Source of the DNA: Paenibacillus tianjinensis
GTDB taxonomy: Bacteria; Bacillota; Bacilli; Paenibacillales; Paenibacillaceae
DNA length: 64,000 bases
NCBI RefSeq assembly: GCF_017086365.1
Contig: NZ_CP070969.1
Location: 3,472,001 to 3,536,000 of the forward strand
Reading direction: 5' to 3'
Shown: in pieces, positions 1 to 64,000 of the stretch
Layout of the letters: each line of letters starts with the position of its first letter
How positions within the stretch are numbered: the first letter of the stretch is position 1
Position numbers and translations under genes: made by a program
The notes under the pieces: generated by a model
The model's database searches: none
What the model was told of the DNA's origin: nothing
The model's input: the letters and a program-made list of their open reading frames with translations, nothing else

Positions 1-163
1 TCAGCCGCGAAAGATCAATGCTTTTATCCTCCAGAATCAGTGCGGTACGGTTAATCGGCGCAGGCATATCTTCTTCAAATTGCCTGACAGCCTGCTTAAT
101 CTGCGGCAAGGTCACTGTGATCGAATCAGGGATTGTATTTTTTTTAGCGCGTTTGAATATCAT
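1..163 (-). CDS. N-terminal part of an unrecognised protein (cut by window edge)
   Basis: Read leftward from an ATG at 163, with GGAG about 9 nt upstream, and open for 54 codons to the edge of the window. The start is basic (IFKRAKKN) and is followed by a mixed helical stretch with no transmembrane segment or motif that I recognise. The downstream part is missing, so no family can be given. The good ribosome binding site and the lack of a competing frame are the only support. Confidence 0.5.
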   Translation of the reverse strand, partial: MIFKRAKKNTIPDSITVTLPQIKQAVRQFEEDMPAPINRTALILEDKSIDLSRL

Positions 164-317
164 ACTGAAAGTCTCCTCTCGTAGTATATGTCAGATAACG
201 CTTACAATTCCAGTTTATTCGTTTTTCGGATATTTAATCAGCAGACCATTCAACTGTCACAAATTCTCCCCATCTATAAGATCATTAAGTGACATTTTTA
301 AACAAGCAGCCTTTCCG

Positions 318-926
318 TTATTTCACATTTTCCCAATGCGTCCACATCTCGGGTGGGTTAAGTTCGTATTTGTCGTTCTCCCGGTACATGAATTGATGCA
401 TAATAAACTCGCGGCGGATCGTAGCGAAGTCCTCATGGAACTGCTGGATGAACTCGTTGATCGACTTCTCGGTATACACGGTTCCCGGTTCCAGCTTCTC
501 GACAATATACTGCAAGGCAATCAGCTTTTTTTTGTATTGTGCGGGAATCTGGCGTAGCCGTCCGTCTTTGGCAAAAAAGTTGCGCAGCACTGATTCCTTT
601 AGGCTGTTTTCCGGTGACTGCTGCTCCATCTCCTCTGTTCCTTTGGAAAAAATAAAGTTCAGTGAAGCATTGGAGCCGGCCTTAATAAACTCGGGATTCA
701 TCTTAAAATACACGGTATTCTTGTCTCTGCGCTCCATGATCATCGAGGCTTCCCGCAGTTTAGCTGCATGATGGGTCACGGTCGGCTGTGACAGATTTAA
801 GCGCTCTGCCAGCGCCTGTCCGTGGATCTCATCCCCTTTGGATAACAACAGCAGAATGCGGAGTCTGGTCGGATCGGATAACGCTTTATGGTAGTTCACA
901 ATTTTATCAAGCTGCACTGGGGTCAC
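318..926 (-). CDS. ArsR-type regulator with C-terminal DUF2087 domain
   Basis: 202 residues. Residues 1-85 form an ArsR winged helix (ALSDPTRLRILLLLS, then the recognition region LSQPTVTHHAAKLREA). Residues about 115-195 match DUF2087 (DGRLRQIPAQYKKKL, then FHEDFATIRREFI). There is no metal-binding Cys cluster, so the ligand is unlikely to be arsenite or cadmium. The GTG at 926 lies only 1 nt after AGGAG; a second in-frame GTG at 917 has better spacing and may be the true start. It is divergent from ypdA, and a perfect palindrome lies between them. DNA binding is clear; the signal it senses is unknown. Confidence 0.85.
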   Translation of the reverse strand: MTPVQLDKIVNYHKALSDPTRLRILLLLSKGDEIHGQALAERLNLSQPTVTHHAAKLREASMIMERRDKNTVYFKMNPEFIKAGSNASLNFIFSKGTEEMEQQSPENSLKESVLRNFFAKDGRLRQIPAQYKKKLIALQYIVEKLEPGTVYTEKSINEFIQQFHEDFATIRREFIMHQFMYRENDKYELNPPEMWTHWENVK

Positions 927-970
927 GCTCCTGTAGAGTTCATAAGCTTACAAATATAGATGAAATTTAT

Positions 971-986
971 TTAGATATATATCTAA
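971..986. promoter_or_regulatory. Perfect 16-bp palindrome, candidate ArsR operator
   Basis: TTAGATATATATCTAA lies 45 bp upstream of the ArsR-type gene and about 125 bp upstream of ypdA. ArsR-family proteins bind AT-rich palindromes of this kind, so autoregulation is the simple reading. The surrounding divergent spacer (927-1109) is AT-rich and holds no other feature. Confidence 0.45.
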
Positions 987-1109
987 TTATATCTTAAGAA
1001 TGAAGGCCCGGCAACTGCGATTCGTGATCTTTCCGCATAGATGGTGTAAAATTTAAATTTAAGGTACCATTTAGGATAGAAATTATCTTTCAGGAGGTCG
1101 CAGTTTATT

Positions 1110-2093
1110 ATGAAAGACGTCATTATTATCGGAGCAGGTCCTTGCGGGCTCTCAGCAGCTATAGAGTGTCAGCGCCAAGGGCTATCCAGTCTAATTATCG
1201 AGAAAAATTTCATCGTTCATTCCATTTTTCTGTATCCGACCAGCATGCAATTTTTCAGCACAACGGCATTGTTAGAAATCGGGGATGTGCCGTTCACCTC
1301 GCCTAATGACAAGCCCTTCCGCCATGAAGCGCTGGTCTATTACCGCCGAGCCGCTGAGCAGCACGGTCTGGAAATCGCTGCTTATGAAGAAGCACTGAGT
1401 GTTGAACGCAAGGAGGACGGCAGCTTTACTGTACATACGGTTAACAAACGGGGCGTTCACCAGAGCCGTCAAGCTGCCAATGTGGTTATCTCTACCGGAT
1501 ATTTCGACCAGCCCAATTTAATTGGAATCCCCGGGGAGGAGCTCCCGAAAGTTACACATTATTTTGGTGAAGCCCATCCTTACACCGGAATGAAAGTGAC
1601 AGTCATCGGCGGCAGCAATTCTGCTGTAGATGCAGCGCTGGAGCTTATGCGTGTCGGTGCATCCGTGGATATGGTCTATCGCGGAGCCAGCATTTCGGAG
1701 AACATTAAACCTTGGGTCCGGCCGATTTTTGAAAGCATGGTTACCAAAAAGAAAATCACACTCCACCTGGAGTCCCGGGTTACAGAAATTACGCCGGCTT
1801 CAGTTACCGTTACCAGACACAGCGGTGAAAGCACCGAGCTCGAAAATGATTTTGTGCTGGCCATGACCGGGTTCCGCCCCAGCCGGACGCTATTATCTTC
1901 CGCAGGGGTGCATATGAACGATGATTTGGATAAACCGGCATTCAATCCTGCCACCATGGAGAGCAACATCCCCGGTCTCTATGTCGCGGGAGTTATTGCT
2001 TCCGGCCGCAATGCCAACGAGGTCTTTATCGAAACCGGTCGGGGGCACGGCAAGCTGATCGCGGATCATATCGTTACAAAACAGCTTACTTAA
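1110..2093 (+). CDS. ypdA: YpdA-family flavin-dependent disulfide reductase
   Basis: 327 residues. The N-terminal FAD-binding motif is GAGPCGLSA (residues 8-16). A second Rossmann motif, GGSNSAVDAALEL, in the middle binds NADPH. The C-terminal segment GLYVAGVIASGRNANEVFIE is typical of the family. YpdA (Bdr) reduces oxidised bacillithiol in Bacillota and, like this protein, lacks the CxxC redox pair of thioredoxin reductases. AGGAGGT lies 12 nt before the ATG. DUF441 follows after 20 bp and is probably cotranscribed. The bacillithiol role is inferred from the family. Confidence 0.88.
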   Translation: MKDVIIIGAGPCGLSAAIECQRQGLSSLIIEKNFIVHSIFLYPTSMQFFSTTALLEIGDVPFTSPNDKPFRHEALVYYRRAAEQHGLEIAAYEEALSVERKEDGSFTVHTVNKRGVHQSRQAANVVISTGYFDQPNLIGIPGEELPKVTHYFGEAHPYTGMKVTVIGGSNSAVDAALELMRVGASVDMVYRGASISENIKPWVRPIFESMVTKKKITLHLESRVTEITPASVTVTRHSGESTELENDFVLAMTGFRPSRTLLSSAGVHMNDDLDKPAFNPATMESNIPGLYVAGVIASGRNANEVFIETGRGHGKLIADHIVTKQLT

Positions 2094-2113
2094 GATAAGG
2101 AGTCCTCTTGTAG

Positions 2114-2557
2114 ATGGATATCACCTCTCTGCTGCTGCTTGGCCTGGCGGCGCTCGGCGTTATCAGCAGTAATTCACCTATCACAATTGCCATGGTCGTA
2201 CTGCTATTGCTGAGAGTGCTTGGGCTGCAGCAGACCTTTCCCTGGCTGGAAAAGTACGGCTTAACGCTTGGGATCATCATCCTCACGATCGGTGTGATGA
2301 CCCCCCTGGCCAGCGGAAAAATCTCGCTTCAGAGTATCTGGCACTCCTTTTTTCACTGGAAATCACTGGCGGCCATCGCTATCGGGATGCTTGTTGCTTA
2401 CCTCGGCGGGCGCGGCGCTGTGCTGATGGGCAGCCAGCCGACAGTTGTTGCCGGCCTGCTGATTGGAACCGTTCTCGGCGTAGCTTTATTCAAGGGAGTT
2501 CCCGTCGGTCCGCTGATAGCGGCCGGCATCCTCTCGCTGATTATCGGCAGGGGGTAA
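2114..2557 (+). CDS. DUF441 (YtwI-type) small membrane protein
   Basis: 147 residues, about four hydrophobic helices with glycine-rich turns. The N-terminus ([19 protein letters not shown]) and the C-terminus ([20 protein letters not shown]) fit the UPF0756/DUF441 family, whose function is unknown. AAGGAG precedes the ATG by 10 nt. It is the second gene after ypdA, and a terminator follows. Confidence 0.85.
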
Positions 2558-2583
2558 GACTCCTTGCTTCACATCACTGCAAT

Positions 2584-2623
2584 GGCTGCCTTATTCGCTC
2601 TAGACGAGCAGGGGCAGCCTTTT
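2584..2623 (+). terminator. Rho-independent terminator after DUF441 gene
   Basis: GGCTGCC pairs with GGCAGCC across a 22-nt loop and is followed by TTTT. It closes the ypdA-DUF441 unit. Confidence 0.6.
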
Positions 2624-2649
2624 CGCAGTTCACTTTTAATAACTCTGTA

Positions 2650-3198
2650 TCAGTAATCCCCGCCTTCTACCCGGTACTGTTTCTCCAGCTCAGAACGGTA
2701 GTTCGGGTCATATACAATTTGCTTGGACGGAGTACAGTCGAGAAAACCGGGATTGCCTGATGGCGTCACCAAATCCGTCGGAGACCACACAGCCTCCTTT
2801 ACTTTACAGACGACTTCTTCGTCAAGATGAATCTCCTCCGCCTCTGCACTTTCTGCTTCAACGATGCTTAGCGGGACCATAAGCCCCTCGCTCAGCTCAC
2901 AGCTATGCTGATTTGTATAAGTGACAGTGATCCCGAGACTTACCCATCCGCAGTCTATCGGGTGCCGCGTATATATCTCCACGAGCCATTCATTCACCCG
3001 GGCTGGCTCAAGTAGAGTAAATCCCTCAGAGTTTTCTTTCAGAGAGCCACCACAGGCTTGCCCTTGGTAGACACCGGCCGGAAGCTGCAGCCTGACCTCA
3101 GCATGCTCCACTGCCTCCAGCGGACCGATTTGAATCCACAAGTGATTCAGACCCTCTTCATTCTCGATAGCTGATTTGGCAAAACGCGCTTTAATCAT
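2650..3198 (-). CDS. Unrecognised protein coupled to a MerR regulator
   Basis: 182 residues, acidic, no signal peptide and no membrane segment. The sequence is rich in beta-prone stretches (LNHLWIQIGPLEAVEHAEVRL, NEWLVEIYTRHP) and ends in a charged tail. I do not recognise a family. Its ATG lies 1 nt after the stop codon of the MerR gene, so the two are probably translated together. A job linked to the MerR regulator is likely, but its nature cannot be read from the sequence. Confidence 0.75.
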   Translation of the reverse strand: MIKARFAKSAIENEEGLNHLWIQIGPLEAVEHAEVRLQLPAGVYQGQACGGSLKENSEGFTLLEPARVNEWLVEIYTRHPIDCGWVSLGITVTYTNQHSCELSEGLMVPLSIVEAESAEAEEIHLDEEVVCKVKEAVWSPTDLVTPSGNPGFLDCTPSKQIVYDPNYRSELEKQYRVEGGDY

Positions 3199-3199
3199 C

Positions 3200-3613
3200 C
3201 TATTGGCCCTCCTTTAGCATTCTGGCGATCGTTTCCTTAAGCTCTAACCTGAGCTCCGGTGTGATACGCGGACTTACTGTCAGCATCACATCTTCACTGA
3301 CCACCAGCGTCTCACCCGACAGAATCTGCTCAGGCTGAAAAAACCTCAGACGTCCGCCAATCTTCGCTACCTCTTCCTCTGACAACTCCGCCAGCTTGGA
3401 TTGAATCTCTGCCAGACTCTCCCCGCTCTTGGACAAGGTTAGAATAGCCCGCAGATGCATCAGATGACGGTCTGTATATACACGCTTATTTCCGGCAAGC
3501 TCCAGCGCAGGCAGCAGTCCGATCTGTGTGTAGTACCGCACGGTTCTCAGGTTCATAGCCGGTTCTTCCTGCTGCAGCAGTTCCGCCAGCTGTTTGCCGG
3601 TATAGGTATTCAT
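3200..3613 (-). CDS. MerR-family transcriptional regulator
   Basis: 137 residues. The N-terminal winged helix has the MerR hallmark LRTVRYYTQIGLLPA followed by NKRVYTDRHLMHLRAI. A coiled region follows (SLAEIQSKLAELSEEE). The C-terminal 50 residues contain no Cys or His cluster, so a metal-sensing type is unlikely. Two Shine-Dalgarno-like runs precede the ATG, at 1 and 9 nt. It is the first gene of a two-gene unit; the second is of unknown function. Confidence 0.85.
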   Translation of the reverse strand: MNTYTGKQLAELLQQEEPAMNLRTVRYYTQIGLLPALELAGNKRVYTDRHLMHLRAILTLSKSGESLAEIQSKLAELSEEEVAKIGGRLRFFQPEQILSGETLVVSEDVMLTVSPRITPELRLELKETIARMLKEGQ

Positions 3614-3637
3614 TCCTCCCAGCTCCTCTCTGCTTAA

Positions 3638-3674
3638 GTTACAGTCAAATGTTATAGTTACACTTTACTGTAAC
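3638..3674. promoter_or_regulatory. Nested GTTACA inverted repeats, candidate MerR operator
   Basis: GTTACAGT at 3638-3645 and ACTGTAAC at 3667-3674 are exact inverted repeats. Inside them GTTACA (3657-3662) and TGTAAC (3669-3674) form a tighter palindrome with a 6-bp spacer. The pair lies 25-60 bp upstream of the MerR gene, where autoregulatory operators sit. Confidence 0.45.
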
Positions 3675-3692
3675 CAAAGTATAAATGCAACC

Positions 3693-3725
3693 AAAAACGG
3701 CTCCCCAAGGACTCTTGAGGAACCG
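3693..3725 (-). terminator. Terminator upstream of the MerR unit and downstream of the ABC gene
   Basis: On the minus strand, CGGTTCCTCAAG pairs with CTTGGGGAGCCG (10 of 12 pairs) and runs into TTTTT. It sits between two minus-strand genes, upstream of 3783 in map order and therefore downstream of the ABC exporter gene. Confidence 0.6.
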
Positions 3726-3782
3726 CTTATTATTACCATTTGCTCTATTCTTTAAGGCTGTCTATAGTTGTCAACTTTGCTG

Positions 3783-5531
3783 TCAGCCATCCAGCCGCTG
3801 GACATTGAATAACCGGGCATAGCTGCCCTCCAGAGCCATCAGCCCTTCATGCGTTCCGCGTTCAGTGATTTCCCCGTTCTCCAGAACAACGATCTGATCC
3901 GCGTGAGTGATGGTCGACAGCCTGTGAGCAACGATCAGCGTTGTACGTTCCGAGGAAAGCGACTGCAGCGACTGCTGTATCAGATGCTCTGATTCCAGAT
4001 CCAGCGCCGAGGTTGCTTCGTCCAGGATCAGCACCTTCGGGTCTTTTAGGAAGACTCTGGCGATTGCCACACGCTGCTTTTGCCCCCCCGAGAGCTTCAC
4101 TCCCCGCTCCCCGACCTCTGTGTCATAACCGTCAGGCAGCTGCATAATGAAATCATGGGCATTAGCCGCCTGTGCTGCAGAGATGATCTCTGCTTCACTC
4201 GCGTCAGGATTCCCGAACAGAATATTATCGCGTACGGAACCGCTAAACAGGAAATTATCCTGCAGCACCATCCCCACTGTCCGCCGCAGGCTCTCCTGGG
4301 TCAACCCTCTGATATCCTGCCCGTCCATCAGCAGGCGTCCCTCAGTGATGTCATAAAAACGGGGAATCAGGCTGATCAGCGAAGACTTGCCTCCACCGCT
4401 CATACCGACAAAAGCAACCGTCTGTCCCGGACGGATACTTAGGTCGATCCCCTTCAGCACCCAATCGTGCTCATCGTTGTATTTGAACCATACCTGGTCA
4501 AAATCAATTGCTCCTGCCGCATTCTTAAGCGGCTTCGCCCCCGGTTGATCAACAATATCATAGGGCTCCTCCAGCAGCTCCATAACCCGCTCCAGCGAAG
4601 CTGAAGCCTGAGTCAGGACCGTTGACGAGTTGATCAGCCGCCGCAGCGGCGCATACATCCGGTCGAGGTAGCCAAAGAAAGCGACAAAGGTGCCAAGAGT
4701 CAGATTTCCGTGGATGACCTGGTAACCGCCGTATCCGATGACCAGCAGCGGGGCCAAGTCTGTCAGCGTATTGATAATAGCGAAGGTTACCGCGTTCCAG
4801 CGGGTCTGGGCCATTGCTTTTTCCAGAAATTTACCGTTGATGCCCTCGAACTGCTTCTGATCCACACGTTCCATCGTAAAGCTGCGGATAATGGCAATGC
4901 CCTGAATCCGTTCATGCAGATATCCCTGAATGGCTGCCAGTGCCTGTGACCGGTCCTTGGTCAGCACTTTCAGGCGTTTGTATAAGGTGTTTACAGCAAT
5001 GCCGTAAAGCGGCAGAACCGCAATGGATACGAGAGCCAAAACCGGATTGAGGTAGAACATGAATGCCAGCGCGATGACTAGCGTAAACATATCCAGCCAC
5101 ACATTCATCATTCCGACTTCGACAAGGTTTTTGGACTGCTCCACGTCATTAATGAACCGGGAGATCGCTTCGCCGACTTTCGTATTCTGATAATACCGCA
5201 ATGACAGGCGCTGCAAATGACTGTACAGCTTATTGCGCATGTCGAACAGCACTCTGCTGGTGATCAGCTGGGCAAAATATTGGCGGTAATATTCTACCGG
5301 CCCTCTGACAAGGACAAACAGCACAAATGCGCCGCTGAGTACAATCATCAGCTTCGACACCCGCTCCGGGACAGTTAATGCTGAATTCGTCAGCAAATCA
5401 TCAACCACATATTTTAGAATCATCGGCAAGGTCAGCGGAATACTGAATTTGATCATGCCGATAATCAGCGTCAGCACTATCCATTTCATATAAGGCCGGA
5501 CAAAAGTATAATAAGATTTCCATTGCTTCAC
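3783..5531 (-). CDS. ABC exporter half-transporter (fused permease and ATPase)
   Basis: 582 residues. Residues about 1-310 are the six-helix exporter domain and about 340-575 the ATPase. The ATPase has Walker A GMSGGGKSS, signature LSGGQKQR, Walker B VLILDEATSALD and the switch AHRLSTI. The length and N-terminus (FVRPYMKWIVLTLIIGMIKF) resemble the YwjA/MsbA-like multidrug and lipid exporters of bacilli. It stands alone and likely works as a homodimer. The substrate cannot be told from sequence. Confidence 0.88.
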   Translation of the reverse strand: MKQWKSYYTFVRPYMKWIVLTLIIGMIKFSIPLTLPMILKYVVDDLLTNSALTVPERVSKLMIVLSGAFVLFVLVRGPVEYYRQYFAQLITSRVLFDMRNKLYSHLQRLSLRYYQNTKVGEAISRFINDVEQSKNLVEVGMMNVWLDMFTLVIALAFMFYLNPVLALVSIAVLPLYGIAVNTLYKRLKVLTKDRSQALAAIQGYLHERIQGIAIIRSFTMERVDQKQFEGINGKFLEKAMAQTRWNAVTFAIINTLTDLAPLLVIGYGGYQVIHGNLTLGTFVAFFGYLDRMYAPLRRLINSSTVLTQASASLERVMELLEEPYDIVDQPGAKPLKNAAGAIDFDQVWFKYNDEHDWVLKGIDLSIRPGQTVAFVGMSGGGKSSLISLIPRFYDITEGRLLMDGQDIRGLTQESLRRTVGMVLQDNFLFSGSVRDNILFGNPDASEAEIISAAQAANAHDFIMQLPDGYDTEVGERGVKLSGGQKQRVAIARVFLKDPKVLILDEATSALDLESEHLIQQSLQSLSSERTTLIVAHRLSTITHADQIVVLENGEITERGTHEGLMALEGSYARLFNVQRLDG

Positions 5532-5574
5532 AAAAGGTTACGCCCTTTCTTTTCCCAAGCACGCTTGGATACTG

Positions 5575-5603
5575 TTGACATTTCCGCTCTACAGTGTTTT
5601 TAT
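5575..5603 (+). promoter_or_regulatory. Candidate promoter for the gene at 5656
   Basis: TTGACA at 5575-5580 is followed after 17 nt by TTTTAT, or after 20 nt by TATATT. The -35 is perfect but the -10 is uncertain. Confidence 0.4.
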
Positions 5604-5655
5604 ATTTTTAAGTCCATAAGTACGATTGCAGTACCCGAACTTCAGGAGGATAATG

Positions 5656-6171
5656 ATGTCTAGACAATTTGTGACGGAAGCCGTCATGATGGCGATCTAC
5701 GGCCAGCTTCTCGTACCGCAAAGCCCTGTGGAATATATTGTGCCCTATACGACCGTAATGGAATTATACGAACTGCGGGACAGCGAGGAACCGCTCATGA
5801 ACCGGGCAGACGATGATTTGCACGTCAAACTCAAGATCCGTGAATTGATCGCTTATTTTGAGGAGCCGCTCAATTCCAAGAAGATTAACCGCTGCCTGTC
5901 CGTTCCTTGGGCGAAGAGCTCGGGCATTCTGCTCGGCGGGCAAGCGCAGATTACCATCATCAACAGCATCGACAATGCGGCATACGGAGAGCTGTTCGAC
6001 CCTATCGAGACCGAACTGCTGCTAACTTCACAGCGGGAGAAGGTACCGGTTCTGACGGACCAGTTCGAGCTGATCCAGCGCATCATTGAAGGCGGGATCC
6101 CTGTGCAGGTATATGACATTGACGATTTTGATTTTGCCATGGAGGAAGAGACCTTTCACCGTTCACAATGA
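5656..6171 (+). CDS. Conserved Paenibacillus-type protein of unknown function
   Basis: 171 residues from the second of two adjacent ATGs (5653, 5656). The second is chosen because AGGAGG ends 6 nt before it. Soluble and acidic, with no signal peptide or catalytic motif that I can name. Similar proteins in paenibacilli are often labelled ADP-heptose synthase, but I see no nucleotidyltransferase or kinase signature to support this. It is single, convergent with the IscA-like gene, and shares a bidirectional terminator with it. Confidence 0.75.
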   Translation: MSRQFVTEAVMMAIYGQLLVPQSPVEYIVPYTTVMELYELRDSEEPLMNRADDDLHVKLKIRELIAYFEEPLNSKKINRCLSVPWAKSSGILLGGQAQITIINSIDNAAYGELFDPIETELLLTSQREKVPVLTDQFELIQRIIEGGIPVQVYDIDDFDFAMEEETFHRSQ

Positions 6172-6218
6172 GGCTACCCCCGAATGGGCAAGAGCCTTAC
6201 CGGTTGTTATTCCTGCAC

Positions 6219-6250
6219 AAAAAGCCCCTGCCTCTTGGCAAGGGCTTTTT
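6219..6250. terminator. Bidirectional terminator between convergent genes
   Basis: AAAAAGCCC-CTGCC pairs with GGCA-AGGGCTTTTT around TCTT. A-tract and T-tract on the two sides allow use in both directions. Confidence 0.8.
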
Positions 6251-6272
6251 GTGTCAAAATAGGAATACGGCC

Positions 6273-6593
6273 TCATAATTGTGAGACATTACCGGCCACG
6301 GGCAGAGGAATATACTTATACTCAATATCATCTTCAGCCTCTACATAGATGATCGATAAGCTATAACCTTCCATGTACCAGAGATCCTGCTCTTCCATAT
6401 AGAAAACAATGCCTTCCTGCTCGGCCTGTGTGGCAGGACGCGCAGGCGCTTCAGTAGCGATTCCCAGCGAGAAACCGGGATGCAGCCCTCCGCCTGAGCT
6501 ATAACGCGGAAATAAACGGATATAATCGCCTGTCTGCAGCGTAAGCTCCTTCTTGAACCAGGCAGCGGCTTCCGGACTAATTACCATATCCAT
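6273..6593 (-). CDS. HesB/IscA-like (YneR-type) protein
   Basis: About 106 residues from the ATG at 6593, which lies 11 nt after GGAGGTG and directly after AGAGGA; the ATG at 6587 is an alternative. The sequence after the start (MVISPEAAAWFKKELTL, then GDYIRLFPRYSSGGG and HPGFSLGI) fits the YneR branch of the IscA fold. It has no conserved Cys residues, so an Fe-S carrier role is doubtful. Function unknown. Confidence 0.75.
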   Translation of the reverse strand: MDMVISPEAAAWFKKELTLQTGDYIRLFPRYSSGGGLHPGFSLGIATEAPARPATQAEQEGIVFYMEEQDLWYMEGYSLSIIYVEAEDDIEYKYIPLPVAGNVSQL

Positions 6594-6704
6594 TCCTCTT
6601 GATGCACCTCCGTTTCTTCTTATCATACTTAAAAGATGACCATATTCCAAATCATCCGTTCTATTTTATCATACTGCTTATTCAGAATTTGTTCAAAATT
6701 ATGT

Positions 6705-6734
6705 TTGACATCCGTTAGATACTGGTGATAAACT
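6705..6734 (+). promoter_or_regulatory. Promoter of the bmr leader and operon
   Basis: TTGACA (6705-6710) and TAAACT (6729-6734) are spaced 18 bp apart. The start point would fall near 6741. This gives a leader of about 375 nt before bmrC, with the short reading frame and terminator described below inside it. Confidence 0.55.
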
Positions 6735-6792
6735 CGGAACATAACGAAGCGTCTTCAAGTTATTACCAAAAAACAATGAAAGGGTGAGCGCG

Positions 6793-6885
6793 GTGTTGAC
6801 CATTGTACCAGTTGATTTTAATAACATTGTCGGCAACTACACACAACAGCATACCGAAGCAGCCCAAGTAGTGGAAACCCACTGA
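6793..6885 (+). CDS. Leader peptide of the bmrCD operon (BmrB-like position)
   Basis: A 30-codon reading frame starting with GTG at 6793 after AGGGTGAG, with the stop codon at 6883. It encodes VLTIVPVDFNN followed by a polar stretch and ends QVVETH. In B. subtilis, bmrCD is preceded by the short bmrB frame, whose translation controls a terminator. Here the position, size class and downstream hairpins agree with that layout, although I cannot claim sequence similarity to BmrB. Too short to judge from codon use. Confidence 0.55.
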   Translation: MLTIVPVDFNNIVGNYTQQHTEAAQVVETH

Positions 6886-6967
6886 ATCATGCGCACGGCC
6901 GTACTTGATTTCAGTCAGGCTAATCTCTTCCATGTCTTATGTGCTGCATTATAGCACCGTGGACATG
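6881..6967 (+). promoter_or_regulatory. Two hairpins between leader peptide and terminator
   Basis: Hairpin 1 (6881-6915) pairs ACTGAA with TTCAGT and includes the leader stop codon. Hairpin 2 (6931-6967) pairs CATGTC with GACATG, with an inner GTGCT/AGCAC stem. A ribosome at the leader stop codon would melt hairpin 1, the arrangement expected of a ribosome-sensing attenuator. The alternative antiterminator pairing was not resolved. Confidence 0.5.
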
Positions 6968-6986
6968 ATAATCGCTGTATCTTACA

Positions 6987-7024
6987 GGCATATCATCCGT
7001 TTAGCGGAGGATATGCCTTTTTGT
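6987..7024 (+). terminator. Attenuator terminator before bmrC
   Basis: GGCATATC-A-TCC pairs with GGA-G-GATATGCC around GTTTAGC and is followed by TTTTT. It lies about 100 nt after the leader stop codon and 93 nt before bmrC, so it would block the exporter genes when formed. Confidence 0.75.
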
Positions 7025-7116
7025 ATGCTGTTAAAGAGCTGTCCACTATTAACCAGATTCTGAAAGTACGCAATGAACCCGACAAAACACCTTAACACGA
7101 AAGGAAGGGATTCCCC

Positions 7117-8859
7117 TTGTTCTCCGTACTCCGCGATCTCGGCTGGTTTTTCCGCCGGGAAAAAAGGCGCTATTCTGTTGGCCTTATTCTATTAATTGTA
7201 GTTGGTGTATTGGAACTGCTGCCTCCTCGTCTGCTTGGCAATGCCATCGATGAAATCGTACGCGGTTCGATCACCTCAGGTTCCTTGATGAAATACATCG
7301 GACTGATTGTTCTAATGATGCTCATTATTTATTGGATCACTTACATCTGGATGCACAAGCTGTTCGGGGGCTCCAACCTGGTAGAACGACTGCTGCGCTC
7401 CCGGTTCATGAACCATCTGATGACGATGACTCCCTCCTTCTTCGAAAAAAACCGCACCGGTGACCTTATGGCCCGGGCAACCAATGACATCCGCGCCGTA
7501 GCAACAACCGTCGGCTTCGGGATGCTGACGCTGGTGGACTCAACAGTCTATCTGTCCGTAGTGCTGCTAGCGATGGGATTTCTGGTCAGCTGGAAGCTGA
7601 CGCTTGCGGCAGTTCTGCCGCTTCCGCTGATCGCGGTGGCTATGGTTTTCTACGGCAAGGCGATCCACGACCGCTACAGCCTGGCACAGGACGCCTTCGG
7701 TGACATGAACGACCAGGTGCTGGAATCGGTATCCGGTGTGCGCGTAATCCGTGCTTATGTGCAGGAAAGACTTGATCAGAAACGTTTTGCCGACATTACG
7801 GATGATGTATACCGCAAAAACATGGCAGTGGCAAAGGTCGATGCCTTCTTTGAGCCGACTATCCGCTTCTGCGTAGGACTTAGCTACATAATTGCCCTCA
7901 CTTATGGAATCTATCTTGTCTTCCGTAATCAAATTACACTTGGTGACCTTGTTTCCTTCAATATGTATCTTGGGATGATCGTCTGGCCGATGTTCGCCAT
8001 CGGTGAGCTGATCAATATTATGCAGCGCGGCGGCGCCTCACTTGAGCGGATCGATGAAACCACAAACACCCGTCCGGATGTGGAGGATGTCGCCCACCCG
8101 GTTCCAGTGGTCCAGCCAACAAGTATTGAACTAAAGGATGTAACCTTCCGCTACCCGACTTCAACTGTCGATAATCTCAGCGGAGTGAGCTTCTCCCTGT
8201 CCCAGGGGCAGACGCTGGGTGTAGTTGGCCGTACCGGCAGCGGTAAATCTACGCTGCTGAAGCAGCTGCTGCATGAATATCCGGCCGGCCAAGGTGAAAT
8301 CAGAATCTCTGATGTTCCTATTCAGAACATCGCACTGGACCGCCTGCACAGCTGGATGGGCTATGTCCCGCAGGAGCAGATCTTATTCTCCAAGTCTGTG
8401 CGTGAGAACATCCAGTTCGGCCACCATAACGCCAGTGATGAGCTGATTATGCAAGCGATCACGGCAGCCGCCTTCCAGAATGACCTGGGTACCTTGTCTG
8501 ACGGTCTGGATACACTGGTCGGCGAACGTGGCGTCTCCCTCTCCGGAGGACAGAAGCAGCGAGTTTCGATCTCCAGAGCGTTCATCGCGAATCCCGACAT
8601 TCTGATTCTGGATGATGCGCTGTCCGCCGTTGACGCGCGTACCGAAGCCCGGATTATCGGTAATATCCGCGAGGAACGCGCCGGCAAAACTACACTGATC
8701 TCCACCCACCGCCTCTCTGCTGTTGAGCATGCCGATCTGATCGTCGTGCTGGATAACGGGCATATTATTGAACGCGGAACACATCAGGAGTTGCTGGCCA
8801 TGAACGGATGGTACCGTGAACAATTTGACCGCCAGCAGGTGGAGAATAATTTAGACTAA
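7117..8859 (+). CDS. bmrC: Multidrug ABC exporter subunit BmrC
   Basis: 580 residues from a TTG start that follows AAGGAAGGGA. The beginning MFSVLRDLGWFF matches the BmrC (YheI) family. Exporter helices occupy 1-310. The ATPase has GRTGSGKST, LSGGQKQR and LILDDALSAVD. The Walker B is followed by Asp (LDD) in place of the usual Glu, which marks the degenerate subunit of heterodimeric exporters. It pairs with BmrD, encoded 32 nt downstream. Expression is probably gated by the leader attenuator. Confidence 0.9.
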   Translation: MFSVLRDLGWFFRREKRRYSVGLILLIVVGVLELLPPRLLGNAIDEIVRGSITSGSLMKYIGLIVLMMLIIYWITYIWMHKLFGGSNLVERLLRSRFMNHLMTMTPSFFEKNRTGDLMARATNDIRAVATTVGFGMLTLVDSTVYLSVVLLAMGFLVSWKLTLAAVLPLPLIAVAMVFYGKAIHDRYSLAQDAFGDMNDQVLESVSGVRVIRAYVQERLDQKRFADITDDVYRKNMAVAKVDAFFEPTIRFCVGLSYIIALTYGIYLVFRNQITLGDLVSFNMYLGMIVWPMFAIGELINIMQRGGASLERIDETTNTRPDVEDVAHPVPVVQPTSIELKDVTFRYPTSTVDNLSGVSFSLSQGQTLGVVGRTGSGKSTLLKQLLHEYPAGQGEIRISDVPIQNIALDRLHSWMGYVPQEQILFSKSVRENIQFGHHNASDELIMQAITAAAFQNDLGTLSDGLDTLVGERGVSLSGGQKQRVSISRAFIANPDILILDDALSAVDARTEARIIGNIREERAGKTTLISTHRLSAVEHADLIVVLDNGHIIERGTHQELLAMNGWYREQFDRQQVENNLD

Positions 8860-8891
8860 TTCATGAATACCATATTAGGGAGGTGTCACCG

Positions 8892-10982
8892 TTGACACAG
8901 AGTACAGGCAAACGTCTGCTGCAGTACGCACTGACTGCCAAAAAAACCTTCATCGCAGCGCTTCTGCTGCTCACCATCGGCGTAGCGGCTGAGCTGGCGG
9001 GTCCTTTTATAGCCAAGAACATGATTGACAACCATCTCCTCGGGATTGAGAAGCCATACTTTCAGACCTCCTCTTCCGAAGATGCGGCTGAATATAAGAA
9101 TAACTTCTATAAACGCGGCGACCGTTTTGCCGGGGGTGAAGCCAAAGGCAAGGAGATCCGCCTGCTGCAGGTAGGCAAGAGCTTCTATTTCATCAACGAG
9201 GCAGTCAGCCAATCCGACGGGGACCGTTCCTTCAAGGATGGGGAGCTGCAGATCAAGTACGGGGATCAAATCTCCGTCTATCCTGCTGTAAAGCTGTCCG
9301 CAGATGAATTATTTGCTTTTTATAAGCCTGAATTTCCGGGGATTTATGAGCTGGTGGGGCTGTATGCCATCTTCCTGGTCATTTCAATTCTCGCCGAATT
9401 CGGCAAAACCTACTGGCTGCAATCGTCAGCCAATCAGGTCATCCGCAAGCTGCGGACCGACGTATACGCTCATATCCAGCGGCTTCCGGTATACTTTTTT
9501 GACAATCTGCCTGCAGGAAAGGTTGTCTCCCGGGTCACCAATGACACGGAAGCAGTGAAAGACCTGTTTATTGCAGTACTATCCAATTTCAGCACAGGCA
9601 TTATTAATATCATTGGCGTGTATGTTGCCCTGTTCCTGCTCGATGTACGGCTTGGCCTGATCAGCTTGTTCATTGTGCCGATTATTGTCCTGTGGATCGT
9701 GCTGTACCGCAAAGTTGCCACTAAATACAATACGATCATCCGCTCACGGCTGAGTGAAATTAATGCCATTATCAATGAATCCATCCAAGGGATGTCGATC
9801 ATCCGGATTTTCCGCCGCCAGAAGCAGAGCCGCGAAGAATTCGAGCATCTCAACGATGATTATATGAAATATCAGAACAAAATGCTTAATCTGAATGCCC
9901 TCACCTCCCACAATCTCGTGAACTCACTGCGTAATCTCTCCTTTGTGCTGGTGCTGTGGTATTTCGGATTCGGCAGTCTAAGCGGGTCCACCTTCGTATC
10001 GCTAGGTGTCCTCTATGCTTTTGTCGACGTGCTCGGGCGCATGTTCCAGCCGATTACCGGTATGGTTAACCAGCTCGCGAACCTGGATAGCTCCATGGTC
10101 TCCGCAGGCCGCGTATTTACACTGATGGATGAGCCGGGTGAGCCGGTTACTGACGGTACGATGCCGCGTTACAAGGGAAATGTGGTTTTCAATAACGTCT
10201 CCTTTGCTTACAAAAAAGATTTCGTCCTGCGTGATATATCCTTTGAAGCACGTCCGGGTGAAACGGTAGCTTTGGTCGGCCACACCGGTTCAGGAAAAAG
10301 CTCGATCATCAATCTGCTGTTCCGCTTCTATGATCCGCAGCGTGGAACAATCACGATTGACGGCCAGGAGGTGACTTCTATTCCTAAGCAGTGGCTGCGC
10401 AGCCACATGGGAATCGTGCTTCAAGACCCGTATCTTTTCACCGGCACCATTGCTTCCAATGTCAGTCTCGGGGATGAACGCATCAGCCGGGAGCGGGTAG
10501 AACGGGCACTGCGTGAAGTCGGTGCGGATAAACTGCTGTCCCATCTCCCGCTCGGATTCGATGAACCGGTTGTAGAGAAAGGCAGTACACTATCAGCCGG
10601 CCAGCGCCAGCTCATCTCCTTCGCCCGGGCACTTTCGTTCGATCCGGCAATCCTTATTCTGGATGAGGCTACCTCCAATATCGATACCGAAACGGAGAGT
10701 ATTATTCAGGAAGCGCTGGAGGTGCTTAAGAAAGGCCGCACCACCTTTATCATCGCCCACCGCCTGTCGACCATCCGCAGCGCAGACCAGATTCTGGTGC
10801 TGCACCACGGAGAGATCGTTGAGCGCGGCAGCCATGATGAGCTGATGGCGCTGGGCGGCCGTTACTTCCGGATGTACCAGCTTCAGCTCGGTGCAGGCGC
10901 TGCGGGCACAGCAGAAACTCCAGTAGAGTTTGCAGAGCCTTCCGCAGCTGCGCTACTTCAGCCTTCGCTTAAGCAAGGGTAA
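8892..10982 (+). CDS. bmrD: Multidrug ABC exporter subunit BmrD
   Basis: 696 residues. A TTG at 8892 is preferred because GGGAGGTG sits 6 nt before it; the GTG at 8883 lies inside that ribosome binding site. The long insert between the first two helices (residues about 50-145) is characteristic of BmrD/YheH. ATPase motifs: GHTGSGKSS, LSAGQRQL (an altered signature) and ILILDEATSNID with the catalytic Glu. This is the catalytic half of the BmrC-BmrD drug exporter. The Ala/Pro-rich tail of about 35 residues is extra compared with the B. subtilis protein. Confidence 0.9.
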   Translation: MTQSTGKRLLQYALTAKKTFIAALLLLTIGVAAELAGPFIAKNMIDNHLLGIEKPYFQTSSSEDAAEYKNNFYKRGDRFAGGEAKGKEIRLLQVGKSFYFINEAVSQSDGDRSFKDGELQIKYGDQISVYPAVKLSADELFAFYKPEFPGIYELVGLYAIFLVISILAEFGKTYWLQSSANQVIRKLRTDVYAHIQRLPVYFFDNLPAGKVVSRVTNDTEAVKDLFIAVLSNFSTGIINIIGVYVALFLLDVRLGLISLFIVPIIVLWIVLYRKVATKYNTIIRSRLSEINAIINESIQGMSIIRIFRRQKQSREEFEHLNDDYMKYQNKMLNLNALTSHNLVNSLRNLSFVLVLWYFGFGSLSGSTFVSLGVLYAFVDVLGRMFQPITGMVNQLANLDSSMVSAGRVFTLMDEPGEPVTDGTMPRYKGNVVFNNVSFAYKKDFVLRDISFEARPGETVALVGHTGSGKSSIINLLFRFYDPQRGTITIDGQEVTSIPKQWLRSHMGIVLQDPYLFTGTIASNVSLGDERISRERVERALREVGADKLLSHLPLGFDEPVVEKGSTLSAGQRQLISFARALSFDPAILILDEATSNIDTETESIIQEALEVLKKGRTTFIIAHRLSTIRSADQILVLHHGEIVERGSHDELMALGGRYFRMYQLQLGAGAAGTAETPVEFAEPSAAALLQPSLKQG

Positions 10983-11014
10983 GCCACACTGCCTATAGCC
11001 TGGAATCCAAATGA

Positions 11015-11046
11015 GACAGTCCTTAGTTATGAGGACTGTCTTTTTT
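11015..11046 (+). terminator. Terminator of the bmrCD operon
   Basis: GACAGTCCT pairs with AGGACTGTC around an 8-nt loop and is followed by TTTTTT. Confidence 0.9.
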
Positions 11047-11109
11047 ACTGTCTTTTTAGAGAGAACCGAACCTAATCATCCCCGGCCGGGTGCCAGCAGA
11101 AGAATTACA

Positions 11110-11138
11110 TTGAAGATGGAACATTTGTTCTATATAAT
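11110..11138 (+). promoter_or_regulatory. Promoter of the YcaQ-type gene
   Basis: TTGAAG (11110-11115), a 17-bp spacer and TATAAT (11133-11138). The leader is about 30 nt. Confidence 0.7.
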
Positions 11139-11173
11139 GGTAAACAATACATAAATGAACGGAGGAATCTAAT

Positions 11174-12451
11174 GTGATTACCTACAGACTGAGCAAGCAG
11201 CAGGCCCGGATGTTTTTACTTCATCACCAGCGTCTGGTACCTGGTGCTCTTGGTGGCAGTAAGCAAAGTATTGTGGAGTATGTCCGTCATGTTGGCTGTA
11301 TTCAATATGATCCGCTCAGCATTGCCGGACATAATCATGAGCTTGTGCTTCAGGCACGTGTTCCGGGTTTTGACCCCGGGCTGGCGAATGAATTGCTGTA
11401 CACAGATAGAGTACTGTACGATGGCTGGGATAAGAATATGTCGATCTACTGCACAGAGGACTGGCCCTATTTTCAACGGTTAAGAGATCAGGCGTTAGCT
11501 CGGCAGCAAGGAAATGAAGTTCTGCTGAAGACGATAATGCAAGTACGGGAAGCGCTGATCGAGCGCGGGCCGCTGTCTTCTCTGGACCTGGAAGGGAAAG
11601 AGAAAATGAACTGGGCCTGGGCTCCGGCCAGAATTACGCGTGCTGCACTGGAAACGATGTATTTCCGGGGCGAAGTTTCCGTACACCACCGTGTACATAC
11701 CCGCCGTTATTACGATTTTACAGCCAATCTGCTGCCGGAACGTATACTAAATGCCGATGAGCCTAATCCCACACAAGAGCAATATAATGACTGGTATGTG
11801 CTGAGGCGGATAGGCAGTATCGGGCTTCTGTGGAACAAATCCGGTGACGGCTGGCTCGGCATTTCCGGGCTGAAGAGCAAAGAGCGGACTGCGGCTGTAC
11901 AGCGCCTGCTGCTGAATGACAGTATACGTGAGGTGCATGTTGAGGGTCTTAAGCTTCCGCTATATATGCGGAGTCTAGATGCACCGGAGCTTGAAGCAGT
12001 GCTGCTGCGGGAAGCTGCAGGAGCCGATCCGGCTGGAGACAAGAATGGAGGGAGATTCGCGGCTGCGCTGGCTCCGCTCGACAATCTGCTGTGGGACAGA
12101 GAGCTGATCCGGCAGCTGTTCGGGTTCCATTACCGCTGGGAGGTATACAAACCTGCAGCAGAACGGGAATTCGGCTATTATGTGCTGCCGCTGCTCTGCG
12201 GCGACCGTTTTGCAGCCAGATTTGAGCCGGTAATGAACCGGAAAAACGGTGTTCTGTCAATCAACAGCTGGTGGTGGGAGCCTGGCGAAACCCTCACCGC
12301 CGAGATGATCCCGGTGATCGCTGATGCTATCTCATCGCTGGCCCGCTGTAACAGAGCGGTCAGTGTATCCTTTTCACCTGAGGTCATCCAGGGCTGCGGT
12401 CTTCTGGAATTGTCGGATGCGGTAAATGACCTGTGCAATGCCCAAGCATAG
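11174..12451 (+). CDS. YcaQ-family winged-helix protein (putative DNA glycosylase)
   Basis: 425 residues. GTG start at 11174, 7 nt after GGAGGA; the overlapping ATG at 11172 is followed directly by TGA. Three winged-helix repeats make up the HTH_42 family to which E. coli YcaQ (crosslink-unhooking glycosylase) and AlkX belong. The segments VRHVGCIQYDPLSIAGHNHELVLQARV and YDGWDKNMSIY are typical. Own promoter, single gene. Repair activity is inferred from the family. Confidence 0.8.
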   Translation: MITYRLSKQQARMFLLHHQRLVPGALGGSKQSIVEYVRHVGCIQYDPLSIAGHNHELVLQARVPGFDPGLANELLYTDRVLYDGWDKNMSIYCTEDWPYFQRLRDQALARQQGNEVLLKTIMQVREALIERGPLSSLDLEGKEKMNWAWAPARITRAALETMYFRGEVSVHHRVHTRRYYDFTANLLPERILNADEPNPTQEQYNDWYVLRRIGSIGLLWNKSGDGWLGISGLKSKERTAAVQRLLLNDSIREVHVEGLKLPLYMRSLDAPELEAVLLREAAGADPAGDKNGGRFAAALAPLDNLLWDRELIRQLFGFHYRWEVYKPAAEREFGYYVLPLLCGDRFAARFEPVMNRKNGVLSINSWWWEPGETLTAEMIPVIADAISSLARCNRAVSVSFSPEVIQGCGLLELSDAVNDLCNAQA

Positions 12452-12544
12452 AATTTAGTAACTCTTCTATAAACAAACAGGGGCTGTCCCATAAGCGGAT
12501 TTTCTATGCTCCGGAGACTGTCTTCTAAAATCACAAAAAAGTAA

Positions 12545-12587
12545 GCAGAGCAGCGATTCTCCCGTTATTGGAGGATCGCTGCTCTGC
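12545..12587 (-). terminator. Terminator of the IS1182-type remnant
   Basis: An almost perfect 18-bp stem starting GCAGAGCAGCGAT around CGTTATT. On the minus strand it runs into TTACTTTTTTG, just after the transposase stop codon. Confidence 0.7.
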
Positions 12588-12589
12588 GT

Positions 12590-12739
12590 TTAATGGTCAT
12601 TTGCTGCTTGCTTTAGCAGATTATGGGCAAGGGAAAGCCACCCGACTTCGAGGATCACTTTTTCCATCCCTCGAAGCAGAAATCGCCGGAATCCCCGGTT
12701 GTTCTTCCATTGTCCAAATACACTTTCTGGTTCCGTCAT
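12590..12739 (-). pseudogene. C-terminal fragment of an IS1182-family transposase
   Basis: Translation of the minus strand gives EPESVFGQWKNNRGFRRFLL, followed by a segment ending VGWLSLAHNLLKQAANDH and a stop. This is the conserved C-terminus of IS1182-type transposases. In-frame stop codons lie just upstream. About 60 nt further upstream a GGAGAGG with TTG opens a frame of eight codons (YNWTYDE, then stop), as if an internal deletion had joined the start and the end of the gene. Confidence 0.8.
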
Positions 12740-13075
12740 TCGTCATATGTCCAGTTGTACAAAAGAAACCTCTCCATTGAAATGGTTGCATATTACCAAA
12801 AGAGCGGTCTCTTTTTTTGCGTTTTTATTAATATTGTAGCCCATTCCCGCTTAAACAGCGGAGAGAACGGAACGATTGTGGAAAAGCGATAGCGTTCGCC
12901 TTGTGTCGGGATTTTCACCGCTAAGGAGAATGAAAAAAATCTGGGTACAACAGTTATTATGAACGAGACAGACTCCCCGTAATTGCAACTTCTTAGGTTA
13001 CTTTTGGCAATAATGGTGTAGTAGAGCTAAACCAAAACCAAAAGCAGAGCTAAACTGCAAAGGAGAGTCTGTATT

Positions 13076-14191
13076 ATGCAGGATGCCATGAAATACGTAG
13101 GATTAGACGTATCAAAAGAAAAAATTGCTGTAGCCGTTGCTGACGAAGGCAGAGAAAGTGCCCGATATTGGGGGATGGTTCCTCACAATGAATATCAGAT
13201 TCTAAAGGTACTTAAAAAATTGGGCCAACCTGAAGAACTAAGTATCTGTTATGAAGCTGGTCCAACGGGATATCCGCTAGTACGCTTGTTAAGCGCGCAT
13301 GGATACCACTGCATTGTCATTGCGCCATCCCTTATGCCAAGCCGCCCTGGAGAACGGGTGAAGACAGATCGCCGAGATGCCTTGCGGTTAGCTCAGTTAC
13401 TTCGGGCAGGTGAGTTAACAAGCGTACATGTGCCTACACCGGAAGAAGAGGCTCTCCGTGATTTGGTTCGGATGCGTGAAGACATCAAGGAAGATCGAAC
13501 GCGTATCCGGCAGCGAATCGGGAAGTTTCTTCTTCGGCACAATCTTTCACCAGAGGAATCAATTCGGCGCTGGACAAGGAAGTATCGACTATGGCTGGGG
13601 CGTATTCAACTAAAGTTTGCCGCTCAGCGTCTGGTCCTGCAGGAAATGTTATCTCAGATGGATGAAAATGAAGAACGACTCAAACGGATTGAGGCAGCCA
13701 TTCATAAAGAAGCTACGAGTGGTTACCAAGCTCCATTAATCCAAGCCCTTCAGACCTTGCGTGGAGTTGCGGAAACGACAGCCACAGGTATCGTAGCTGA
13801 GGTATGTTCATTCACTCGATTTGGAAATGCGAAGGCATTTATGGGCTACACGGGTTTAGTTCCACGAGAGTATTCAAGTGGTCAGACTCGATGGCAGGGA
13901 AAGATCACAAAATCCGGGAACACTCACCTTCGCCGCTTGTTGGTAGAAGCCGCTTGGAGCTATCGCTATAGACCAGCACTGCAGGGAGAGATAAAAAAGC
14001 GCCAGCAAGGCCAAGATCCTGAAATTCAGTCGATTTCTTGGAAGGCACAACATCGACTACATCGAAAATACACGACGATGCTATCCAAGGGGAAACCTAG
14101 TGGAAAAGCAATTGTAGCTGTAGCAAGGGAGTTAAGTGGGTTTATTTGGTCTGTTGCTCGAGAAATCGAAGAAACCAGAAGACAGGGATAA
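13076..14191 (+). CDS. IS110-family transposase (DEDD)
   Basis: 371 residues. The RuvC-like N-terminal domain carries D11 (GLDVSK), E60 (YEAGPTGY), D98 and D101 (KTDRRDA), the DEDD set. The C-terminal transposase_20 domain contains GVAETTATGIVAEV, FMGYTGLVPREYSSGQ and KSGNTHLRRLLVEAAW, with the serine-containing YSSG motif. Preceded by AAAGGAGAG. The frame is intact, so the element could be active. IS110 enzymes use an element-encoded guide RNA for target choice. Confidence 0.93.
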   Translation: MQDAMKYVGLDVSKEKIAVAVADEGRESARYWGMVPHNEYQILKVLKKLGQPEELSICYEAGPTGYPLVRLLSAHGYHCIVIAPSLMPSRPGERVKTDRRDALRLAQLLRAGELTSVHVPTPEEEALRDLVRMREDIKEDRTRIRQRIGKFLLRHNLSPEESIRRWTRKYRLWLGRIQLKFAAQRLVLQEMLSQMDENEERLKRIEAAIHKEATSGYQAPLIQALQTLRGVAETTATGIVAEVCSFTRFGNAKAFMGYTGLVPREYSSGQTRWQGKITKSGNTHLRRLLVEAAWSYRYRPALQGEIKKRQQGQDPEIQSISWKAQHRLHRKYTTMLSKGKPSGKAIVAVARELSGFIWSVAREIEETRRQG

Positions 14192-14528
14192 GACAAAAAA
14201 CAACTGCCGGAGGAAAATGTTTGTGAGTTAAAAAAATCCCCAAGCCCCAATAGATAAAAGGTTTGAAAAGCTGAGTTAGAAGGCAAAGAGAAAAGCCGTA
14301 AGAGAGAATCCACGTAATCGCTATGTGCCTAGCCTTAGAGGTGAAGATGCACGTCAACAGTTCGTGGTGTACTTTCTGCAGACGGAGGGAAAACATGCGG
14401 TATACCAAATCCGCGAATATCAGACTGCTCACCGTCGATACCTTTTGCCTTCTAGTTCAGCTTGTTCACCCCATTTTGTCATAAAGGGGAATGAGAAAAA
14501 AACGAAGGAGTTACTATTGCGTTTGACA
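14192..14528 (+). ncRNA. Right non-coding end of the IS110-type element, candidate seekRNA/bridge RNA region
   Basis: 337 bp between the transposase stop codon and the right inverted repeat hold no convincing gene. In the IS1111 group this segment is the source of the guide RNA. I see short local stems but did not derive a fold or identify the guide loops. The role is inferred from family and position. Confidence 0.35.
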
Positions 14529-14742
14529 GTCTCGTTCATATCAGCGATTGGAACAACGTTTCGTTCGCGGAGCGTCCTCACCAAGCACAATCGTCTATCC
14601 AACTCCAAAAAAAGAAGGAGTGTCCCAGCCATTTCTGATGGCTTATGGGACACCCTATGGACGTTATGTATATCCATATACCTAGATGGCTATTCTAGCT
14701 ATACTTCTGCTGCCTGTAAAGTAGAATCCGCTAATATTCCTA

Positions 14743-15210
14743 TCATTCAATAAACCGCTCCTCTTCCAACCCCAGCTTCGTATACATCTCTGTGCAATAC
14801 CCCTGCAATTTAATTTCCAGTCTGCTGGCCTTGTTCTTAAATCTTTTCAGCTCGCGGATCATATGCGCCCTTCCCCCCGGCGTAAAGGTCTCCTGGATTC
14901 GCTCCTTGAAATAATCATGAACGATGTGATTGCGCTGCTTCCAAACGGCCTGCAGCTGGTTCGTCTCTTCTTCTGAGAATGGAAAATGATGCTGGATTTC
15001 TTTGATGAGCTGGCCGAGTGAATTGCTGAGTTTGCGCTGATACAAATCAGCGAGATCCGCTTCTGTAGGCGTTTTCCCCTGAGACAGCTTCGTGAGCAGC
15101 AGCAGGTTGGTCAGCTGCTGTTCCAGAGCCTGACAATAATAGACTGCCAGTCCGAAATAAGCAAATAGCTCTTTGGATTGTTCACTCTCCGGTAGTTGTG
15201 TATCCTTCAT
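14743..15210 (-). CDS. Small helical protein with a HEPN-like RNHIVH motif
   Basis: 155 residues, all-helical in appearance. Residues around 88-97 read KQRNHIVHDYF, matching the R-x4-6-H motif of HEPN domains, and the N-terminal helices (LFAYFGLAVYYCQALEQQLTNLL) are consistent with that fold. HEPN proteins are often RNases or toxin partners, but no nucleotidyltransferase partner is next to it. AGGGGAGG precedes the ATG. It lies 36 nt downstream of the ABC permease gene on the same strand. The family call is inference from one motif. Confidence 0.65.
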   Translation of the reverse strand: MKDTQLPESEQSKELFAYFGLAVYYCQALEQQLTNLLLLTKLSQGKTPTEADLADLYQRKLSNSLGQLIKEIQHHFPFSEEETNQLQAVWKQRNHIVHDYFKERIQETFTPGGRAHMIRELKRFKNKASRLEIKLQGYCTEMYTKLGLEEERFIE

Positions 15211-15245
15211 CTTTCCTCCCCTTCTTTATCTGTATATTTTATTGT

Positions 15246-15959
15246 TCATAAATTCTTGGCGTAATCCATGCGGCCCGAGCGGTACAAATAAAACCCGCAC
15301 AACAGTAAGATGTACACCAGAACATGGGCAAAGGAGCCAAGCAGACTCATAAAGGACAGCTCGTCCGCATTCATCAGCGCATTCATCATTGGTGCTGCCG
15401 GAGGTAAGAGCACACACACCGCCGGACCCGGAATGAGCTCTTCGAGCTTCTTGCCGCCGACGGACACAATTAGAATAATCAGGAGGATTCCAATAGCATA
15501 GCTGCTCTTCGGCACCCAGGAAGTCTGTAAATAGAGGGCAATGGATATACCGAGCATGCCAAGCAGCATATGTCCGGCAAAAGCAAGCGTCATGTGGTAA
15601 AGCCCGGCAGGTTCAACAAAGCTCCCGGTCACAACCGGATATACAACCACCAGCAGTGCCAGCACCAGTGTAAACAAAGCAAGCGTCAGTATCCCTCCCA
15701 GACCATATTTCACGGTACTCTGTAAATGAACAAGGATCACCTGCCGCTGCACCGCCTGTTCATGGTTAAGAAAGCTGAGTCCCATCCAGGCACATCCTAT
15801 AAACAGAATGATGGCGGTAGCCGCATAGCTGCTCATTACCGGATTAGGCTTATAGGTATAGAGAAAGAGCACGGAGATTACAATGGAGGCTACTGGTGCA
15901 AAATACCGCTGCGATGACGTATAACTCTTCAGCATATAGGTGATAAGCGGTCTCATCAT
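15246..15959 (-). CDS. ABC-2-type membrane subunit
   Basis: 237 residues with about six hydrophobic helices (for example TAIILFIGCAWMGLSFL and YAIGILLIILIVSVGG). No known substrate-specific motif. Its ATG overlaps the stop codon of the ATPase gene (ATGA), so the two subunits are translationally coupled and form one transporter. Confidence 0.8.
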   Translation of the reverse strand: MMRPLITYMLKSYTSSQRYFAPVASIVISVLFLYTYKPNPVMSSYAATAIILFIGCAWMGLSFLNHEQAVQRQVILVHLQSTVKYGLGGILTLALFTLVLALLVVVYPVVTGSFVEPAGLYHMTLAFAGHMLLGMLGISIALYLQTSWVPKSSYAIGILLIILIVSVGGKKLEELIPGPAVCVLLPPAAPMMNALMNADELSFMSLLGSFAHVLVYILLLCGFYLYRSGRMDYAKNL

Positions 15960-16882
15960 GCGGTCGCCTCCCAGCTCTGTTTAGGATCCATCCACTGTTC
16001 AAGTCCGCTCTGGCCGCTGCGTTGTTCCAGTGATTGGACCGAACCGCCCAAGTCCAGGATATGGCGCAAAAATTGATCCGTCCAGGCCATTTCTACTTCC
16101 CATTCCAAACACTCTTCTCCAGTGTAGCGATGATGAACGTACCTGGAGGTAATATAGCCAGTTCGTTCTGTCATTGCTGTATGTGCCTGTTGCGAAAGAG
16201 CCGTGCTTACTATGTATGATGAAGGCTTGTCCCGAAGCTTCCCTGCATCTGTTATCATCAGTGTCCTACCCGCCTGAAGCACATGTACTCCGGCATCCAG
16301 AGCTTCTACACATAAGGGTTCATGGACGGAGAAGACAAGGGCGGTACCGCTGCGCTTCAATTCCTTCAAGAGTTCAATAAGCGTATGCTGTGCCGGAAGA
16401 TCAAGTCCGGATAATGGCTCGTCCAGCAGCAGCAGCTCCGGTTCACCAAGCAGGCTCTGAATCAGATTCACCTTTTGCAGCATGCCCTTGGAGTATCCTG
16501 TCATAGTCTGTTTACGAAACGGCGTAAGCTGAAAAGCCTCAAGCAGCTGAACAATCTTATTCCGAAGCAGCTCCGCTGACATCCCGCTAATCCGGCCCAT
16601 GCTATATAAATACTCTTCCGCTGACATCTTGAGCCCGGGAAACGCCTCAGGCGCATAACTGATTCTTAGCTTTGGTTTCGCCGGGAGCAGGCTCCCGGAA
16701 GAAAGTTTGAGAAGCCCGGCTAGGATCGCTAGCAGCGTGCTTTTGCCTGAGCCGTTGCGCCCGATTAGAGCTGTGGCTGTTCCGGGATCTATGGTCATGG
16801 ATATATCATTTAGAACCGGGTGACCATTATATAGCTTGGTTGCCCCGGATAAGTGTAACAAGTGCTGCTGTTGAAGTGTCAT
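15956..16882 (-). CDS. ABC transporter ATP-binding subunit
   Basis: 308 residues. Walker A IGRNGSGKST, a signature region YSKGMLQKVNLIQSL in which the usual LSGGQ reads YSKGM, Walker B LLLLDEPLSGLD, and VFSVHEP as the switch. The altered signature is common in ABC-2 export systems. The C-terminal 90 residues after the ATPase core have no domain that I recognise. GGGGGAG precedes the ATG. Forms an operon with the permease gene and perhaps the HEPN-like gene. Confidence 0.87.
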   Translation of the reverse strand: MTLQQQHLLHLSGATKLYNGHPVLNDISMTIDPGTATALIGRNGSGKSTLLAILAGLLKLSSGSLLPAKPKLRISYAPEAFPGLKMSAEEYLYSMGRISGMSAELLRNKIVQLLEAFQLTPFRKQTMTGYSKGMLQKVNLIQSLLGEPELLLLDEPLSGLDLPAQHTLIELLKELKRSGTALVFSVHEPLCVEALDAGVHVLQAGRTLMITDAGKLRDKPSSYIVSTALSQQAHTAMTERTGYITSRYVHHRYTGEECLEWEVEMAWTDQFLRHILDLGGSVQSLEQRSGQSGLEQWMDPKQSWEATA

Positions 16883-17030
16883 TCCGCTGACTCCCCCTCA
16901 GAGATAAGCTTGCCCTGCAAATTTCATTACGATAGAAGCCGTATCAGAAGCCCCAGCACTTACTTCTTAAATTATTCGCCGGACTACCCCTGCTTTCCTC
17001 TTGGAGCTGAGAGTTTGACTGACGAATCCA

Positions 17031-17089
17031 TACAAAAAAGCCAGAATCCCTTCAGTCACTTTACCGAAGGCGGCTCTGGCTTTGTATGG
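17031..17089 (-). terminator. Terminator of the copper-binding protein gene
   Basis: On the minus strand, CCATACAAAGCCAGA pairs with TCTGGCTTTTTTGTATGG around a smaller internal stem. The T-run lies inside the lower stem. It follows the gene at 17109. Confidence 0.7.
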
Positions 17090-17108
17090 CCTTTGTCAGT
17101 TCACTGTA

Positions 17109-17456
17109 TTAAGCGTATACCTCTACAGCACCGCTTATCAGGCGGCAAGCCATTGCAGCACTGCGGCAGGCATCAATGCATTCCTGACAGTGTGTTTGCT
17201 TATGTCTGCTGCTCTCTTCGGCACAGCGTTCGCAGATTTCCGCGCACAGGCGCAGGATTTCAACCACGAACGGACTTTGACGGGTCATTGCCTGGATGGC
17301 AAAAGAACAAATATCCGCACATTCCCGGTCAAGACGGATGCTCTCGCGTAGAGTTGCAAGATCATATTCTTTCAGGCTTGAGACATAGCTATAGTTACAG
17401 GCATTCATAGATTTGATACATGCGTCAATGCATTCCTGATATTGAATTCGGGTCAT
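17109..17456 (-). CDS. Four-helix-bundle copper-binding protein (Csp/DUF326 type)
   Basis: 115 residues with about a dozen Cys placed along helices (YQECIDACIKSMNACNYS, RECADICSFAI, LCAEICERCAEE, CQECIDACRSAAMACR). This pattern is that of cytosolic copper-storage proteins, which bind many Cu(I) ions inside a helix bundle. There is no signal peptide, so it is cytosolic. AGGAGGT precedes the ATG. Its neighbour is a metal GTPase of COG0523, which suggests a metal-handling pair, though the two are separately transcribed. Confidence 0.88.
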   Translation of the reverse strand: MTRIQYQECIDACIKSMNACNYSYVSSLKEYDLATLRESIRLDRECADICSFAIQAMTRQSPFVVEILRLCAEICERCAEESSRHKQTHCQECIDACRSAAMACRLISGAVEVYA

Positions 17457-17619
17457 AGCCTTATACCTCCTGCAATCGTTATAGGTTATGCCTATGTATT
17501 AACCTGCAAGGTAAAGAACGAACCAAGCGAATCAGGAAGGACCGGTTGTGCTGACCGTACTAAGGATAGTTGCCGGGTCTGCATGAGCCTTAGAGATATT
17601 GTCCTTATCCTGGACAGAG

Positions 17620-17641
17620 AAAGCCTGTATTACAGGCTTCT
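17620..17641 (-). terminator. Hairpin overlapping the 3' end of the COG0523 gene
   Basis: AAGCCTGTA pairs with TACAGGCTT; the first arm contains the stop codon. The T-content downstream is weak (TTTCTC), so termination strength is uncertain. Confidence 0.45.
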
Positions 17642-18664
17642 CCGGACAGTGCCCGGACGGCTCAGTGTGCGCTTCTCCAGTTGCAGAAGCTGAGTGCGCA
17701 GCTCACCGGATGAGAAGTGTTCCCCTATAAATACCGCAACATCAGGCACCTCACCCTGAGGGGTGATTTTCATAAAATCGGCTTCTCTATAAGCATATTG
17801 GAACAAAAACCGGCTCGAGGTGTCGCTAAACGTAACAATCCCTTTGGCTCTGTATACATCTCGCGGAAGCTCTCTAACGAACTGCTCGAATTCCTCACTG
17901 TTTACGGCCCGCTTAAAATAATGGGTATAGGCCATAACATGATCATGGGTAGGGTGGGCATGAACCGCGTGGTCCGCAGTCCCTTGGACAGACTCTCCTC
18001 CCGCCATAGTCCCTTCCTCTGCTTCCTCATCGTCCCGGCCTTCCAGATGTACCCCGCCAAGGCTTCCCAGCAGGATTTCCGGTTCCAGACCGCAGCGCAC
18101 TGCCGGCAGAATCTCCGCGTAAGCGTTCCATTTACGCAGCACATCCGATATCTCTGCAGCTTCCTCAGCTGTGACCCGGTCCATTTTATTCAAAATAAGC
18201 ACGGATGCGCAGCGGATCTGCTCCTGCATCAACCGGTAGGTTGAACCCTGCTGAGAGCGGTACAGCTCAAGCAGATGCGCAGCATCGACGACAGTAATCA
18301 GACCTTTCAGCTCCACCAGCTGATAGAGTGAGGTCTCGGTAACCGCATCGACGATTTCCAGCGGATTCGCAGCACCAGTGGCTTCAATGACCACAACATC
18401 CGGTGATTCTTTCTTCACCAGGGTTGTCAGCTCTGTGCTGAGGTCGCCGCGGCTGGTGCAGCAGATGCAGCCGCCGAGCATCTCTGCCATCGGAACCGAT
18501 TGCTCTACCAGAAGCCCGTCCAGATTAACTTCCCCTAATTCATTCATCACCACTGCCGGGCGGAGACCCTGGGCTTTCCAGTGGTCCAGAAGCCGCTGCA
18601 GTAAAGTGGTTTTGCCGCTGCCCAAAAATCCTGACAATATATAAACCGGCAATGCCTGTTCCAT
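17630..18664 (-). CDS. COG0523 (CobW/YciC-type) metal-trafficking GTPase
   Basis: 344 residues. P-loop GFLGSGKTTLL at residues 12-22, the metal-binding CxCC motif GGCICCTSRG near 67, the guanine motif LNKMD, and a His-rich segment (DHAVHAHPTHDH) before the CobW C-terminal domain. Such GTPases deliver zinc or cobalt to client proteins. B. subtilis YciC (ZagA) is the nearest role, but no Zur box could be confirmed upstream. Confidence 0.85.
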   Translation of the reverse strand: MEQALPVYILSGFLGSGKTTLLQRLLDHWKAQGLRPAVVMNELGEVNLDGLLVEQSVPMAEMLGGCICCTSRGDLSTELTTLVKKESPDVVVIEATGAANPLEIVDAVTETSLYQLVELKGLITVVDAAHLLELYRSQQGSTYRLMQEQIRCASVLILNKMDRVTAEEAAEISDVLRKWNAYAEILPAVRCGLEPEILLGSLGGVHLEGRDDEEAEEGTMAGGESVQGTADHAVHAHPTHDHVMAYTHYFKRAVNSEEFEQFVRELPRDVYRAKGIVTFSDTSSRFLFQYAYREADFMKITPQGEVPDVAVFIGEHFSSGELRTQLLQLEKRTLSRPGTVRRSL

Positions 18665-18835
18665 GTTTCATCGCTCCCCAAAAATACCGTTATGGTAGCG
18701 AGTTTACTACAAATATGTATACACAAGCAAGGAGCTGCTGCAGAGGACCCGCCCCCGCCCCCTGATGCCCCCGGCTTGTCTTTGCTCTCTTCTTCACCTA
18801 TTATGAGGGTAAAATGACTAATAAGGAGTGGTCCC

Positions 18836-19351
18836 ATGTCATCCGTTGATGAACACCGCCGCGAAGCACCACAAACGGTATCCTGTTATATTATTACGGT
18901 CTCGGACACAAGAACGATGGAAACTGATACCGGAGGAGCGTTAATCGCTTCCATGCTGGAAGAGGCCGGCTATCAGGTTGTGGGCCGCAAGATCGTTAAA
19001 GATGACTATGAAGAGATCCGCGAACTGGTCTACAAAAGCTCCGTCCATTCCGGAATCGAAGCGGTGCTGCTGACCGGCGGTACGGGAATATCTCCCCGCG
19101 ACACCACCTATGAGGCTGTTGCCTCCCTGCTGGACAAATCGCTTCCGGGCTTCGGGGAAATATTCCGCCTGCTCAGCTTCACAGAAGACATCGGCTCCGC
19201 CGCCATACTAAGCCGGGCCATTGCCGGCACTATCGGCAGCACGGCTGTTTTCTCGATGCCCGGCTCCACCGGAGCGGTCAAGCTGGCCATGAGCCGGCTG
19301 ATCCTTCCTGAACTGCGCCATGTCATGCGCGAGATTTATAAACAGGGCTAA
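18836..19351 (+). CDS. moaB: MoaB/Mog-family molybdopterin biosynthesis protein
   Basis: 171 residues. Contains YIITVSDTRTMETDTGG, LLTGGTGISPRDTTYEA and FSMPGSTGAVKLAMSRLILPEL, the molybdopterin-binding motifs of MoaB/Mog. The family adenylylates molybdopterin before metal insertion. AAGGAG lies 9 nt before the ATG. No other cofactor genes are adjacent. The last bases overlap the convergent small gene at 19348. Confidence 0.9.
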   Translation: MSSVDEHRREAPQTVSCYIITVSDTRTMETDTGGALIASMLEEAGYQVVGRKIVKDDYEEIRELVYKSSVHSGIEAVLLTGGTGISPRDTTYEAVASLLDKSLPGFGEIFRLLSFTEDIGSAAILSRAIAGTIGSTAVFSMPGSTGAVKLAMSRLILPELRHVMREIYKQG

Positions 19352-19566
19352 TGTCTCTCCAGGTGATCCAGCAGCCCGCCAAACAGCTCTTTAGCTTTCC
19401 TGGTGTACTTGCCCTTCTCCTTTTTCATAGAGGTCTGGAGTAAAGTAGAGTGGCTGCTGGAGGAGAGCATGTGCACTCCTGTAATGTGCACATGCTGGCC
19501 GCTGCCGGTAAACATAATTCCAGAAGTTAATACGGCAGTGAGCATTAGTGCCAATTTATTTTTCAT
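19348..19566 (-). CDS. Small secreted protein of unknown function
   Basis: 72 residues. The N-terminus (MKNKLALMLTAVLTSGIMFTG) is a signal-peptide-like hydrophobic stretch. The mature part is His/Ser-rich (HVHITGVHMLSSSSHS), then basic. AGAGG lies about 9 nt before the ATG. No family recognised. The gene is short and its end overlaps moaB, so it needs care, but the signal peptide argues for a real product. Confidence 0.55.
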   Translation of the reverse strand: MKNKLALMLTAVLTSGIMFTGSGQHVHITGVHMLSSSSHSTLLQTSMKKEKGKYTRKAKELFGGLLDHLERH

Positions 19567-19691
19567 AAGTATTGACCTCTCAGCCTGAAAATGTTAAAAC
19601 CTGTTATTACAGGATGGCTGAGCGATAACTAAAGTATGCAAACCTCTGACTTGGCTTAGCTTCCGGCAGACAGCTTTACTTTTACAAAAAG

Positions 19692-20294
19692 TTAATCCCT
19701 TGGCGGTTCTTCATGAACATCCGTATCAGGCAGGGTAGTCACCCAGCGAGTAAATTCAACTGTGAGCCCAGCCCTTGTCGGAGCACAGAGAAGCGGCCCA
19801 GCCTGTACATCCGTCTTATAAGGAAAACGGGCAACACGGATCGTACGCCAAGGATGTATATCCGTTCTGGCTCTGAGGATAACAGCATCTTCTAGGCGGG
19901 AAGCACGGATGGTGATGTTCTCTCCTGTCCATTCTGGAACAGGGGACAATGACCAGTCCGAGTATTCATCAGTCACAACAGCTCCGACATGCGGGACTCC
20001 GTCATTCAGCTCAATTCCAGCCTTAATCCATTCCGTCGGGCTGTGCCACAGCATAATCCCCGCCTGATCATACAACGCTGTAAGACTTCCGCTTGCAAAA
20101 CTGACTTCAACCGCACTCTGATCGTCCCAGGCAGCAAGCAGTGCGTGACCGTTGTCATGCTGGAATTGATACATTGTTTTTTGCCAATAATCACTGCCTT
20201 CTACTGCTTCAACCACCAAGCTTCCGGACTGCTCCATTATGGATTGCGGTTGATTGCTCCATACCCCATCCTGCCAATTCACCGGCTTCTTCAT
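19692..20294 (-). CDS. DUF1349-family protein
   Basis: 200 residues, no signal peptide. The sequence DYWQKTMYQF, GIMLWHSPTEWIKAGIELNDGVPHVG and SDWSLSP fits the DUF1349 beta-sandwich family related to concanavalin-like folds. These are often called regulation-of-enolase homologues, without known activity. AAGGGGTG lies before the ATG. It lies 58 nt downstream of the MFS gene on the same strand and may be cotranscribed. Confidence 0.75.
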   Translation of the reverse strand: MKKPVNWQDGVWSNQPQSIMEQSGSLVVEAVEGSDYWQKTMYQFQHDNGHALLAAWDDQSAVEVSFASGSLTALYDQAGIMLWHSPTEWIKAGIELNDGVPHVGAVVTDEYSDWSLSPVPEWTGENITIRASRLEDAVILRARTDIHPWRTIRVARFPYKTDVQAGPLLCAPTRAGLTVEFTRWVTTLPDTDVHEEPPRD

Positions 20295-20351
20295 CTTACT
20301 GCACCCCTTCGTATCAGATTCATCAGAAATCGACTCCAGTTTAACCTTTTA

Positions 20352-21539
20352 TTATCTAAAATGCTGCAATTTCTTTTTCATTAGCGTATTGATCTGCTCT
20401 GAGCTCATAAGCATAATTACGATAAAGCCGATCATGGCGCCCGGCAGAATCATGAAGGTACTCCGGGCAGCAATCCAACCCAGCAGTGGCGGCAGGAAGG
20501 CCCCGCCGGTATAAGCCAGCGCCATCTGATAACCCATGATTTTCTGGGAATTCTCTTTGCCGAACCGGGCTGGAGTCTCATGCAGCATACAAGGAAAAAT
20601 CGGTGCCGACCCCAGGCCAACCAGAATAAAGCCAAATAGCGAAAATACCACTGGAAGCGGCAACGCCAGCACCACTCCACCTAACAGTGAAATCACCAGG
20701 CCAGCGCGAATCAAAACACGGTTACTGTATTTAAAAGTAATGAATCCGGTAATCAGCCGCCCGGCAGTGATCCCCCCGTAATAGAGTGAGACCCATCCGG
20801 CGGCAGTTGCTGCAGACAGACCCTTGGCATTGACCAAAAAACTGCTCCCCCATAATCCAAGCGTTGCTTCGACGCCGCTATAAAACAAGAAGGTGATCAT
20901 TGCCAGCTTTACCCCTTTGATCTTCAAAACATTACGGTCCGTACTCGCGGGTTCGGCCTCTACAGACAGTGCCGCTTCCTGGCCGATGTTCTCTGTTCTT
21001 TTCCATAGAGGCAAGGTGACAAACAGCAGGATCACTAATGCAAACTGAATCAGGCTGACTGTTAAAAAGCCTTTTCTCCAGGAGTCTCCATTCGAGATAT
21101 AGCCCGACATAAGGATTGGACCGAGCATGGCACCGATTCCCCAGAAGCAGTGCAGCCAGCTCATATGATGCGCTTTATAATAAGTCGCCACATAATTGTT
21201 CAAACCGGTATCAATGGAGCCGGCTCCAAGTCCCAGCGGCAAAGCCAGCACAGCCAGCCAGATAACAGAAGAGGAATATGAGAATCCCAATAACGCAAAG
21301 GCTGTTACAGCGACACTGATAAAAGTAACCTTGCCTGTGCCCAGACGCTGCAGCACAGCGCTGCTGGCTAAACTGGAGATAATCGTTCCCCCGACCACCA
21401 CCATCGATAGCAGCCCGGCAGTCTCTACAGGTGCCCCGTAATCCAGTCGCATAATCGGCCAAGCTGCGCCAAGCATGGAATCCGGAAGTCCTAAGCTGAT
21501 AAAGGCCAAATAAATTATGATTAGAAAGAATGTTGCCAT
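20352..21539 (-). CDS. MFS transporter
   Basis: 395 residues with 12 predicted helices split by a charged loop near 190-210. The N-terminus (ISLGLPDSMLGAAWPIM) and the segment LGLGAGSIDTGLNNYVA resemble sugar/H+ symporters of the FucP/GlcP branch. Directly downstream of a ROK regulator (13 nt apart), which supports a sugar as substrate. The exact sugar is unknown. Confidence 0.85.
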   Translation of the reverse strand: MATFFLIIIYLAFISLGLPDSMLGAAWPIMRLDYGAPVETAGLLSMVVVGGTIISSLASSAVLQRLGTGKVTFISVAVTAFALLGFSYSSSVIWLAVLALPLGLGAGSIDTGLNNYVATYYKAHHMSWLHCFWGIGAMLGPILMSGYISNGDSWRKGFLTVSLIQFALVILLFVTLPLWKRTENIGQEAALSVEAEPASTDRNVLKIKGVKLAMITFLFYSGVEATLGLWGSSFLVNAKGLSAATAAGWVSLYYGGITAGRLITGFITFKYSNRVLIRAGLVISLLGGVVLALPLPVVFSLFGFILVGLGSAPIFPCMLHETPARFGKENSQKIMGYQMALAYTGGAFLPPLLGWIAARSTFMILPGAMIGFIVIMLMSSEQINTLMKKKLQHFR

Positions 21540-21552
21540 CTTGTTTTCCCAC

Positions 21553-22581
21553 CTACGTTTCAGATTTGGTTAATTTCAGGCCCGGTTCCAATGTCCGCAG
21601 TGTCTGCACGATCATGCCCTGTAAATAGTCTGCTGTAAAATCTTCGGTTAGCCGGATGTCCGGAACGGTACTCCCCGGTAAAAATAAGCTGCACTGATCA
21701 ACTACCGAGCGCAGATGATGATCCGTTAAAAAGCTTCCGTATAGCACCACAAGATCAGGATTCAGCACACTGTTGACCGCAGCTGTCAGTTTGGCAATTG
21801 CTTCGGTAATCCGCTCAAATGAGGTAATCAGCGATGGATCGCCCCACGGAATACCCAGCGGAATATTAGCTACCTCACCGGCGAAGCCCCGCTTGCCTTT
21901 ATGCAGCCTGCCATTAATGTATATTCCTGCCCCGGGTCCAAAACGGTCCGGAAAATACATATACACTACCGAAGATTCCCTGGTTTCGTGCAATCTGTTG
22001 CAGTACCCGATGACTGCCGCATTAACATCGTTCTCCAGAACAACCGGTTTGCCGTAACGGTTCCTGAAGTGCTGTGTTACAGAAATGTCGCGCAGATCGA
22101 TATAGTCAGAGACCAGCATTTTCCCGTCGATCTCCGCTCCCGGCAGACCGAAGCCAATCGCCTGTATGGCGGGATACTGCAGCATAGCCTCGTCAATCAG
22201 CGTTTCAAAGCTACTGAGATCAATCCGGGTTACCGGTATGCTTACATCATCCAGGCGCCGGCCCGACAAGGTGACGACCGTTCTGCGGATATGAATCCCG
22301 CTATCCTCTTCATAAGGAAATAGAATCAGGGACAGTGAATGTTCGTCGTTATATATGTATTCCTGAGCCGGCCTGCCCCCGCTGGAGGAAATCAAGTCCC
22401 CCTCCCTTACTTCCTGCTGCTCCACCAAATATTGCAGGACTGTGCCCACTGTGACAATACTAAGGCCGGTACTCTCGGCAATTTGCCGCTTTGTCGCCTG
22501 CCCCTGTTCTTTTAATGCTTTGCGTACGAGATTAATATTCACTTCTCTGATGACCAGCGCATTGCCGCCAATATTCTTCAT
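21553..22581 (-). CDS. ROK-family transcriptional regulator
   Basis: About 342 residues from the ATG at 22581, chosen because GGGGTG lies 6 nt before it; a GTG at 22590 is the longer option. The winged helix (residues about 15-65, TKRQIAESTGLSIVTVGTVL) is followed by a ROK sugar-kinase fold. The usual zinc motif with CxCGxxGC is missing (the segment reads GFAGEVANIPLG), so it is a sensor, not a kinase. Precedes and probably controls the MFS gene. Confidence 0.87.
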   Translation of the reverse strand: MKNIGGNALVIREVNINLVRKALKEQGQATKRQIAESTGLSIVTVGTVLQYLVEQQEVREGDLISSSGGRPAQEYIYNDEHSLSLILFPYEEDSGIHIRRTVVTLSGRRLDDVSIPVTRIDLSSFETLIDEAMLQYPAIQAIGFGLPGAEIDGKMLVSDYIDLRDISVTQHFRNRYGKPVVLENDVNAAVIGYCNRLHETRESSVVYMYFPDRFGPGAGIYINGRLHKGKRGFAGEVANIPLGIPWGDPSLITSFERITEAIAKLTAAVNSVLNPDLVVLYGSFLTDHHLRSVVDQCSLFLPGSTVPDIRLTEDFTADYLQGMIVQTLRTLEPGLKLTKSET

Positions 22582-22602
22582 CCTGTTCACCCCGCTTTAT
22601 AT

Positions 22603-22621
22603 AATACTTTATAAAAGTATT
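22603..22621. promoter_or_regulatory. Palindrome upstream of the ROK gene, candidate operator
   Basis: AATACTT and AAGTATT are exact inverted repeats with 5 bp between, 22-40 bp before the start codon. ROK repressors commonly bind AT-rich palindromes of this size. Confidence 0.45.
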
Positions 22622-22729
22622 TTAATAAATAGGCGATTTGCATTATTATCTAGTACATTTTAAAGCCCGGCAAATATCTGCCGGGCTGAGTTCAATATTA
22701 TAGAGTTGCTAGTCTAATTGGTTTCCAGC

Positions 22730-25036
22730 TTACAGATCCGGATGCTCATGTTTCGCTTTGAGCCGGCTCCAGCGGCGCTGAACTTCACTCTCGAAGCTGC
22801 GAAGTGCCGGTTCGTTCTCCGGCTTCAGCAGATGGCGGGTTTTGCCCATCGTCTTCAGCCAGGCGGAGACTTCAACACGTTTGTCCTTGTCTTCCGGATT
22901 ATACGTAATGTTCGTTGTGCCGTGCTCCACCTCATACAGCGGGAAGAAACAGGATTCAACAGCCAAGGATACAATATCCGTGCCATCCTTGTCCTCGGAC
23001 ATCCAGTTCAGCGGGCAGGCGATCAGAATTTTGCCGTAGACCAGGCCTTCATTCTGCGCATACCACTGAGCTTTTGCAGCCTTCTTCAGCAGATCCTGCG
23101 GATACGCTTCGCAGCCGGTGAACACATAAGGAATATTGGTAGCCGCCATGATCTGCGCGGTATCCTTATGCTGGGTCAATTTACCCTGTTGGGTCTTGCC
23201 GATGCTTGAAGTAGAAGTCCGATGACCTAGTGGTGTCGAATACGACTGCTGTGCACCTGTGTTCATATAACCTTCATTATCGTACTCTACGATAATCATT
23301 TTGTGGCCGCGCAGTGCTGCGCCGATAGCCGGCCCCATCCCGATATCCATACCGCCGTCACCGGTTACCATAACGAAGGTAAAGTCATCTTTCAGGCCCA
23401 GTCCATCCAGCTCGCCGCGGCGTTTGCGTTCCCAGAACATTTCGACCACACCGGACAGCGTAGCTGCACCATTCTGGAAGAGGTTATGGATAAACGTCGA
23501 TTTATGCGATGAATAAGGATAACCGGTAGTGGTTACCATTGCGCAGCCTGTATGGTAGAGCGCAACGATATCTCCTTCAATTCCCTTGAAGAATAATTCA
23601 AGACCCGAGAAAATCCCGCAGCCCGGGCATGCGCCGTGACCCGGAGACAGCCGTCTCGGTTTCTTCATCAGGCTGCGGACCGGAGGAACCTTCACAGCCA
23701 GCTTGCCAGTTTCTTCATTCTTAGTGACAGTAATCAGCCCTGTCTTCAGCAAGTCGAAATTCATCGGCTTCAGCAGGCGCTGCGGTGCTTTGTCCGGTTC
23801 ACCCGGATTATGGCCGTAGTAATCAAATGGTACATCAACACGGTCAGCGGCAACGGCATCCATCGCGAGTTGGAAGAAATGATGGCCGTCCTCGGCGTAG
23901 AAATCCTTGCCGCCCAGACCATAAATCCGGCTGATTACTTTGGTAGTGGTGTTTCCGTAAGTGAACAGTGCCGCCTTGATTTCGTTAACCATATTACCGC
24001 CGTGTCCGCCGACGGAATCCGCACGGTCACCGACAGTGATGGCTTTAACATTCTTCAATGCTTCTGCAATCTGCTTCTGCGGGAACGGGCGGATCATATT
24101 CGGTGAAATCGCTCCGGCTTTGATCCCCTGCAGACGAAGCTGATCGACAACATCCTTAATGATCTCTGACGCAGAGTTCATCAGGAAGACCGCCACTTCG
24201 GCATCCTCCATCCGGTACTGCTCAACCATAGGATAATGGCGTCCGGTCAGTTCGGCAAATTCTTGTGCAATCTCTTCGAACACCTCACCAGCGTTGTACA
24301 TCGCCACGGACTGCTGATAGCGGTTATTAATATAATCCGGTTCATTCATATAAGGGCCGACAGTTACCGGATTGTTACGGTCAAGCGTATCTGTAAAGCC
24401 TACCGGCGGCTGTTCGCCTACGAACTTGTGAACATCTTCACGATGGGCAAAAGCCTGCACACGGCGCTTCTGGTGGGATGTAAAGTAGCCATCGGAAGCT
24501 ACCATAACCGGAAGACGGACTTTCGCATGTTCTGCCAGCTTCAGTGCCATCAGATTCATGTCGTAGACCGACTGCGGATCACGACACATCAGAATCGGCC
24601 AGCCGGTATTGAGTGCAAAATACAAATCGGAGTGGTCACCGTGAATGTTCAAGGGTCCCGAAATCGAACGGCAGATCAGGTTCATGACCATAGGCATGCG
24701 CGTACCGGCTTGTACAGGCAGCTGTTCAAGCATGAACATATATCCTTGTGCGCTGGTTGCGTTAAATACGCGTCCACCTGCAGTAGAGGCGCCGTAACAA
24801 ATCCCTGCTGAGCTGTGCTCACCGTCGGATGGCACGAGCATAATATCATGCTGGCCGCTGGCTTTCATCGTATCGAGGAACTGGGCAACCTCCGTCGATG
24901 GCGAGATCGGGAAATACCCCATGACATGATAGTTAATCTGATGCGCAGCGTAGGCTGCCATCTCATTCCCTGATTCATATAGGAATTTCTGCTCTACTTT
25001 GGCAGAGCCTACTTCTTTTTCATAATCAATAGCCAT
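22730..25036 (-). CDS. 2-oxoacid:ferredoxin oxidoreductase, fused alpha-beta subunit
   Basis: 768 residues. The first 400 or so are the alpha (PorA-like) part (GYFPISPSTEVAQFLD, MLVPSDGEHSSAG, SGPLNIHGDHSD). From about residue 470 follows the beta (PorB-like) part with SPGHGACPGCGIFSG and the thiamine-diphosphate motif VTGDGGMDIGMGPAIGAALR ... NEGYMNTGAQQS. The enzyme converts a 2-oxoacid, probably pyruvate, to acyl-CoA with ferredoxin as acceptor. AAAGGCGG precedes the ATG. Its partner gene ends 25 nt upstream. Confidence 0.88.
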   Translation of the reverse strand: MAIDYEKEVGSAKVEQKFLYESGNEMAAYAAHQINYHVMGYFPISPSTEVAQFLDTMKASGQHDIMLVPSDGEHSSAGICYGASTAGGRVFNATSAQGYMFMLEQLPVQAGTRMPMVMNLICRSISGPLNIHGDHSDLYFALNTGWPILMCRDPQSVYDMNLMALKLAEHAKVRLPVMVASDGYFTSHQKRRVQAFAHREDVHKFVGEQPPVGFTDTLDRNNPVTVGPYMNEPDYINNRYQQSVAMYNAGEVFEEIAQEFAELTGRHYPMVEQYRMEDAEVAVFLMNSASEIIKDVVDQLRLQGIKAGAISPNMIRPFPQKQIAEALKNVKAITVGDRADSVGGHGGNMVNEIKAALFTYGNTTTKVISRIYGLGGKDFYAEDGHHFFQLAMDAVAADRVDVPFDYYGHNPGEPDKAPQRLLKPMNFDLLKTGLITVTKNEETGKLAVKVPPVRSLMKKPRRLSPGHGACPGCGIFSGLELFFKGIEGDIVALYHTGCAMVTTTGYPYSSHKSTFIHNLFQNGAATLSGVVEMFWERKRRGELDGLGLKDDFTFVMVTGDGGMDIGMGPAIGAALRGHKMIIVEYDNEGYMNTGAQQSYSTPLGHRTSTSSIGKTQQGKLTQHKDTAQIMAATNIPYVFTGCEAYPQDLLKKAAKAQWYAQNEGLVYGKILIACPLNWMSEDKDGTDIVSLAVESCFFPLYEVEHGTTNITYNPEDKDKRVEVSAWLKTMGKTRHLLKPENEPALRSFESEVQRRWSRLKAKHEHPDL

Positions 25037-25061
25037 TGTTCATTCCGCCTTTCTTACCAGA

Positions 25062-26078
25062 TTATAATTGCGTGACCAGATCAAATGTGTGATGCACAGT
25101 GTGGCTGTCAGCATAGCCTTCCTTCTCACGGATACTGGACAGTGCCGAGGTCGGGCAGGCGCCAACGCATTTCAGGCAGCCTTTACAATATTGATAATCG
25201 ATACCCAGCAGGTACATTTGTGAACGTCCCTTACGGTCAAGCCGTTCTTCCCAGACAAAACACTGGTCCGGACAGACGGTATCACACTGTGCACAGTTGA
25301 TGCAGGACTCGTTCTCATAAGCCGGAATCATGCCGGAACGGGAAATGCTCAGGTTCTTCAGGAAGCTGCTGCCCGGATTGATAATCGTACCGCCCATCGG
25401 CTGGGTTTCATAACCAAGCGCCGAAATGTCGGAACGTACATATTCAGGCATGCTGTCTCCAGGCGCAAGTTCGAAGTGCATAAACTTCACTTCATTATAG
25501 CCGCGGTCGAAGGTCGTAATCGCCGATTGCACGGCCTGCGGATATTTTTTGCCGAGCGACTTCTCGATAACACCTTTCATTGTTTCGGTATCGAGGAACG
25601 GGCAGAGCCGGAACAGCGCGCCGAGCATCGCCATATTAACACGGTTCTTCTCTTTCAGCGCAATGCTTGTCGCATCGATCACGGCAATAGTTCCAGCCTT
25701 CAGCTTCAGCAGCTCTTTGAGTTCTTCCGGCGTCTTGGCCGAGTTCACAAGAACAGTACTGTCTTCATTGATTCCGCTGGTCACATTGACGGTCTTGGCA
25801 AGCGCTTCATGGAATACACCGACCACATGGGGACGTTCTACCGGCGAAGTATCACGGATATGCGTATTCAAATCACAGAACCGGATGTGGGCCTTAACAG
25901 GAGAGCCTTTTTTCTCCGATCCGTAAGATGAGAAGCTGACGCCGTTCAATCCGGCTCCGACGACTCCTGCTTCCGCGAGCATCTTGCCTGCCAGGTTAGC
26001 GCCGAGTCCTCCAATGGACTCCAGCCGGATCTCAAAAAATCCGAGATCATTAACTTTTGGTAATTGTACCACCGACAT
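25062..26078 (-). CDS. 2-oxoacid:ferredoxin oxidoreductase, fused gamma-delta subunit
   Basis: 338 residues. Residues about 10-200 are the gamma domain (ESIGGLGANLAGKMLAEAGV, SSYGSEKKGSPVKAHIR). The C-terminus is the ferredoxin-like delta domain with two 4Fe-4S motifs, CINCAQCDTVCP and CKGCLKCVGACP. Together with the alpha-beta gene it gives a complete enzyme from two polypeptides. First gene of the operon. An FNR-like box lies about 300 bp upstream. Confidence 0.88.
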   Translation of the reverse strand: MSVVQLPKVNDLGFFEIRLESIGGLGANLAGKMLAEAGVVGAGLNGVSFSSYGSEKKGSPVKAHIRFCDLNTHIRDTSPVERPHVVGVFHEALAKTVNVTSGINEDSTVLVNSAKTPEELKELLKLKAGTIAVIDATSIALKEKNRVNMAMLGALFRLCPFLDTETMKGVIEKSLGKKYPQAVQSAITTFDRGYNEVKFMHFELAPGDSMPEYVRSDISALGYETQPMGGTIINPGSSFLKNLSISRSGMIPAYENESCINCAQCDTVCPDQCFVWEERLDRKGRSQMYLLGIDYQYCKGCLKCVGACPTSALSSIREKEGYADSHTVHHTFDLVTQL

Positions 26079-26371
26079 AACCCCTTTCTGAGTGTCAAGA
26101 ATAATAACATCCTTTTGACTTTTTCAATGATTGTAACTTGATAATGACAGTTGGGAATGTGATAAATCTTGCATTTTTCACGCCTCAGGAATCACAATTA
26201 TTTATGGATTTCGATTGGTTTCTTTATACGCGACAGTGCCACGTTACTTAGAGAGAAAGTAATCTGCCATAGAAATAGCAAAATGTGAAAATTGTGTGTA
26301 ATCCGTCATTTCCCAAGGGTTTCGTGAATACAAGACCAACCTTAATTTAGCAATAAAATTAAAAATTAAGA

Positions 26372-26387
26372 TGTTAAATTTATCACA
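26372..26387. promoter_or_regulatory. FNR/CRP-like box upstream of the oxidoreductase operon
   Basis: TGTTA-AATTTA-TCACA agrees with TGTGA-N6-TCACA at 9 of 10 positions. A further half site (ATATCACA) lies 13 bp downstream. The rest of the spacer 26079-26442 is AT-rich, with no gene and no clear -35/-10 pair. Control by oxygen would suit a ferredoxin-linked enzyme, but a single imperfect box is weak evidence. Confidence 0.35.
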
Positions 26388-26442
26388 TTAATCATGATGA
26401 ATATCACAGTAACGGTCCACTGCTCCGGCTGATACTTACACG

Positions 26443-26473
26443 AAAAATAAACAGCCCATCCGGAGACGGGCTG
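26443..26473 (-). terminator. Terminator of the GH8 gene
   Basis: On the minus strand CAGCCCGTC pairs with GATGGGCTG (one mismatch) and is followed by TTTATTTTT. Confidence 0.75.
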
Positions 26474-26514
26474 ATCAAATGAGTCTTTCTGCTTCTAATG
26501 TGGTCTTTCTCCTT

Positions 26515-27744
26515 CTAATATGTCCACCAGTTGCCGGACATCACAATCATTGAAAACAGCTTAATGCTGTCCTCGTAGTAACCTTCTGCTGCACTTCCGG
26601 CCGTGTGGCTCCAAAGTGAATTCAACCAGCTCTGGTTACTAGAAGAGACCATAGCACTTACTCCAAAGGGGGCGTAGAAAGCTCCGCTGTTATAGCTGCC
26701 AAACGTTGTTCCGTTCAGCTTATAACCGTCTTTAATATTTCCAGGCGTACTGTTTACTTTGGTCTTGATCCAGCTGTTAAGCTGCGTAAGCTGGGCAAGC
26801 GCACGATTGTCACCGGAAATCAGATAGTCGGTAGTAATCCGCCATGGCGTACGACAGGAATTATAGTTGTAATTCCCGTCATTGGCATCCTCCAGAAAGC
26901 CGGCTGCAGCCGGTTTATAGACACCTCCGGAATAGACTACAAAGTCAGGCAGCAGACCAGTGCCCGCGCTAAAGCCCGTGTACAGGCTGTTTATAATGGT
27001 GTACGTCTTATCGGCTACACTGGTCCAGCGCGCATCACCGGTTGCCGCTTTGAATGCTTTCAGATGATCCAGCATGAAGTCCGAGGGCCGTGTTGCCGTG
27101 TTGTAGGAGCCGCTGTTGGCCCAGTCTCCCAGACGGATCGTCCACTGCGTCTGATTGATCTCATTGTCCATGATAGCTCCAATGATATTATTCGCAGCCT
27201 GCAGATAATTGATCGTGCCTGCACTGCCCCATTGCCGGTCTGCAAGCAGAAGCGCAAAAGCAATATCCATGTCCCCGTCAGTGGCGGAATCCTCCCCCTC
27301 GATATTCTGAAAGCTGCTATTCTGCTTCCAGGACATCAGATAAGGATTGATGGAGCTGGGATGGGCAGTGTAATAATTATAGAGACCGTTAAAATATGTC
27401 TGTGCATTGGTGTCATACCCGGCCATCAGTACTGTGAAGAGCATGCCATAGCCATGGGCTTCGGACACGGTTTCCCCGTCTGAATTATATTTAACATAGT
27501 ATTTTCCGGTACCTGCCGGTTTCAGATAAGCCGCTTTCCATTCACCCCACTTCGTCTTGACCGAATTGTCCATACTAATCTGCGTAACATTATTCGGTTT
27601 GATGGTCCCGCTTGTATAAGTAGTATGCTGCGGAAACGGCTTGTTGACGGCTGCCAGTGCAGAACCCGCCGGCAGAATGAATAGCGCCAGACATAAGATA
27701 ATGAAGCTTTTCCAGCCCGGCTTACGCTTACTTTGCTTGTTCAT
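26515..27744 (-). CDS. Secreted glycoside hydrolase family 8 enzyme
   Basis: 409 residues. Signal peptide to about residue 32 (IILCLALFILPAGSALAA). The GH8 catalytic general acid is E95 (SEAHGYGM), and the family signature ATDGDMDIAFALLLADRQW covers 154-172. Members are endoglucanases, lichenases or chitosanases; the bacillus-type length and order fit a chitosanase-glucanase, but substrate cannot be settled. No extra carbohydrate-binding module. AAGGAGTG precedes the ATG. Own promoter with a long leader. Confidence 0.9.
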   Translation of the reverse strand: MNKQSKRKPGWKSFIILCLALFILPAGSALAAVNKPFPQHTTYTSGTIKPNNVTQISMDNSVKTKWGEWKAAYLKPAGTGKYYVKYNSDGETVSEAHGYGMLFTVLMAGYDTNAQTYFNGLYNYYTAHPSSINPYLMSWKQNSSFQNIEGEDSATDGDMDIAFALLLADRQWGSAGTINYLQAANNIIGAIMDNEINQTQWTIRLGDWANSGSYNTATRPSDFMLDHLKAFKAATGDARWTSVADKTYTIINSLYTGFSAGTGLLPDFVVYSGGVYKPAAAGFLEDANDGNYNYNSCRTPWRITTDYLISGDNRALAQLTQLNSWIKTKVNSTPGNIKDGYKLNGTTFGSYNSGAFYAPFGVSAMVSSSNQSWLNSLWSHTAGSAAEGYYEDSIKLFSMIVMSGNWWTY

Positions 27745-27960
27745 AACGATTCACTCCTTAAGTTTGGTCAGCCTCCCGCGCGATGTTCGCGCACATGGTA
27801 CCCGGCTGTCAACGCAAATGCTTAAGCCAACGAATTCATGAAGCAATGAAACAGGCAAAACCAGATTTGCACACCTCCCTCTTTTCGGAGTGGGGTTTTT
27901 CTTAACCGGAATGAAAGTTAAAGCGTTTAAACTTTAACAGCAAAAAATAATATTGACGAC
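27745..27960 (-). promoter_or_regulatory. Long 5' leader of the GH8 gene
   Basis: About 215 nt between the predicted start point and the ATG. It contains several stems on the minus strand: CCCCACTCC/GGAGGTG, GCAAA-TCTGGT-TTTGC, and CAGCC/GGCTG enclosing CGCG-AACAT-CGCG. I could not match it to a known riboswitch. It also has no terminator before the gene, so control would have to act on translation or mRNA stability. Confidence 0.35.
27917..27938. promoter_or_regulatory. Operator-like palindrome just inside the GH8 transcript
   Basis: GTTAAAG and CTTTAAC are exact inverted repeats 8 bp apart. The centre AAGCGTTT resembles LacI-family and partial cre sites (11-12 of 14 cre positions). Placed about 25-45 bp after the predicted start point, where a repressor would block elongation. 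Confidence 0.45.
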
Positions 27961-27966
27961 ATGCTA

Positions 27967-27995
27967 AATATAATCTTCCATTTTATTCCTGTCAA
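27967..27995 (-). promoter_or_regulatory. Promoter of the GH8 gene
   Basis: On the minus strand: TTGACA (27995-27990), a 17-bp spacer, then TATATT (27972-27967). Confidence 0.75.
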
Positions 27996-28022
27996 TATAT
28001 AAAACATCCAAAGTATTGCATA

Positions 28023-28068
28023 AAGAAGCTGCCCTTCACCGCATGTCTTAATTGCGGAAGGACAGCCT
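28023..28068 (-). terminator. Terminator of the nrtR-pncA-pncB operon
   Basis: On the minus strand GCTGTCCTTCCGCA pairs with TGCGGTGAAGGGCAGC and runs into TTCTTT. Confidence 0.7.
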
Positions 28069-28096
28069 CTTACATAGTCTCTGAACAACAAATCTT

Positions 28097-29548
28097 CTAC
28101 TCTATATCCTGCTGCATATGCTCTGTGATCAGTTCCTGCTTGCGCGTCCATACCTTTTCACTGAGATTCACACGATACACCTCAGGGTTCAGCTTGCGCA
28201 GATACTCCGGCCAGAATAAATCGAGCTGTTCCTGATGATAACTGCGGATTTCATCCAGTGCAGGCAGTTTGTACACCTGGAACCCGTTCACAAATATCGG
28301 CTCCAGCATCGGCAGTGCCTGATACTTGTCGACATTCTTGCGCAGATACGGATGCAGCGGATTGAACAGCTTAATCCGGGCACCATTGCGCGGAGCCGCC
28401 TCTTCCGGGAAGCTGATATAATCAGCCATCGCCTTTCCGTTGGTTCCAACAATGCGGAACACATCCTTTTTGCCGGGGGTCGAGACCTTCTCAGGGTTGG
28501 AGGAAATTTTGATCGTCGGAATCATTTCACCTGTAGGGGACTCAATTTCAACCAGCTTGTACACGCCGCCAAGGGAAGGCTGGTCGGAAGCGGTAATTAG
28601 CTGTGTGCCCACCCCCCAGGTATCAATGGCTGCACCCTGCAGCTTGAGGTCCATAATTGTATTCTCATCCAGATCATTGGAGGCGACAATCTTAACATAG
28701 TCCAGGCCGGCCTCATCCAGCATCTTGCGAGCCTGGATAGACAGATAGGCCAAGTCTCCGCTGTCGAGGCGGATACCGTTCATCCGCTTACCCTGTGCTT
28801 CCAGCTTCTTGGCAGTGTTGATGGCATGCGGCACACCGCTGCGCAATGTATCGAAGGTGTCCACCAGCAGGGTAACTCCGTCCGGCATTACTTTGGCATA
28901 GGCATCAAAGGCTTCCTGCTCACTTGCAAAGCTCTGTACCCAGGAGTGTGCATGCGTACCTTTGGTCGGAATGCCGAACATTCTGCCTGCCAGCATATTA
29001 GAGGTAGCATGAAAGCCGCCGATATAAGCCGCTCTTGCGCCCCATACCGCCGCATCCGCCTCCTGCGCTCTGCGGGTTCCGAATTCCAGCAGGATATCCC
29101 CGGGGGCCACCTGCTTGATCCGTGAGGCCTTGGTAGCAATCAGTGTCTGATAATTCATGAAATTCAGAATCGCCGTTTCGACAAGCTGCGCCTCCATGAT
29201 TGTGCCCTCAACACGTACGAGCGGCTCATCCGGAAAGACCAGCGCCCCTTCCTTCATGGAGTGGATCGTCCCCTGAAAATGAAACTGCAGCAGCTCCTCC
29301 AGAAACGCGGGCGCATAATTCTCTTCCTGCTCTGACAAATAGCGGACATCATCTTCAGTAAAGCGCAGGTCACTGATGTACTGGGCAATGCGCTCCAGAC
29401 CCGCAAATACGGCAAAGCCGTTTCCGAACGGCAGCTTGCGGAAGTAGGCTTCAAACACCGCTTTGCGTTTATGGGTTCCGTTCATCCAGTGTGCGTACAT
29501 CATATTGATCTGATATTTATCTGTATGTAGAGCAAGCTCTCTCCTCAA
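28097..29548 (-). CDS. pncB: Nicotinate phosphoribosyltransferase
   Basis: 483 residues from the TTG at 29548, chosen because AGGAG lies 8 nt before it and the protein then begins RRELALHTDKYQINMMYAHW as in the family. The longer reading overlaps pncA and is not supported. Family segments: LEFGTRRAQEADAA, GGFHATSNMLAG, GTHAHSW, NGIRLDSGDLAYLS. It makes nicotinate mononucleotide from nicotinate, ATP and PRPP, the second step of NAD salvage after PncA. The operon order nrtR-like, pncA, pncB supports the role. Confidence 0.92.
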   Translation of the reverse strand: MRRELALHTDKYQINMMYAHWMNGTHKRKAVFEAYFRKLPFGNGFAVFAGLERIAQYISDLRFTEDDVRYLSEQEENYAPAFLEELLQFHFQGTIHSMKEGALVFPDEPLVRVEGTIMEAQLVETAILNFMNYQTLIATKASRIKQVAPGDILLEFGTRRAQEADAAVWGARAAYIGGFHATSNMLAGRMFGIPTKGTHAHSWVQSFASEQEAFDAYAKVMPDGVTLLVDTFDTLRSGVPHAINTAKKLEAQGKRMNGIRLDSGDLAYLSIQARKMLDEAGLDYVKIVASNDLDENTIMDLKLQGAAIDTWGVGTQLITASDQPSLGGVYKLVEIESPTGEMIPTIKISSNPEKVSTPGKKDVFRIVGTNGKAMADYISFPEEAAPRNGARIKLFNPLHPYLRKNVDKYQALPMLEPIFVNGFQVYKLPALDEIRSYHQEQLDLFWPEYLRKLNPEVYRVNLSEKVWTRKQELITEHMQQDIE

Positions 29549-29570
29549 ATCCTCATCTCCTAAATTCTCT

Positions 29571-30113
29571 CTAGTGTGCGGTAACAACCTTCGCTCCAAG
29601 ACTGCCCTGGAAATGCCCCAATGCCCACTGGTGCCCGTCCGGATTAAAACTGGCCACAGCATCTTCGTGAATGATGAGATCAAACCCTTTGTTGTATGCA
29701 TCCACTGCTGTATGCAGCACACAGATATCGGTGCAGACGCCGATCAGATGCAGCTCCGTAATGCCGCGTTCGCGCAGCTTCAGCTCCAGATCGGTCCCGC
29801 TAAAGGCGCTGTAGCGCGTTTTGTCCATCCAATAGATCGAAGAGCGGTTGGCCTCATATACGTCTTTCAAAGTGCCGTACAATTCCCTGCCGCGGCTGCC
29901 CCGCAGATTATGCGGCGGAAACAGCTTGCTCTCCGGATGATACGGATCCTCTTCTTCATGGAGATCTACAGCCATTACCACGTAATCGCCGTTCTCTGCA
30001 AATTGCCTGGTCAATTCGCTGACTCTTGGTGCAATTTCAATCCCCGACTGCCCGACAGGCAGACTGCCGTCAATAAAATCATTGGTGAAATCTATCACGA
30101 TCAATGCCTTCAT
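29571..30113 (-). CDS. pncA: Nicotinamidase (isochorismatase-fold cysteine hydrolase)
   Basis: 180 residues. The catalytic triad is visible as Asp in VIDFTNDFIDG, Lys in WMDKTRYSAF and Cys in GVCTDICVLHTAVDAY. Metal ligands are in the DLHEEEDPYHPES region. It converts nicotinamide to nicotinate. AAGGAGG precedes the ATG. It lies between the NUDIX regulator gene and pncB, which uses its product. Confidence 0.9.
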   Translation of the reverse strand: MKALIVIDFTNDFIDGSLPVGQSGIEIAPRVSELTRQFAENGDYVVMAVDLHEEEDPYHPESKLFPPHNLRGSRGRELYGTLKDVYEANRSSIYWMDKTRYSAFSGTDLELKLRERGITELHLIGVCTDICVLHTAVDAYNKGFDLIIHEDAVASFNPDGHQWALGHFQGSLGAKVVTAH

Positions 30114-30168
30114 TATATTGGCCTCCTTAAGGCTGGGTTAAAAGGTTATCCGGCTACCAGACATCTTC

Positions 30169-30939
30169 CTACGTATAAATGGACAATAACGGCTCATGGT
30201 CTGTGAACATATACAGCTGTGCAGGGCGCTGGGAGTACTGGTTGGAGCTGACCGGATTGCCGGCTTCATCCCGTACTTCCTTTAATATACCCTGACGGCT
30301 GCGTGTTGAAGTAATTTTGCGGATAAAGTTCGGCTCTTTGAATTCCGGCACTACCGTCTGAATTACCTGATACAGCTCGCTTAATGTGAAATGCCGGGGC
30401 AGAAACTGCCGGGCAATCGTGGTCTGCAGCATCTGCTGCTGAATCCGCAGGTAGGCATCAGTGATGATGTCATGATGGTCAAAAGCCAGCTCCAGCTCCT
30501 CCAGAGCTTCCTGAAGTGTAAACAGCCCGACCTCGCCCGCGTCATCAGAGGCTTGTCTCTGCTCCAGCATCCATTCCTCCACCAGCGCAAAAAAAGCATG
30601 GCTGATAATCCACCCGCGCGGATCACGGCCAGGCGTACTGTATACACCAAGGTATTCCAAGTGCCCGCCGTCGACACCGGTTTCTTCTTTCAGCTCACGT
30701 GTTGCTGCATCATATATAGATTCATCCTCCTGGCAGAAACCGCCCGGTAAGGCCCACATCCCGGCACATGGCCATTTCTTCCGTCGGATCAGCATTACCT
30801 TTAGTTCGCGCAGGGGAAGTGTCTTGGTGACTGTCTTCCGTTCCCGCTTGGTCAAAGTGAACATCACAATGTCGGCCGGAACTCCGTCCGGGGTGCGGTA
30901 CTTTTTGGCGTTATAGTTTTGTTCCACGTTCTCGCTCAC
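30169..30939 (-). CDS. nrtR: NrtR-type NUDIX regulator of NAD metabolism
   Basis: 256 residues, GTG start. N-terminal NUDIX domain with an intact box GGFCQEDESIYDAATRELKE followed by ETG (residues about 66-88). The C-terminal winged helix (HFTLSELYQVIQTVVP, NFIRKI, QRPAQLYMFT) is the NrtR arrangement. NrtR proteins bind ADP-ribose with the NUDIX part and repress NAD genes. First gene of an operon with pncA and pncB. The intact box leaves hydrolase activity possible, so a plain NUDIX enzyme is the alternative. Confidence 0.78.
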   Translation of the reverse strand: MSENVEQNYNAKKYRTPDGVPADIVMFTLTKRERKTVTKTLPLRELKVMLIRRKKWPCAGMWALPGGFCQEDESIYDAATRELKEETGVDGGHLEYLGVYSTPGRDPRGWIISHAFFALVEEWMLEQRQASDDAGEVGLFTLQEALEELELAFDHHDIITDAYLRIQQQMLQTTIARQFLPRHFTLSELYQVIQTVVPEFKEPNFIRKITSTRSRQGILKEVRDEAGNPVSSNQYSQRPAQLYMFTDHEPLLSIYT

Positions 30940-31039
30940 TTTAGATCATCCTTTGCCGCAGCTTTTGTTTGCTGTTCGTATCTTTTAATGTACCAAACCT
31001 GAACTTCTAAAATCAACAAATCTGCCGCATTTATATTTG

Positions 31040-31068
31040 AATAAAGGGACGGATATGTATCCGCCCCT
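31040..31068 (-). terminator. Terminator after ricA
   Basis: On the minus strand GGGGCGGATA pairs with TATCCGTCCC and is followed by TTTATTC. Confidence 0.7.
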
Positions 31069-31079
31069 CCGAAAATGGT

Positions 31080-31538
31080 TTAATCTCCGCATGTGGACGG
31101 CGGCGCTTCTGTTCCGGCTTCCACATTGATTTTCTCTGACACGGTGTCCCGGATTACGGAAATAACGAGCTGCAGCAGGTAATTAATATCGCTCTGGCTC
31201 TGCTGGAATTCATTCACGACCGGAATCCCATCGATTTCATCCTGCAGGACTTCGATTTCCTGTTCAATCTTCGCTACCATATCCTTATTGCCGAAGCTCT
31301 CAAAGGCGACAATCTCCTTCTGCTTCTTCTTGATCACAGCAATCAGCCCCTGCACACGCTCGTGATTCTGGATTTTGAGCTCGGCCTGCTGAAAATGCTT
31401 CACTTCTTCACTGGTCGAAATCAATGAAGCGAGTTCCTTCGCTTTGCCCATAATATCTTCACGCACAATCAGATCACGGGTGTTGAAGCTCTGCATGCCA
31501 TATTTATTCACACTCGGGTTTTCCTGGCTCACTAACAT
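31080..31538 (-). CDS. ricA: RicA (YmcA) subunit of the Ric complex
   Basis: 152 residues. A YlbF/YmcA-family helical hairpin (KAKELASLISTSEEVKHFQQAE, KIQNHERVQGLIAVIKKKQKEIVAFE) with a Cys near the C-terminus (PPSTCGD). RicA works with RicF and RicT to direct RNase Y cleavage and supports sporulation and competence in B. subtilis. It is directly downstream of miaB (19 nt), the same order as in B. subtilis. Compared with core homologues the N-terminus has about 25 extra residues, so a later start is possible. Confidence 0.87.
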   Translation of the reverse strand: MLVSQENPSVNKYGMQSFNTRDLIVREDIMGKAKELASLISTSEEVKHFQQAELKIQNHERVQGLIAVIKKKQKEIVAFESFGNKDMVAKIEQEIEVLQDEIDGIPVVNEFQQSQSDINYLLQLVISVIRDTVSEKINVEAGTEAPPSTCGD

Positions 31539-31557
31539 CGCCTCATTTCGCTATAAT

Positions 31558-33168
31558 TTAGAGAACCGCTGCGGCGGCTTCCGCCACATAGTCCCCTTTA
31601 ATGTACCAAGTTTTGGTATCTGTAATTCTGACCTGTACAAAGCTGCCGATCAGCTCCCGCGGACCTTCAAAATGAACCAGCTTGTTGGTTCTGGAGCGGC
31701 CGGAGAGCACGTGTGCGTTATTCTTGCTCTCTCCTTCCACCAGCACCTCTACCAGCTCACCCAGCATCCTGTCGTTACTGACCCGGCTCTGTTCCTTAAT
31801 CAGGTCATTCAGGCGCTTCAGACGCCCGTTCTTAACCTCCTGCGGAACATTATCCTCCATCGCGGCTGCCGGTGTTCCCTCGCGGGGAGAATAAATGAAG
31901 GTATACGCCATATCATAACCTACTTCGCGGACTAGCGACAGCGTCTCTTCAAATTGTTCCTCGGTTTCACCCGGGAAGCCGACGATAATATCGGTCGTCA
32001 GCACCGCATTCGGCACACTTGTTTTGATCTTGCGGACCAGGTCCAGATAAGCTTCCCTGGTATATTTACGGCTCATTTTCTTAAGCACCGCCGTACTTCC
32101 CGACTGCACCGGCAGATGAATATGCTCTGTCAGATTGCCGCCTTTGCCTAGCACTTCAATCAATCTATCGTCAAAATCACGGGGATGGGAGGTCATGAAG
32201 CGGATACGCGGAATATCAATCAGCCGCATGTCATCCATCAGATCCCCGAATGTATAGTCTATGTCAGTAAAATCTTTACCGTATGCGTTCACATTTTGCC
32301 CTAGCAGGGTCACTTCCTTGAAACCTAGACGGGCCAGCTCCCGCACTTCGGCAATTACATCCTCCGGCCGGCGGCTTCGCTCCTTGCCTCTGGTAAACGG
32401 AACGATACAATACGTACAGAACTTATCACAGCCGTACATAATATTAACCCAGGCGCGCATTCCCTCCCGCTTTTTCGGAAGATTCTCAATGATGTCGCCT
32501 TCCTTGGACCAGACTTCTACCACTAGCTCCTTACTGAACAGCGATTCCTTGATAATCTGCGGCAGCCGGTGAATATTATGTGTCCCGAAGATCATATCCA
32601 CGAAACCGTGTTTGGCCATGATCCGGTTAACGACACCTTCCTCCTGCGACATACAGCCGCATACACCCAGCAGCAGGCCCGGCTTCTCCAGCTTCAGCGT
32701 TTTGAGATGGCCCAGCTCACCGAATACTTTATCCTCTGCATTCTCACGGATGGCACAGGTATTCAGCAGAATAATATCCGCATCATTCCGGTCTTCCACC
32801 GGCAGATAGCCCATTTGCTCCAGCATACCCTTCATCGTCTCGGTGTCATGCTCATTCATCTGGCAGCCGTAAGTGGCAATAGAATAATAGTGCTGTTTAT
32901 GGCTGTTCATTTCACGGAACTGCTCCATAATCCGGACCGTTTCCGCATCATCAAATTGGATGACCTCAATCTCCTGCTTCCCTCTGCGCTTGCCTTCTTT
33001 ATAGTCGGGATTGGAATTAATCTGTACCGTCCGGCCTTTGATTCTATAAGTGGTCTTGCCTTCTTCTTCACTGATGACTTTGGCATCAGAAAAATCAAAA
33101 TATTTCGAGTAATCCTTCGAACCGCTCTTGCCGGATTTTAAGGCAGGTAGGTTATTCTCCATTGTCAT
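31558..33168 (-). CDS. miaB: tRNA-2-methylthio-N6-dimethylallyladenosine synthase
   Basis: 536 residues. The N-terminal UPF0004 domain carries three cluster Cys ([30 protein letters not shown]). The radical-SAM motif is [17 protein letters not shown]. The TRAM domain is at the C-terminus ([12 protein letters not shown] ... [11 protein letters not shown]). It methylthiolates i6A37 in tRNA. The 95-residue N-terminal extension rich in charged residues is common in bacilli. AAAGGACG precedes the ATG. Operon with ricA. Confidence 0.95.
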
Positions 33169-33322
33169 ATGTTCACGTCCTTTATGAATGAAGCATGATC
33201 AATAAAATCATCGCAAAATAATCTTGCTAATTAAAAATTATAGCATAAATAATGGAGCCTAATCCATCTGCCGTCTAGATGAGCCTCTACTTCCAGCCGG
33301 GAATTGAATCCGTATACAAATA

Positions 33323-33352
33323 AACCTCCCTACAGGAATCCGTAAGGAGGTT
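33323..33352. other. Hairpin in the miaB upstream spacer
   Basis: AACCTCC-C-TAC pairs with GTA-A-GGAGGTT around AGGAATCC. There is no T-run on either side, so a terminator role is doubtful. The remainder of 33169-33507 is AT-rich with no gene. Confidence 0.4.
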
Positions 33353-33507
33353 CTCATTAGAATTAATCAAGTTTATCTATCAACGGCGGAAGTACATACG
33401 CATATAGACTAGATCCAGCTTGGAATTTTTGACACAGATAAAAAACATCCTCATTTCTTGAAATCAACCCCCCATAAAATACACTTAGCCCAAGTTTAAC
33501 AGTATAG

Positions 33508-33537
33508 CGTTACATTTACGTTACACTTTTCTACAAT
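33508..33537 (+). promoter_or_regulatory. SARP-type promoter: two CGTTACA heptads and a -10
   Basis: CGTTACA at 33508-33514 and again at 33519-33525, with start points 11 bp apart, one helix turn. TACAAT (33532-33537) follows after 6 bp and there is no normal -35. SARP activators bind direct heptad repeats of 11-bp pitch placed just upstream of the -10. The gene downstream encodes a SARP domain, so positive autoregulation is the natural reading. Confidence 0.6.
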
Positions 33538-33622
33538 AATCAGCATATTATGATAAAATAACAACTTTTTTTCGCTATAATAACCATAAATAGACTATGC
33601 AGGCGTGCAGAGGAGTACAGAG

Positions 33623-35209
33623 ATGGAGTTTTTTTGGGAAAATGGGTTTAAACTTAATTACGAGTATGCTCAAGCCAAGCTGCCAGGCCCCGAAACTGAG
33701 ACACTTGTGCTTATTCACGGGATGGGGTTTGACCTCAGATGCTGGGACCGGATCATCCCCTATATGAAGGAAGATTATCATATCCTCAGATATGACTTCA
33801 GAGGACACGGATTAAGCGGGACTGGAGACATTGATCCAGCTATGCTGGCCTCCCTGTACACCGAACATTTGCATGCGCTTGTGCAGCATCTGGAGATTGG
33901 CCAGTTCCATATTCTCTCCCATGGAGCGGGGTGTATTATCGGGCTTTATTTCAGTAAAGCATATCCTGGGATGGTACGCAGCAATGTGTTGATCTCCCTT
34001 CCGCTCTTTAATTCAACCAATACGGCCTACAAATATGCGGATTACCGAAAAGATCTAATGAAGCATCAGTCCATGCGCACCTTAGCCGACCACGTGATAC
34101 CGAATGTGACCCTTTTCCGTCAAGGCAGCCCGGAGATTGACAAGCTGTATGAGGCTTTTTCCAGAGTAACCTTTGATGTCTATGTTGAACTGCTGGATTT
34201 CTTTGCCGGAGCGCACAGCGATATTATGGAAATGTTCAAACAACACACAGGCCCTACCCTGCTGTTGACTGGTGAACGTGACCCCATGTATCCGCCATAC
34301 CTATCCAGCCTGATTGCTTCAGCCAATCCCCATTGCCGTTTTATGACTATTTATAATTCGTCTAATATGTTGTTTTATGACCAGCCTGAGGAAACCTTCA
34401 AACAGATCAAGATGTTCTTCGCCAGTGAATGGAGCCACCGGGCACCTCTGGACCCTTTATTAATGGATTTGCATGCGGATTTCTTGGGAATGGTGGACAC
34501 TGATCAGGAGCAGCAGGTCATTGCCTCCCGTTTAAAGGTCGTCCTGCTGAAGCCATTTCAAGTGTTTGTGGATGATTCGGAGATCCTCAGCGGCTGGGGC
34601 AGAAGAAGCGCCAAGGAGCTGCTCATCTATCTGCTGCTGAATCCTGCCGTAACGAGGGACCAGCTGTGTGAGGACCTGTGGAAAGATATGGAGACGGTCA
34701 AAGCCCGGATTCAGCTCCGGGTCTGCCTGAATCATCTGAAGCAGCTGCTGAACAATGATGAGACGAAGCTCATTTACAGCAGCAACCAGCAAATCTCGCT
34801 GCAGGCTCCGGTGAATTGTGATTTGCTGACGCTGCTGGACCTCACTAAACAAGCGCTTGAGGAGACAAATCCGGAACAGAAAGACAAGCGGATTCAGGAA
34901 ATTTCCCGGCATATCCATGAAGATATGTTCCGCAATCTGAACCAGGAATGGAATTTGAATTTTAGAATGCGCCTGGAAATCCAGCTGAGTACACTGGTGT
35001 TTCATCAGGCGGATAGGCTGGCGGACCAGGGCAATTACACAGGCGCTATCGCCTGCCTGAAATATGTATTATTGTTCAATCCCGAAGATTATGATGCCTA
35101 CGAGCGGATTGCCCATCTCTGTGAGCAGAACAATCAGAAGCATGAGGCTAGAAAATGGCGCGCAAAAGTCGAGCAGCTGCAGCCTGCAAAAGGACAAACC
35201 ATGCTATAG
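33623..35209 (+). CDS. Catalytically dead alpha/beta-hydrolase fused to a SARP/BTAD activator
   Basis: 528 residues from the ATG at 33623, 7 nt after AGGAG. Residues 20-275 are an alpha/beta-hydrolase (LVLIHGMGFDLRCWD, YDFRGHGLSG). The nucleophile elbow, normally GHSxGG, reads SHGAGC, so Ser is replaced by Gly101. The acid D220 (GERDP) stays, but the His position is N248 (NSSNMLFYDQP). Residues about 303-385 are an OmpR-like winged helix (LKPFQVFVDDSEIL, RRSAKELLIYLLL, RDQLCEDLW). Residues 400-528 are a helical BTAD region. It is probably a ligand-sensing transcription activator. Convergent with a ketosynthase gene 15 bp away. Confidence 0.85.
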   Translation: MEFFWENGFKLNYEYAQAKLPGPETETLVLIHGMGFDLRCWDRIIPYMKEDYHILRYDFRGHGLSGTGDIDPAMLASLYTEHLHALVQHLEIGQFHILSHGAGCIIGLYFSKAYPGMVRSNVLISLPLFNSTNTAYKYADYRKDLMKHQSMRTLADHVIPNVTLFRQGSPEIDKLYEAFSRVTFDVYVELLDFFAGAHSDIMEMFKQHTGPTLLLTGERDPMYPPYLSSLIASANPHCRFMTIYNSSNMLFYDQPEETFKQIKMFFASEWSHRAPLDPLLMDLHADFLGMVDTDQEQQVIASRLKVVLLKPFQVFVDDSEILSGWGRRSAKELLIYLLLNPAVTRDQLCEDLWKDMETVKARIQLRVCLNHLKQLLNNDETKLIYSSNQQISLQAPVNCDLLTLLDLTKQALEETNPEQKDKRIQEISRHIHEDMFRNLNQEWNLNFRMRLEIQLSTLVFHQADRLADQGNYTGAIACLKYVLLFNPEDYDAYERIAHLCEQNNQKHEARKWRAKVEQLQPAKGQTML

Positions 35210-35224
35210 AACACGGCTGCACCT

Positions 35225-36418
35225 TTAACTCTTGGTTAAATATACAGCGGCATTATTACCTCCGTAACCATGAGAAGTGATAAGCACTTTTGCGGAGGGT
35301 TTCAACAGGTTCTCCGTAATTAGCGGCAGATGCTCAAACCCCCATTGATCGGTGCGGATTGTACGGGGGACAAACTGATGCTGAAATCCAAGCAGCGAAG
35401 CAATGATCTGCGCCAGTCCGCTTGCGCTAAACGGATGGCCGATCAGTCCTTTGATTGAGGTTAAGGGAACACCGTGCCCAAAGAGATCCCGCGAGACAAG
35501 TTCTTCGATACTGTCATTGGCGGCATACCCCATCGCCTGGCTGTTATAATAATCCGGGATTCTTTGCCCCAGCACTCTGCTCACAGCTTGCTTCATGCTG
35601 CTGCCTGTCCGATCATGCCCATTGATGGATTCAGTGTCATTATTCGTTACTACGGCATCTATATATCCGTAAATAGTTGCCTTACGGGCCAATGCATGTT
35701 CTTCCGTCTCCAGAATCAGGCTTGCCGCTCCTTCCGATAACAGGAAGCCTTTGCTTCTTTTGCTAAAGGGAGAACCTGCATATTCTGTCTGCTGATTAAA
35801 CGGCAGAGCTCTGATCTTGCCGAATCCAAATACGGTTACTTTGTTATTGCTGCTGTCCGCCGCACCGACTATAGCGGTATTGATCTTGCCGTTCTGCAAA
35901 TACATCATTGCATCCTCCACAGCCTCCACTCCGGCGGTGCAGCCCGTGGTCACCGTTTTGGTTATCCCCTTCAAGTGAAAAAAACTGGAGACCGAAGCAG
36001 CGAGACTATGATAATGCACCAGTCCGCAGCAATAGACCGGCATATCTCTGAAATGATCTGCCGATGAAATCCGGACCATTTCTTCCAGCGGCGTGGTTCC
36101 TCCCATTGTTGTCCCCATAAATATACCAGTTGAAGTCCCGTTGTCCTCCAAATCCAGATCTGCCATCTCAAGTGCTTCCGAGGTTGTACTGATAGCCAGT
36201 TTGGCGATCCTGGGTAATGCCCTGTAGTCCCTGCCCTCCAGTTCTCCAAGTCCCTTTACAATCTCGCCGATCAGTAAATCCTCCCGGTTTGGGGTAATTT
36301 CGTTTCTTAATGAAAACTTATACTCTCCGCTGATCAGATGATGAAGCAATTCTTCGTTATTCTCGCCATTCGGAACCTTCACTCCGAAACCGGTAATCAC
36401 TATACGCTTGCTCATCAT
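35225..36418 (-). CDS. Stand-alone beta-ketoacyl synthase with an altered active site
   Basis: About 397 residues from the ATG at 36418 (four ATG/ATA codons in a row; this one has AAAAGG 6 nt before it). FabF-like fold. The nucleophile is C160 (TVTTGCTAGVEA). The second His is H328 (SIKGLIGHPFSASG) with K323. At the first His, where FabF reads AHGTSTPLND, this protein reads SQAMGYAAND, so the residue is Q294. No acyl carrier protein, acyltransferase or reductase is nearby. It may be an inactive or specialised condensing enzyme rather than a fatty-acid housekeeping KAS. Confidence 0.85.
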   Translation of the reverse strand: MMSKRIVITGFGVKVPNGENNEELLHHLISGEYKFSLRNEITPNREDLLIGEIVKGLGELEGRDYRALPRIAKLAISTTSEALEMADLDLEDNGTSTGIFMGTTMGGTTPLEEMVRISSADHFRDMPVYCCGLVHYHSLAASVSSFFHLKGITKTVTTGCTAGVEAVEDAMMYLQNGKINTAIVGAADSSNNKVTVFGFGKIRALPFNQQTEYAGSPFSKRSKGFLLSEGAASLILETEEHALARKATIYGYIDAVVTNNDTESINGHDRTGSSMKQAVSRVLGQRIPDYYNSQAMGYAANDSIEELVSRDLFGHGVPLTSIKGLIGHPFSASGLAQIIASLLGFQHQFVPRTIRTDQWGFEHLPLITENLLKPSAKVLITSHGYGGNNAAVYLTKS

Positions 36419-36451
36419 TATCATCCTTTTCGTTTTAATTATTTAGATGAC

Positions 36452-36528
36452 ACAAAGAGGCTTCCCCCTGCATGCGTGTTTTGGCTTCAGCTTGCCAAAA
36501 CTCACCACTTGGTGAAAGCCCTCTTTGT
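36452..36528. other. Compact three-stem structured segment upstream of the ketosynthase
   Basis: Outer stem ACAAAGAGGCTT (36452-36463) with AAGCC-C-TCTTTGT (36516-36528). Inside lie GTTTTGGC/GCCAAAAC (36478-36501, 8-nt loop) and TCACC/GGTGA (36502-36515, 4-nt loop). TTTAGATGA flanks it as a direct repeat at 36442-36450 and 36549-36557. No T-run follows, so it is not a plain terminator. It could be a 5' leader RNA of the ketosynthase or a small inserted element. Strand is undecided. Confidence 0.5.
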
Positions 36529-36565
36529 AAGAAAGTATAGTTATTAGCTTTAGATGAAATTTGAC

Positions 36566-37660
36566 TTAGCTCAACGTCCGGGTTGCCTCTGAGGTAAACG
36601 GAATAATCTCATCTGTCCGTCCGCTCTGCACTTTGGCCGGCCAGGCAGGATCGCTGATCAGTGCTCTGCCCACAGCAACCAGATCGAATTCCGCCTTTTC
36701 CAGTCTTTCTAGCAGACGGTCAATGTTATCTTCCTCATTCTGTTCGGTCACTCTACCCGTAAATTCACTGTTCAGTCCCACTGACCCTACAGTAATTGTT
36801 GGCTTGCCGGTAATTTTCTTGGTCCAGCCGGCCAGATTCAGCTCGGAGCCTTCAAATTCCGGCAGCCAGAAGCGGCGGGTAGAGCAGTGGAAAATATCAA
36901 CGCCGGCATTGCTGAGCGGCGTAAGGAACCGGGCCAGCTCTTCAGGAGTCTGGGCCAGCTTGGCCGAATAATCTCCGCTCTTCCACTGCGAGAAGCGCAG
37001 CACAATCGGGAAATCGGGGCCGACTGCTCGGCGGCAGGCGTCAATGACCTCGACGGCAAAGGTAGTCCGGGCTTCCAGATCACCGCCGTACTCATCGGTA
37101 CGCTTATTGGTTTTCTCCCAGAAGAACTGGTCGATTAGATAACCATGGGCACCATGCAGCTCAATTCCATCGAAGCCAATCCTTTTGGCATCCGCCGCAG
37201 CCTGGGCAAACGCAGCAACAATCCCGTCAATTTCCTGCTGTGTCATCGGCTCTGTCACCTGTTCACCGGCCAGGTTCAGCCCGGATGGGCCAATCGGCAG
37301 CGCTTCAGCGTTCGGGAGCTCCCCAATGGAGCGGGCCATGCCGACATGCCAGAGCTGCGGAATGATTTTGCCGCCGGCTGCATGTACTTCTGCCACCACA
37401 TTCGCCCAACCTGCAAGAGCAGCTTCACCATGAAAATTCGGAATGTTCTGATGGCTGACTGCCGAAGGATGGTTGATAGCTGTCCCTTCGGTGATGATCA
37501 GTCCCACCCCACCCTCCGCACGTCTGCGGTAATAAGCGGCTACATCACTACCCGGTACCCCATCCGGTGAAAAGACGCGGGTCATCGGGGCCATAACAAT
37601 TCTATTGGCGAGCGAAAGTGAGCCTGCCTGAAAGGGAGTAAACAATAAATCTGTATTCAT
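36566..37660 (-). CDS. Old-yellow-enzyme family NADH:flavin oxidoreductase
   Basis: 364 residues. FMN-barrel motifs: NRIVMAPMTRVF, QLWHVGMARS, GIELHGAHGYLIDQFFWEKTNKRTDEYGG split over 172-200, and GRALISDPAW near the C-terminus. The active-site pair His/His within HGAHGYL is conserved. Such enzymes reduce activated alkenes with NAD(P)H; the natural substrate is usually unknown. Single gene between the structured segment and the rhamnose region. Confidence 0.9.
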   Translation of the reverse strand: MNTDLLFTPFQAGSLSLANRIVMAPMTRVFSPDGVPGSDVAAYYRRRAEGGVGLIITEGTAINHPSAVSHQNIPNFHGEAALAGWANVVAEVHAAGGKIIPQLWHVGMARSIGELPNAEALPIGPSGLNLAGEQVTEPMTQQEIDGIVAAFAQAAADAKRIGFDGIELHGAHGYLIDQFFWEKTNKRTDEYGGDLEARTTFAVEVIDACRRAVGPDFPIVLRFSQWKSGDYSAKLAQTPEELARFLTPLSNAGVDIFHCSTRRFWLPEFEGSELNLAGWTKKITGKPTITVGSVGLNSEFTGRVTEQNEEDNIDRLLERLEKAEFDLVAVGRALISDPAWPAKVQSGRTDEIIPFTSEATRTLS

Positions 37661-37774
37661 GTCGCACCTCCATTAAATAATATAATTACTTTAAGTAAGC
37701 ATATTATGACGCTTATCAGGAACAAAAGCAAATTGGAGGTACCGCAGGTTCCAACGCAGTTCAATAACCTCGAA

Positions 37775-37810
37775 AACCGGACAACGCAGTTGAACTGCCG
37801 ACGTCCGGTT
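37775..37810 (-). terminator. Terminator at the end of the rhamnose operon
   Basis: AACCGGAC pairs with GTCCGGTT, with an inner GCAGTT/AACTGC stem. On the minus strand TTTT follows. A smaller hairpin, GGTT/AACC (37748-37769), lies next to it and shares the AACGCAGTT core. Confidence 0.6.
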
Positions 37811-37844
37811 CTCATTCCAAAGCTATATAATTGAAGAAAAAATT

Positions 37845-38690
37845 CTACAAATCGAGGATGCCCGCTTTTGGTGTTACACGGAACGCAGCAGCCAGATCGG
37901 CCAGCTGACGGTCGGTAATCTTCTGTTTGATCTCTCTGCCGCCAATTAAATTGTAGACAATCGCCGCTTTTTCAATCGTTTCTACAAGGCCAAAGGTGGC
38001 ATCCATAGTGGCACCCGTAACGAAGATTCCGTGCTGCGGCCAGACAACCACGCGGTAGTCCTTCATCTTGTCGGCTGTGGCACGGCCGATTTCACTGCTT
38101 CCCGGAACAATCCAAGGAATAACGCCAATCCCGTCAGGGAATACAACCAGGCATTCCGTACACATTTCCCAAAGGGTTTTGGTGAATTTCAATTCATCCA
38201 GATCATGGGTAAACGTCATGGCGATTACATTGGTTGCATGGGTATGCAGCACAATGCGGTGCGTCGGATCAACCTTCAAACGTTCGATGTGGCTCATGAA
38301 ATGGGAAGCCAGCTCACTTGTCGGCACAGCACCGTTGCGCAGTCCCCACAGTACTTCAACGCTCTCTCCGCTCTCCGATACACGCAGTACCCCAAGGTTC
38401 GCTTCCGGATCTTTAATCACATTGCGGAAATATTTACCGGAGCCAGTAACGATAAAGTATTTGCCGGCCAGCTCAGTAACCGGGAAGGTAAGCTGAATCG
38501 TACGCAGTGACTCGCGGATATTGATATATTTGGCAACTTCCTCTTCGTCCAGCAGATAGCTGATGTTGCCGCCGTTCAACTCATCCCAGCCCAGAGACCA
38601 CATATGGTGGGTAATTTCCGACATCTCCTGAATAAAAGGGGCTTCGGTACCGGCAATATAGCCTTTGGATTCAATCACAGACGTGCTCAT
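37845..38690 (-). CDS. rhaD: L-rhamnulose-1-phosphate aldolase
   Basis: 281 residues from the ATG at 38690, 9 nt after AAGGAG; a longer frame from 38714 starts inside that ribosome binding site. Class II aldolase fold: [27 protein letters not shown], and zinc ligands in [10 protein letters not shown] and [10 protein letters not shown]. It splits rhamnulose 1-phosphate into dihydroxyacetone phosphate and L-lactaldehyde. Last gene of the operon after rhaA, with a 235-bp gap that contains a structured repeat. Confidence 0.92.
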
Positions 38691-38748
38691 ATGTTTTCTC
38701 TCCTTTAGAAGCATGATTTTTCATATTGGGTTTAGCCGTGACTACAGA

Positions 38749-38875
38749 GAATGTTTGGACTTCCGGCCGCTGTTAGGTTTGGATTTCCCGATTTAACCGC
38801 TGTTCGCGGTAGAAATCCAAACCTAAAGGCAGACGCATTCGCTCCTACAGTTCCGAAATTCCCCTTTGCAACTCT
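38749..38875. repeat. Structured intergenic repeat, copy A
   Basis: Starts GAATGTTTGGACTTCCGGCC. A 13-bp stem pairs AGGTTTGGATTTC (38775-38787) with GAAATCCAAACCT (38812-38824). It encloses ACCGC-TGTTC-GCGGT (38796-38810). A conserved tail follows (CGCTCC, CAGTTCCGAAATTCCCC). Copy B at 40307 has the same layout with a different outer stem. Confidence 0.75.
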
Positions 38876-38925
38876 TCCCTTTATGATTATTTTTAGTTCA
38901 ACTTCTATTACGTTAAAAGAACACC

Positions 38926-40182
38926 TTATCTTGCCGACAGTACTTCCTGCTCATAAGCCTTCACATCAGCCAGCCAGCCTTCGCGTACCGGTGTGTTCTG
39001 TGAAGCACAATAGTAATCCCAGACCGCTCCAAACGGATAGGATTTGAATTCCTCGACAAGTGCAAGGCGTGAAGTATAGTCTCCGGCCAGTTCAATCGCT
39101 TTAAGTTCAGCAATTGGCTCCAGCATGGCACGCAGCAGCGCCTTGATGGTGTTACGTGTGCCGATTACCCAGGCTGCGATATGATTGATGCTGCCGTCGA
39201 AGAAGTCCAGTCCGATATTCGTGCGCGGCAGCAGGTCTCCGCGGACCAGCTCACGGGCGATTTCCAGCAGCTCATCATCCATCGTAACAACATGGTCGCT
39301 GTCCCAGCGGACCGGTCTGCTGACATGCAGGAGCAATTGTTCGCTGAACATCAGGATCGAAGATAGCTTGTTAGAGATCACTTCGGTCGGATGGAAATGC
39401 CCGGCATCGAGACAGATCGCTTTTCCGCGGGTCAGCCCGTAGCCCATATAAAATTCATGCGATCCGACAACATAGCTCTCAGAGCCGATGCCGAACAGCT
39501 TGCTTTCCACTGCATCGATATTGTACTGCGGGTCAATGACTTCGCTGAACACTTCATCCAGCGAATCCTTGAGGCGTGCGCGCGGCGCCAGACGGTCGAC
39601 CGGCGTATCCTTATAACCGTCCGGTACCCAAAAGTTAGTCACACAAGGCTGTCCCAGCTCACGGCCGAAGTATTCGGCGATTTTGCGGGAAGCTTTGCAG
39701 TGCTTGATCCAGAAGCTGCGGATTTCTTCGTCCGCATGGCTTAAGGTGAAACCGTCAGCAGCTTTGGGATGGGAGAAGCAGGTCGGGTTAAAATCAAGCC
39801 CCAGTCCCTGTCCCTTTGCCCAGTCCACCCATGGTGCAAAGTGACGCGGCTCCAGCTCATCCAGATCCACCTTCTCGTCGGTGTCCGCATAGATTGCATG
39901 CAGGTTCACTTTGTGTTTGCCCGGGATCAGCGACAAGGCCTTTTCTAAATCCTGGCGCAGCTCATCCGGCGTGCCGGCGCGGCCGGGGTAACTGCCGGTT
40001 ACGGCGATACCGCCGCTCAGTTCCTTGTCTTTGAACAGAAACCCGCGGACATCATCGCCCTGCCAGCAGTGTAGGGAAATCTTAATTTGCGCGAGCTTTT
40101 CCAATACCTCGTCTACGTTAATACCGTGCGCGGCATAAAGCTTCTTCGCTTCGTTATAACTGTTAATGATGCTCTGATCCAT
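38926..40182 (-). CDS. rhaA: L-rhamnose isomerase
   Basis: 418 residues, full length for the family. Motifs [56 protein letters not shown] and [17 protein letters not shown] hold the metal and substrate residues. Converts L-rhamnose to L-rhamnulose. TAGGAGG precedes the ATG. Second-last gene of the operon, separated from rhaB by 328 bp that contain a direct repeat and a structured repeat. Confidence 0.95.
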
Positions 40183-40200
40183 GATGGGGTCCTCCTAAAA

Positions 40201-40286
40201 GTTTTGTGAGCATCTGCTCCATCTGAGTTACTTCGTACAAAACTGGCTTCGAAAGCATATGCTTCGTTTTGTGAGCATCTGCTCCA
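40201..40286. repeat. Short direct repeat pair
   Basis: A 21-bp sequence beginning GTTTTGTGAGCATCTGC occurs at 40201-40221 and 40266-40286, 65 bp apart. It lies just left of structured repeat copy B. No similar unit was seen at copy A. Confidence 0.8.
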
Positions 40287-40306
40287 ATCCAGTCACAACT
40301 GCGGTG

Positions 40307-40462
40307 AATGTTTGGACTTCCGGCCGCTGTTGTCTACAGATTTCTTGATCTATACCGCCGTTAGCGGTTGAAATCTGTAGACTGCTTATACTTCCGAAGT
40401 GAGCTTTCCTACGAAAAGCTTTCAGGCGGACGCTACCGCACCTCCAGTTCCAAAATCCCCTC
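40307..40462. repeat. Structured intergenic repeat, copy B
   Basis: Starts GAATGTTTGGACTTCCGGCC like copy A. The 13-bp stem pairs GTCTACAGATTTC (40332-40344) with GAAATCTGTAGAC (40370-40382). It encloses ACCGC-CGTTA-GCGGT (40354-40368). The tail CAGTTCCAAAATCCCC is shared. The outer seven base pairs differ from copy A but stay fully paired. Confidence 0.75.
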
Positions 40463-40510
40463 CGTTACGACTTTCCTACTTCTCATTTATCAAGTTAATT
40501 AGATAAGAAA

Positions 40511-41983
40511 CTATTTACCGCCCTTAACAGCGTCTGCGTGCAGCTTTTCCCAACGGACGAGCAGTTCATCCAGTTCCGGGAGCGGGCGCGGGGTGTATGA
40601 CTTAATCTCGAATGACTGTCCTATAATGCCCCGGGCTTCATGAATGTCTGCAACAGAACCTGTTTGAATCATCTGCACCGCAAGATTGCCGAGCGCAGTG
40701 GATTCAACCGGACCGGCCAGCACCTCTCTGCCGATGATGTCAGCAGTCAGCTGGCACAACAAGATATTGTTCGCTCCACCCCCGACGATTTGCAGCACCT
40801 CGACCGGTCTGCCGGTCAGTTGCTCCAGCTCCTCCAGATAACTACGGTAAGAAAGCGCCAGACTGTCAAAAATACAGCGGGCAAGCTCGCCCGGAGTCTG
40901 CGGAACAGGCTGGCCGCTCCCGGCACATGCCTGGCGGATCTCTTCAATCATGTTGTCCGGGTTCAGGAACCGCGGATCATTGCACGGAATCAGGCTGCGG
41001 AAGCCTTCTGCTGCTCCGGCAAGCTCAGCCAGTTCGCCGAAGCTATACCGCTCCCCGTCCAGTCTGCGGACTTCCTGAATCAGCCACAGTCCCATAATGT
41101 TCTTCAGGAAACGGTACGTTCCATAAGCGCCCCACTCATTGGTGTAGTTAGCTTCCTTCGCAGCCGGAGTATTGATCGGCCGCTCCAGCTCTACACCAAG
41201 CAGTGACCAGGTGCCACTGCTGATGTAGGCGGAGGAACGTCCATTTGGCACAGGGACACCCAGTACTGCAGAGGCTGTGTCATGTGTTGCTGCACAGATC
41301 AGTTCACATTCCGGCAGATCGTACTGCTCCATAAGTGTATCGCTAATTGTGCCTAGAACCTCACCCGGTTCGGTAAGAGCTGCGAACTGTTCTCTTTTTA
41401 AATGAAGCAGAGCCAGCAGGTCCGCATCAAATTCACGTTCATCCAGATTGAGCAGTTGTGTCGTAGAAGCATTGGTTACTTCGATAATTTTGCGCCCGCA
41501 TAATCTATAGTAGAGATAATCCGGCACAAGCAGAATCTGGTCGGCTGCAGCCAGCTCCTCACGGCTATGGGCATACAGCTGATATAACGTATTAAAGGTT
41601 AATTGCTGGATTCCGGTTTTGGCATACACCGTTTCAGGAGAAATCAGCTTCGCCACTTCCTCCACTACACCGTCCGTACGGCGGTCTCGGTAAGCATACA
41701 CCTCCTGCATCCGGTTTCCCTCCGCATCCAGCAGCACATAATCTACGGCCCAGGTATCGATACCGAGTGTACATTTGGTGATGCCGGCAGCTTTTGCCTT
41801 TTGCAGGCCGAGCAGAATTTCCCCGAATAAATAATCGATATCCCAGTAGCAGGAGCCGTCTCGTTCGGTAAAGCCGTTGCCGAAACGGTGAATTTCCTCC
41901 AGCGAGAGACTTCCGTCCGCTAGTGTTCCGAGCACAAGCCGCCCGCTGGAGGCACCGATATCGACGGCAATATGATAGTTCAT
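40511..41983 (-). CDS. rhaB: Rhamnulokinase
   Basis: 490 residues of the FGGY kinase family. The phosphate-binding N-terminus is AVDIGASSGRLVLG. Further motifs: GIDTWAVDYVLLD, ATHDTASAVLGVP, SSGTWSLLGVE and the ATP motif QIVGGGANNILLCQLTADI. Phosphorylates L-rhamnulose. AAGGAAGGAG precedes the ATG. Follows the alcohol dehydrogenase gene by 33 nt. Confidence 0.94.
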   Translation of the reverse strand: MNYHIAVDIGASSGRLVLGTLADGSLSLEEIHRFGNGFTERDGSCYWDIDYLFGEILLGLQKAKAAGITKCTLGIDTWAVDYVLLDAEGNRMQEVYAYRDRRTDGVVEEVAKLISPETVYAKTGIQQLTFNTLYQLYAHSREELAAADQILLVPDYLYYRLCGRKIIEVTNASTTQLLNLDEREFDADLLALLHLKREQFAALTEPGEVLGTISDTLMEQYDLPECELICAATHDTASAVLGVPVPNGRSSAYISSGTWSLLGVELERPINTPAAKEANYTNEWGAYGTYRFLKNIMGLWLIQEVRRLDGERYSFGELAELAGAAEGFRSLIPCNDPRFLNPDNMIEEIRQACAGSGQPVPQTPGELARCIFDSLALSYRSYLEELEQLTGRPVEVLQIVGGGANNILLCQLTADIIGREVLAGPVESTALGNLAVQMIQTGSVADIHEARGIIGQSFEIKSYTPRPLPELDELLVRWEKLHADAVKGGK

Positions 41984-42016
41984 AGGGAAGCTCCTTCCTT
42001 CAGAGTAATGGGGCGG

Positions 42017-43168
42017 TTAGAGAATTTTACGGAACAGGGCGATGACTTCTTCCTTCGTCGGAATGAACGGATTGCCCGGAGCGCAGGCATCCTTCATTGC
42101 GTTCTCGGAGAGAAGATCAAGATCTACCTCTTCAACACCCAGTTCGGATAATTTAGCCGGAATGCCGACTTCCTTCGACAAGGCCTTGATGGACTCAATC
42201 ACGAAGTCCGCACATTCCTTATCGGTTTTGCCGTCTACCTGAAGGCCGATGGCCTTGGCGATGGCCCGGAATTTCTCAGGTACATATTTGGCATTCTCTT
42301 CTTCTACATAAGGCAGCAGCATCGCATTGCATACGCCGTGCGGCAGATCATATACGCCGCCAAGCTGATGCGCCATGGCATGTACATAGCCGAGTCCGGC
42401 ATTGTTGAACGCCAGCCCGCCAAGGAAGATCGCGTACACCATCTGTTCCCGCGCTTCGATGTCATGACCGTTCTTTACAGTACGGGCCAGATTGGCAAAA
42501 ATCAGCTCAACAGCCGCAAGTGCAGTAGCATCCGTAACCGGATAAGCGCCTGGTGTAACGAGGGCTTCAATGGCATGGGTCAGCGCATCCATTCCCGTTG
42601 CCGCTGTAAGTGCAGCCGGCTTATCCACCATAAGCTCGGGGTCGTTCACGGAAATGGTCGCGATACTGTTCTTATCGACCATAACCATTTTAACCTTGCG
42701 TTCTTCATCAGTAATGACATAGTTAATCGTAACTTCGCTTGAGGTTCCGGCAGTGGTATTTACGGCAACGATCGGCAGCGATTTAACTTTAGACTTGTGT
42801 ACTCCCTCATATTCAGCAATATGTCCGCCATTAGTAGCAACGATACCGATGGCTTTGGCTGTATCCTGCGGAGAACCGCCGCCGATGGAGATCAGATAAT
42901 CACAATGATGCGATTTCAAGAAATCCACGCCGTCGTGAACATTTTTACAGGTCGGATTTGGTTTTACTTCATCAAATACAACATACTCAATCCCCGCCTC
43001 ATCCAGCACGGCCAGCAGCTTACCGGCGATCCCGCTCTTCATCAGGAACTTGTCGGTTACTACCAGCGCTTTCCGCAGGTTCAGTTCTTGAATGTAGGGA
43101 GCGATTTCTTTAAGACAACCTTTTCCCATAATGTTGATTGAAGGAACATAATAGACATGAGTACTCAT
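42017..43168 (-). CDS. fucO: Iron-containing alcohol dehydrogenase, probable lactaldehyde reductase
   Basis: 383 residues. NAD-binding SIGGGSPQDTAKAIG and the iron ligands in TGMDALTHAIEA and GYVHAMAHQLGGVYDLPHG. By its place as first gene of the rhamnose operon it most likely reduces L-lactaldehyde from RhaD to 1,2-propanediol, the FucO role. Other short-chain alcohol substrates are possible. GGGAGG precedes the ATG by 11 nt. Confidence 0.85.
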   Translation of the reverse strand: MSTHVYYVPSINIMGKGCLKEIAPYIQELNLRKALVVTDKFLMKSGIAGKLLAVLDEAGIEYVVFDEVKPNPTCKNVHDGVDFLKSHHCDYLISIGGGSPQDTAKAIGIVATNGGHIAEYEGVHKSKVKSLPIVAVNTTAGTSSEVTINYVITDEERKVKMVMVDKNSIATISVNDPELMVDKPAALTAATGMDALTHAIEALVTPGAYPVTDATALAAVELIFANLARTVKNGHDIEAREQMVYAIFLGGLAFNNAGLGYVHAMAHQLGGVYDLPHGVCNAMLLPYVEEENAKYVPEKFRAIAKAIGLQVDGKTDKECADFVIESIKALSKEVGIPAKLSELGVEEVDLDLLSENAMKDACAPGNPFIPTKEEVIALFRKIL

Positions 43169-43311
43169 TGATTGACCAGCCTCCCAGCAATTTTGTGTAA
43201 CTATAATCCCTTAAGTTATCTTCTTCTCTGCAAGGTTTATCCTGGCTGCGGCACCTCAGGCTGGTCTCTGGAGTCATCGCAGCGGACCGTGCTCAGGCGC
43301 TAGTCTTATGA

Positions 43312-43326
43312 AGCATGCGCTTTCAA
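43312..43326 (-). promoter_or_regulatory. cre site (CcpA) in the rhamnose operon leader
   Basis: On the minus strand TTGAAAGCGCATGCT fits the cre consensus WTGNAANCGNWNNCW at every position. It lies about 13-27 bp after the predicted start point, so CcpA would act as a roadblock giving glucose repression. Confidence 0.7.
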
Positions 43327-43345
43327 AGAGAAAATGAACATCTTT

Positions 43346-43374
43346 ATCGTAGCGTTGTAAATCTGTGTTGTCAA
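43346..43374 (-). promoter_or_regulatory. Promoter of the rhamnose operon
   Basis: On the minus strand TTGACA (43374-43369), a 17-bp spacer, then TACGAT (43351-43346). The start point would be near 43339. Confidence 0.7.
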
Positions 43375-43376
43375 CA
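43366..43376. promoter_or_regulatory. TGTTGTCAACA palindrome over the -35, candidate DeoR-type operator
   Basis: TGTTG-T-CAACA covers the -35 of the rhamnose promoter. To its right (43377-43435) several TTTGTT and TGTTGT units recur, as seen in operators of DeoR-family proteins. The divergent gene encodes such a regulator. Confidence 0.45.
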
Positions 43377-43534
43377 AATAATATATTATTTATGTTGTTT
43401 TTATTTGTTTAATGTTTGTTGTGTAGGGATTACAATATAAAGTATGTTGTTTTCAGTTATTTTATTGCAAAACACAGATATGCAGGTCTATATTTATATA
43501 ACAGAATTTAAATAGCTGCAGAAAGGTGATTACG

Positions 43535-44290
43535 ATGCTGGCTGCTGAAAGACGCAATAAAATAATAGATCTTGTCCATCAGGACAAGCGTGTGCTTGTC
43601 TCCGATCTGAGCCGCATGTTCGAGGTGACGGAAGAAACGATCCGCAGGGATCTGGAGAAGCTGGAGAAGGACGGTATTGTCAGCCGCACATATGGCGGGG
43701 CTATGCTGAACAGGCATACCAATGAGGATCTTCCGTTCGTAACCCGCAACGCGATTAACACGGATATTAAACGCAACATAGCGCTGAAGGCGCTTGATCT
43801 GATCAATGACGGGGATACGCTGATGGTAGACCCCAGTTCAACCTCTTTTGAGTTCCTCAAGCTGCTGGGTAACAAAAATAATCTGACGGTTATCACCAAT
43901 TCAATCAACATTTTGCAGGAGTTCGCGAATTCCGGCATGAACATCATCTCTACCGGCGGTTCCCTGCGCCACCGCTCACTGTCACTGGTTGGTCCGGTCG
44001 CCCATGATACAATTCAGCGCTACAATGTCGATACTGCCGTGATCAGCTGCAAGGGAGTGGATTTGGAACGGGGAATTACGGACTCTAATGAACCGGAATG
44101 CGAGCTTAAGAAATATATGCTGCGCCAGGCCGAGAAGGTCGTGCTGCTCGCTGACCATACCAAGTTTAATAAGACCGCCTTTACGCAGCTGGTGGAGCTT
44201 GGCAGAATCGATATCCTGATTACAGACTGCAGACCCCCGGAGCCGTGGCTTAAGCGGCTGGCTGAGGAGAATATTGAAGTTCTCTATTAA
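43535..44290 (+). CDS. rhaR: DeoR-family regulator of the rhamnose operon
   Basis: 251 residues from the ATG at 43535, 6 nt after GAAAGGTG. N-terminal DeoR helix-turn-helix (RRNKIIDLVHQDKRVLVSDL, VTEETIRRDLEKLE). C-terminal sugar-phosphate-sensing domain (DGDTLMVDPSSTSFEFL, VITNSINIL, LLADHTKFNKTAF). Divergent from fucO-rhaBAD with a shared 366-bp control region, so it most likely regulates that operon. The symbol follows this context. Confidence 0.85.
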   Translation: MLAAERRNKIIDLVHQDKRVLVSDLSRMFEVTEETIRRDLEKLEKDGIVSRTYGGAMLNRHTNEDLPFVTRNAINTDIKRNIALKALDLINDGDTLMVDPSSTSFEFLKLLGNKNNLTVITNSINILQEFANSGMNIISTGGSLRHRSLSLVGPVAHDTIQRYNVDTAVISCKGVDLERGITDSNEPECELKKYMLRQAEKVVLLADHTKFNKTAFTQLVELGRIDILITDCRPPEPWLKRLAEENIEVLY

Positions 44291-44310
44291 TAGAGTTGGT
44301 GCGATATACA

Positions 44311-44356
44311 AAAAGGACATCTCCCCTACTCCTGTCTGGGGAAATGCCCTTTTTTG
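44311..44356. terminator. Bidirectional terminator between rhaR and the cysteine desulfidase gene
   Basis: AAAAAGGACATCTCCCC pairs with GGGGAAATGCCCTTTTTT, with A- and T-tracts on opposite sides. Confidence 0.85.
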
Positions 44357-44372
44357 TGCTGCAACGCTGTAG

Positions 44373-45653
44373 TTAACCTTTGGACAGCATAATATTCAAA
44401 ATCGTCTCATCTGTTGCGGCAAGCCCTTCCTGGACCAGCCGTTCCATGTTGCGGATCGTATCCTCGACCTTTTCAAAAATCACGCCGTCATTGTCGGACG
44501 GTGAGATATTATTCATCGCCAGCGTTGCCGCCTGAATCGCGGCATTGGTGGAGGTGGAGATTTTGAGCGCACAGGTGGATTTCGCACCATCGCAGATCAT
44601 GCCGGACAAGGAAGCAATCGTATTCTGGATTCCATGCTTGATTTGCTCCAGACTGCCGCCCATGAGATAGATGATGCCGCTGTTAGCTCCCACTCCGCCG
44701 GCAATGCCTGACCCGCACAGCGGTGAGAGGCGTCCGATATAATGTTTGACATGCACGGTAACCAGATTGCTGAGGGCGATGGCCCGGGCCAGCATTTCAT
44801 CATCTTTGCCCAGAAGCTCCGCCAGCTTAATCACGGGCAGTGTGCAGGCTATCCCCTGATTTCCGCTTCCGGCAGTGGTCATCACAGGCATTGCACTGCC
44901 GTCCATCCGTGCATCAGAGGCCGCGGCCGTAGCAGCGATGACCGAATTCGCCACATCATTGCCGAACAGATTGACAGCGGAGCGCTGGCTCATCTTTTTA
45001 CCGACTTGAAGGCCATAATCTCCCCGCAATCCCTCGTCCGAAATCGCCTTATTCATTCTGGCACCTTCCAAGAGAAACTCCAGCTCTGAATAATCCGTAG
45101 TGCAGACAAATTCAAAGATTCCTTCCAAAGAAACCGCATATGCCTCTGGACTCAGCAGATCATCTTCCCCGCAGTCCCCCTTGTCCTTCTGGATCCCGAC
45201 CGGCATCCCATCCTTCTCCAGTAAGACAATATTGGTATGCTCTCCGGAAATAATTGCTGTTGCCTGGTGGTTAGCACTACTGACCCGGGCTTCAATATAC
45301 AGTTTCTCCGGCGTATCTTTCAGTTCCACTTCCAACAGCTTGCGCCCGATGATTCTGTTAGCCTGCTCTAATTCTTCTGCAGTCAGTCCAGAGAGAATCT
45401 CCAGCTTCCTGTGTGACCGGTGGATTACTGCGCCAAGTGCGGCGGCAATCGGCAGTCCAGTCTGGCCAGTCCCGGGAATCCCGACTCCCATAGCATTCTT
45501 AATTATGTTTCCGCTAAGAAGCAGCCGGATGGACGTAATTTCCTCCTGCAGCAGCTCCGCAGCTAAGGAGACGGCATAGGCCACAGCGATCGGCTCTGTA
45601 CAGCCTTCTGCCGGAACGATTTCCTTTTTGAGTACTTCCAATAGATTTACCAT
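44373..45653 (-). CDS. cyuA: UPF0597 / L-cysteine desulfidase-like (CyuA) protein
   Basis: 426 residues. Starts VLKKEIVPAEGCTEPIAVAYA. Carries further conserved Cys (GIACTLPVI, LSPLCGSGIAGGVGA, MICDGAKSTCALKI) that can hold a 4Fe-4S cluster as in serine dehydratase-type enzymes. Homologues break L-cysteine down to pyruvate, sulfide and ammonia. Single gene. The 276-bp spacer 45654-45929 upstream shows no gene and only a tentative promoter. Confidence 0.85.
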   Translation of the reverse strand: MVNLLEVLKKEIVPAEGCTEPIAVAYAVSLAAELLQEEITSIRLLLSGNIIKNAMGVGIPGTGQTGLPIAAALGAVIHRSHRKLEILSGLTAEELEQANRIIGRKLLEVELKDTPEKLYIEARVSSANHQATAIISGEHTNIVLLEKDGMPVGIQKDKGDCGEDDLLSPEAYAVSLEGIFEFVCTTDYSELEFLLEGARMNKAISDEGLRGDYGLQVGKKMSQRSAVNLFGNDVANSVIAATAAASDARMDGSAMPVMTTAGSGNQGIACTLPVIKLAELLGKDDEMLARAIALSNLVTVHVKHYIGRLSPLCGSGIAGGVGANSGIIYLMGGSLEQIKHGIQNTIASLSGMICDGAKSTCALKISTSTNAAIQAATLAMNNISPSDNDGVIFEKVEDTIRNMERLVQEGLAATDETILNIMLSKG

Positions 45654-45929
45654 AGATTAGATCACCATTCCTCTAGTTGCCGGAGTTTATCCATTTATAG
45701 TACAACAGAGTGCAGGTTCTGGGGAACTGTATATTGTAATTGGTTAGATTTACTTTGTACCTGCTTCATTCATAAACACCCTGAGGTTCTCAGTAATTTC
45801 CTTCGATCTCGTGTGGTGTAAATAATGTTCCTCTTTTCCTTGTCTAAGCTTATCTTAAAGTGATCATTATAATATACAGACCTGCGATTCATATAAACAT
45901 CCGTGACTGGATACTGCAGAGCACAAAGA

Positions 45930-45973
45930 AGCGGCAAACCCAGTGTCCTGTAAGGACATTGAGATTTGCCGCT
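45930..45973 (-). terminator. Terminator of the zwf-gnd unit
   Basis: AGCGGCAAA pairs with TTTGCCGCT, with an inner AGTGTCC/AGGACAT stem. On the minus strand TTCTTTG follows. Confidence 0.65.
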
Positions 45974-45997
45974 CTTATATCTATATAGATGTGCAGA

Positions 45998-46891
45998 TTA
46001 TTTGGTCTCAACGGCGTGTCCGCCGAACTCGTTGCGTAGTGCGGCAACCACTTTACCGGTGAAGGTGTCGGTCTCCAGCGAACGGTAGCGCATCAGCAGC
46101 GCCATTGCGATAACCGGTGTAGCCGCCTGCAGATCAAACGCCGTTTCAAGTGTCCATCTGCCCTCTCCGGAGGAGTGCATAATCCCTTTGATCTCGTCCA
46201 GCTTCGCATCCTTCGAGAAGGCGCGCTCCACTAGCTCCATTAACCACGAGCGGATAACAGAGCCGTTGTTCCACACACGGGCTACCTGCTCGAAGTTAAA
46301 GTCAAAGCCGCTTTTCTCCAGCACTTCAAAGCCTTCCCCGATTGCAGCCATCATGCCGTATTCAATCCCGTTATGCACCATCTTCAGGAAGTGGCCGCTG
46401 CCGGACTTGCCGGCATACAGATAGCCGTTGTCCACAGAGGTATCACGGAACAGCGGCTCGGCAATCTTCCAGGCTTCCTCGTCTCCTCCGATCATGTAGC
46501 AGGCACCATTGCGTGCCCCTTCCATCCCGCCAGAGGTGCCGGCATCCAGGAAGTATATCCCTGATTGTTCAAGTTCATCATGGCGCCGGATGGATTCCTT
46601 GTAGTGCGAGTTCCCGGCCTCGATAATAATGTCACCTTTGGACAGCAGCGGAGTCAGCTCAGTAATTACAGAATCGACAAACTGATGCGGCACCATAATC
46701 CAGGCAATCCGCGGAGTATCCAGCTTGCTCACGAGTTCGGCCAGATTAGCCGCTCCTGAGGCCCCCTTCGCTCCAATCTCTTCAACGGCAGCAGCGCTTA
46801 CGTCATACGCCACCACCTCATGTCCATGCTCCAACAGGTTCTGGCCCAGATTGAAGCCCATTTTTCCTAATCCGATCAATCCGACTTTCAT
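45998..46891 (-). CDS. gnd: 6-phosphogluconate dehydrogenase, short (YqeC/GndA-like) form
   Basis: 297 residues. NAD(P)-binding GLIGLGKMGFNLGQNL, catalytic region LDAGTSGGMEGARNGACYMIGG and GSGHFLKMVHNGIEYGMM, then HSSGEGRWTLE. The length is that of the short NAD-preferring type rather than the 470-residue form. Oxidatively decarboxylates 6-phosphogluconate. GGAGGG precedes the ATG. Lies 59 nt downstream of zwf, the preceding enzyme of the oxidative pentose phosphate route. Confidence 0.92.
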   Translation of the reverse strand: MKVGLIGLGKMGFNLGQNLLEHGHEVVAYDVSAAAVEEIGAKGASGAANLAELVSKLDTPRIAWIMVPHQFVDSVITELTPLLSKGDIIIEAGNSHYKESIRRHDELEQSGIYFLDAGTSGGMEGARNGACYMIGGDEEAWKIAEPLFRDTSVDNGYLYAGKSGSGHFLKMVHNGIEYGMMAAIGEGFEVLEKSGFDFNFEQVARVWNNGSVIRSWLMELVERAFSKDAKLDEIKGIMHSSGEGRWTLETAFDLQAATPVIAMALLMRYRSLETDTFTGKVVAALRNEFGGHAVETK

Positions 46892-46950
46892 TACATATCC
46901 CTCCGAATAGTATTTGTATAGGTAACTGTTAATAGTACAAAGAGAACGGT

Positions 46951-48489
46951 TTATGCCCCGGGCCGGATAACTTCTCCATCAAGACTGTGTACGGTATTCC
47001 GCTGACGCAGCCCCACAGGTGCTTCCTCATCCAGCCACCAGTGATCTTCCCCAAGCAATTCAGCAGCCGCATCCGGACCAAAAGAGCCCGAAGCATACGT
47101 GTGAAGCGGAAGCGATCCTTCCTCTGTAGCTTCGATAATCGGCTGTACCCACTGCCAGGACAACTCCACTTCATCCCAATGGGCGAAGAAAGTAGCATCC
47201 CCGAGCAGCGCATCATAGATCAGATTCTCATAGGCTTCCGGCAGGTCCGGATTGGCCGAATCATGTTTGATACTGACCGGTTCAAGCTGTCCGTGCTGGC
47301 GCGGGTTTTTGGTGTTCAGCTGCAGTGAGATACCTTCGCCGGGGCCGATTTCGATCACCAGCAGGTTCGGGTCAAGCTGGGTATTCCCTCTGTTTTTGTT
47401 ATGAAAGTCATTAAACGGTTCCTTGAATTCTATAACGATCCGGGTCGATTTCTCCTTCATACGTTTGCCGGTGCGGATATAGAAAGGCACTTCACTCCAC
47501 ATCGGATCATCAATCCACAGGCGGGCGGCGATGTAAGTCTCATTCTGCGAGGAAGCATCAATGCCCGGTTCGGCAGTATAGGCAGGGACCTCTTTGCCTT
47601 TAATCTCCCCAGCGCCGTATTGTCCGCGCACCACATGCTGAGTGACCTCCTCCTTCAGCAGCGGACGTAAGGACTGGATCACATGCCGCTTCTTGCTGCG
47701 GACATCCTCGGGGGTGCTGCCCTTAGGAAGCTGCATGGCCATCATCATCAGGAGCTGCAGCATATGATTCTGGAACATGTCGCGCAGCGCACCCGCCTTG
47801 TCATAATAGCCTGCCCGCTCTTCCACACCGACAGTCTCAGCAGCCGTAATCTGGACATTCGCGATATAACGGTTTTGCCATAATGCCCGGAGCACAGGGT
47901 TCGAATACTTCAAAACTTCCAGGTTCTGCACCATTGGCTTACCGAGGAAGTGATCAATCCGGAAAATTTCTTCTTCCTTAAAGGCCGCATTCAGACTGTT
48001 ATTCAGCTCCCGCGCAGACTGCAAATCTCTGCCGAAGGGCTTCTCGATAATCAGGCGTTTCCAGCCGTTTGTGTCTCCAAGGCCGCTGGCCTCGATATTA
48101 CCGGCAATTGGACCGAAGAATTCAGGGCCGACAGACAAATAAAACATCCGGTTACCGGGAATGTTCAGCTCTTCTTCACGGCGGCGCACATGACCCAGCA
48201 GCTTCGTATAATCCTCCGGACGTCCCACGTCCAGCACACTATATTCAAAAGCCAGCAGAAACTTCTGCAGCTCGGCTGAATCTTTTACCGGATGGCGGGA
48301 AAAGGTACACAGCGAATCCAGCACCTGCGCCTGGAACGTTTCATTGCTAAGCTCCCGTCTGCCGAGTCCAATCACAGAGAGAGGACCGGAAAGCTTGCCA
48401 TCTGCGAACAGATTATATAAAGCCGGATAAATTTTGCGTTTAGCCAAATCCCCGGTAGCACCAAAAAGCACAAATGTTGATGATTCCAC
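46951..48489 (-). CDS. zwf: Glucose-6-phosphate 1-dehydrogenase
   Basis: 512 residues from a GTG at 48489, chosen because GGGAGG lies 7 nt before it; the ATG at 48495 is only 1 nt from that site. NADP-binding FGATGDLAKRKIYPAL, substrate motif RIDHFLGKPMVQNL and the family region EKPFGRDLQSAREL. First enzyme of the oxidative pentose phosphate pathway. Followed by gnd. Confidence 0.94.
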   Translation of the reverse strand: MESSTFVLFGATGDLAKRKIYPALYNLFADGKLSGPLSVIGLGRRELSNETFQAQVLDSLCTFSRHPVKDSAELQKFLLAFEYSVLDVGRPEDYTKLLGHVRRREEELNIPGNRMFYLSVGPEFFGPIAGNIEASGLGDTNGWKRLIIEKPFGRDLQSARELNNSLNAAFKEEEIFRIDHFLGKPMVQNLEVLKYSNPVLRALWQNRYIANVQITAAETVGVEERAGYYDKAGALRDMFQNHMLQLLMMMAMQLPKGSTPEDVRSKKRHVIQSLRPLLKEEVTQHVVRGQYGAGEIKGKEVPAYTAEPGIDASSQNETYIAARLWIDDPMWSEVPFYIRTGKRMKEKSTRIVIEFKEPFNDFHNKNRGNTQLDPNLLVIEIGPGEGISLQLNTKNPRQHGQLEPVSIKHDSANPDLPEAYENLIYDALLGDATFFAHWDEVELSWQWVQPIIEATEEGSLPLHTYASGSFGPDAAAELLGEDHWWLDEEAPVGLRQRNTVHSLDGEVIRPGA

Positions 48490-48688
48490 TTTCATTCCTC
48501 CCGTTATTATCCAATGTTTATTAGGTTACTTTTAATCACTCGCAAACTTTAATATAACACATCATACGACTGTAAAATTCATTCGTCAACCTCATTTTGA
48601 CATTTACGAAAAGTACTTATTTTCACGAAGTTTTAACTATGTTATAGTTAGTTGGCTATTAATAATAACTACTAAGGGCTGATGCTGA

Positions 48689-49003
48689 GTGAAGCAGGAG
48701 ATTAGGCCGTTACTTGCCAAAGTGGAGCATGCCTATCATATTGTCGGAAAAAAATGGGTAAATCTGATCATCCATGTGCTAATGGAAGGGCCAAGGCGGT
48801 TCAGTGAGCTGCATACCATCATCCCGGATCTAAGCAAACGCATGCTGAATGAACGCCTGAAGGAGCTTGAAGACTGCGGTCTGCTCAGCCGGGCAGTAAT
48901 CCCGGACAGGCCGGTCCGGACAGAATATTCGCTAACGCAAAAAGGGCAGGAGCTTGGAGCTGCGCTCTGCCATGTTGAGGATTGGGCTGTGAAGTGGCTG
49001 TGA
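48689..49003 (+). CDS. HxlR-family regulator
   Basis: 104 residues, GTG start with a weak ribosome binding site. Winged helix with the HxlR pattern GKKWVNLIIHVLMEGPRRFSEL, ISKRML-like LSKRMLNERLKELEDCGLL and VRTEYSLTQKG. No conserved Cys in the usual redox position at the N-terminus. Divergent from zwf, so it may control that gene, but no operator was identified. Confidence 0.85.
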   Translation: MKQEIRPLLAKVEHAYHIVGKKWVNLIIHVLMEGPRRFSELHTIIPDLSKRMLNERLKELEDCGLLSRAVIPDRPVRTEYSLTQKGQELGAALCHVEDWAVKWL

Positions 49004-49016
49004 GGACGTTAATCGT

Positions 49017-49045
49017 AAAAAAAGCGGAGCCTGCGGCTCCGCTTT
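49017..49045 (-). terminator. Terminator of the GH43 gene
   Basis: GCGGAGCC-TGC-GGCTCCGC. On the minus strand seven T follow; on the plus strand only TTT. Confidence 0.85.
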
Positions 49046-49083
49046 AGGTCATTCATTGTGCTGCATCGAAAATCCAGTTCATC

Positions 49084-52000
49084 CTACTTACCATACTGCT
49101 GATATTCCGCCTTCACTTTTTCCGGCGTTAGTACATTGTTATAGATCTTCAACTCGTCGATCAAACCTTTATAAGGAGTATCCCAGTAATTCACACCCAA
49201 CGTGAAGATCCCATTATTATTCTTGAAAATATTTGGGAAGTCGGTGCCTGAAAACTTTTCTTCGCCGTTGATATACAGCTTGACCGCTCCGTTATAGACT
49301 GTAAAAACTACATGCGTCCATTGATTTTCAGCAATTTTGATTCCGGCTGTTGCCCGGTAGGCCGCATTCGCCCATAGCACTGTTTCTTTGTCGGCGAGCT
49401 GCGGAACAAGACTGATCCAGCTGCTATTCGAGCTTGCCCCAAAGAAGGCTGTCGTAAAGTTGGTCAGCTGCTCGGGATTTAGCCACATGGAAACGGAATA
49501 GCTATTGCTGTTGATCAAGCCGTCAGGCAGGCGGATTCCGGACATGCCGTCCAATAATGCGGCTTGACCCGAAATACCAGTGCCGTAGGTGATACTTCCA
49601 ACAGTAGTACTGTCGATAAGCGAACCCGTTACTCTGCCTTCACCGGTGAGCTGATGGGATTCCTTCAAGTCCCCGTCAAAAGAGAATACGGCGACAAGCC
49701 CGTCCGTTACCTTTACTGTATAGCTGCCAGTTACATTACTTCCATCTGTGGAAGCTGCGGTGATTACCGCTTCACCGACTGCCTTAGCGGTCACCACGCC
49801 TGTTACTGGATCAACTTCTGCAAATTCAGGTGCACTTGAGGTCCATGCCAGAGCTTGATTTCCGGCATTCCCCGGAAGGATCGCAGGCTGCGAAGTAAAG
49901 GTATTGCCTGTGGCTACACTTTTCTCGGTATCGGCAAATGAAATGGAAGTCACCTTAACATTCGCATCAGGTTCACCGTTCACAAGCCATCCGACGGCTT
50001 CCGGAGTCAGCGCTTTCTCATATACCCGGAACTGATCGATCAGACCTTTATAAGGGATATCCCAATAATTGACGCCAAGTGCAAACACACCATCCGTTCC
50101 TTTGAAGACATCTGTAAAGGATGTGCCCGAATATTTAAGCACTCCGTTCACATACAGCTTGACTGCTCCGGCATCATAAGTGAACGTGATATGTGACCAC
50201 TTACCGGCTGGAATCTGCAGACCGGCATCCGCGTCAAGCCAGGTATCACTACCGAACCACATCCGCGTGGTGGCTGCACCATTACCGTATGGCAGAAGGC
50301 TTATCCAGTTGCTTGAAGATTGGGCACCGAAAAATGCCGGTGTATAGGCTGTAAGCTGTTCTGGATTCAGCCATAGGCTGATTGTATACGCGTTGCTGCT
50401 GATCAGTCCGTCCGGCAGGCGGACACCGGAGCTGCCATCCAGCTTAACGGCCTGGCCGTTTTCCCCCTCCACATAGCTTACTTTTCCATCAGTGGTGTTA
50501 ATCAGCTTGCCTGTGACAGTAGCTGCAGCCAGGCGGTCACCGTTCTCTGCCAGATTGCCTTCAAAATCATATGCTGCAACCAAACCGTCTTCGAGCTGAG
50601 TGCCGCTTAGCTGCACTACAACCACTGTAAAGGTCTTGGTTACCGCCGCTTCACCAAGCTTGATAGTGGCTGTAAGCTGCACCGATGCTTTTCCGCTGCC
50701 TGCTGCAGGGCGTGTTACTTTCCCGTCTGCTGCAACTACAGCTTCATTGGAAGAAGCCCAAGTGATAACCGCTCCATGTACACCGGAAACCGGCAGTTTC
50801 AGATCCCGGTAGACCTTGCTTGTATCGCCCAGAGTTAGGCTATTCGCCACATTAACAACCAGTTCTTCATCGCTGAGCAGCTCTATGGCACTGCCCCAGA
50901 CCGCTACGTCCTGGTCGGACATTGCCGTAAAGACCATAACATTGTCTTTCCGGGTAGAATCCCATTGCTTCACAAATACACCTTTGTAAAGTCTCTGTAC
51001 AGTGCTGCCATTGTCCGTTTCGTTGATCAGCAGATGGGCGTAATAATCACCTGTAAGTTCCCAAGTTCCGCTAACCGCTCCGCCAAGGGTACCGTCTTCA
51101 AGCAGTTCAACGTCAACTGTGGATTTAATCTTAGCTGAGGTATCCTCGCCGTGATTGACAAACTGATACGCACCGACCACATCGGCACGCCCAACCTTAG
51201 ACAGCGTCTCGCCGGAATAACGGTGAGGTGCGACAACCGGCCAGGCATCTTCATTCATGAACATCTGGTGCACCCGCACCTCATGGGTTTCGCCGCGCAG
51301 CGGGAATCTCGTATGGAAGAAATTAAAGAGCTTGCCCTCTTCCTCGTTATAATAGACTGAATTATGGCCTGAGGATACATAGCCGTACGTAGGGAAATCA
51401 GCCACTCCGTTCAGATTGCTGAACATGAAGTTCCCCAGCAGTTTATTGCCAATGGCTGAATGATCTTCATCGGTCTCCAGTACAGCATTTTGGCCTGTAG
51501 CATCCTTATATGGACCGTCCGGATTCGCGGAACGGAACAGCCGCATATTGTAACCGCCGTCCGATGCAAGTCCGCCGTAAGTCACATACAGATAGTAATA
51601 GTCAGTATTTTTATCATAGACTATATACGGGCCTTCGCCTGATTTGAAATTACCGCCGGAAATTTTCGTTCCAAAATAACGGTCAATGATTCTGCCGTCT
51701 GCCGTCGTGCCGTCTTTTCCCGGATACTTCGGTTCGCCGGTCGCAGGATCTACTTCCAGCACAAAAATCCCGCCTGACCAAGATCCATAGGTCATCCACA
51801 GCTTGCCGTCCTCGTCATAGAACAGGGTTGGATCAATCGCATTGGTGTACATTTTATTGTTGTACGTTCCGTTCGTATTGAACCAGGCCGGATTCATGCC
51901 ATCCAGCGTCCCGTTGTCAATCAGCGCCTGAATGTTCGTATTGGTCCACTTCTTGTTGACCTTACTGTTGGCATCATAGGCTTCACCTGCGGTGAATCCG

Positions 52001-53859
52001 GAATATATTACAGTTCCGCCGTAGACGTAAGGACCTTCAATAGTCTGCGAAACGGCATAGCCAATAGCAGAGCGGATGTAGGTGGAAGAGGTGCAGTAAT
52101 ACATCATATAAGCGCCTTTGCTTCCATCCTTGTTCACATAATCCGCATTCCAGAACACATCAGGTGCCCAGACGGAGAAGCCGCCTTTGCTGTCCGAATC
52201 ATTCTCCCCGGCCCAGGCGAAGGATTCTGCCAGATTCGCGGACAGATCACCGAAGAGCATGTTGTCCGGCGTCGTATAGCCGTTGGTGAAGGTGCTCCAG
52301 TTCATCAGATCCTTAGTTTTGGCTGCCTCAATATGTGAACCAAAGACATAATAGGTATCGCCGTTCTTTACAACCGACGGGTCATGCACGGATACGTTGC
52401 TGAACGCCGGCGCAGTCGCCACCGGTGAAGGGGCCGGCGTAGCCGTAGCCGTCGGTGCCGGTGTGGCCGTTGATGTCGGTACCGGCGTAGCCGTAGCTGT
52501 CGGTGTGGCTGTTGATGTCGGTTCCGGTGATGCTGTAGTTCCGCCGCCGCTGCTTACTGTAGCTGTAGCTGTTGCCGTTGGTGCCGGTGTCTCCAGCTTA
52601 ATCAGGGAGCTGTACTTCTGGTCAAATGTCACCTTTCCGCTGCCTTGAATATTAACAGCTTCGCTCACATTTGGAATCAGATTGATGATTTCTGTTCCGG
52701 CTTCCAAGCGGAGCCCCGCTTTGAGGTTCAGCGTCATTTCAGAGATTCTGCCTTTGCTTAAGTACAATGTTGGCTCGCCGAGTGCGTTCATGATTACCGA
52801 GTCGAAGCTGCCGCTCAGTTGAACGACTGCAGCCTTAGGCAGTGTCTGTTCCACTGTGACTTTACCGAAGCCTGCCCCGGTTGCCACAGCATCCTCTTCA
52901 AGCTTCACACCCGACTGAACCTTTACATCTGCTACAGCACTGCTGCCTTTTGCCGCAATACGCAGCTTTCCATTCTTCTTAGCTGCCACTAAGACAGCAG
53001 CCGTTGAATTGTTCAGGACGACGCTGTTTTCCCCGCCGCCGGTCACCACGATTTTGCCCGCAACCTTAACATTATCAAGTGTAATATCACCTTCAGCAAT
53101 ACCCTCAGTGAGATACAGATTGCCCGTAATGCTGGTGTTCTTGAGCTCTACTCCGGCAGCCCCGATAACCACGTTAGAGGTATTTAGAGCGTTATAGCTG
53201 CCGCTTTTTAGAATGATTTGTCCGGACAGCTTACTGATCATTCGCAGTGCTTCTGCTCTGGTTACTGAACGCAAGCCTTTAAAGCTGCCATCTTCGTAAC
53301 CGCTGAGGAAGCCGTCGCCAAGCAAGGAAAGCACAGCTTCCCTGCTCCACTCCGGAAGCTCCGCAGCATCTTTAGGTGCGGCAGCAGCCGAAGAAGCATC
53401 TAACTGAAACAGCCGGTACAGCATTACAGCTGCTTCCTGGCGGCTTACGCTCTGGGCCGGACGAAATGTACCGTCGCTGTATCCCGACACATATCCGGCA
53501 GAGACCGCTTTCATAATCTCCGTATAATAAGCACTGCCTTCAGCAACATCACTAAAACTGCTCCCGCTTAGGGACTGCAGATTGAACACTCTGTTGACCA
53601 GTGAAACCCACTCTGCGCGGGTGATATTCTGATCCGGTTTATACACGCCTTTCCCATAACCCGTGATTAGCCCGTTCTCTACCCATGACTGAAAATCAGC
53701 CTCTGCCCAGTGTCCCTTATAGTCAGACACCGTGGTTTGGGTAAGCTGTCCCGTCTTGCCGGGTTCGTTCACCGTCCCGGAAGCCCCCATCACCTGAGAA
53801 GGTACGAGCAGCAGCAGCGCAAGGAGCGAAGCGGTTAGCTTGCCAGTTGTTTTGTTCAA
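49084..53859 (-). CDS. Surface-anchored GH43 arabinanase-like multi-domain protein
   Basis: 1591 residues, TTG start 10 nt after GGAGGA. Signal peptide 1-25. Three SLH repeats (about 46-212; for example GYSDGTFRPAQSVSRQEAAV) anchor it to the cell wall. A beta-rich region runs 213-440. A Thr/Ala/Pro linker runs 440-500. A GH43 five-blade domain (about 505-820) has Asp in VHDPSVV, Asp in NAIDPTLF and Glu in KSGEGPYIVY. Then come a beta-sandwich, an Ig-like domain, LamG 1 (about 1090-1290), a Big2-like domain and LamG 2 (about 1390-1590). The two LamG copies are similar. Likely endo-arabinanase; substrate inferred. Confidence 0.9.
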   Translation of the reverse strand: MNKTTGKLTASLLALLLLVPSQVMGASGTVNEPGKTGQLTQTTVSDYKGHWAEADFQSWVENGLITGYGKGVYKPDQNITRAEWVSLVNRVFNLQSLSGSSFSDVAEGSAYYTEIMKAVSAGYVSGYSDGTFRPAQSVSRQEAAVMLYRLFQLDASSAAAAPKDAAELPEWSREAVLSLLGDGFLSGYEDGSFKGLRSVTRAEALRMISKLSGQIILKSGSYNALNTSNVVIGAAGVELKNTSITGNLYLTEGIAEGDITLDNVKVAGKIVVTGGGENSVVLNNSTAAVLVAAKKNGKLRIAAKGSSAVADVKVQSGVKLEEDAVATGAGFGKVTVEQTLPKAAVVQLSGSFDSVIMNALGEPTLYLSKGRISEMTLNLKAGLRLEAGTEIINLIPNVSEAVNIQGSGKVTFDQKYSSLIKLETPAPTATATATVSSGGGTTASPEPTSTATPTATATPVPTSTATPAPTATATPAPSPVATAPAFSNVSVHDPSVVKNGDTYYVFGSHIEAAKTKDLMNWSTFTNGYTTPDNMLFGDLSANLAESFAWAGENDSDSKGGFSVWAPDVFWNADYVNKDGSKGAYMMYYCTSSTYIRSAIGYAVSQTIEGPYVYGGTVIYSGFTAGEAYDANSKVNKKWTNTNIQALIDNGTLDGMNPAWFNTNGTYNNKMYTNAIDPTLFYDEDGKLWMTYGSWSGGIFVLEVDPATGEPKYPGKDGTTADGRIIDRYFGTKISGGNFKSGEGPYIVYDKNTDYYYLYVTYGGLASDGGYNMRLFRSANPDGPYKDATGQNAVLETDEDHSAIGNKLLGNFMFSNLNGVADFPTYGYVSSGHNSVYYNEEEGKLFNFFHTRFPLRGETHEVRVHQMFMNEDAWPVVAPHRYSGETLSKVGRADVVGAYQFVNHGEDTSAKIKSTVDVELLEDGTLGGAVSGTWELTGDYYAHLLINETDNGSTVQRLYKGVFVKQWDSTRKDNVMVFTAMSDQDVAVWGSAIELLSDEELVVNVANSLTLGDTSKVYRDLKLPVSGVHGAVITWASSNEAVVAADGKVTRPAAGSGKASVQLTATIKLGEAAVTKTFTVVVVQLSGTQLEDGLVAAYDFEGNLAENGDRLAAATVTGKLINTTDGKVSYVEGENGQAVKLDGSSGVRLPDGLISSNAYTISLWLNPEQLTAYTPAFFGAQSSSNWISLLPYGNGAATTRMWFGSDTWLDADAGLQIPAGKWSHITFTYDAGAVKLYVNGVLKYSGTSFTDVFKGTDGVFALGVNYWDIPYKGLIDQFRVYEKALTPEAVGWLVNGEPDANVKVTSISFADTEKSVATGNTFTSQPAILPGNAGNQALAWTSSAPEFAEVDPVTGVVTAKAVGEAVITAASTDGSNVTGSYTVKVTDGLVAVFSFDGDLKESHQLTGEGRVTGSLIDSTTVGSITYGTGISGQAALLDGMSGIRLPDGLINSNSYSVSMWLNPEQLTNFTTAFFGASSNSSWISLVPQLADKETVLWANAAYRATAGIKIAENQWTHVVFTVYNGAVKLYINGEEKFSGTDFPNIFKNNNGIFTLGVNYWDTPYKGLIDELKIYNNVLTPEKVKAEYQQYGK

Positions 53860-53948
53860 GATGTAAGATCCTCCGATTCTAAAGAGTTGTTTAAGAAGAA
53901 ACTAAGCGGTAGTTCTGGTACGCAGCAACCTCCTTTTCAGCTCAGATA

Positions 53949-53963
53949 TAAAACGCTTTCATG
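53949..53963 (-). promoter_or_regulatory. cre-like site upstream of the GH43 gene
   Basis: On the minus strand ATGAAAGCGTTTTAT fits WTGNAANCGNWNNCW except at the C position. About 90-105 bp before the start codon. The rest of 53860-54142 is AT-rich; no clear promoter pair was chosen. Confidence 0.5.
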
Positions 53964-54142
53964 AAATAAATGAAAAAATGTTCTCCAGCGAGTTATGGTT
54001 TATTTTATATAAATTCGAACCAAATATCGTGAGAACAACTTGAACGGTTTTATTTTAATGGCATAATCAGCAATTAGTCAATTAGAATTTTTTATTAAAC
54101 TAAATCTTTTTATATTTTTGTTGATAATAATCGATTGCAACC

Positions 54143-54182
54143 AAAAAAAGCATGAACTGATCATCGAGATCTGTTCCATGCT
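54143..54182 (-). terminator. Terminator of the acetyltransferase gene
   Basis: On the minus strand AGCATG-G-AAC-A-GATC pairs with GATC-A-GTTCATGCT and runs into seven T. Confidence 0.8.
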
Positions 54183-54196
54183 AATTATTAACCCTG

Positions 54197-54736
54197 CTAT
54201 TCAAATATCAGATACCAGTAAATTGCGGCTTCCTTCGTCTGGGGATGCAAACCCTTGTAGAGAAGATAATCAAATCCGCCGATCACAAAACCGCAGCTTT
54301 CATAGAATTGGCATGCCCTGACGTTATTGTTTTGCGTTTCTAACATGAGGCCCGGCATGCCGCCCGCCTCCGCCCAGAGCCTGGCCTGCCTGATCAGCTG
54401 CCGGCCGATGCCGAATCCCCTATATTCGTTGTCTACTTTCAGACAATCTACAAAGCCGTATTTGTTCCAGTTCTCTTTTAACAAAATCTGCCCTACGATG
54501 ACTTCCCCCGCATAAGCCAAAAAACACTTCTTCTTTGGGTTTCCGATATATTCCGCGTAATCGCCGGCAGATATTTCTTCATAACTTTTCCGGTAACCGG
54601 CCAGCTCAGTAATTGTATATCCAATCTGCCCACCGTTAATAGTTAAGTTCAGCATGGAATCAATGGTAAAACTGCTGTCGATTTCTATGCTCCGTGCTTG
54701 CTCCAAGTGGCTCAGTTCCCTGATCTGAATGTCCAT
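54197..54736 (-). CDS. GNAT acetyltransferase, streptothricin-acetyltransferase-like
   Basis: 179 residues. The acetyl-CoA loop is NEYRGFGIGRQLIRQA. The segments LMLETQNNNVRACQFYESCG and, at the C-terminus, EAAIYWYLIF match the SatA/YyaR group that acetylates streptothricin. GGAG lies 8 nt before the ATG. Same strand and directly downstream (27 nt) of a PadR regulator, which suggests an inducible resistance unit. The drug substrate is inferred. Confidence 0.78.
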   Translation of the reverse strand: MDIQIRELSHLEQARSIEIDSSFTIDSMLNLTINGGQIGYTITELAGYRKSYEEISAGDYAEYIGNPKKKCFLAYAGEVIVGQILLKENWNKYGFVDCLKVDNEYRGFGIGRQLIRQARLWAEAGGMPGLMLETQNNNVRACQFYESCGFVIGGFDYLLYKGLHPQTKEAAIYWYLIFE

Positions 54737-54763
54737 AGGCTCACTCCATCAACAATTTCGATT

Positions 54764-55675
54764 TCACACTTGCAGCAGCCATGCTTCCGCATCAGCTTCC
54801 AGCGCGAACACTCTGAAGGTATTACCTTGGCTCAACTCTGCCAGCAGCTCTTTGAACCTCCCCTTGCCCGCCTGATCCCTGTTAATAATAGCAGCTGCTG
54901 TGATCCGATAGTTGATAAATTTTTGCAGTGCCGTTCCGGCCAGACCCGTCCGCAGATTGTAAAAGTCATCCGACAGCACCTCTTCATGAAGCAGCACCTT
55001 ATAAATATTGTGCTCCATGCAGACGCCAACCAGATCCAGAATATCCTGTTCCGTGCTGAGCATAAGGTCTGATGACCTGAAGGCGATGTACTGCTCGTCT
55101 TCTTTGGTAATCACTTGAATATTCATAACATCCGCTTCCTCCTCATGAATAATGGCCTCACGTACCTCGCGAATCCATTGCAGCTCGCTGGTGTAGGTCG
55201 AGAGGATATTGGCATCGATCATCCTCCAGATCAGTGCTTCCCGCGGGCTTCTGTCCGGTGCAACCCCCCCCTTTGCCGCCTTCCCCTGCTCCAATTGAAT
55301 CAGTGAGCGGATTTCCTGCTCGTAGCCGTCAAGCAACCGCAGGATTTCGTCTGTCTCCAGCCCGTTACACCAGGCCAGCTGGATAAGAAAGGTCTTCCGG
55401 ACTTCCGGCTGCTCCGGGGAGGACAGCACCCAGCGTCTGAGCTCCTGCTGCCCTGCAGCGGTAATTGTATAGATCTTCTTAGAAGGCGAGCTCTCCTGAT
55501 GCTTGACTTCATTCGTTACATACCCCTCGTTCAACAGCTCTACCAGCGCTTTGTAAATCTGGTTATTGTTGCCCGACCAGTACATGAACGTGGATTCCTG
55601 GATAAGTTTCTTCAAGTCATAGCCGCTTAACGGCCTGCTGCTCAGGAGGCCTAATATGGCATTGTTAATCGACAT
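54764..55675 (-). CDS. PadR-family regulator with C-terminal DUF4180 domain
   Basis: About 303 residues from the ATG at 55675, which lies 9 nt after GGAG and gives the usual PadR start MSINNAILGLLSSRPLSGYD; an ATG at 55681 is closer to the site. PadR winged helix 1-85, helical dimer domain to about 180, then DUF4180 (about 187-303: DILDLVGVCMEHN, TGLAGTALQKFINYRITAAA). DUF4180 is usually a separate protein; here it is fused. A palindromic operator lies just upstream. Confidence 0.87.
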   Translation of the reverse strand: MSINNAILGLLSSRPLSGYDLKKLIQESTFMYWSGNNNQIYKALVELLNEGYVTNEVKHQESSPSKKIYTITAAGQQELRRWVLSSPEQPEVRKTFLIQLAWCNGLETDEILRLLDGYEQEIRSLIQLEQGKAAKGGVAPDRSPREALIWRMIDANILSTYTSELQWIREVREAIIHEEEADVMNIQVITKEDEQYIAFRSSDLMLSTEQDILDLVGVCMEHNIYKVLLHEEVLSDDFYNLRTGLAGTALQKFINYRITAAAIINRDQAGKGRFKELLAELSQGNTFRVFALEADAEAWLLQV

Positions 55676-55699
55676 CTGCATTCACTCCGATTGTTTTAT

Positions 55700-55721
55700 C
55701 ATATGTTAACAGTAACATATG
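55700..55721. promoter_or_regulatory. Perfect palindrome, PadR operator candidate
   Basis: CATATGTTA-ACAG-TAACATATG contains ATGT-N8-ACAT, the PadR-family consensus. It lies 25-46 bp upstream of the PadR start codon. Confidence 0.7.
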
Positions 55722-55752
55722 TTATACAGAAATTACAAATCATATTTCCGTA

Positions 55753-55938
55753 CGCACAGTCCGGAATCTGTTGCGATTTACTGTAACAGCACAAAAGGTC
55801 CCGCTGATTACCGAGTCTGTCGGCTACCGCGACATGGATCCCTTTAACACAGTCGTTAAAAAAATAACATGAGTCACTCCCCGGCAATACCGCAAAGCAG
55901 TTCAATCCACTAGCAGAGACCCGCTCAATAAGTTGTAA
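55753..55938 (+). pseudogene. Remnant of an AraC-family regulator C-terminus
   Basis: Translating from 55753 gives NLLRFTVTAQKVPLITESVG then YRDMDPFNTVVKKIT, a TGA at 55870, and VTPRQYRKAV. This is the second helix-turn-helix of AraC proteins (VGYxD..F...FKK.TG.TP..YR). The stop codon sits exactly where the conserved Gly belongs, so a GGA to TGA change would explain it. The upstream part is degraded and there is no start. It lies between the PadR gene and the YdcF gene. Confidence 0.65.
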
Positions 55939-56042
55939 ATAAACAGCCGTACCGGATTCCCGCCCCGCCAGATCCAGAAGCACCTGCTAATTACTTCATG
56001 GTACAATACGGCTAGAGATTAATACATCTAAGGGAAGGGCGG

Positions 56043-56798
56043 TTGATCCTGCTGATTTATCTTATTAAATTTGCGTACAGCTTCATTCTGCCGCCGGGGC
56101 TATTCGTCGTACTGTTGGCTGCACTGGCCATTTGGCTGTGGCGCAGCAGCCGACGTCAGGCCATGGTGTTGTCAGCCGTTACGCTGCTGCTCTATCTCTC
56201 GATGACTCCTTGGGTAGGCGACGCACTGATCCGCAGCCTGGAGAATAATTACGAGCAGCCAGCCCGAATTACCGGCGATGTTATTGTAGTGCTGGGCGGA
56301 GGCGCAACCTCCGGCACTCCCGATATTGACGGTGAAGGCAATCTGCTGGGTTCAGCAGCTAACCGTCTGCTCACCGGAGTTCGGCTGTACCGCTTAAACG
56401 GGCTTCCGGTCCTATACTCCGGCGGACAGGTGTTCAGCGACAGCGGCAACGAGGCTGATACCGCAAAACGGCAATTGCTTGGCCTCGGGATTCCGGAAGA
56501 AGACATTATACCGGAGAACCAGTCGCTTAACACGGAACAGAATGCCGTGAATACCGCTGTACTCATGAAGGAACTGGGGCTCCGCCAGCCTATTCTGGTG
56601 ACATCCGCCTTTCATATGTCCCGGGCGATGGCACAGTTCCATGAGGCCGGACTGGATCCGCTGGCGTATCCGACAGACTATACTGCCAGCCGGGGTACGG
56701 CACTGTATCCCGGGAAGTTCGCCCCTTCAGGGAGTGCGCTCCAAAGTACCGGACTGGCACTGAAAGAATACTTGGGACTTTTAGCGGCCCGGTTTTAA
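56043..56798 (+). CDS. YdcF/DUF218-family membrane protein
   Basis: 251 residues, TTG start after GGGAAGGG. Two hydrophobic helices at the N-terminus (LIYLIKFAYSFILPPGLFVV, VLSAVTLLLYLSM) are followed by the DUF218 domain (GDVIVVLGGGATSG, VLYSGGQVF, TEQNAVNTAVLM, ILVTSAFHMSRAM). The family is linked to envelope polysaccharide metabolism (ElyC/SanA), but the reaction is unknown. The 76-bp stretch after it contains only a weak AAAGCGG/CCGCTTT stem. Confidence 0.87.
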   Translation: MILLIYLIKFAYSFILPPGLFVVLLAALAIWLWRSSRRQAMVLSAVTLLLYLSMTPWVGDALIRSLENNYEQPARITGDVIVVLGGGATSGTPDIDGEGNLLGSAANRLLTGVRLYRLNGLPVLYSGGQVFSDSGNEADTAKRQLLGLGIPEEDIIPENQSLNTEQNAVNTAVLMKELGLRQPILVTSAFHMSRAMAQFHEAGLDPLAYPTDYTASRGTALYPGKFAPSGSALQSTGLALKEYLGLLAARF

Positions 56799-56998
56799 AT
56801 CGGTTATAAGAAAATAGCAAAGAAAGCGGCTCTTCCACGAAATCCGTATTTGACTTTTATTCGCTCACCGCTTTTTTGAGAATTTAGAGGGAAAAATGCC
56901 TGCTAATTCCGAATGGAACGCCTTTATTTGGTAGCGTCAAGAAGTTTGTGTAAGAGAGCAGAATGTAACTTCTCGGGTGTTCGTTGGTAAGTGCAGAT

Positions 56999-57034
56999 GT
57001 TCTTTGGGGCGGGGGAGACCCCGCCCCAAAGAAC
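56999..57034. terminator. Perfect 16-bp hairpin after the IS256 transposase
   Basis: The left arm starts GTTCTTTGGGGCGGGG; loop GAGA; the right arm is its exact complement. It lies 14 bp beyond the transposase stop codon, inside the element. No T-run, so it may serve as a transcript stabiliser or a barrier to outside transcription. Confidence 0.5.
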
Positions 57035-57047
57035 AAGGGATTTCGAG

Positions 57048-58238
57048 TTACTTCTCTGGCTCTGCCTGCGCTGGATATCGCTCTTCAAACATCTCATTTA
57101 GTTTCTTCTTTACTTCCAGATCGCCGAAGCCGCGAATGACCCGTTCGCTAAAACGTTCGTTGTAATCGATGACGTCCAGGTAGACAATTTTCTCTGCCGC
57201 ATCCATATTCGTGAGGCTGTTCATCGGCTTCAGGCGTTTTCGAATTTCCTTGTTCATTCGTTCAATCGGATTGGATGTGTAGATGGCTTCTTTTATGAGC
57301 ACGGGATACTTGTAAAAGGTCAGCAGCGTCGGTAACTGTTCTTCCCAGGACCGCATTTCTTTCGGGTAGAGCTTGCCCCATTTGGCCTTCACCGTGTCAA
57401 ACGCAGCCCGGGCCAGATCATGGTCTGCAGCCGTGTAGATGGTCTTCAGATCTTCAATGACTTCCGTTTTGTGCTGAACTCGAATTTTCGGAAAGGTCGA
57501 ACGCACTTTGTGGACGATACAATGCTGCACATCCGCCTTCGGATAGGTTTCACGAAACGCTGCATCGAGTCCCGGCAGCCCATCAAATACGCCCAGCAAG
57601 ACTTCCTGGACACCACGGTTGTAAAGGTCTTTCAGCACCTCACGCCAGCCGTTTGCGCTCTCCTGGCCGCCTACGTAAAAGCCAAGGATCTGCCGGTGAC
57701 CCTCTTCGTCGATACCCATGGCGAAATAAACGACTTCTCCGCTCACGGTGCTGCGCTTGAGCTTCACATATAGGCCGTCCAGGTAGATCACGGAGTAGCG
57801 TTTGTTTAACGGGCGTTTCTGCCACTGATGAATGTCGTCAAGTACCGTAGCTGTAATGTTGCTGACGGTGGTGGGTGAGTAGTGGCTGCCGAACATACTT
57901 TCAATGAACCGGGCCACATCTCGCGTTCCCATGCCACTTTTGTACATCTGGATGACGGCCTCCTCCAGCCATCCGTCCCGCCGCTGGTAGGGCTCGAACA
58001 ACTGCGTTTGGAAAGCTCCCTGACGGTCCCTAGGAACGGCCAGATCCTCAACATTACCGTATTTCGTGTGCAGATCCCGGGTGTAGTATCCGTTACGGCT
58101 GTTGTGATTCCCTGCCTCATCACTGGTCATGAATTGCTGGATTTCCGCTTTCATAATGGACTCCAGATTATCTTTTACAAACTGGGTGACAAGATTTTCA
58201 AATAGATTATTTAACATGTTTTCGGGTAGAATAGTCAT
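57048..58238 (-). CDS. IS256-family transposase (mutator type)
   Basis: 396 residues from the ATG at 58238, with AAGGA upstream. The longer frame before it has no family similarity. DDE-type: first Asp in VIYLDGLYVKLKR, second in LLGVFDGLPGLDAAF, Glu in TSNPIERMNKEIRKR. The mutator signature QHCIVHKVRSTFPKI is present. Frame intact. Confidence 0.93.
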   Translation of the reverse strand: MTILPENMLNNLFENLVTQFVKDNLESIMKAEIQQFMTSDEAGNHNSRNGYYTRDLHTKYGNVEDLAVPRDRQGAFQTQLFEPYQRRDGWLEEAVIQMYKSGMGTRDVARFIESMFGSHYSPTTVSNITATVLDDIHQWQKRPLNKRYSVIYLDGLYVKLKRSTVSGEVVYFAMGIDEEGHRQILGFYVGGQESANGWREVLKDLYNRGVQEVLLGVFDGLPGLDAAFRETYPKADVQHCIVHKVRSTFPKIRVQHKTEVIEDLKTIYTAADHDLARAAFDTVKAKWGKLYPKEMRSWEEQLPTLLTFYKYPVLIKEAIYTSNPIERMNKEIRKRLKPMNSLTNMDAAEKIVYLDVIDYNERFSERVIRGFGDLEVKKKLNEMFEERYPAQAEPEK

Positions 58239-58469
58239 CGAGTAGGGTTCCTTTCTTGGTGGACTTCGCAATCCCGAGAATACCCTACTTTTTTGTTGCC
58301 TGACTAGGCTCCAAATCTTGGTACACAACTTACTTTACGCCATCCTTTATTTTGAGATTAAAGGGAAATTGTCCCTATAATCTTCACTCTACCCGCTCCA
58401 AAAGGGAAATCTCCAACATTAGAGGGCATAATGGACCTCCGTCAAGAAAGTGGACACCAAAAGACAAAA

Positions 58470-59300
58470 TTAAGCTGCTTTTCGCTTGAATTTCGCGGCG
58501 AACTGGACCGGAGATATGTAGCCCAGAGCGCCGTGGATTCGTTTGCGGTTATAGAAAAATTCAATGTACTGGTAGATTTCTTCATAGGCCTGTTTCTTTG
58601 TTTTAAATCGAGTACAGTACACAAACTCTTTTTTCAACAGGCTATGAAAAGATTCAATACAGGCATTGTCGTAACAGTTGCCTTTGCGGCTCATACTTGC
58701 CTTCATGCGGTATTTCTTCAACTGTTTTCGGTAGTCGGCAGAGGCATATTGTGATCCGCGGTCCGAATGGTGGATGAGGTCTTTCTTGGGGCGTTTAGCC
58801 TTGTAAGCATCGTCCAGGGCACCTAAAACAAGATCGGTGGTCATACGGTCGCCCAGCCTCCAACCTACGATTTCCCGGGTGCAGAGGTCAAGCACGCTGG
58901 CGAGATACATCCGCCCTTCCCGGCAGGGGATATAGGTGATGTCTGCGACCCAAGTCTGATTCGGTTTTTCGGTGAAAAATTGCTGGTTCAGTAAATTAGG
59001 TGCAACAGGCAAATCGTGGTTGGAGTCGGTCGTATTCACGCGGAATTTCTTTGCTACACAGGACCGGAAACCCAGCTCTCTCATGTACTTCCCTACGGTG
59101 CGCTCGCTGACTACATGGCCTTCACGCTGCAGGAGAATCGTGATTTTGGGACTGCCATAGCGGCCCTTTGTATCGTGAAAATAATAGGTAATCCGCTGGC
59201 ACAGCAGCGCTTTCCGGGCTGCTTGTAGACTTGGCTTTGCGGTTCTCCACTTGTAATACCCGCTCCTTGATACCTCGAGGGTGCTGCACATCTTCTCCAC
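58470..59300 (-). CDS. IS3-family transposase OrfB
   Basis: 276 residues as an independent frame. The HTH_21 region is followed by an rve integrase core with Asp in WVADITYIPC, Asp in IHHSDRGSQYAS and Glu in NACIESFHSLLKKE. The frame is open further upstream (FQFIEDHRSRYS, before the GTG/ATG), so the active protein is probably the OrfAB fusion made by frameshifting. The coordinates given are the unfused frame. Confidence 0.92.
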   Translation of the reverse strand: MEKMCSTLEVSRSGYYKWRTAKPSLQAARKALLCQRITYYFHDTKGRYGSPKITILLQREGHVVSERTVGKYMRELGFRSCVAKKFRVNTTDSNHDLPVAPNLLNQQFFTEKPNQTWVADITYIPCREGRMYLASVLDLCTREIVGWRLGDRMTTDLVLGALDDAYKAKRPKKDLIHHSDRGSQYASADYRKQLKKYRMKASMSRKGNCYDNACIESFHSLLKKEFVYCTRFKTKKQAYEEIYQYIEFFYNRKRIHGALGYISPVQFAAKFKRKAA

Positions 59301-59338
59301 AGAATACCGGGAGCGGTGATCTTCGATAAACTGAAATC

Positions 59339-59635
59339 TCAGTTCTTTGGATTGCTGAAGATGTGCACTGCTTTTTTTAAAATTTCCATTTCCTCGGCCA
59401 AGTCGGCCAGTTGCCGATCTCGTTCTTTCAGCTGGCGCTCGAGCTCTTTAACCTTTTCCGGACTGGACACAGGCTCACTCTGAAACTGCCGGTATTTTCC
59501 TAGCCATTGATGTAGGGTTTTTGCAGGGATATCGAGCTCCTGGGCCAGTTCCGCCACCGTCTTGGTCTGCTCTTGGATATACTTTACCGTCTGCTTTTTA
59601 AACTCGTCGTTATAGCTTTTTCGTGTTCCACTCAT
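59339..59635 (-). CDS. IS3-family transposase OrfA
   Basis: 98 residues. Helix-turn-helix (YNDEFKKQTVKYIQEQTKTV, LDIPAKTLHQWLGKY) followed by a leucine-zipper-like coil (VKELERQLKERDRQLADL, EEMEILKKA). Binds the element ends and supplies the N-terminus of the OrfAB fusion. Confidence 0.92.
   Translation of the reverse strand: MSGTRKSYNDEFKKQTVKYIQEQTKTVAELAQELDIPAKTLHQWLGKYRQFQSEPVSSPEKVKELERQLKERDRQLADLAEEMEILKKAVHIFSNPKN
59372..59378 (-). other. Programmed -1 frameshift site (A7G)
   Basis: On the minus strand the OrfA codons TTA AAA AAA GCA contain seven A followed by G. A -1 slip here joins OrfA to the open frame KSSAHLQQSKELRFQFIEDH that leads into OrfB. A6G/A7G runs are the standard slippery signal of IS3 elements. 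Confidence 0.75.
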
Positions 59636-59851
59636 GTGGACACCTCCTCGTTAATCTCATTATCTCTGGGCTTTTAACGGGTGTCCACTTTTAAGACTAA
59701 CAGCATAATTCCCACTAATTTCCTGAATGGCGCGTCGGACATAGAAATAGAGGGGGAGAATCCCTTTAATAGGGATATTACTTTAATTATTTCCATCGCC
59801 GGTCAAGCACTGATGTTAGTATTGAGCCAACAAAACAGCAAAGTAGGCAGC

Positions 59852-59891
59852 AAAAAAGCAGTGGCCCGGAGAATCTTCGGGCCACTGCTTT
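59852..59891 (-). terminator. Terminator of ybaK
   Basis: On the minus strand AAAGCAGTGGCCCG pairs with CGGGCCACTGCTTT and runs into six T. Confidence 0.9.
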
Positions 59892-59904
59892 CTCTATGCC
59901 GGTG

Positions 59905-60378
59905 TTATTTGATTAGCTCGCAAAATACGGCTCCGGTCATGCCGGCAAGCTCCTGCGGAGCCAGCTCCATCTGCATGCCGATCTTACCCGCGCTCACGGC
60001 CATCGTGTCGAGAATTTCTGCGCTGTGCTCGATAAATGTCGGATACAGCTTCTTCATCCCGACAGGAGAACAGCCGCCCCGGACATAACCTGTCCACTTC
60101 AGCAGATCCTTCAGCGGCAGCATCTCGACTTTTTTCTCCCCGGCGGCCTTGGCGGCTTTCTTGAGATCGAGCTCTTCGGCTACAGGAATGACAAACACAT
60201 AAAGGTTCGGCCCGCTGTGTGAGACCAATGTCTTGAAGACCGTCTCCGGCGCCTTGCCGATTTTCTCGGCAACCGCTGTCCCGTGGACAGCTCCATCCTC
60301 ATTGTCATATAGATGGATTTCATAGCTGATACCCTTGGCGTCCAGCATCCGCAGGGCATTCGTTTTGCTTATTTGCAT
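59905..60378 (-). CDS. ybaK: YbaK-type Cys-tRNA deacylase
   Basis: 157 residues. The sequence TNALRMLDAKGISYEIHLYD, the catalytic Lys region ETVFKTLVSHS and GYVRGGCSPVGMKKLYPTFI match YbaK/EbsC editing proteins. These hydrolyse mischarged Cys-tRNA(Pro) and related species. GAGG precedes the ATG. Single gene. Confidence 0.92.
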   Translation of the reverse strand: MQISKTNALRMLDAKGISYEIHLYDNEDGAVHGTAVAEKIGKAPETVFKTLVSHSGPNLYVFVIPVAEELDLKKAAKAAGEKKVEMLPLKDLLKWTGYVRGGCSPVGMKKLYPTFIEHSAEILDTMAVSAGKIGMQMELAPQELAGMTGAVFCELIK

Positions 60379-60533
60379 CTTTCCTCAACCTTTCCGGCCT
60401 TACGATCCATTCTCGAAGGTCCGCTGCCATATTTATATATTAGAAGTATTATAACATGGGCAGTCTCCTTAAAGGCAGCGTCCCTCTTCATCCACCCAGC
60501 CACGGAGCAGCTTAAGCCGAAGCCGGGATGAAA

Positions 60534-62315
60534 TCAGGTCACCACCGCCTGAATCGCAATCATTCCGGCTGCCGGAACCTCCAATACATGAATCCCCTTA
60601 CCCATGGCCGCCAAAACCTGTGAAACGGTACTTCCTTGGCAATCTCGGATCATGACCCGCCGCTGCCCGGCGTCCCTGTCCAGCTCCAGGACCAGCCGGG
60701 TAAGCAGCGTACCGTTCACCACCAGCACTTCTTCCGGAAGCTCACCGGATAAGGGAATTACTATGTCCAGATAGGCGGCGGCGATCAGCTTCCGGGAATT
60801 CCGGGCCATGACCAGCGGGTACAGCAGCTCCGGATGCCAGGGCTCAAGATTGCCTTCCAGCAGCACATCCCGGTGCCCGCGCCAGAACCCAAGCCAAAAG
60901 GTCAGCATCTCTATATGTGACTGTGGCAGCTCTGCCAGCCGGACGGAAATCTGCGGCACAGCGAACAGGACGTTGATAATCTGCAGCGCAGCACCCGCGG
61001 CAGACTCCTCCAAATTCCACATCAGCATGTCGGAATGAGCCGCTGTATTGCCGCAGATGAGCCGGATGTCTATCGTCTTGATCCGGTTCTGGACCGCATC
61101 ATTCGGACAGTCTCCCGCCCGGAACATATTGCCGTATTTGCGCATCAAGGGACCGGTATAACTCTGGCGGAATTCGATCAGTATGTCCGGCTTCAAGCGG
61201 CGCAGCCGGTTGATAATTCCGCCCAGCAGCAAATCAACAGCCACCGGAACAGAGGCCGTGTCACGTCCGCCGTCCGTCCTCCCTGCATCCTCCGCAATTG
61301 CATAGAAGCTGTCAACGAAATCCAGCTTAAACCCGTCCAGATTCCACTCCAGCAGCGCCTGCTCATAGATACCGGTCAAATATTCCCGCACCTCGGGATA
61401 ACGCGGATCGGCTACCCCTGCACCGAAGCCTTCATGGAAATAGAGCAGTTTGTCCTTGAAGCGCTCCCATACTCTGCTGTGCCTGCCAATGAACGGAACT
61501 GCATACCACAGCATATATTTCAGCCCCGACTCCTGCACTGCTGCGACATGAGCCTTCATATCGGATATTTTGCCGGCGCTTGCCTTCCAGTCTCCGCAAT
61601 AGGCATAGCCGCGGGCGGCATCCGAGGTCTGCCAGCCGTCGTCCACAATAACCGCCTTACAGCCCATTTCTGCGGCCAGTCTGCATTCTGCTTCCACCGC
61701 TTCAGGTGTCAGCTGCTGGTGGAAGCTATACCAGGTGGAATACATCGGCTCCCGGGCTGTGTCCGGTACCGGGGCAGGCTCATGGCCGGGGATGCCGGCC
61801 CACCAGTCTGCTACGCCTGCCAGCGCCTGAAAGTACGGAATGCTGCGGGAATCCAGCCGCAGAAGGGCTTCATAAAACGCCAGCGGCGCACCCGGTTCAG
61901 TGAACAGTGTCACAGAGCAGTGAAAGCTGGCCGTCTCTTCATTCAACCCTGCATGCAGCTTCAGCGGGTTCATGACATCCGAGCAGGCAAAGCTCAGCAC
62001 ATTGTTGCCACGGATGCCGTAAAGACAGACGACAGGCGCTGATGAAGCCGATCTGGAGGTGAAACCTTCCCACCAGTCCGGAATCAGCCCCCGGCTCCGC
62101 TCCGCTGCGGGATGCCACAAACCTTGGACATCTATTGCCTTACAGCTCCAAGTAAAGGACAGCTTAGGTGGCAACGCCGGAGCAGCTGCTGTAAGCCTAA
62201 GCGTGACAATTTGTACGCCGCTCTCTATATGTTCCAGTGAAAGCACGGATTCAAAGTCTGCGGAACCGCCTTCCAATGTAATTTCATAATTGTCCGTAGC
62301 GATGAACTTTTTCAA
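60534..62315 (-). CDS. GH36-type alpha-galactosidase
   Basis: 593 residues, TTG start 11 nt after AAGGAG. Beta-sandwich N-terminus, then a TIM barrel with YSTWYSFHQQLT, VIVDDGWQTSD, the nucleophile in DGFKLDFVDSF and the acid/base in FRAGDCPNDA. No signal peptide, so intracellular. Follows the sensor kinase gene by 44 nt on the same strand, which suggests control by that system. Galactosides are the expected substrate, but the sequence is a divergent GH36 branch. Confidence 0.85.
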   Translation of the reverse strand: MKKFIATDNYEITLEGGSADFESVLSLEHIESGVQIVTLRLTAAAPALPPKLSFTWSCKAIDVQGLWHPAAERSRGLIPDWWEGFTSRSASSAPVVCLYGIRGNNVLSFACSDVMNPLKLHAGLNEETASFHCSVTLFTEPGAPLAFYEALLRLDSRSIPYFQALAGVADWWAGIPGHEPAPVPDTAREPMYSTWYSFHQQLTPEAVEAECRLAAEMGCKAVIVDDGWQTSDAARGYAYCGDWKASAGKISDMKAHVAAVQESGLKYMLWYAVPFIGRHSRVWERFKDKLLYFHEGFGAGVADPRYPEVREYLTGIYEQALLEWNLDGFKLDFVDSFYAIAEDAGRTDGGRDTASVPVAVDLLLGGIINRLRRLKPDILIEFRQSYTGPLMRKYGNMFRAGDCPNDAVQNRIKTIDIRLICGNTAAHSDMLMWNLEESAAGAALQIINVLFAVPQISVRLAELPQSHIEMLTFWLGFWRGHRDVLLEGNLEPWHPELLYPLVMARNSRKLIAAAYLDIVIPLSGELPEEVLVVNGTLLTRLVLELDRDAGQRRVMIRDCQGSTVSQVLAAMGKGIHVLEVPAAGMIAIQAVVT

Positions 62316-62359
62316 TAGGCCCGAAACTCCTTTTGGCGCGAAAGTAGGCAGCGAAGCCG

Positions 62360-64000
62360 CTACATCCGGCGGGGAATAGTGATCTGGATACAGGTACCGA
62401 TCCCGGTGCGGCTGCCAATGACGACGCCGTAGCGGCTGCCGCCATGCAGCTTAATCCGTGAATCGACGTTACGGATGCCGTAACCGATCCGGGGACCGTC
62501 AGGGTCCAGAATCTGCTGAATCGTCTCGGCTTTCATACCGACACCGGTATCGATGACTTTGAATACGATATCCGAATCGCGCTGCTCCACCACCAGCCGG
62601 ATGCCGATGGTGCTTCCAAACCAGGCATGCTCCAGCGCATTTTCCAGCATCGGCTGCAGGATCAGTTTGACGGTCATATATTCCAGCACTTCAGGATCAA
62701 TATCGTAATAGACATTCATCCGGTCACCATATTTGATACACTGAATGGCAATATATGCTTTCGCATGTTCAATTTCCTTGCCCACCGTTGTGAGTATCTC
62801 ACCCCGGTTCAAAGAGAGCCTGTAGAATTTGGCCAGCTCCTGGACCAGCAATTGCAGCTTCTGAACATCGCCGAACTGGGCCAGCCGGCTGATGGAGGAG
62901 AGGGTATTGTAGAGGAAATGGGGGTTGATCTGTGCCTGCAGTGATTCAAGCTCCGCTTCTTTTTTCTGGAGGCTTACAGCATAATTGCGGTGAATCAGCT
63001 CTTCGATGTTGCTACCCATCCGGTTGAAGGCTGCGGCGATCTGTCCCAGCTCGTCGTTACCTTTATAGTTGATCCGCTTCTGAAAATCCCCGTCCCGGAA
63101 ATCATTCAGCGAGCCCACAATCTTCTGAATCCGCCGTGAAAAATAACTCGACACCCCGATCCCGAGTCCTGCCAGTACAATCGCGCTGACCAGACAGACA
63201 AGCAAAGTCATCCTGCGCACCTTATCCGCACTTTCATCGAACAGACTGTTCGGAACATAGGCCTGCAGCTCCCAGCCCAGTCCATCCAGCGGCTCACTGA
63301 GCAGCAGCCGGTTCAGCTCTATATTGCCGCTCTTTCCATCTGCATTTTCCGGTGAGGATTCTATGACTACCCTGCCGGTTCCATCAACCACACGCAGTGT
63401 ACTGTAGCCGCCAATTTTCCGGTAATCCACAGAATCCAGCAGATCGCTGATCTGCACCGCAATCCGGATCAGGCCAATGCTCTTGCCGCGCTGTACATCA
63501 TCCATCCGCTCCAGCAGCGAGATATTGCCATTCGCCTCATCGTGCAGAATCTGCCGCCAGAATCTTTGCCCCGCCATCGTTTCAGAAAGCCTCAGCTCCC
63601 GGTACCAGGGCTCCGCTTCAATCCGCTTTAGATGAAAAATTTCATACCGCTTGGTCGAGAGCAGCGGATTCTGGCCATTGTCATAATAGAAGACCTCAGA
63701 CAGGCTGTCGTTCTGCAGATAGACGGACAAGCCTATATTACTGCCCGTATAGTTTAGAAGATTCTCAAGCGCCGGCATCAGTGTCTTGGTCATCGTCTCA
63801 TAGCTGTACCAGCCTTGATCGTAGCGGCGAAGTGCACTTTGCAGACTGTAATTGTAATACAGCATATTGGATATCCGTTCGATATTATCCGTGCGATAAC
63901 GGATATTGTCGCGCATCTGCTGCAGTGTGCCTTGAATATTCTCCCGCGTCTTCTCTTTTAGCGAGTTTACGGAATGCGTATAGGCGAACCCCCCTACCGT
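62360..64000 (-). CDS. YesM-type sensor histidine kinase (runs off the right edge)
   Basis: At least 546 residues; the frame stays open to the window edge, so the ATG at 63916 is internal and the N-terminus is missing. An extracellular sensing region, a membrane helix (VCLVSAIVLAGLGIGVSSYF), HAMP (KIVGSLNDFRDGDFQKRIN), a His_kinase domain with the phosphorylated His in QAQINPHFLYNTLSSISRL, and the ATPase with DTGVGMK and GYGIRNVDSRIKLHGG. This type controls sugar-use genes in paenibacilli with an AraC-type partner, which is not seen here. Confidence 0.9.
   Translation of the reverse strand, partial: TVGGFAYTHSVNSLKEKTRENIQGTLQQMRDNIRYRTDNIERISNMLYYNYSLQSALRRYDQGWYSYETMTKTLMPALENLLNYTGSNIGLSVYLQNDSLSEVFYYDNGQNPLLSTKRYEIFHLKRIEAEPWYRELRLSETMAGQRFWRQILHDEANGNISLLERMDDVQRGKSIGLIRIAVQISDLLDSVDYRKIGGYSTLRVVDGTGRVVIESSPENADGKSGNIELNRLLLSEPLDGLGWELQAYVPNSLFDESADKVRRMTLLVCLVSAIVLAGLGIGVSSYFSRRIQKIVGSLNDFRDGDFQKRINYKGNDELGQIAAAFNRMGSNIEELIHRNYAVSLQKKEAELESLQAQINPHFLYNTLSSISRLAQFGDVQKLQLLVQELAKFYRLSLNRGEILTTVGKEIEHAKAYIAIQCIKYGDRMNVYYDIDPEVLEYMTVKLILQPMLENALEHAWFGSTIGIRLVVEQRDSDIVFKVIDTGVGMKAETIQQILDPDGPRIGYGIRNVDSRIKLHGGSRYGVVIGSRTGIGTCIQITIPRRM

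Follow-up and report, generated by a model that had tools for sequence, protein, structure and literature searches.

The window analysed here is a stretch of 64,000 nucleotides, positions 3472001-3536000 of a single-contig 6.27 Mb genome, and it contains the gene of a regulator in which an alpha/beta-hydrolase fold appears to be joined to a SARP unit. The sequence-only reading had placed this gene at 33623..35209, and these coordinates are correct: an intact frame opens with the ATG at 33623 and runs for 528 codons, stop included, with the stop ending at 35209. A longer form from a GTG at 33605, proposed by the ORF finder, is unsupported and was rejected because the orthologues align from the ATG. 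The regulator gene is convergent with a ketosynthase-like gene, and the divergent gene at 31558-33168 (minus strand) reads as miaB, a name given by eye from its translation. Only one acyl-chemistry gene adjoins the regulator; other neighbours read by eye as an oxidoreductase and rhamnose genes, and this gene order is common to 14 loci, some of them with gaps. The features discussed below are as follows.

33508..33535, plus strand: putative operator, CGTTACA tttA CGTTACA (33508-33525), then TTCTACA (33529-33535); a conserved block
33530..33559, plus strand: promoter-like hexamers TCTACA-18-TAAAAT (consensus match only)
33623..35209, plus strand: regulator gene, pseudo-alpha/beta-hydrolase and SARP unit (open reading frame, domain matches, genus alignment)
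33623..34432, plus strand: non-catalytic alpha/beta-hydrolase domain, residues 1-270
33917..33931, plus strand: former nucleophile elbow, residues 99-103 (SHGAG), Gly101 in the place of Ser (64-row alignment, 24 controls)
34004..34246, plus strand: cap (lid) region, about residues 128-208, four predicted helices (predicted model, dN/dS)
34280..34282, plus strand: Asp220, the kept acid of the former triad
34364..34366, plus strand: Asn248, in the place of the catalytic His
34523..35188, plus strand: SARP unit, winged helix and all-helical activation domain, about residues 301-522
34694..34747, plus strand: predicted recognition helix of the winged helix, residues 358-375, including Arg362 (C-terminal model)
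35225..36424, minus strand: convergent beta-ketoacyl-synthase-like neighbour, 399 aa (profile match, alignment to 4ls5)

Rfam gave no known RNA element at E<=1 in 33000-37000. Between the oxidoreductase-like and ketosynthase-like genes (36425-36565), inverted repeats can be seen by eye and are perhaps the terminator of the oxidoreductase-like gene. Elsewhere in the window, 28097-30939 reads by eye as a NAD-salvage-like gene set, with a phosphoribosyltransferase, a nicotinamidase-like protein and a Nudix-type regulator.

The hydrolase domain and its former active site

The N-terminal half of the window protein is matched by Abhydrolase_6 over residues 28-259 (Pfam, E 1.5e-16), and its predicted structure keeps the hydrolase core and a four-helix cap (helices 132-148, 151-161, 170-180 and 184-207). 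In the full-length model, the pTM is only 0.51 and the linker between the two halves is predicted with low confidence. Structure matches of the N-terminal domain include 7dq9 and 2xua, and the list also holds 4etw, an enzyme of the hydrolase fold complexed with an acyl-carrier-protein substrate, which we take to be BioH. The best-scoring enzyme families are PcaD (3-oxoadipate enol-lactonase) and relatives of feruloyl esterase. PcaD scores best of all (TIGR02427), but at 88 bits the window protein falls far below the family cut-off of 255.85 bits and lacks the catalytic Ser and His.

In the window protein the elbow reads 98-LSHGAGC-104, with Gly101 at the nucleophile position, GERDP contains Asp220, and 245-NSSNM-249 puts Asn248 at the position of His. 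We aligned this domain with those of 63 of 82 prepared candidates, the 19 omitted being near-duplicates, fragments or odd rows; L023, L052 and L074 had been left out beforehand as partial, other fragments (L020, L021 and L121 included) stayed out altogether, as did many order-level matches, and two of the 64 rows (L028 and L077) are hydrolase-only. Position 101 is Gly in 49 of these 64 representatives (Ser in 4, Asp in 4, Ala in 3, and Asn, Thr, Glu and Gln in one each), position 248 is Asn in 55 (Ser in 3, Tyr in 3, and Phe, His and Gln in one each), and position 220 is Asp in 63 and Glu in one. His100 is present in 59/64, and Ser101 and His248 occur together in none. The placement of these columns was checked by 24 control alpha/beta hydrolases in the same alignment, 20 of them plain hydrolases from weak order-level matches and four from the window's own genome: Ser stands at column 101 in 24/24 and His at column 248 in 23/24, these 23 thus having both, and the remaining control, L005, has Ser, Asn and Tyr. 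Among the 19 omitted rows, L068 and L124 have Ser101 but Asn248, L128 has Gly101 but His, and none has both Ser and His. The substitutions first described for the window protein, Gly101 for Ser and Asn248 for His beside a kept Asp220, are therefore correctly placed. Furthermore, the search for homologues with the same Gly and Asn, which the sequence-only reading had proposed, found each residue in most of the family; rather than being mostly triad-intact, the homologues have lost Ser and His as a rule, and on these alignments the loss is maintained in many species.

Within the genus (18-row alignment), H100, G101, G103, D220 and N248 are invariant. Across the 64 rows, the positions conserved at 90% or more are M1, H32, G33, G35, D58, G61, G63, H100, G103, P211, D220 and P255, with G217 invariant. 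No Ser, and no His besides H32 and H100, reaches this level in the 64 rows, nor does any new Ser, Cys or His. A relocated Ser and His, raised earlier as an objection, thus has no family-wide candidate save H32 and H100, but S65, S125, S150 and S247 are invariant within the genus. Judged from the alignment and the predicted model, the window protein has an alpha/beta-hydrolase fold with a lid and is without a complete catalytic triad.

The gene is also under constraint. Compared with its four closest orthologues (L006-L009), the whole gene has a dN/dS of 0.115-0.211, residues 1-270 one of about 0.10-0.20 and the SARP part one of 0.10-0.22, and for the cap it is 0.015-0.092, below the value for the whole hydrolase domain in all four pairs. 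Pairs with L010 and L014 were not used, as synonymous change there is near or beyond saturation.

The SARP unit and its candidate operator

SARPs have been described chiefly as activators of antibiotic production in actinomycetes. To our knowledge, how their accessory domains sense signals is still a mostly open question. The assignment of the C-terminal half to this group had been made from the sequence, and by sequence it is weak: at E<=1e-3, Pfam recognises BTAD in only 2/64 members and Trans_reg_C in 18/64, and the window protein lies below the curated cut-off, its Trans_reg_C match (residues 332-384) and its TPRs (about 462-512) both being under the Pfam cut-offs. By predicted fold, however, the assignment is strong, as the C-terminal model has an OmpR-type winged helix followed by an all-helical BTA/BTAD domain and aligns in structure with the known SARPs AfsR and EmbR at 17-19% identity. 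The predicted recognition helix is 59-76 of this model, which starts at residue 300; the accompanying C-terminal alignment contains 64 of 78 prepared sequences. The domain order is different from that of known relatives. AfsR of Streptomyces has its SARP unit at the N-terminus, followed by nucleotide-binding and TPR parts (according to an excerpt of PMC10936776), and EmbR of Mycobacterium has it at the N-terminus ahead of a phosphopeptide-binding part, whereas here it is C-terminal, behind a dead hydrolase.

The earlier remark that SARPs are mainly actinomycete proteins does not carry over to the order of these genomes, presumably Paenibacillales, where a SARP profile at E<=1e-10 finds matches in 88/119 genomes; in 27 the match is as strong as in the fusion family, and 61 have none of that strength. 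Many other SARP-like proteins are found in the order-level genomes; among the matches listed, most frames of the weaker rows are of about 340-460 aa, some of about 580-600 and some of about 1,030-1,190. Since SARP-like units are not rare in this order, the unusual feature is the attached pseudohydrolase.

When the spacer between the miaB-like gene and the regulator was aligned over 13 loci, a conserved block emerged, which in the window reads CGTTACATTTACGTTACACTTTTCTACA (33508-33535). It is present in 13/13 loci, with one altered base in the first unit in L088. The periods of the window site are 11 and 10 bp, and the third repeat, TTCTACA, overlaps the -35-like TCTACA of a promoter-like pair; promoter-pattern matches in the region number 4 versus 2.1 in shuffles, and these are consensus matches only. 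Eight bp past TTCTACA lies CATATT, a weak -10, and the better hexamer TAAAAT is 18 bp away, leaving the -10 ambiguous; over 27 non-redundant sites there is no fixed distance to a -10. SARP target promoters have their repeats at or near the -35 region. For comparison, a structural paper on AfsR describes SARP promoters with direct repeats 11 or 22 bp apart, the 3' one lying 8 bp from the -10 element (PMC10936776), and a review gives an AfsR repeat of CGTT(T/C)ATCGNN and describes sites of three heptamers with 4-nt spacers and also a two-repeat site of 10-bp units (PMC10972967).

The pattern CGTTACA-N4-CGTTACA at <=2 mismatches occurs once in the window, where 0.17 are expected. It is the only exact copy in the own genome and the only site there at <=1 mismatch; at 2 mismatches there are 18 further sites, 19 in all versus 41 for the reversed control pattern, and a larger regulon in the own genome was rejected on this count. 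A search with SRTTACANNNNSRTTACA gave a single additional site there (G000:C1:1394906). With no second strong site, the regulator's own gene is the only candidate target picked out in this genome. Sites were looked for in 15 of the 20 regulator-bearing genus genomes (all except G035, G062, G065, G075 and G090), and 15/15 have a site at <=1 mismatch shortly before the gene, exact in 13; G090 is represented by locus L031, which has an exact site, and G065 by L092, which has none. Of the 80 genus genomes without the regulator, 15 were asked: an exact site is found in 1/15 and a site at <=1 mismatch in 10/15. Only exact sites discriminate, because the latter frequency is about that of the reversed control.

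Similarly, we compared 69 loci with fetched flanks, close relatives included (L149, a second copy of L087, was dropped). An exact TTACA-N6-TTACA lies <=260 bp upstream of 37/69 regulators, always in the direction of the gene, and with spacers of 2-5 or 7-15 the units occur 0 or 1 times on either strand. The loci hold 49 exact sites on both strands together, and the 12 that are not upstream all fall outside predicted genes. Ten of these are in loci without an upstream site (L095, L096, L145, L159, L161, L162, L163, L172, L176 and L185), where they precede a divergent or leading operon gene or the next co-directional gene, or lie further upstream; the other two are second sites (L144, L181). Six more loci have a one-mismatch upstream site (L088, L091, L146, L168, L173 and L189), and 16/69, the own-genus L092 among them, have neither an exact site in the fetched locus nor a one-mismatch site in the upstream 260 bp. 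Scoring triple repeats against shuffled sequence gave weak values for most loci taken singly; the signal emerged on comparing the unit across these loci, and the TTACA motif was to that extent picked post hoc. From these alignments and counts, tandem TTACA repeats with an 11-bp period are shown to precede the gene and, in some relatives, to lie beside it.

The base before the first TTACA varies with residue 362, in the predicted recognition helix: it is G with Arg (10), Leu (7) and Met (7) and A with Gln (9) and Ser (3), the one exception being L151 (Ser, G). Ranked by normalised mutual information, residue 362 is third among 528 columns for each of the two half-sites, and some of the columns ahead of it are gap-rich. 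All of the A sites fall within one 26-row part of the tree, and for this reason kinship alone may explain part of the match. We infer from the repeats and the fold that the SARP unit binds this putative operator. Many family members also have a further conserved block, approximately C[CT]AAA at positions -12 to -8, one turn upstream of the first TTACA; perhaps it is a degenerate extra repeat.

Distribution and neighbours of the family

Relatives are found in 20/100 genomes of the genus (E<=1e-20), in 54/394 of the family (E<=1e-25; 8/19 genera), in 95/392 of the order (E<=1e-20) and in 14/398 of the class (E<=1e-30), some matches from genus to phylum being hydrolase-only or fragments. Outside the class there is no relative at E<=1e-25 among the 299 genomes of the phylum sample, whose 2 matches (2/299) are both from the own genus. 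In the order search, the last 30 rows (E 1.2e-24 and weaker) resemble plain hydrolases, and the 20 of these that were fetched all have Ser/Asp/His. A scan of named genomes placed own-genus relatives in Paenibacillus ihuae (G029) and P. auburnensis (G006), both by coordinates, and in an uncultured Paenibacillus.

Several variants accompany the full-length form. L077, L078, L079 and L080 (frame from 1492, 301 aa), from species of one other genus, are stand-alone dead-hydrolase relatives with GHGFG and Asn at the place of His; no SARP unit was found in the approximately 1.5 kb of fetched flanks, and they are possibly a free-standing form of the dead hydrolase. L028, from 2410, encodes a dead hydrolase of about 320 aa with a weak SARP remnant behind it; a full-length copy is also present in its genome (G060). 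Split or truncated copies occur at G075:C1:3175580-3178560 (pieces about 1.4 kb apart, 52-53% identical), on contigs C126 and C20 of G009 (pieces at contig ends) and in L023, L052, L074 and L075. In L089 (G093), two copies stand next to each other and share 57% and 51% identity with the window protein.

At E<=1e-60 the ketosynthase-like protein is present in 15/100 genus genomes, every one of which also has the regulator. Of the 20 regulator genomes, five lack it (G035, G062, G065, G075 and G088), one of them, G088, lying in the window's clade; in G017 the match is confined to residues 96-398 and is far from the regulator. Because shared descent of one locus explains much of this co-occurrence, it is a lead rather than proof. 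The Cys-His-His residues of ketosynthases are catalytic. Compared with 3-oxoacyl-ACP synthase 2 (4ls5), the window's protein keeps the active-site Cys and the second His, and the His of NAHGTST is replaced by Gln (NSQA), as in 13/13 copies compared. The regulator and its neighbour thus both look, from their sequences, like altered enzymes. As a direct target the ketosynthase-like gene was rejected, there being no operator copy in front of it.

Among relatives, a gene of at least 900 aa adjoins the regulator in 12/68 distinct loci scanned (L098, L101, L141, L142, L145, L152, L153, L155, L156, L157, L160 and L179). The one in L101 is a competence-type membrane protein. Pfam was run on the neighbours in 7 of the remaining 11 loci. 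Neighbours with S-layer homology domains stand in L098, L141 and L160, those of L142 and L179 carry carboxypeptidase-regulatory and Ig-like domains, and L152 shows a fibronectin domain; in L145 the regulator is flanked by a subtilase and, on its opposite side, by Ig-like and Cry-domain-IV-like domains. No family matched the second of the giant neighbours in L141. In 8/11 (L098, L141, L142, L152, L153, L155, L156 and L179) the spacer between the regulator and the divergent giant gene contains the repeats, in L145 they lie before the downstream giant gene, and in L157 and L160 no repeats were found. Long flagellins are two predicted genes away in L148 and L164, and other loci have transporters, a LacI-type regulator, peptidases and others beside the regulator. 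As the neighbours differ, no single function fits all loci. Set beside Streptomyces-type cluster regulators, the window regulator adjoins one acyl-chemistry gene, and its relatives stand beside surface-type and other genes.

A proposed one-component receptor and its rivals

Alignments and predicted models show, across a family, a hydrolase-fold domain without its catalytic pair joined to a SARP unit. We regard it as probable, taking the reading as a whole, that this is a non-catalytic regulator with a putative operator of its own. It would be a one-component transcription regulator whose SARP unit binds the TTACA repeats in side-by-side pairs, as AfsR binds its box, and controls its own transcription; in some relatives it would also control the gene across the shared repeats, several times that of a giant surface-type protein. 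Whether it activates is a matter of inference. For the sensing step by itself, that the dead domain binds a small ligand gating the SARP unit, we lean only slightly in favour. A small acyl-, ester- or lactone-like molecule might enter the covered pocket and stay uncleaved, and movement of the lid might then alter dimerisation of the SARP unit or its contact with RNA polymerase; in the window's clade, the ketosynthase-like neighbour may make or modify the signal.

The closest known systems include GID1, the plant gibberellin receptor, D14/DAD2 and KAI2, the strigolactone and karrikin receptors, and RsbQ of Bacillus. According to PMC3531792, GID1 is a hydrolase-fold protein that lost catalysis and serves as a receptor, with His lost and Ser and Asp kept as hormone contacts, but DAD2/D14 keeps the full triad, so of the plant parallel drawn at first only the GID1 half stands. 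The likeness to GID1 is one at superfamily level, and the receptor role here is a proposal from sequence. Furthermore, the window protein is without Ser and His, Asp and Asn remaining, and GID1 acts via DELLA proteins whereas the window regulator would have its output in the same chain. Overall, the sequence-only reading was borne out on the family-wide loss of Ser and His, the hydrolase core with its cap and the C-terminal SARP fold, and needed correction on D14 and on how common SARP-like units are.

The main rival differs from the preferred reading in the sensing step only: the dead hydrolase would be a protein-binding or dimerising scaffold, on which a docked partner (an ACP, an enzyme or a kinase) switches the SARP unit. 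The positions conserved at 90% or more are mostly structural, 4etw offers an example of a hydrolase-fold enzyme with an acyl-carrier-protein substrate, and large SARPs modulate the SARP unit via accessory domains (in the part of PMC10936776 that deals with them). However, a mere surface scaffold would need neither the Asp nor the Asn of the former active site, both kept in most of the family, and the cap evolves under lower dN/dS (0.015-0.092) than the hydrolase domain (0.103-0.199) in all four close pairs. We consider the scaffold possible but doubtful.

The repeats might instead belong to another regulator, for example one of the PhoP type, with the fusion protein acting elsewhere. OmpR-type regulators, too, recognise direct repeats with a spacing of about 11 bp. 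In Streptomyces, AfsR and PhoP share a site (according to an excerpt of PMC10972967). Against this, the site goes with the regulator gene wherever on the chromosome, at unrelated locations, that gene stands in several families of the class, the flanks of the half-sites change together with the recognition helix of the fusion protein, and exact sites, found in 1/15 regulator-less genomes and once in the own genome, are distributed unlike those of a global regulator, although weaker sites could be usable; we judge this ownership improbable. Less probable still is a domain that still catalyses with other residues (Asp220 and His100, or cofactor-free), making regulator and enzyme one. The near invariance of Asp220, the frequency of His100 and the plant carboxylesterase-like cyclases, which retain the fold with changed chemistry (in an excerpt of PMC10873640), speak for it, but His32 and His100 are usual in ordinary members (HG and GHS motifs; most controls) and no new Ser, Cys or His has been fixed at the 90% level. 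Finally, a decaying enzyme attached to a regulator can be dismissed, despite the split or truncated copies in G009 (contig ends), G075 and G035 of the genus and G348, G305 and G370 of the family, because the same Gly and Asn are conserved over great divergence and the window gene has a low dN/dS (0.12-0.21), so that chance or decay is excluded and, for the window's gene, refuted by the family residue counts, the control hydrolases and the dN/dS values.

Returning to the receptor reading, its boldest form is speculative and, we think, rather unlikely: a single-chain bacterial counterpart of GID1, responding to an acyl or lactone signal made, in this clade, by the Cys-Gln-His ketosynthase-like neighbour, driving the SARP unit directly, and belonging to a set of intracellular hormone-type receptors that govern surface proteins and other genes across the order and in other families of the class.

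In summary, SARPs and hydrolase-fold receptors are each known, and the fusion of a dead hydrolase to a SARP, as read from these sequences, is the new element; no published description of such a fusion, its spread or its operator was found among the open-licence papers listed by the searches. The family lies outside the actinomycetes, and its putative sensor is a recognisable enzyme fold with the chemistry removed. As the likely DNA site can be read from the sequence, the receptor hypothesis is testable with one protein and one short DNA. The dead hydrolase-SARP family might offer parts for ligand-controlled promoters and, if the hypothesis is true, it would be an independent case of the step from enzyme to receptor that is known from plant hormones.
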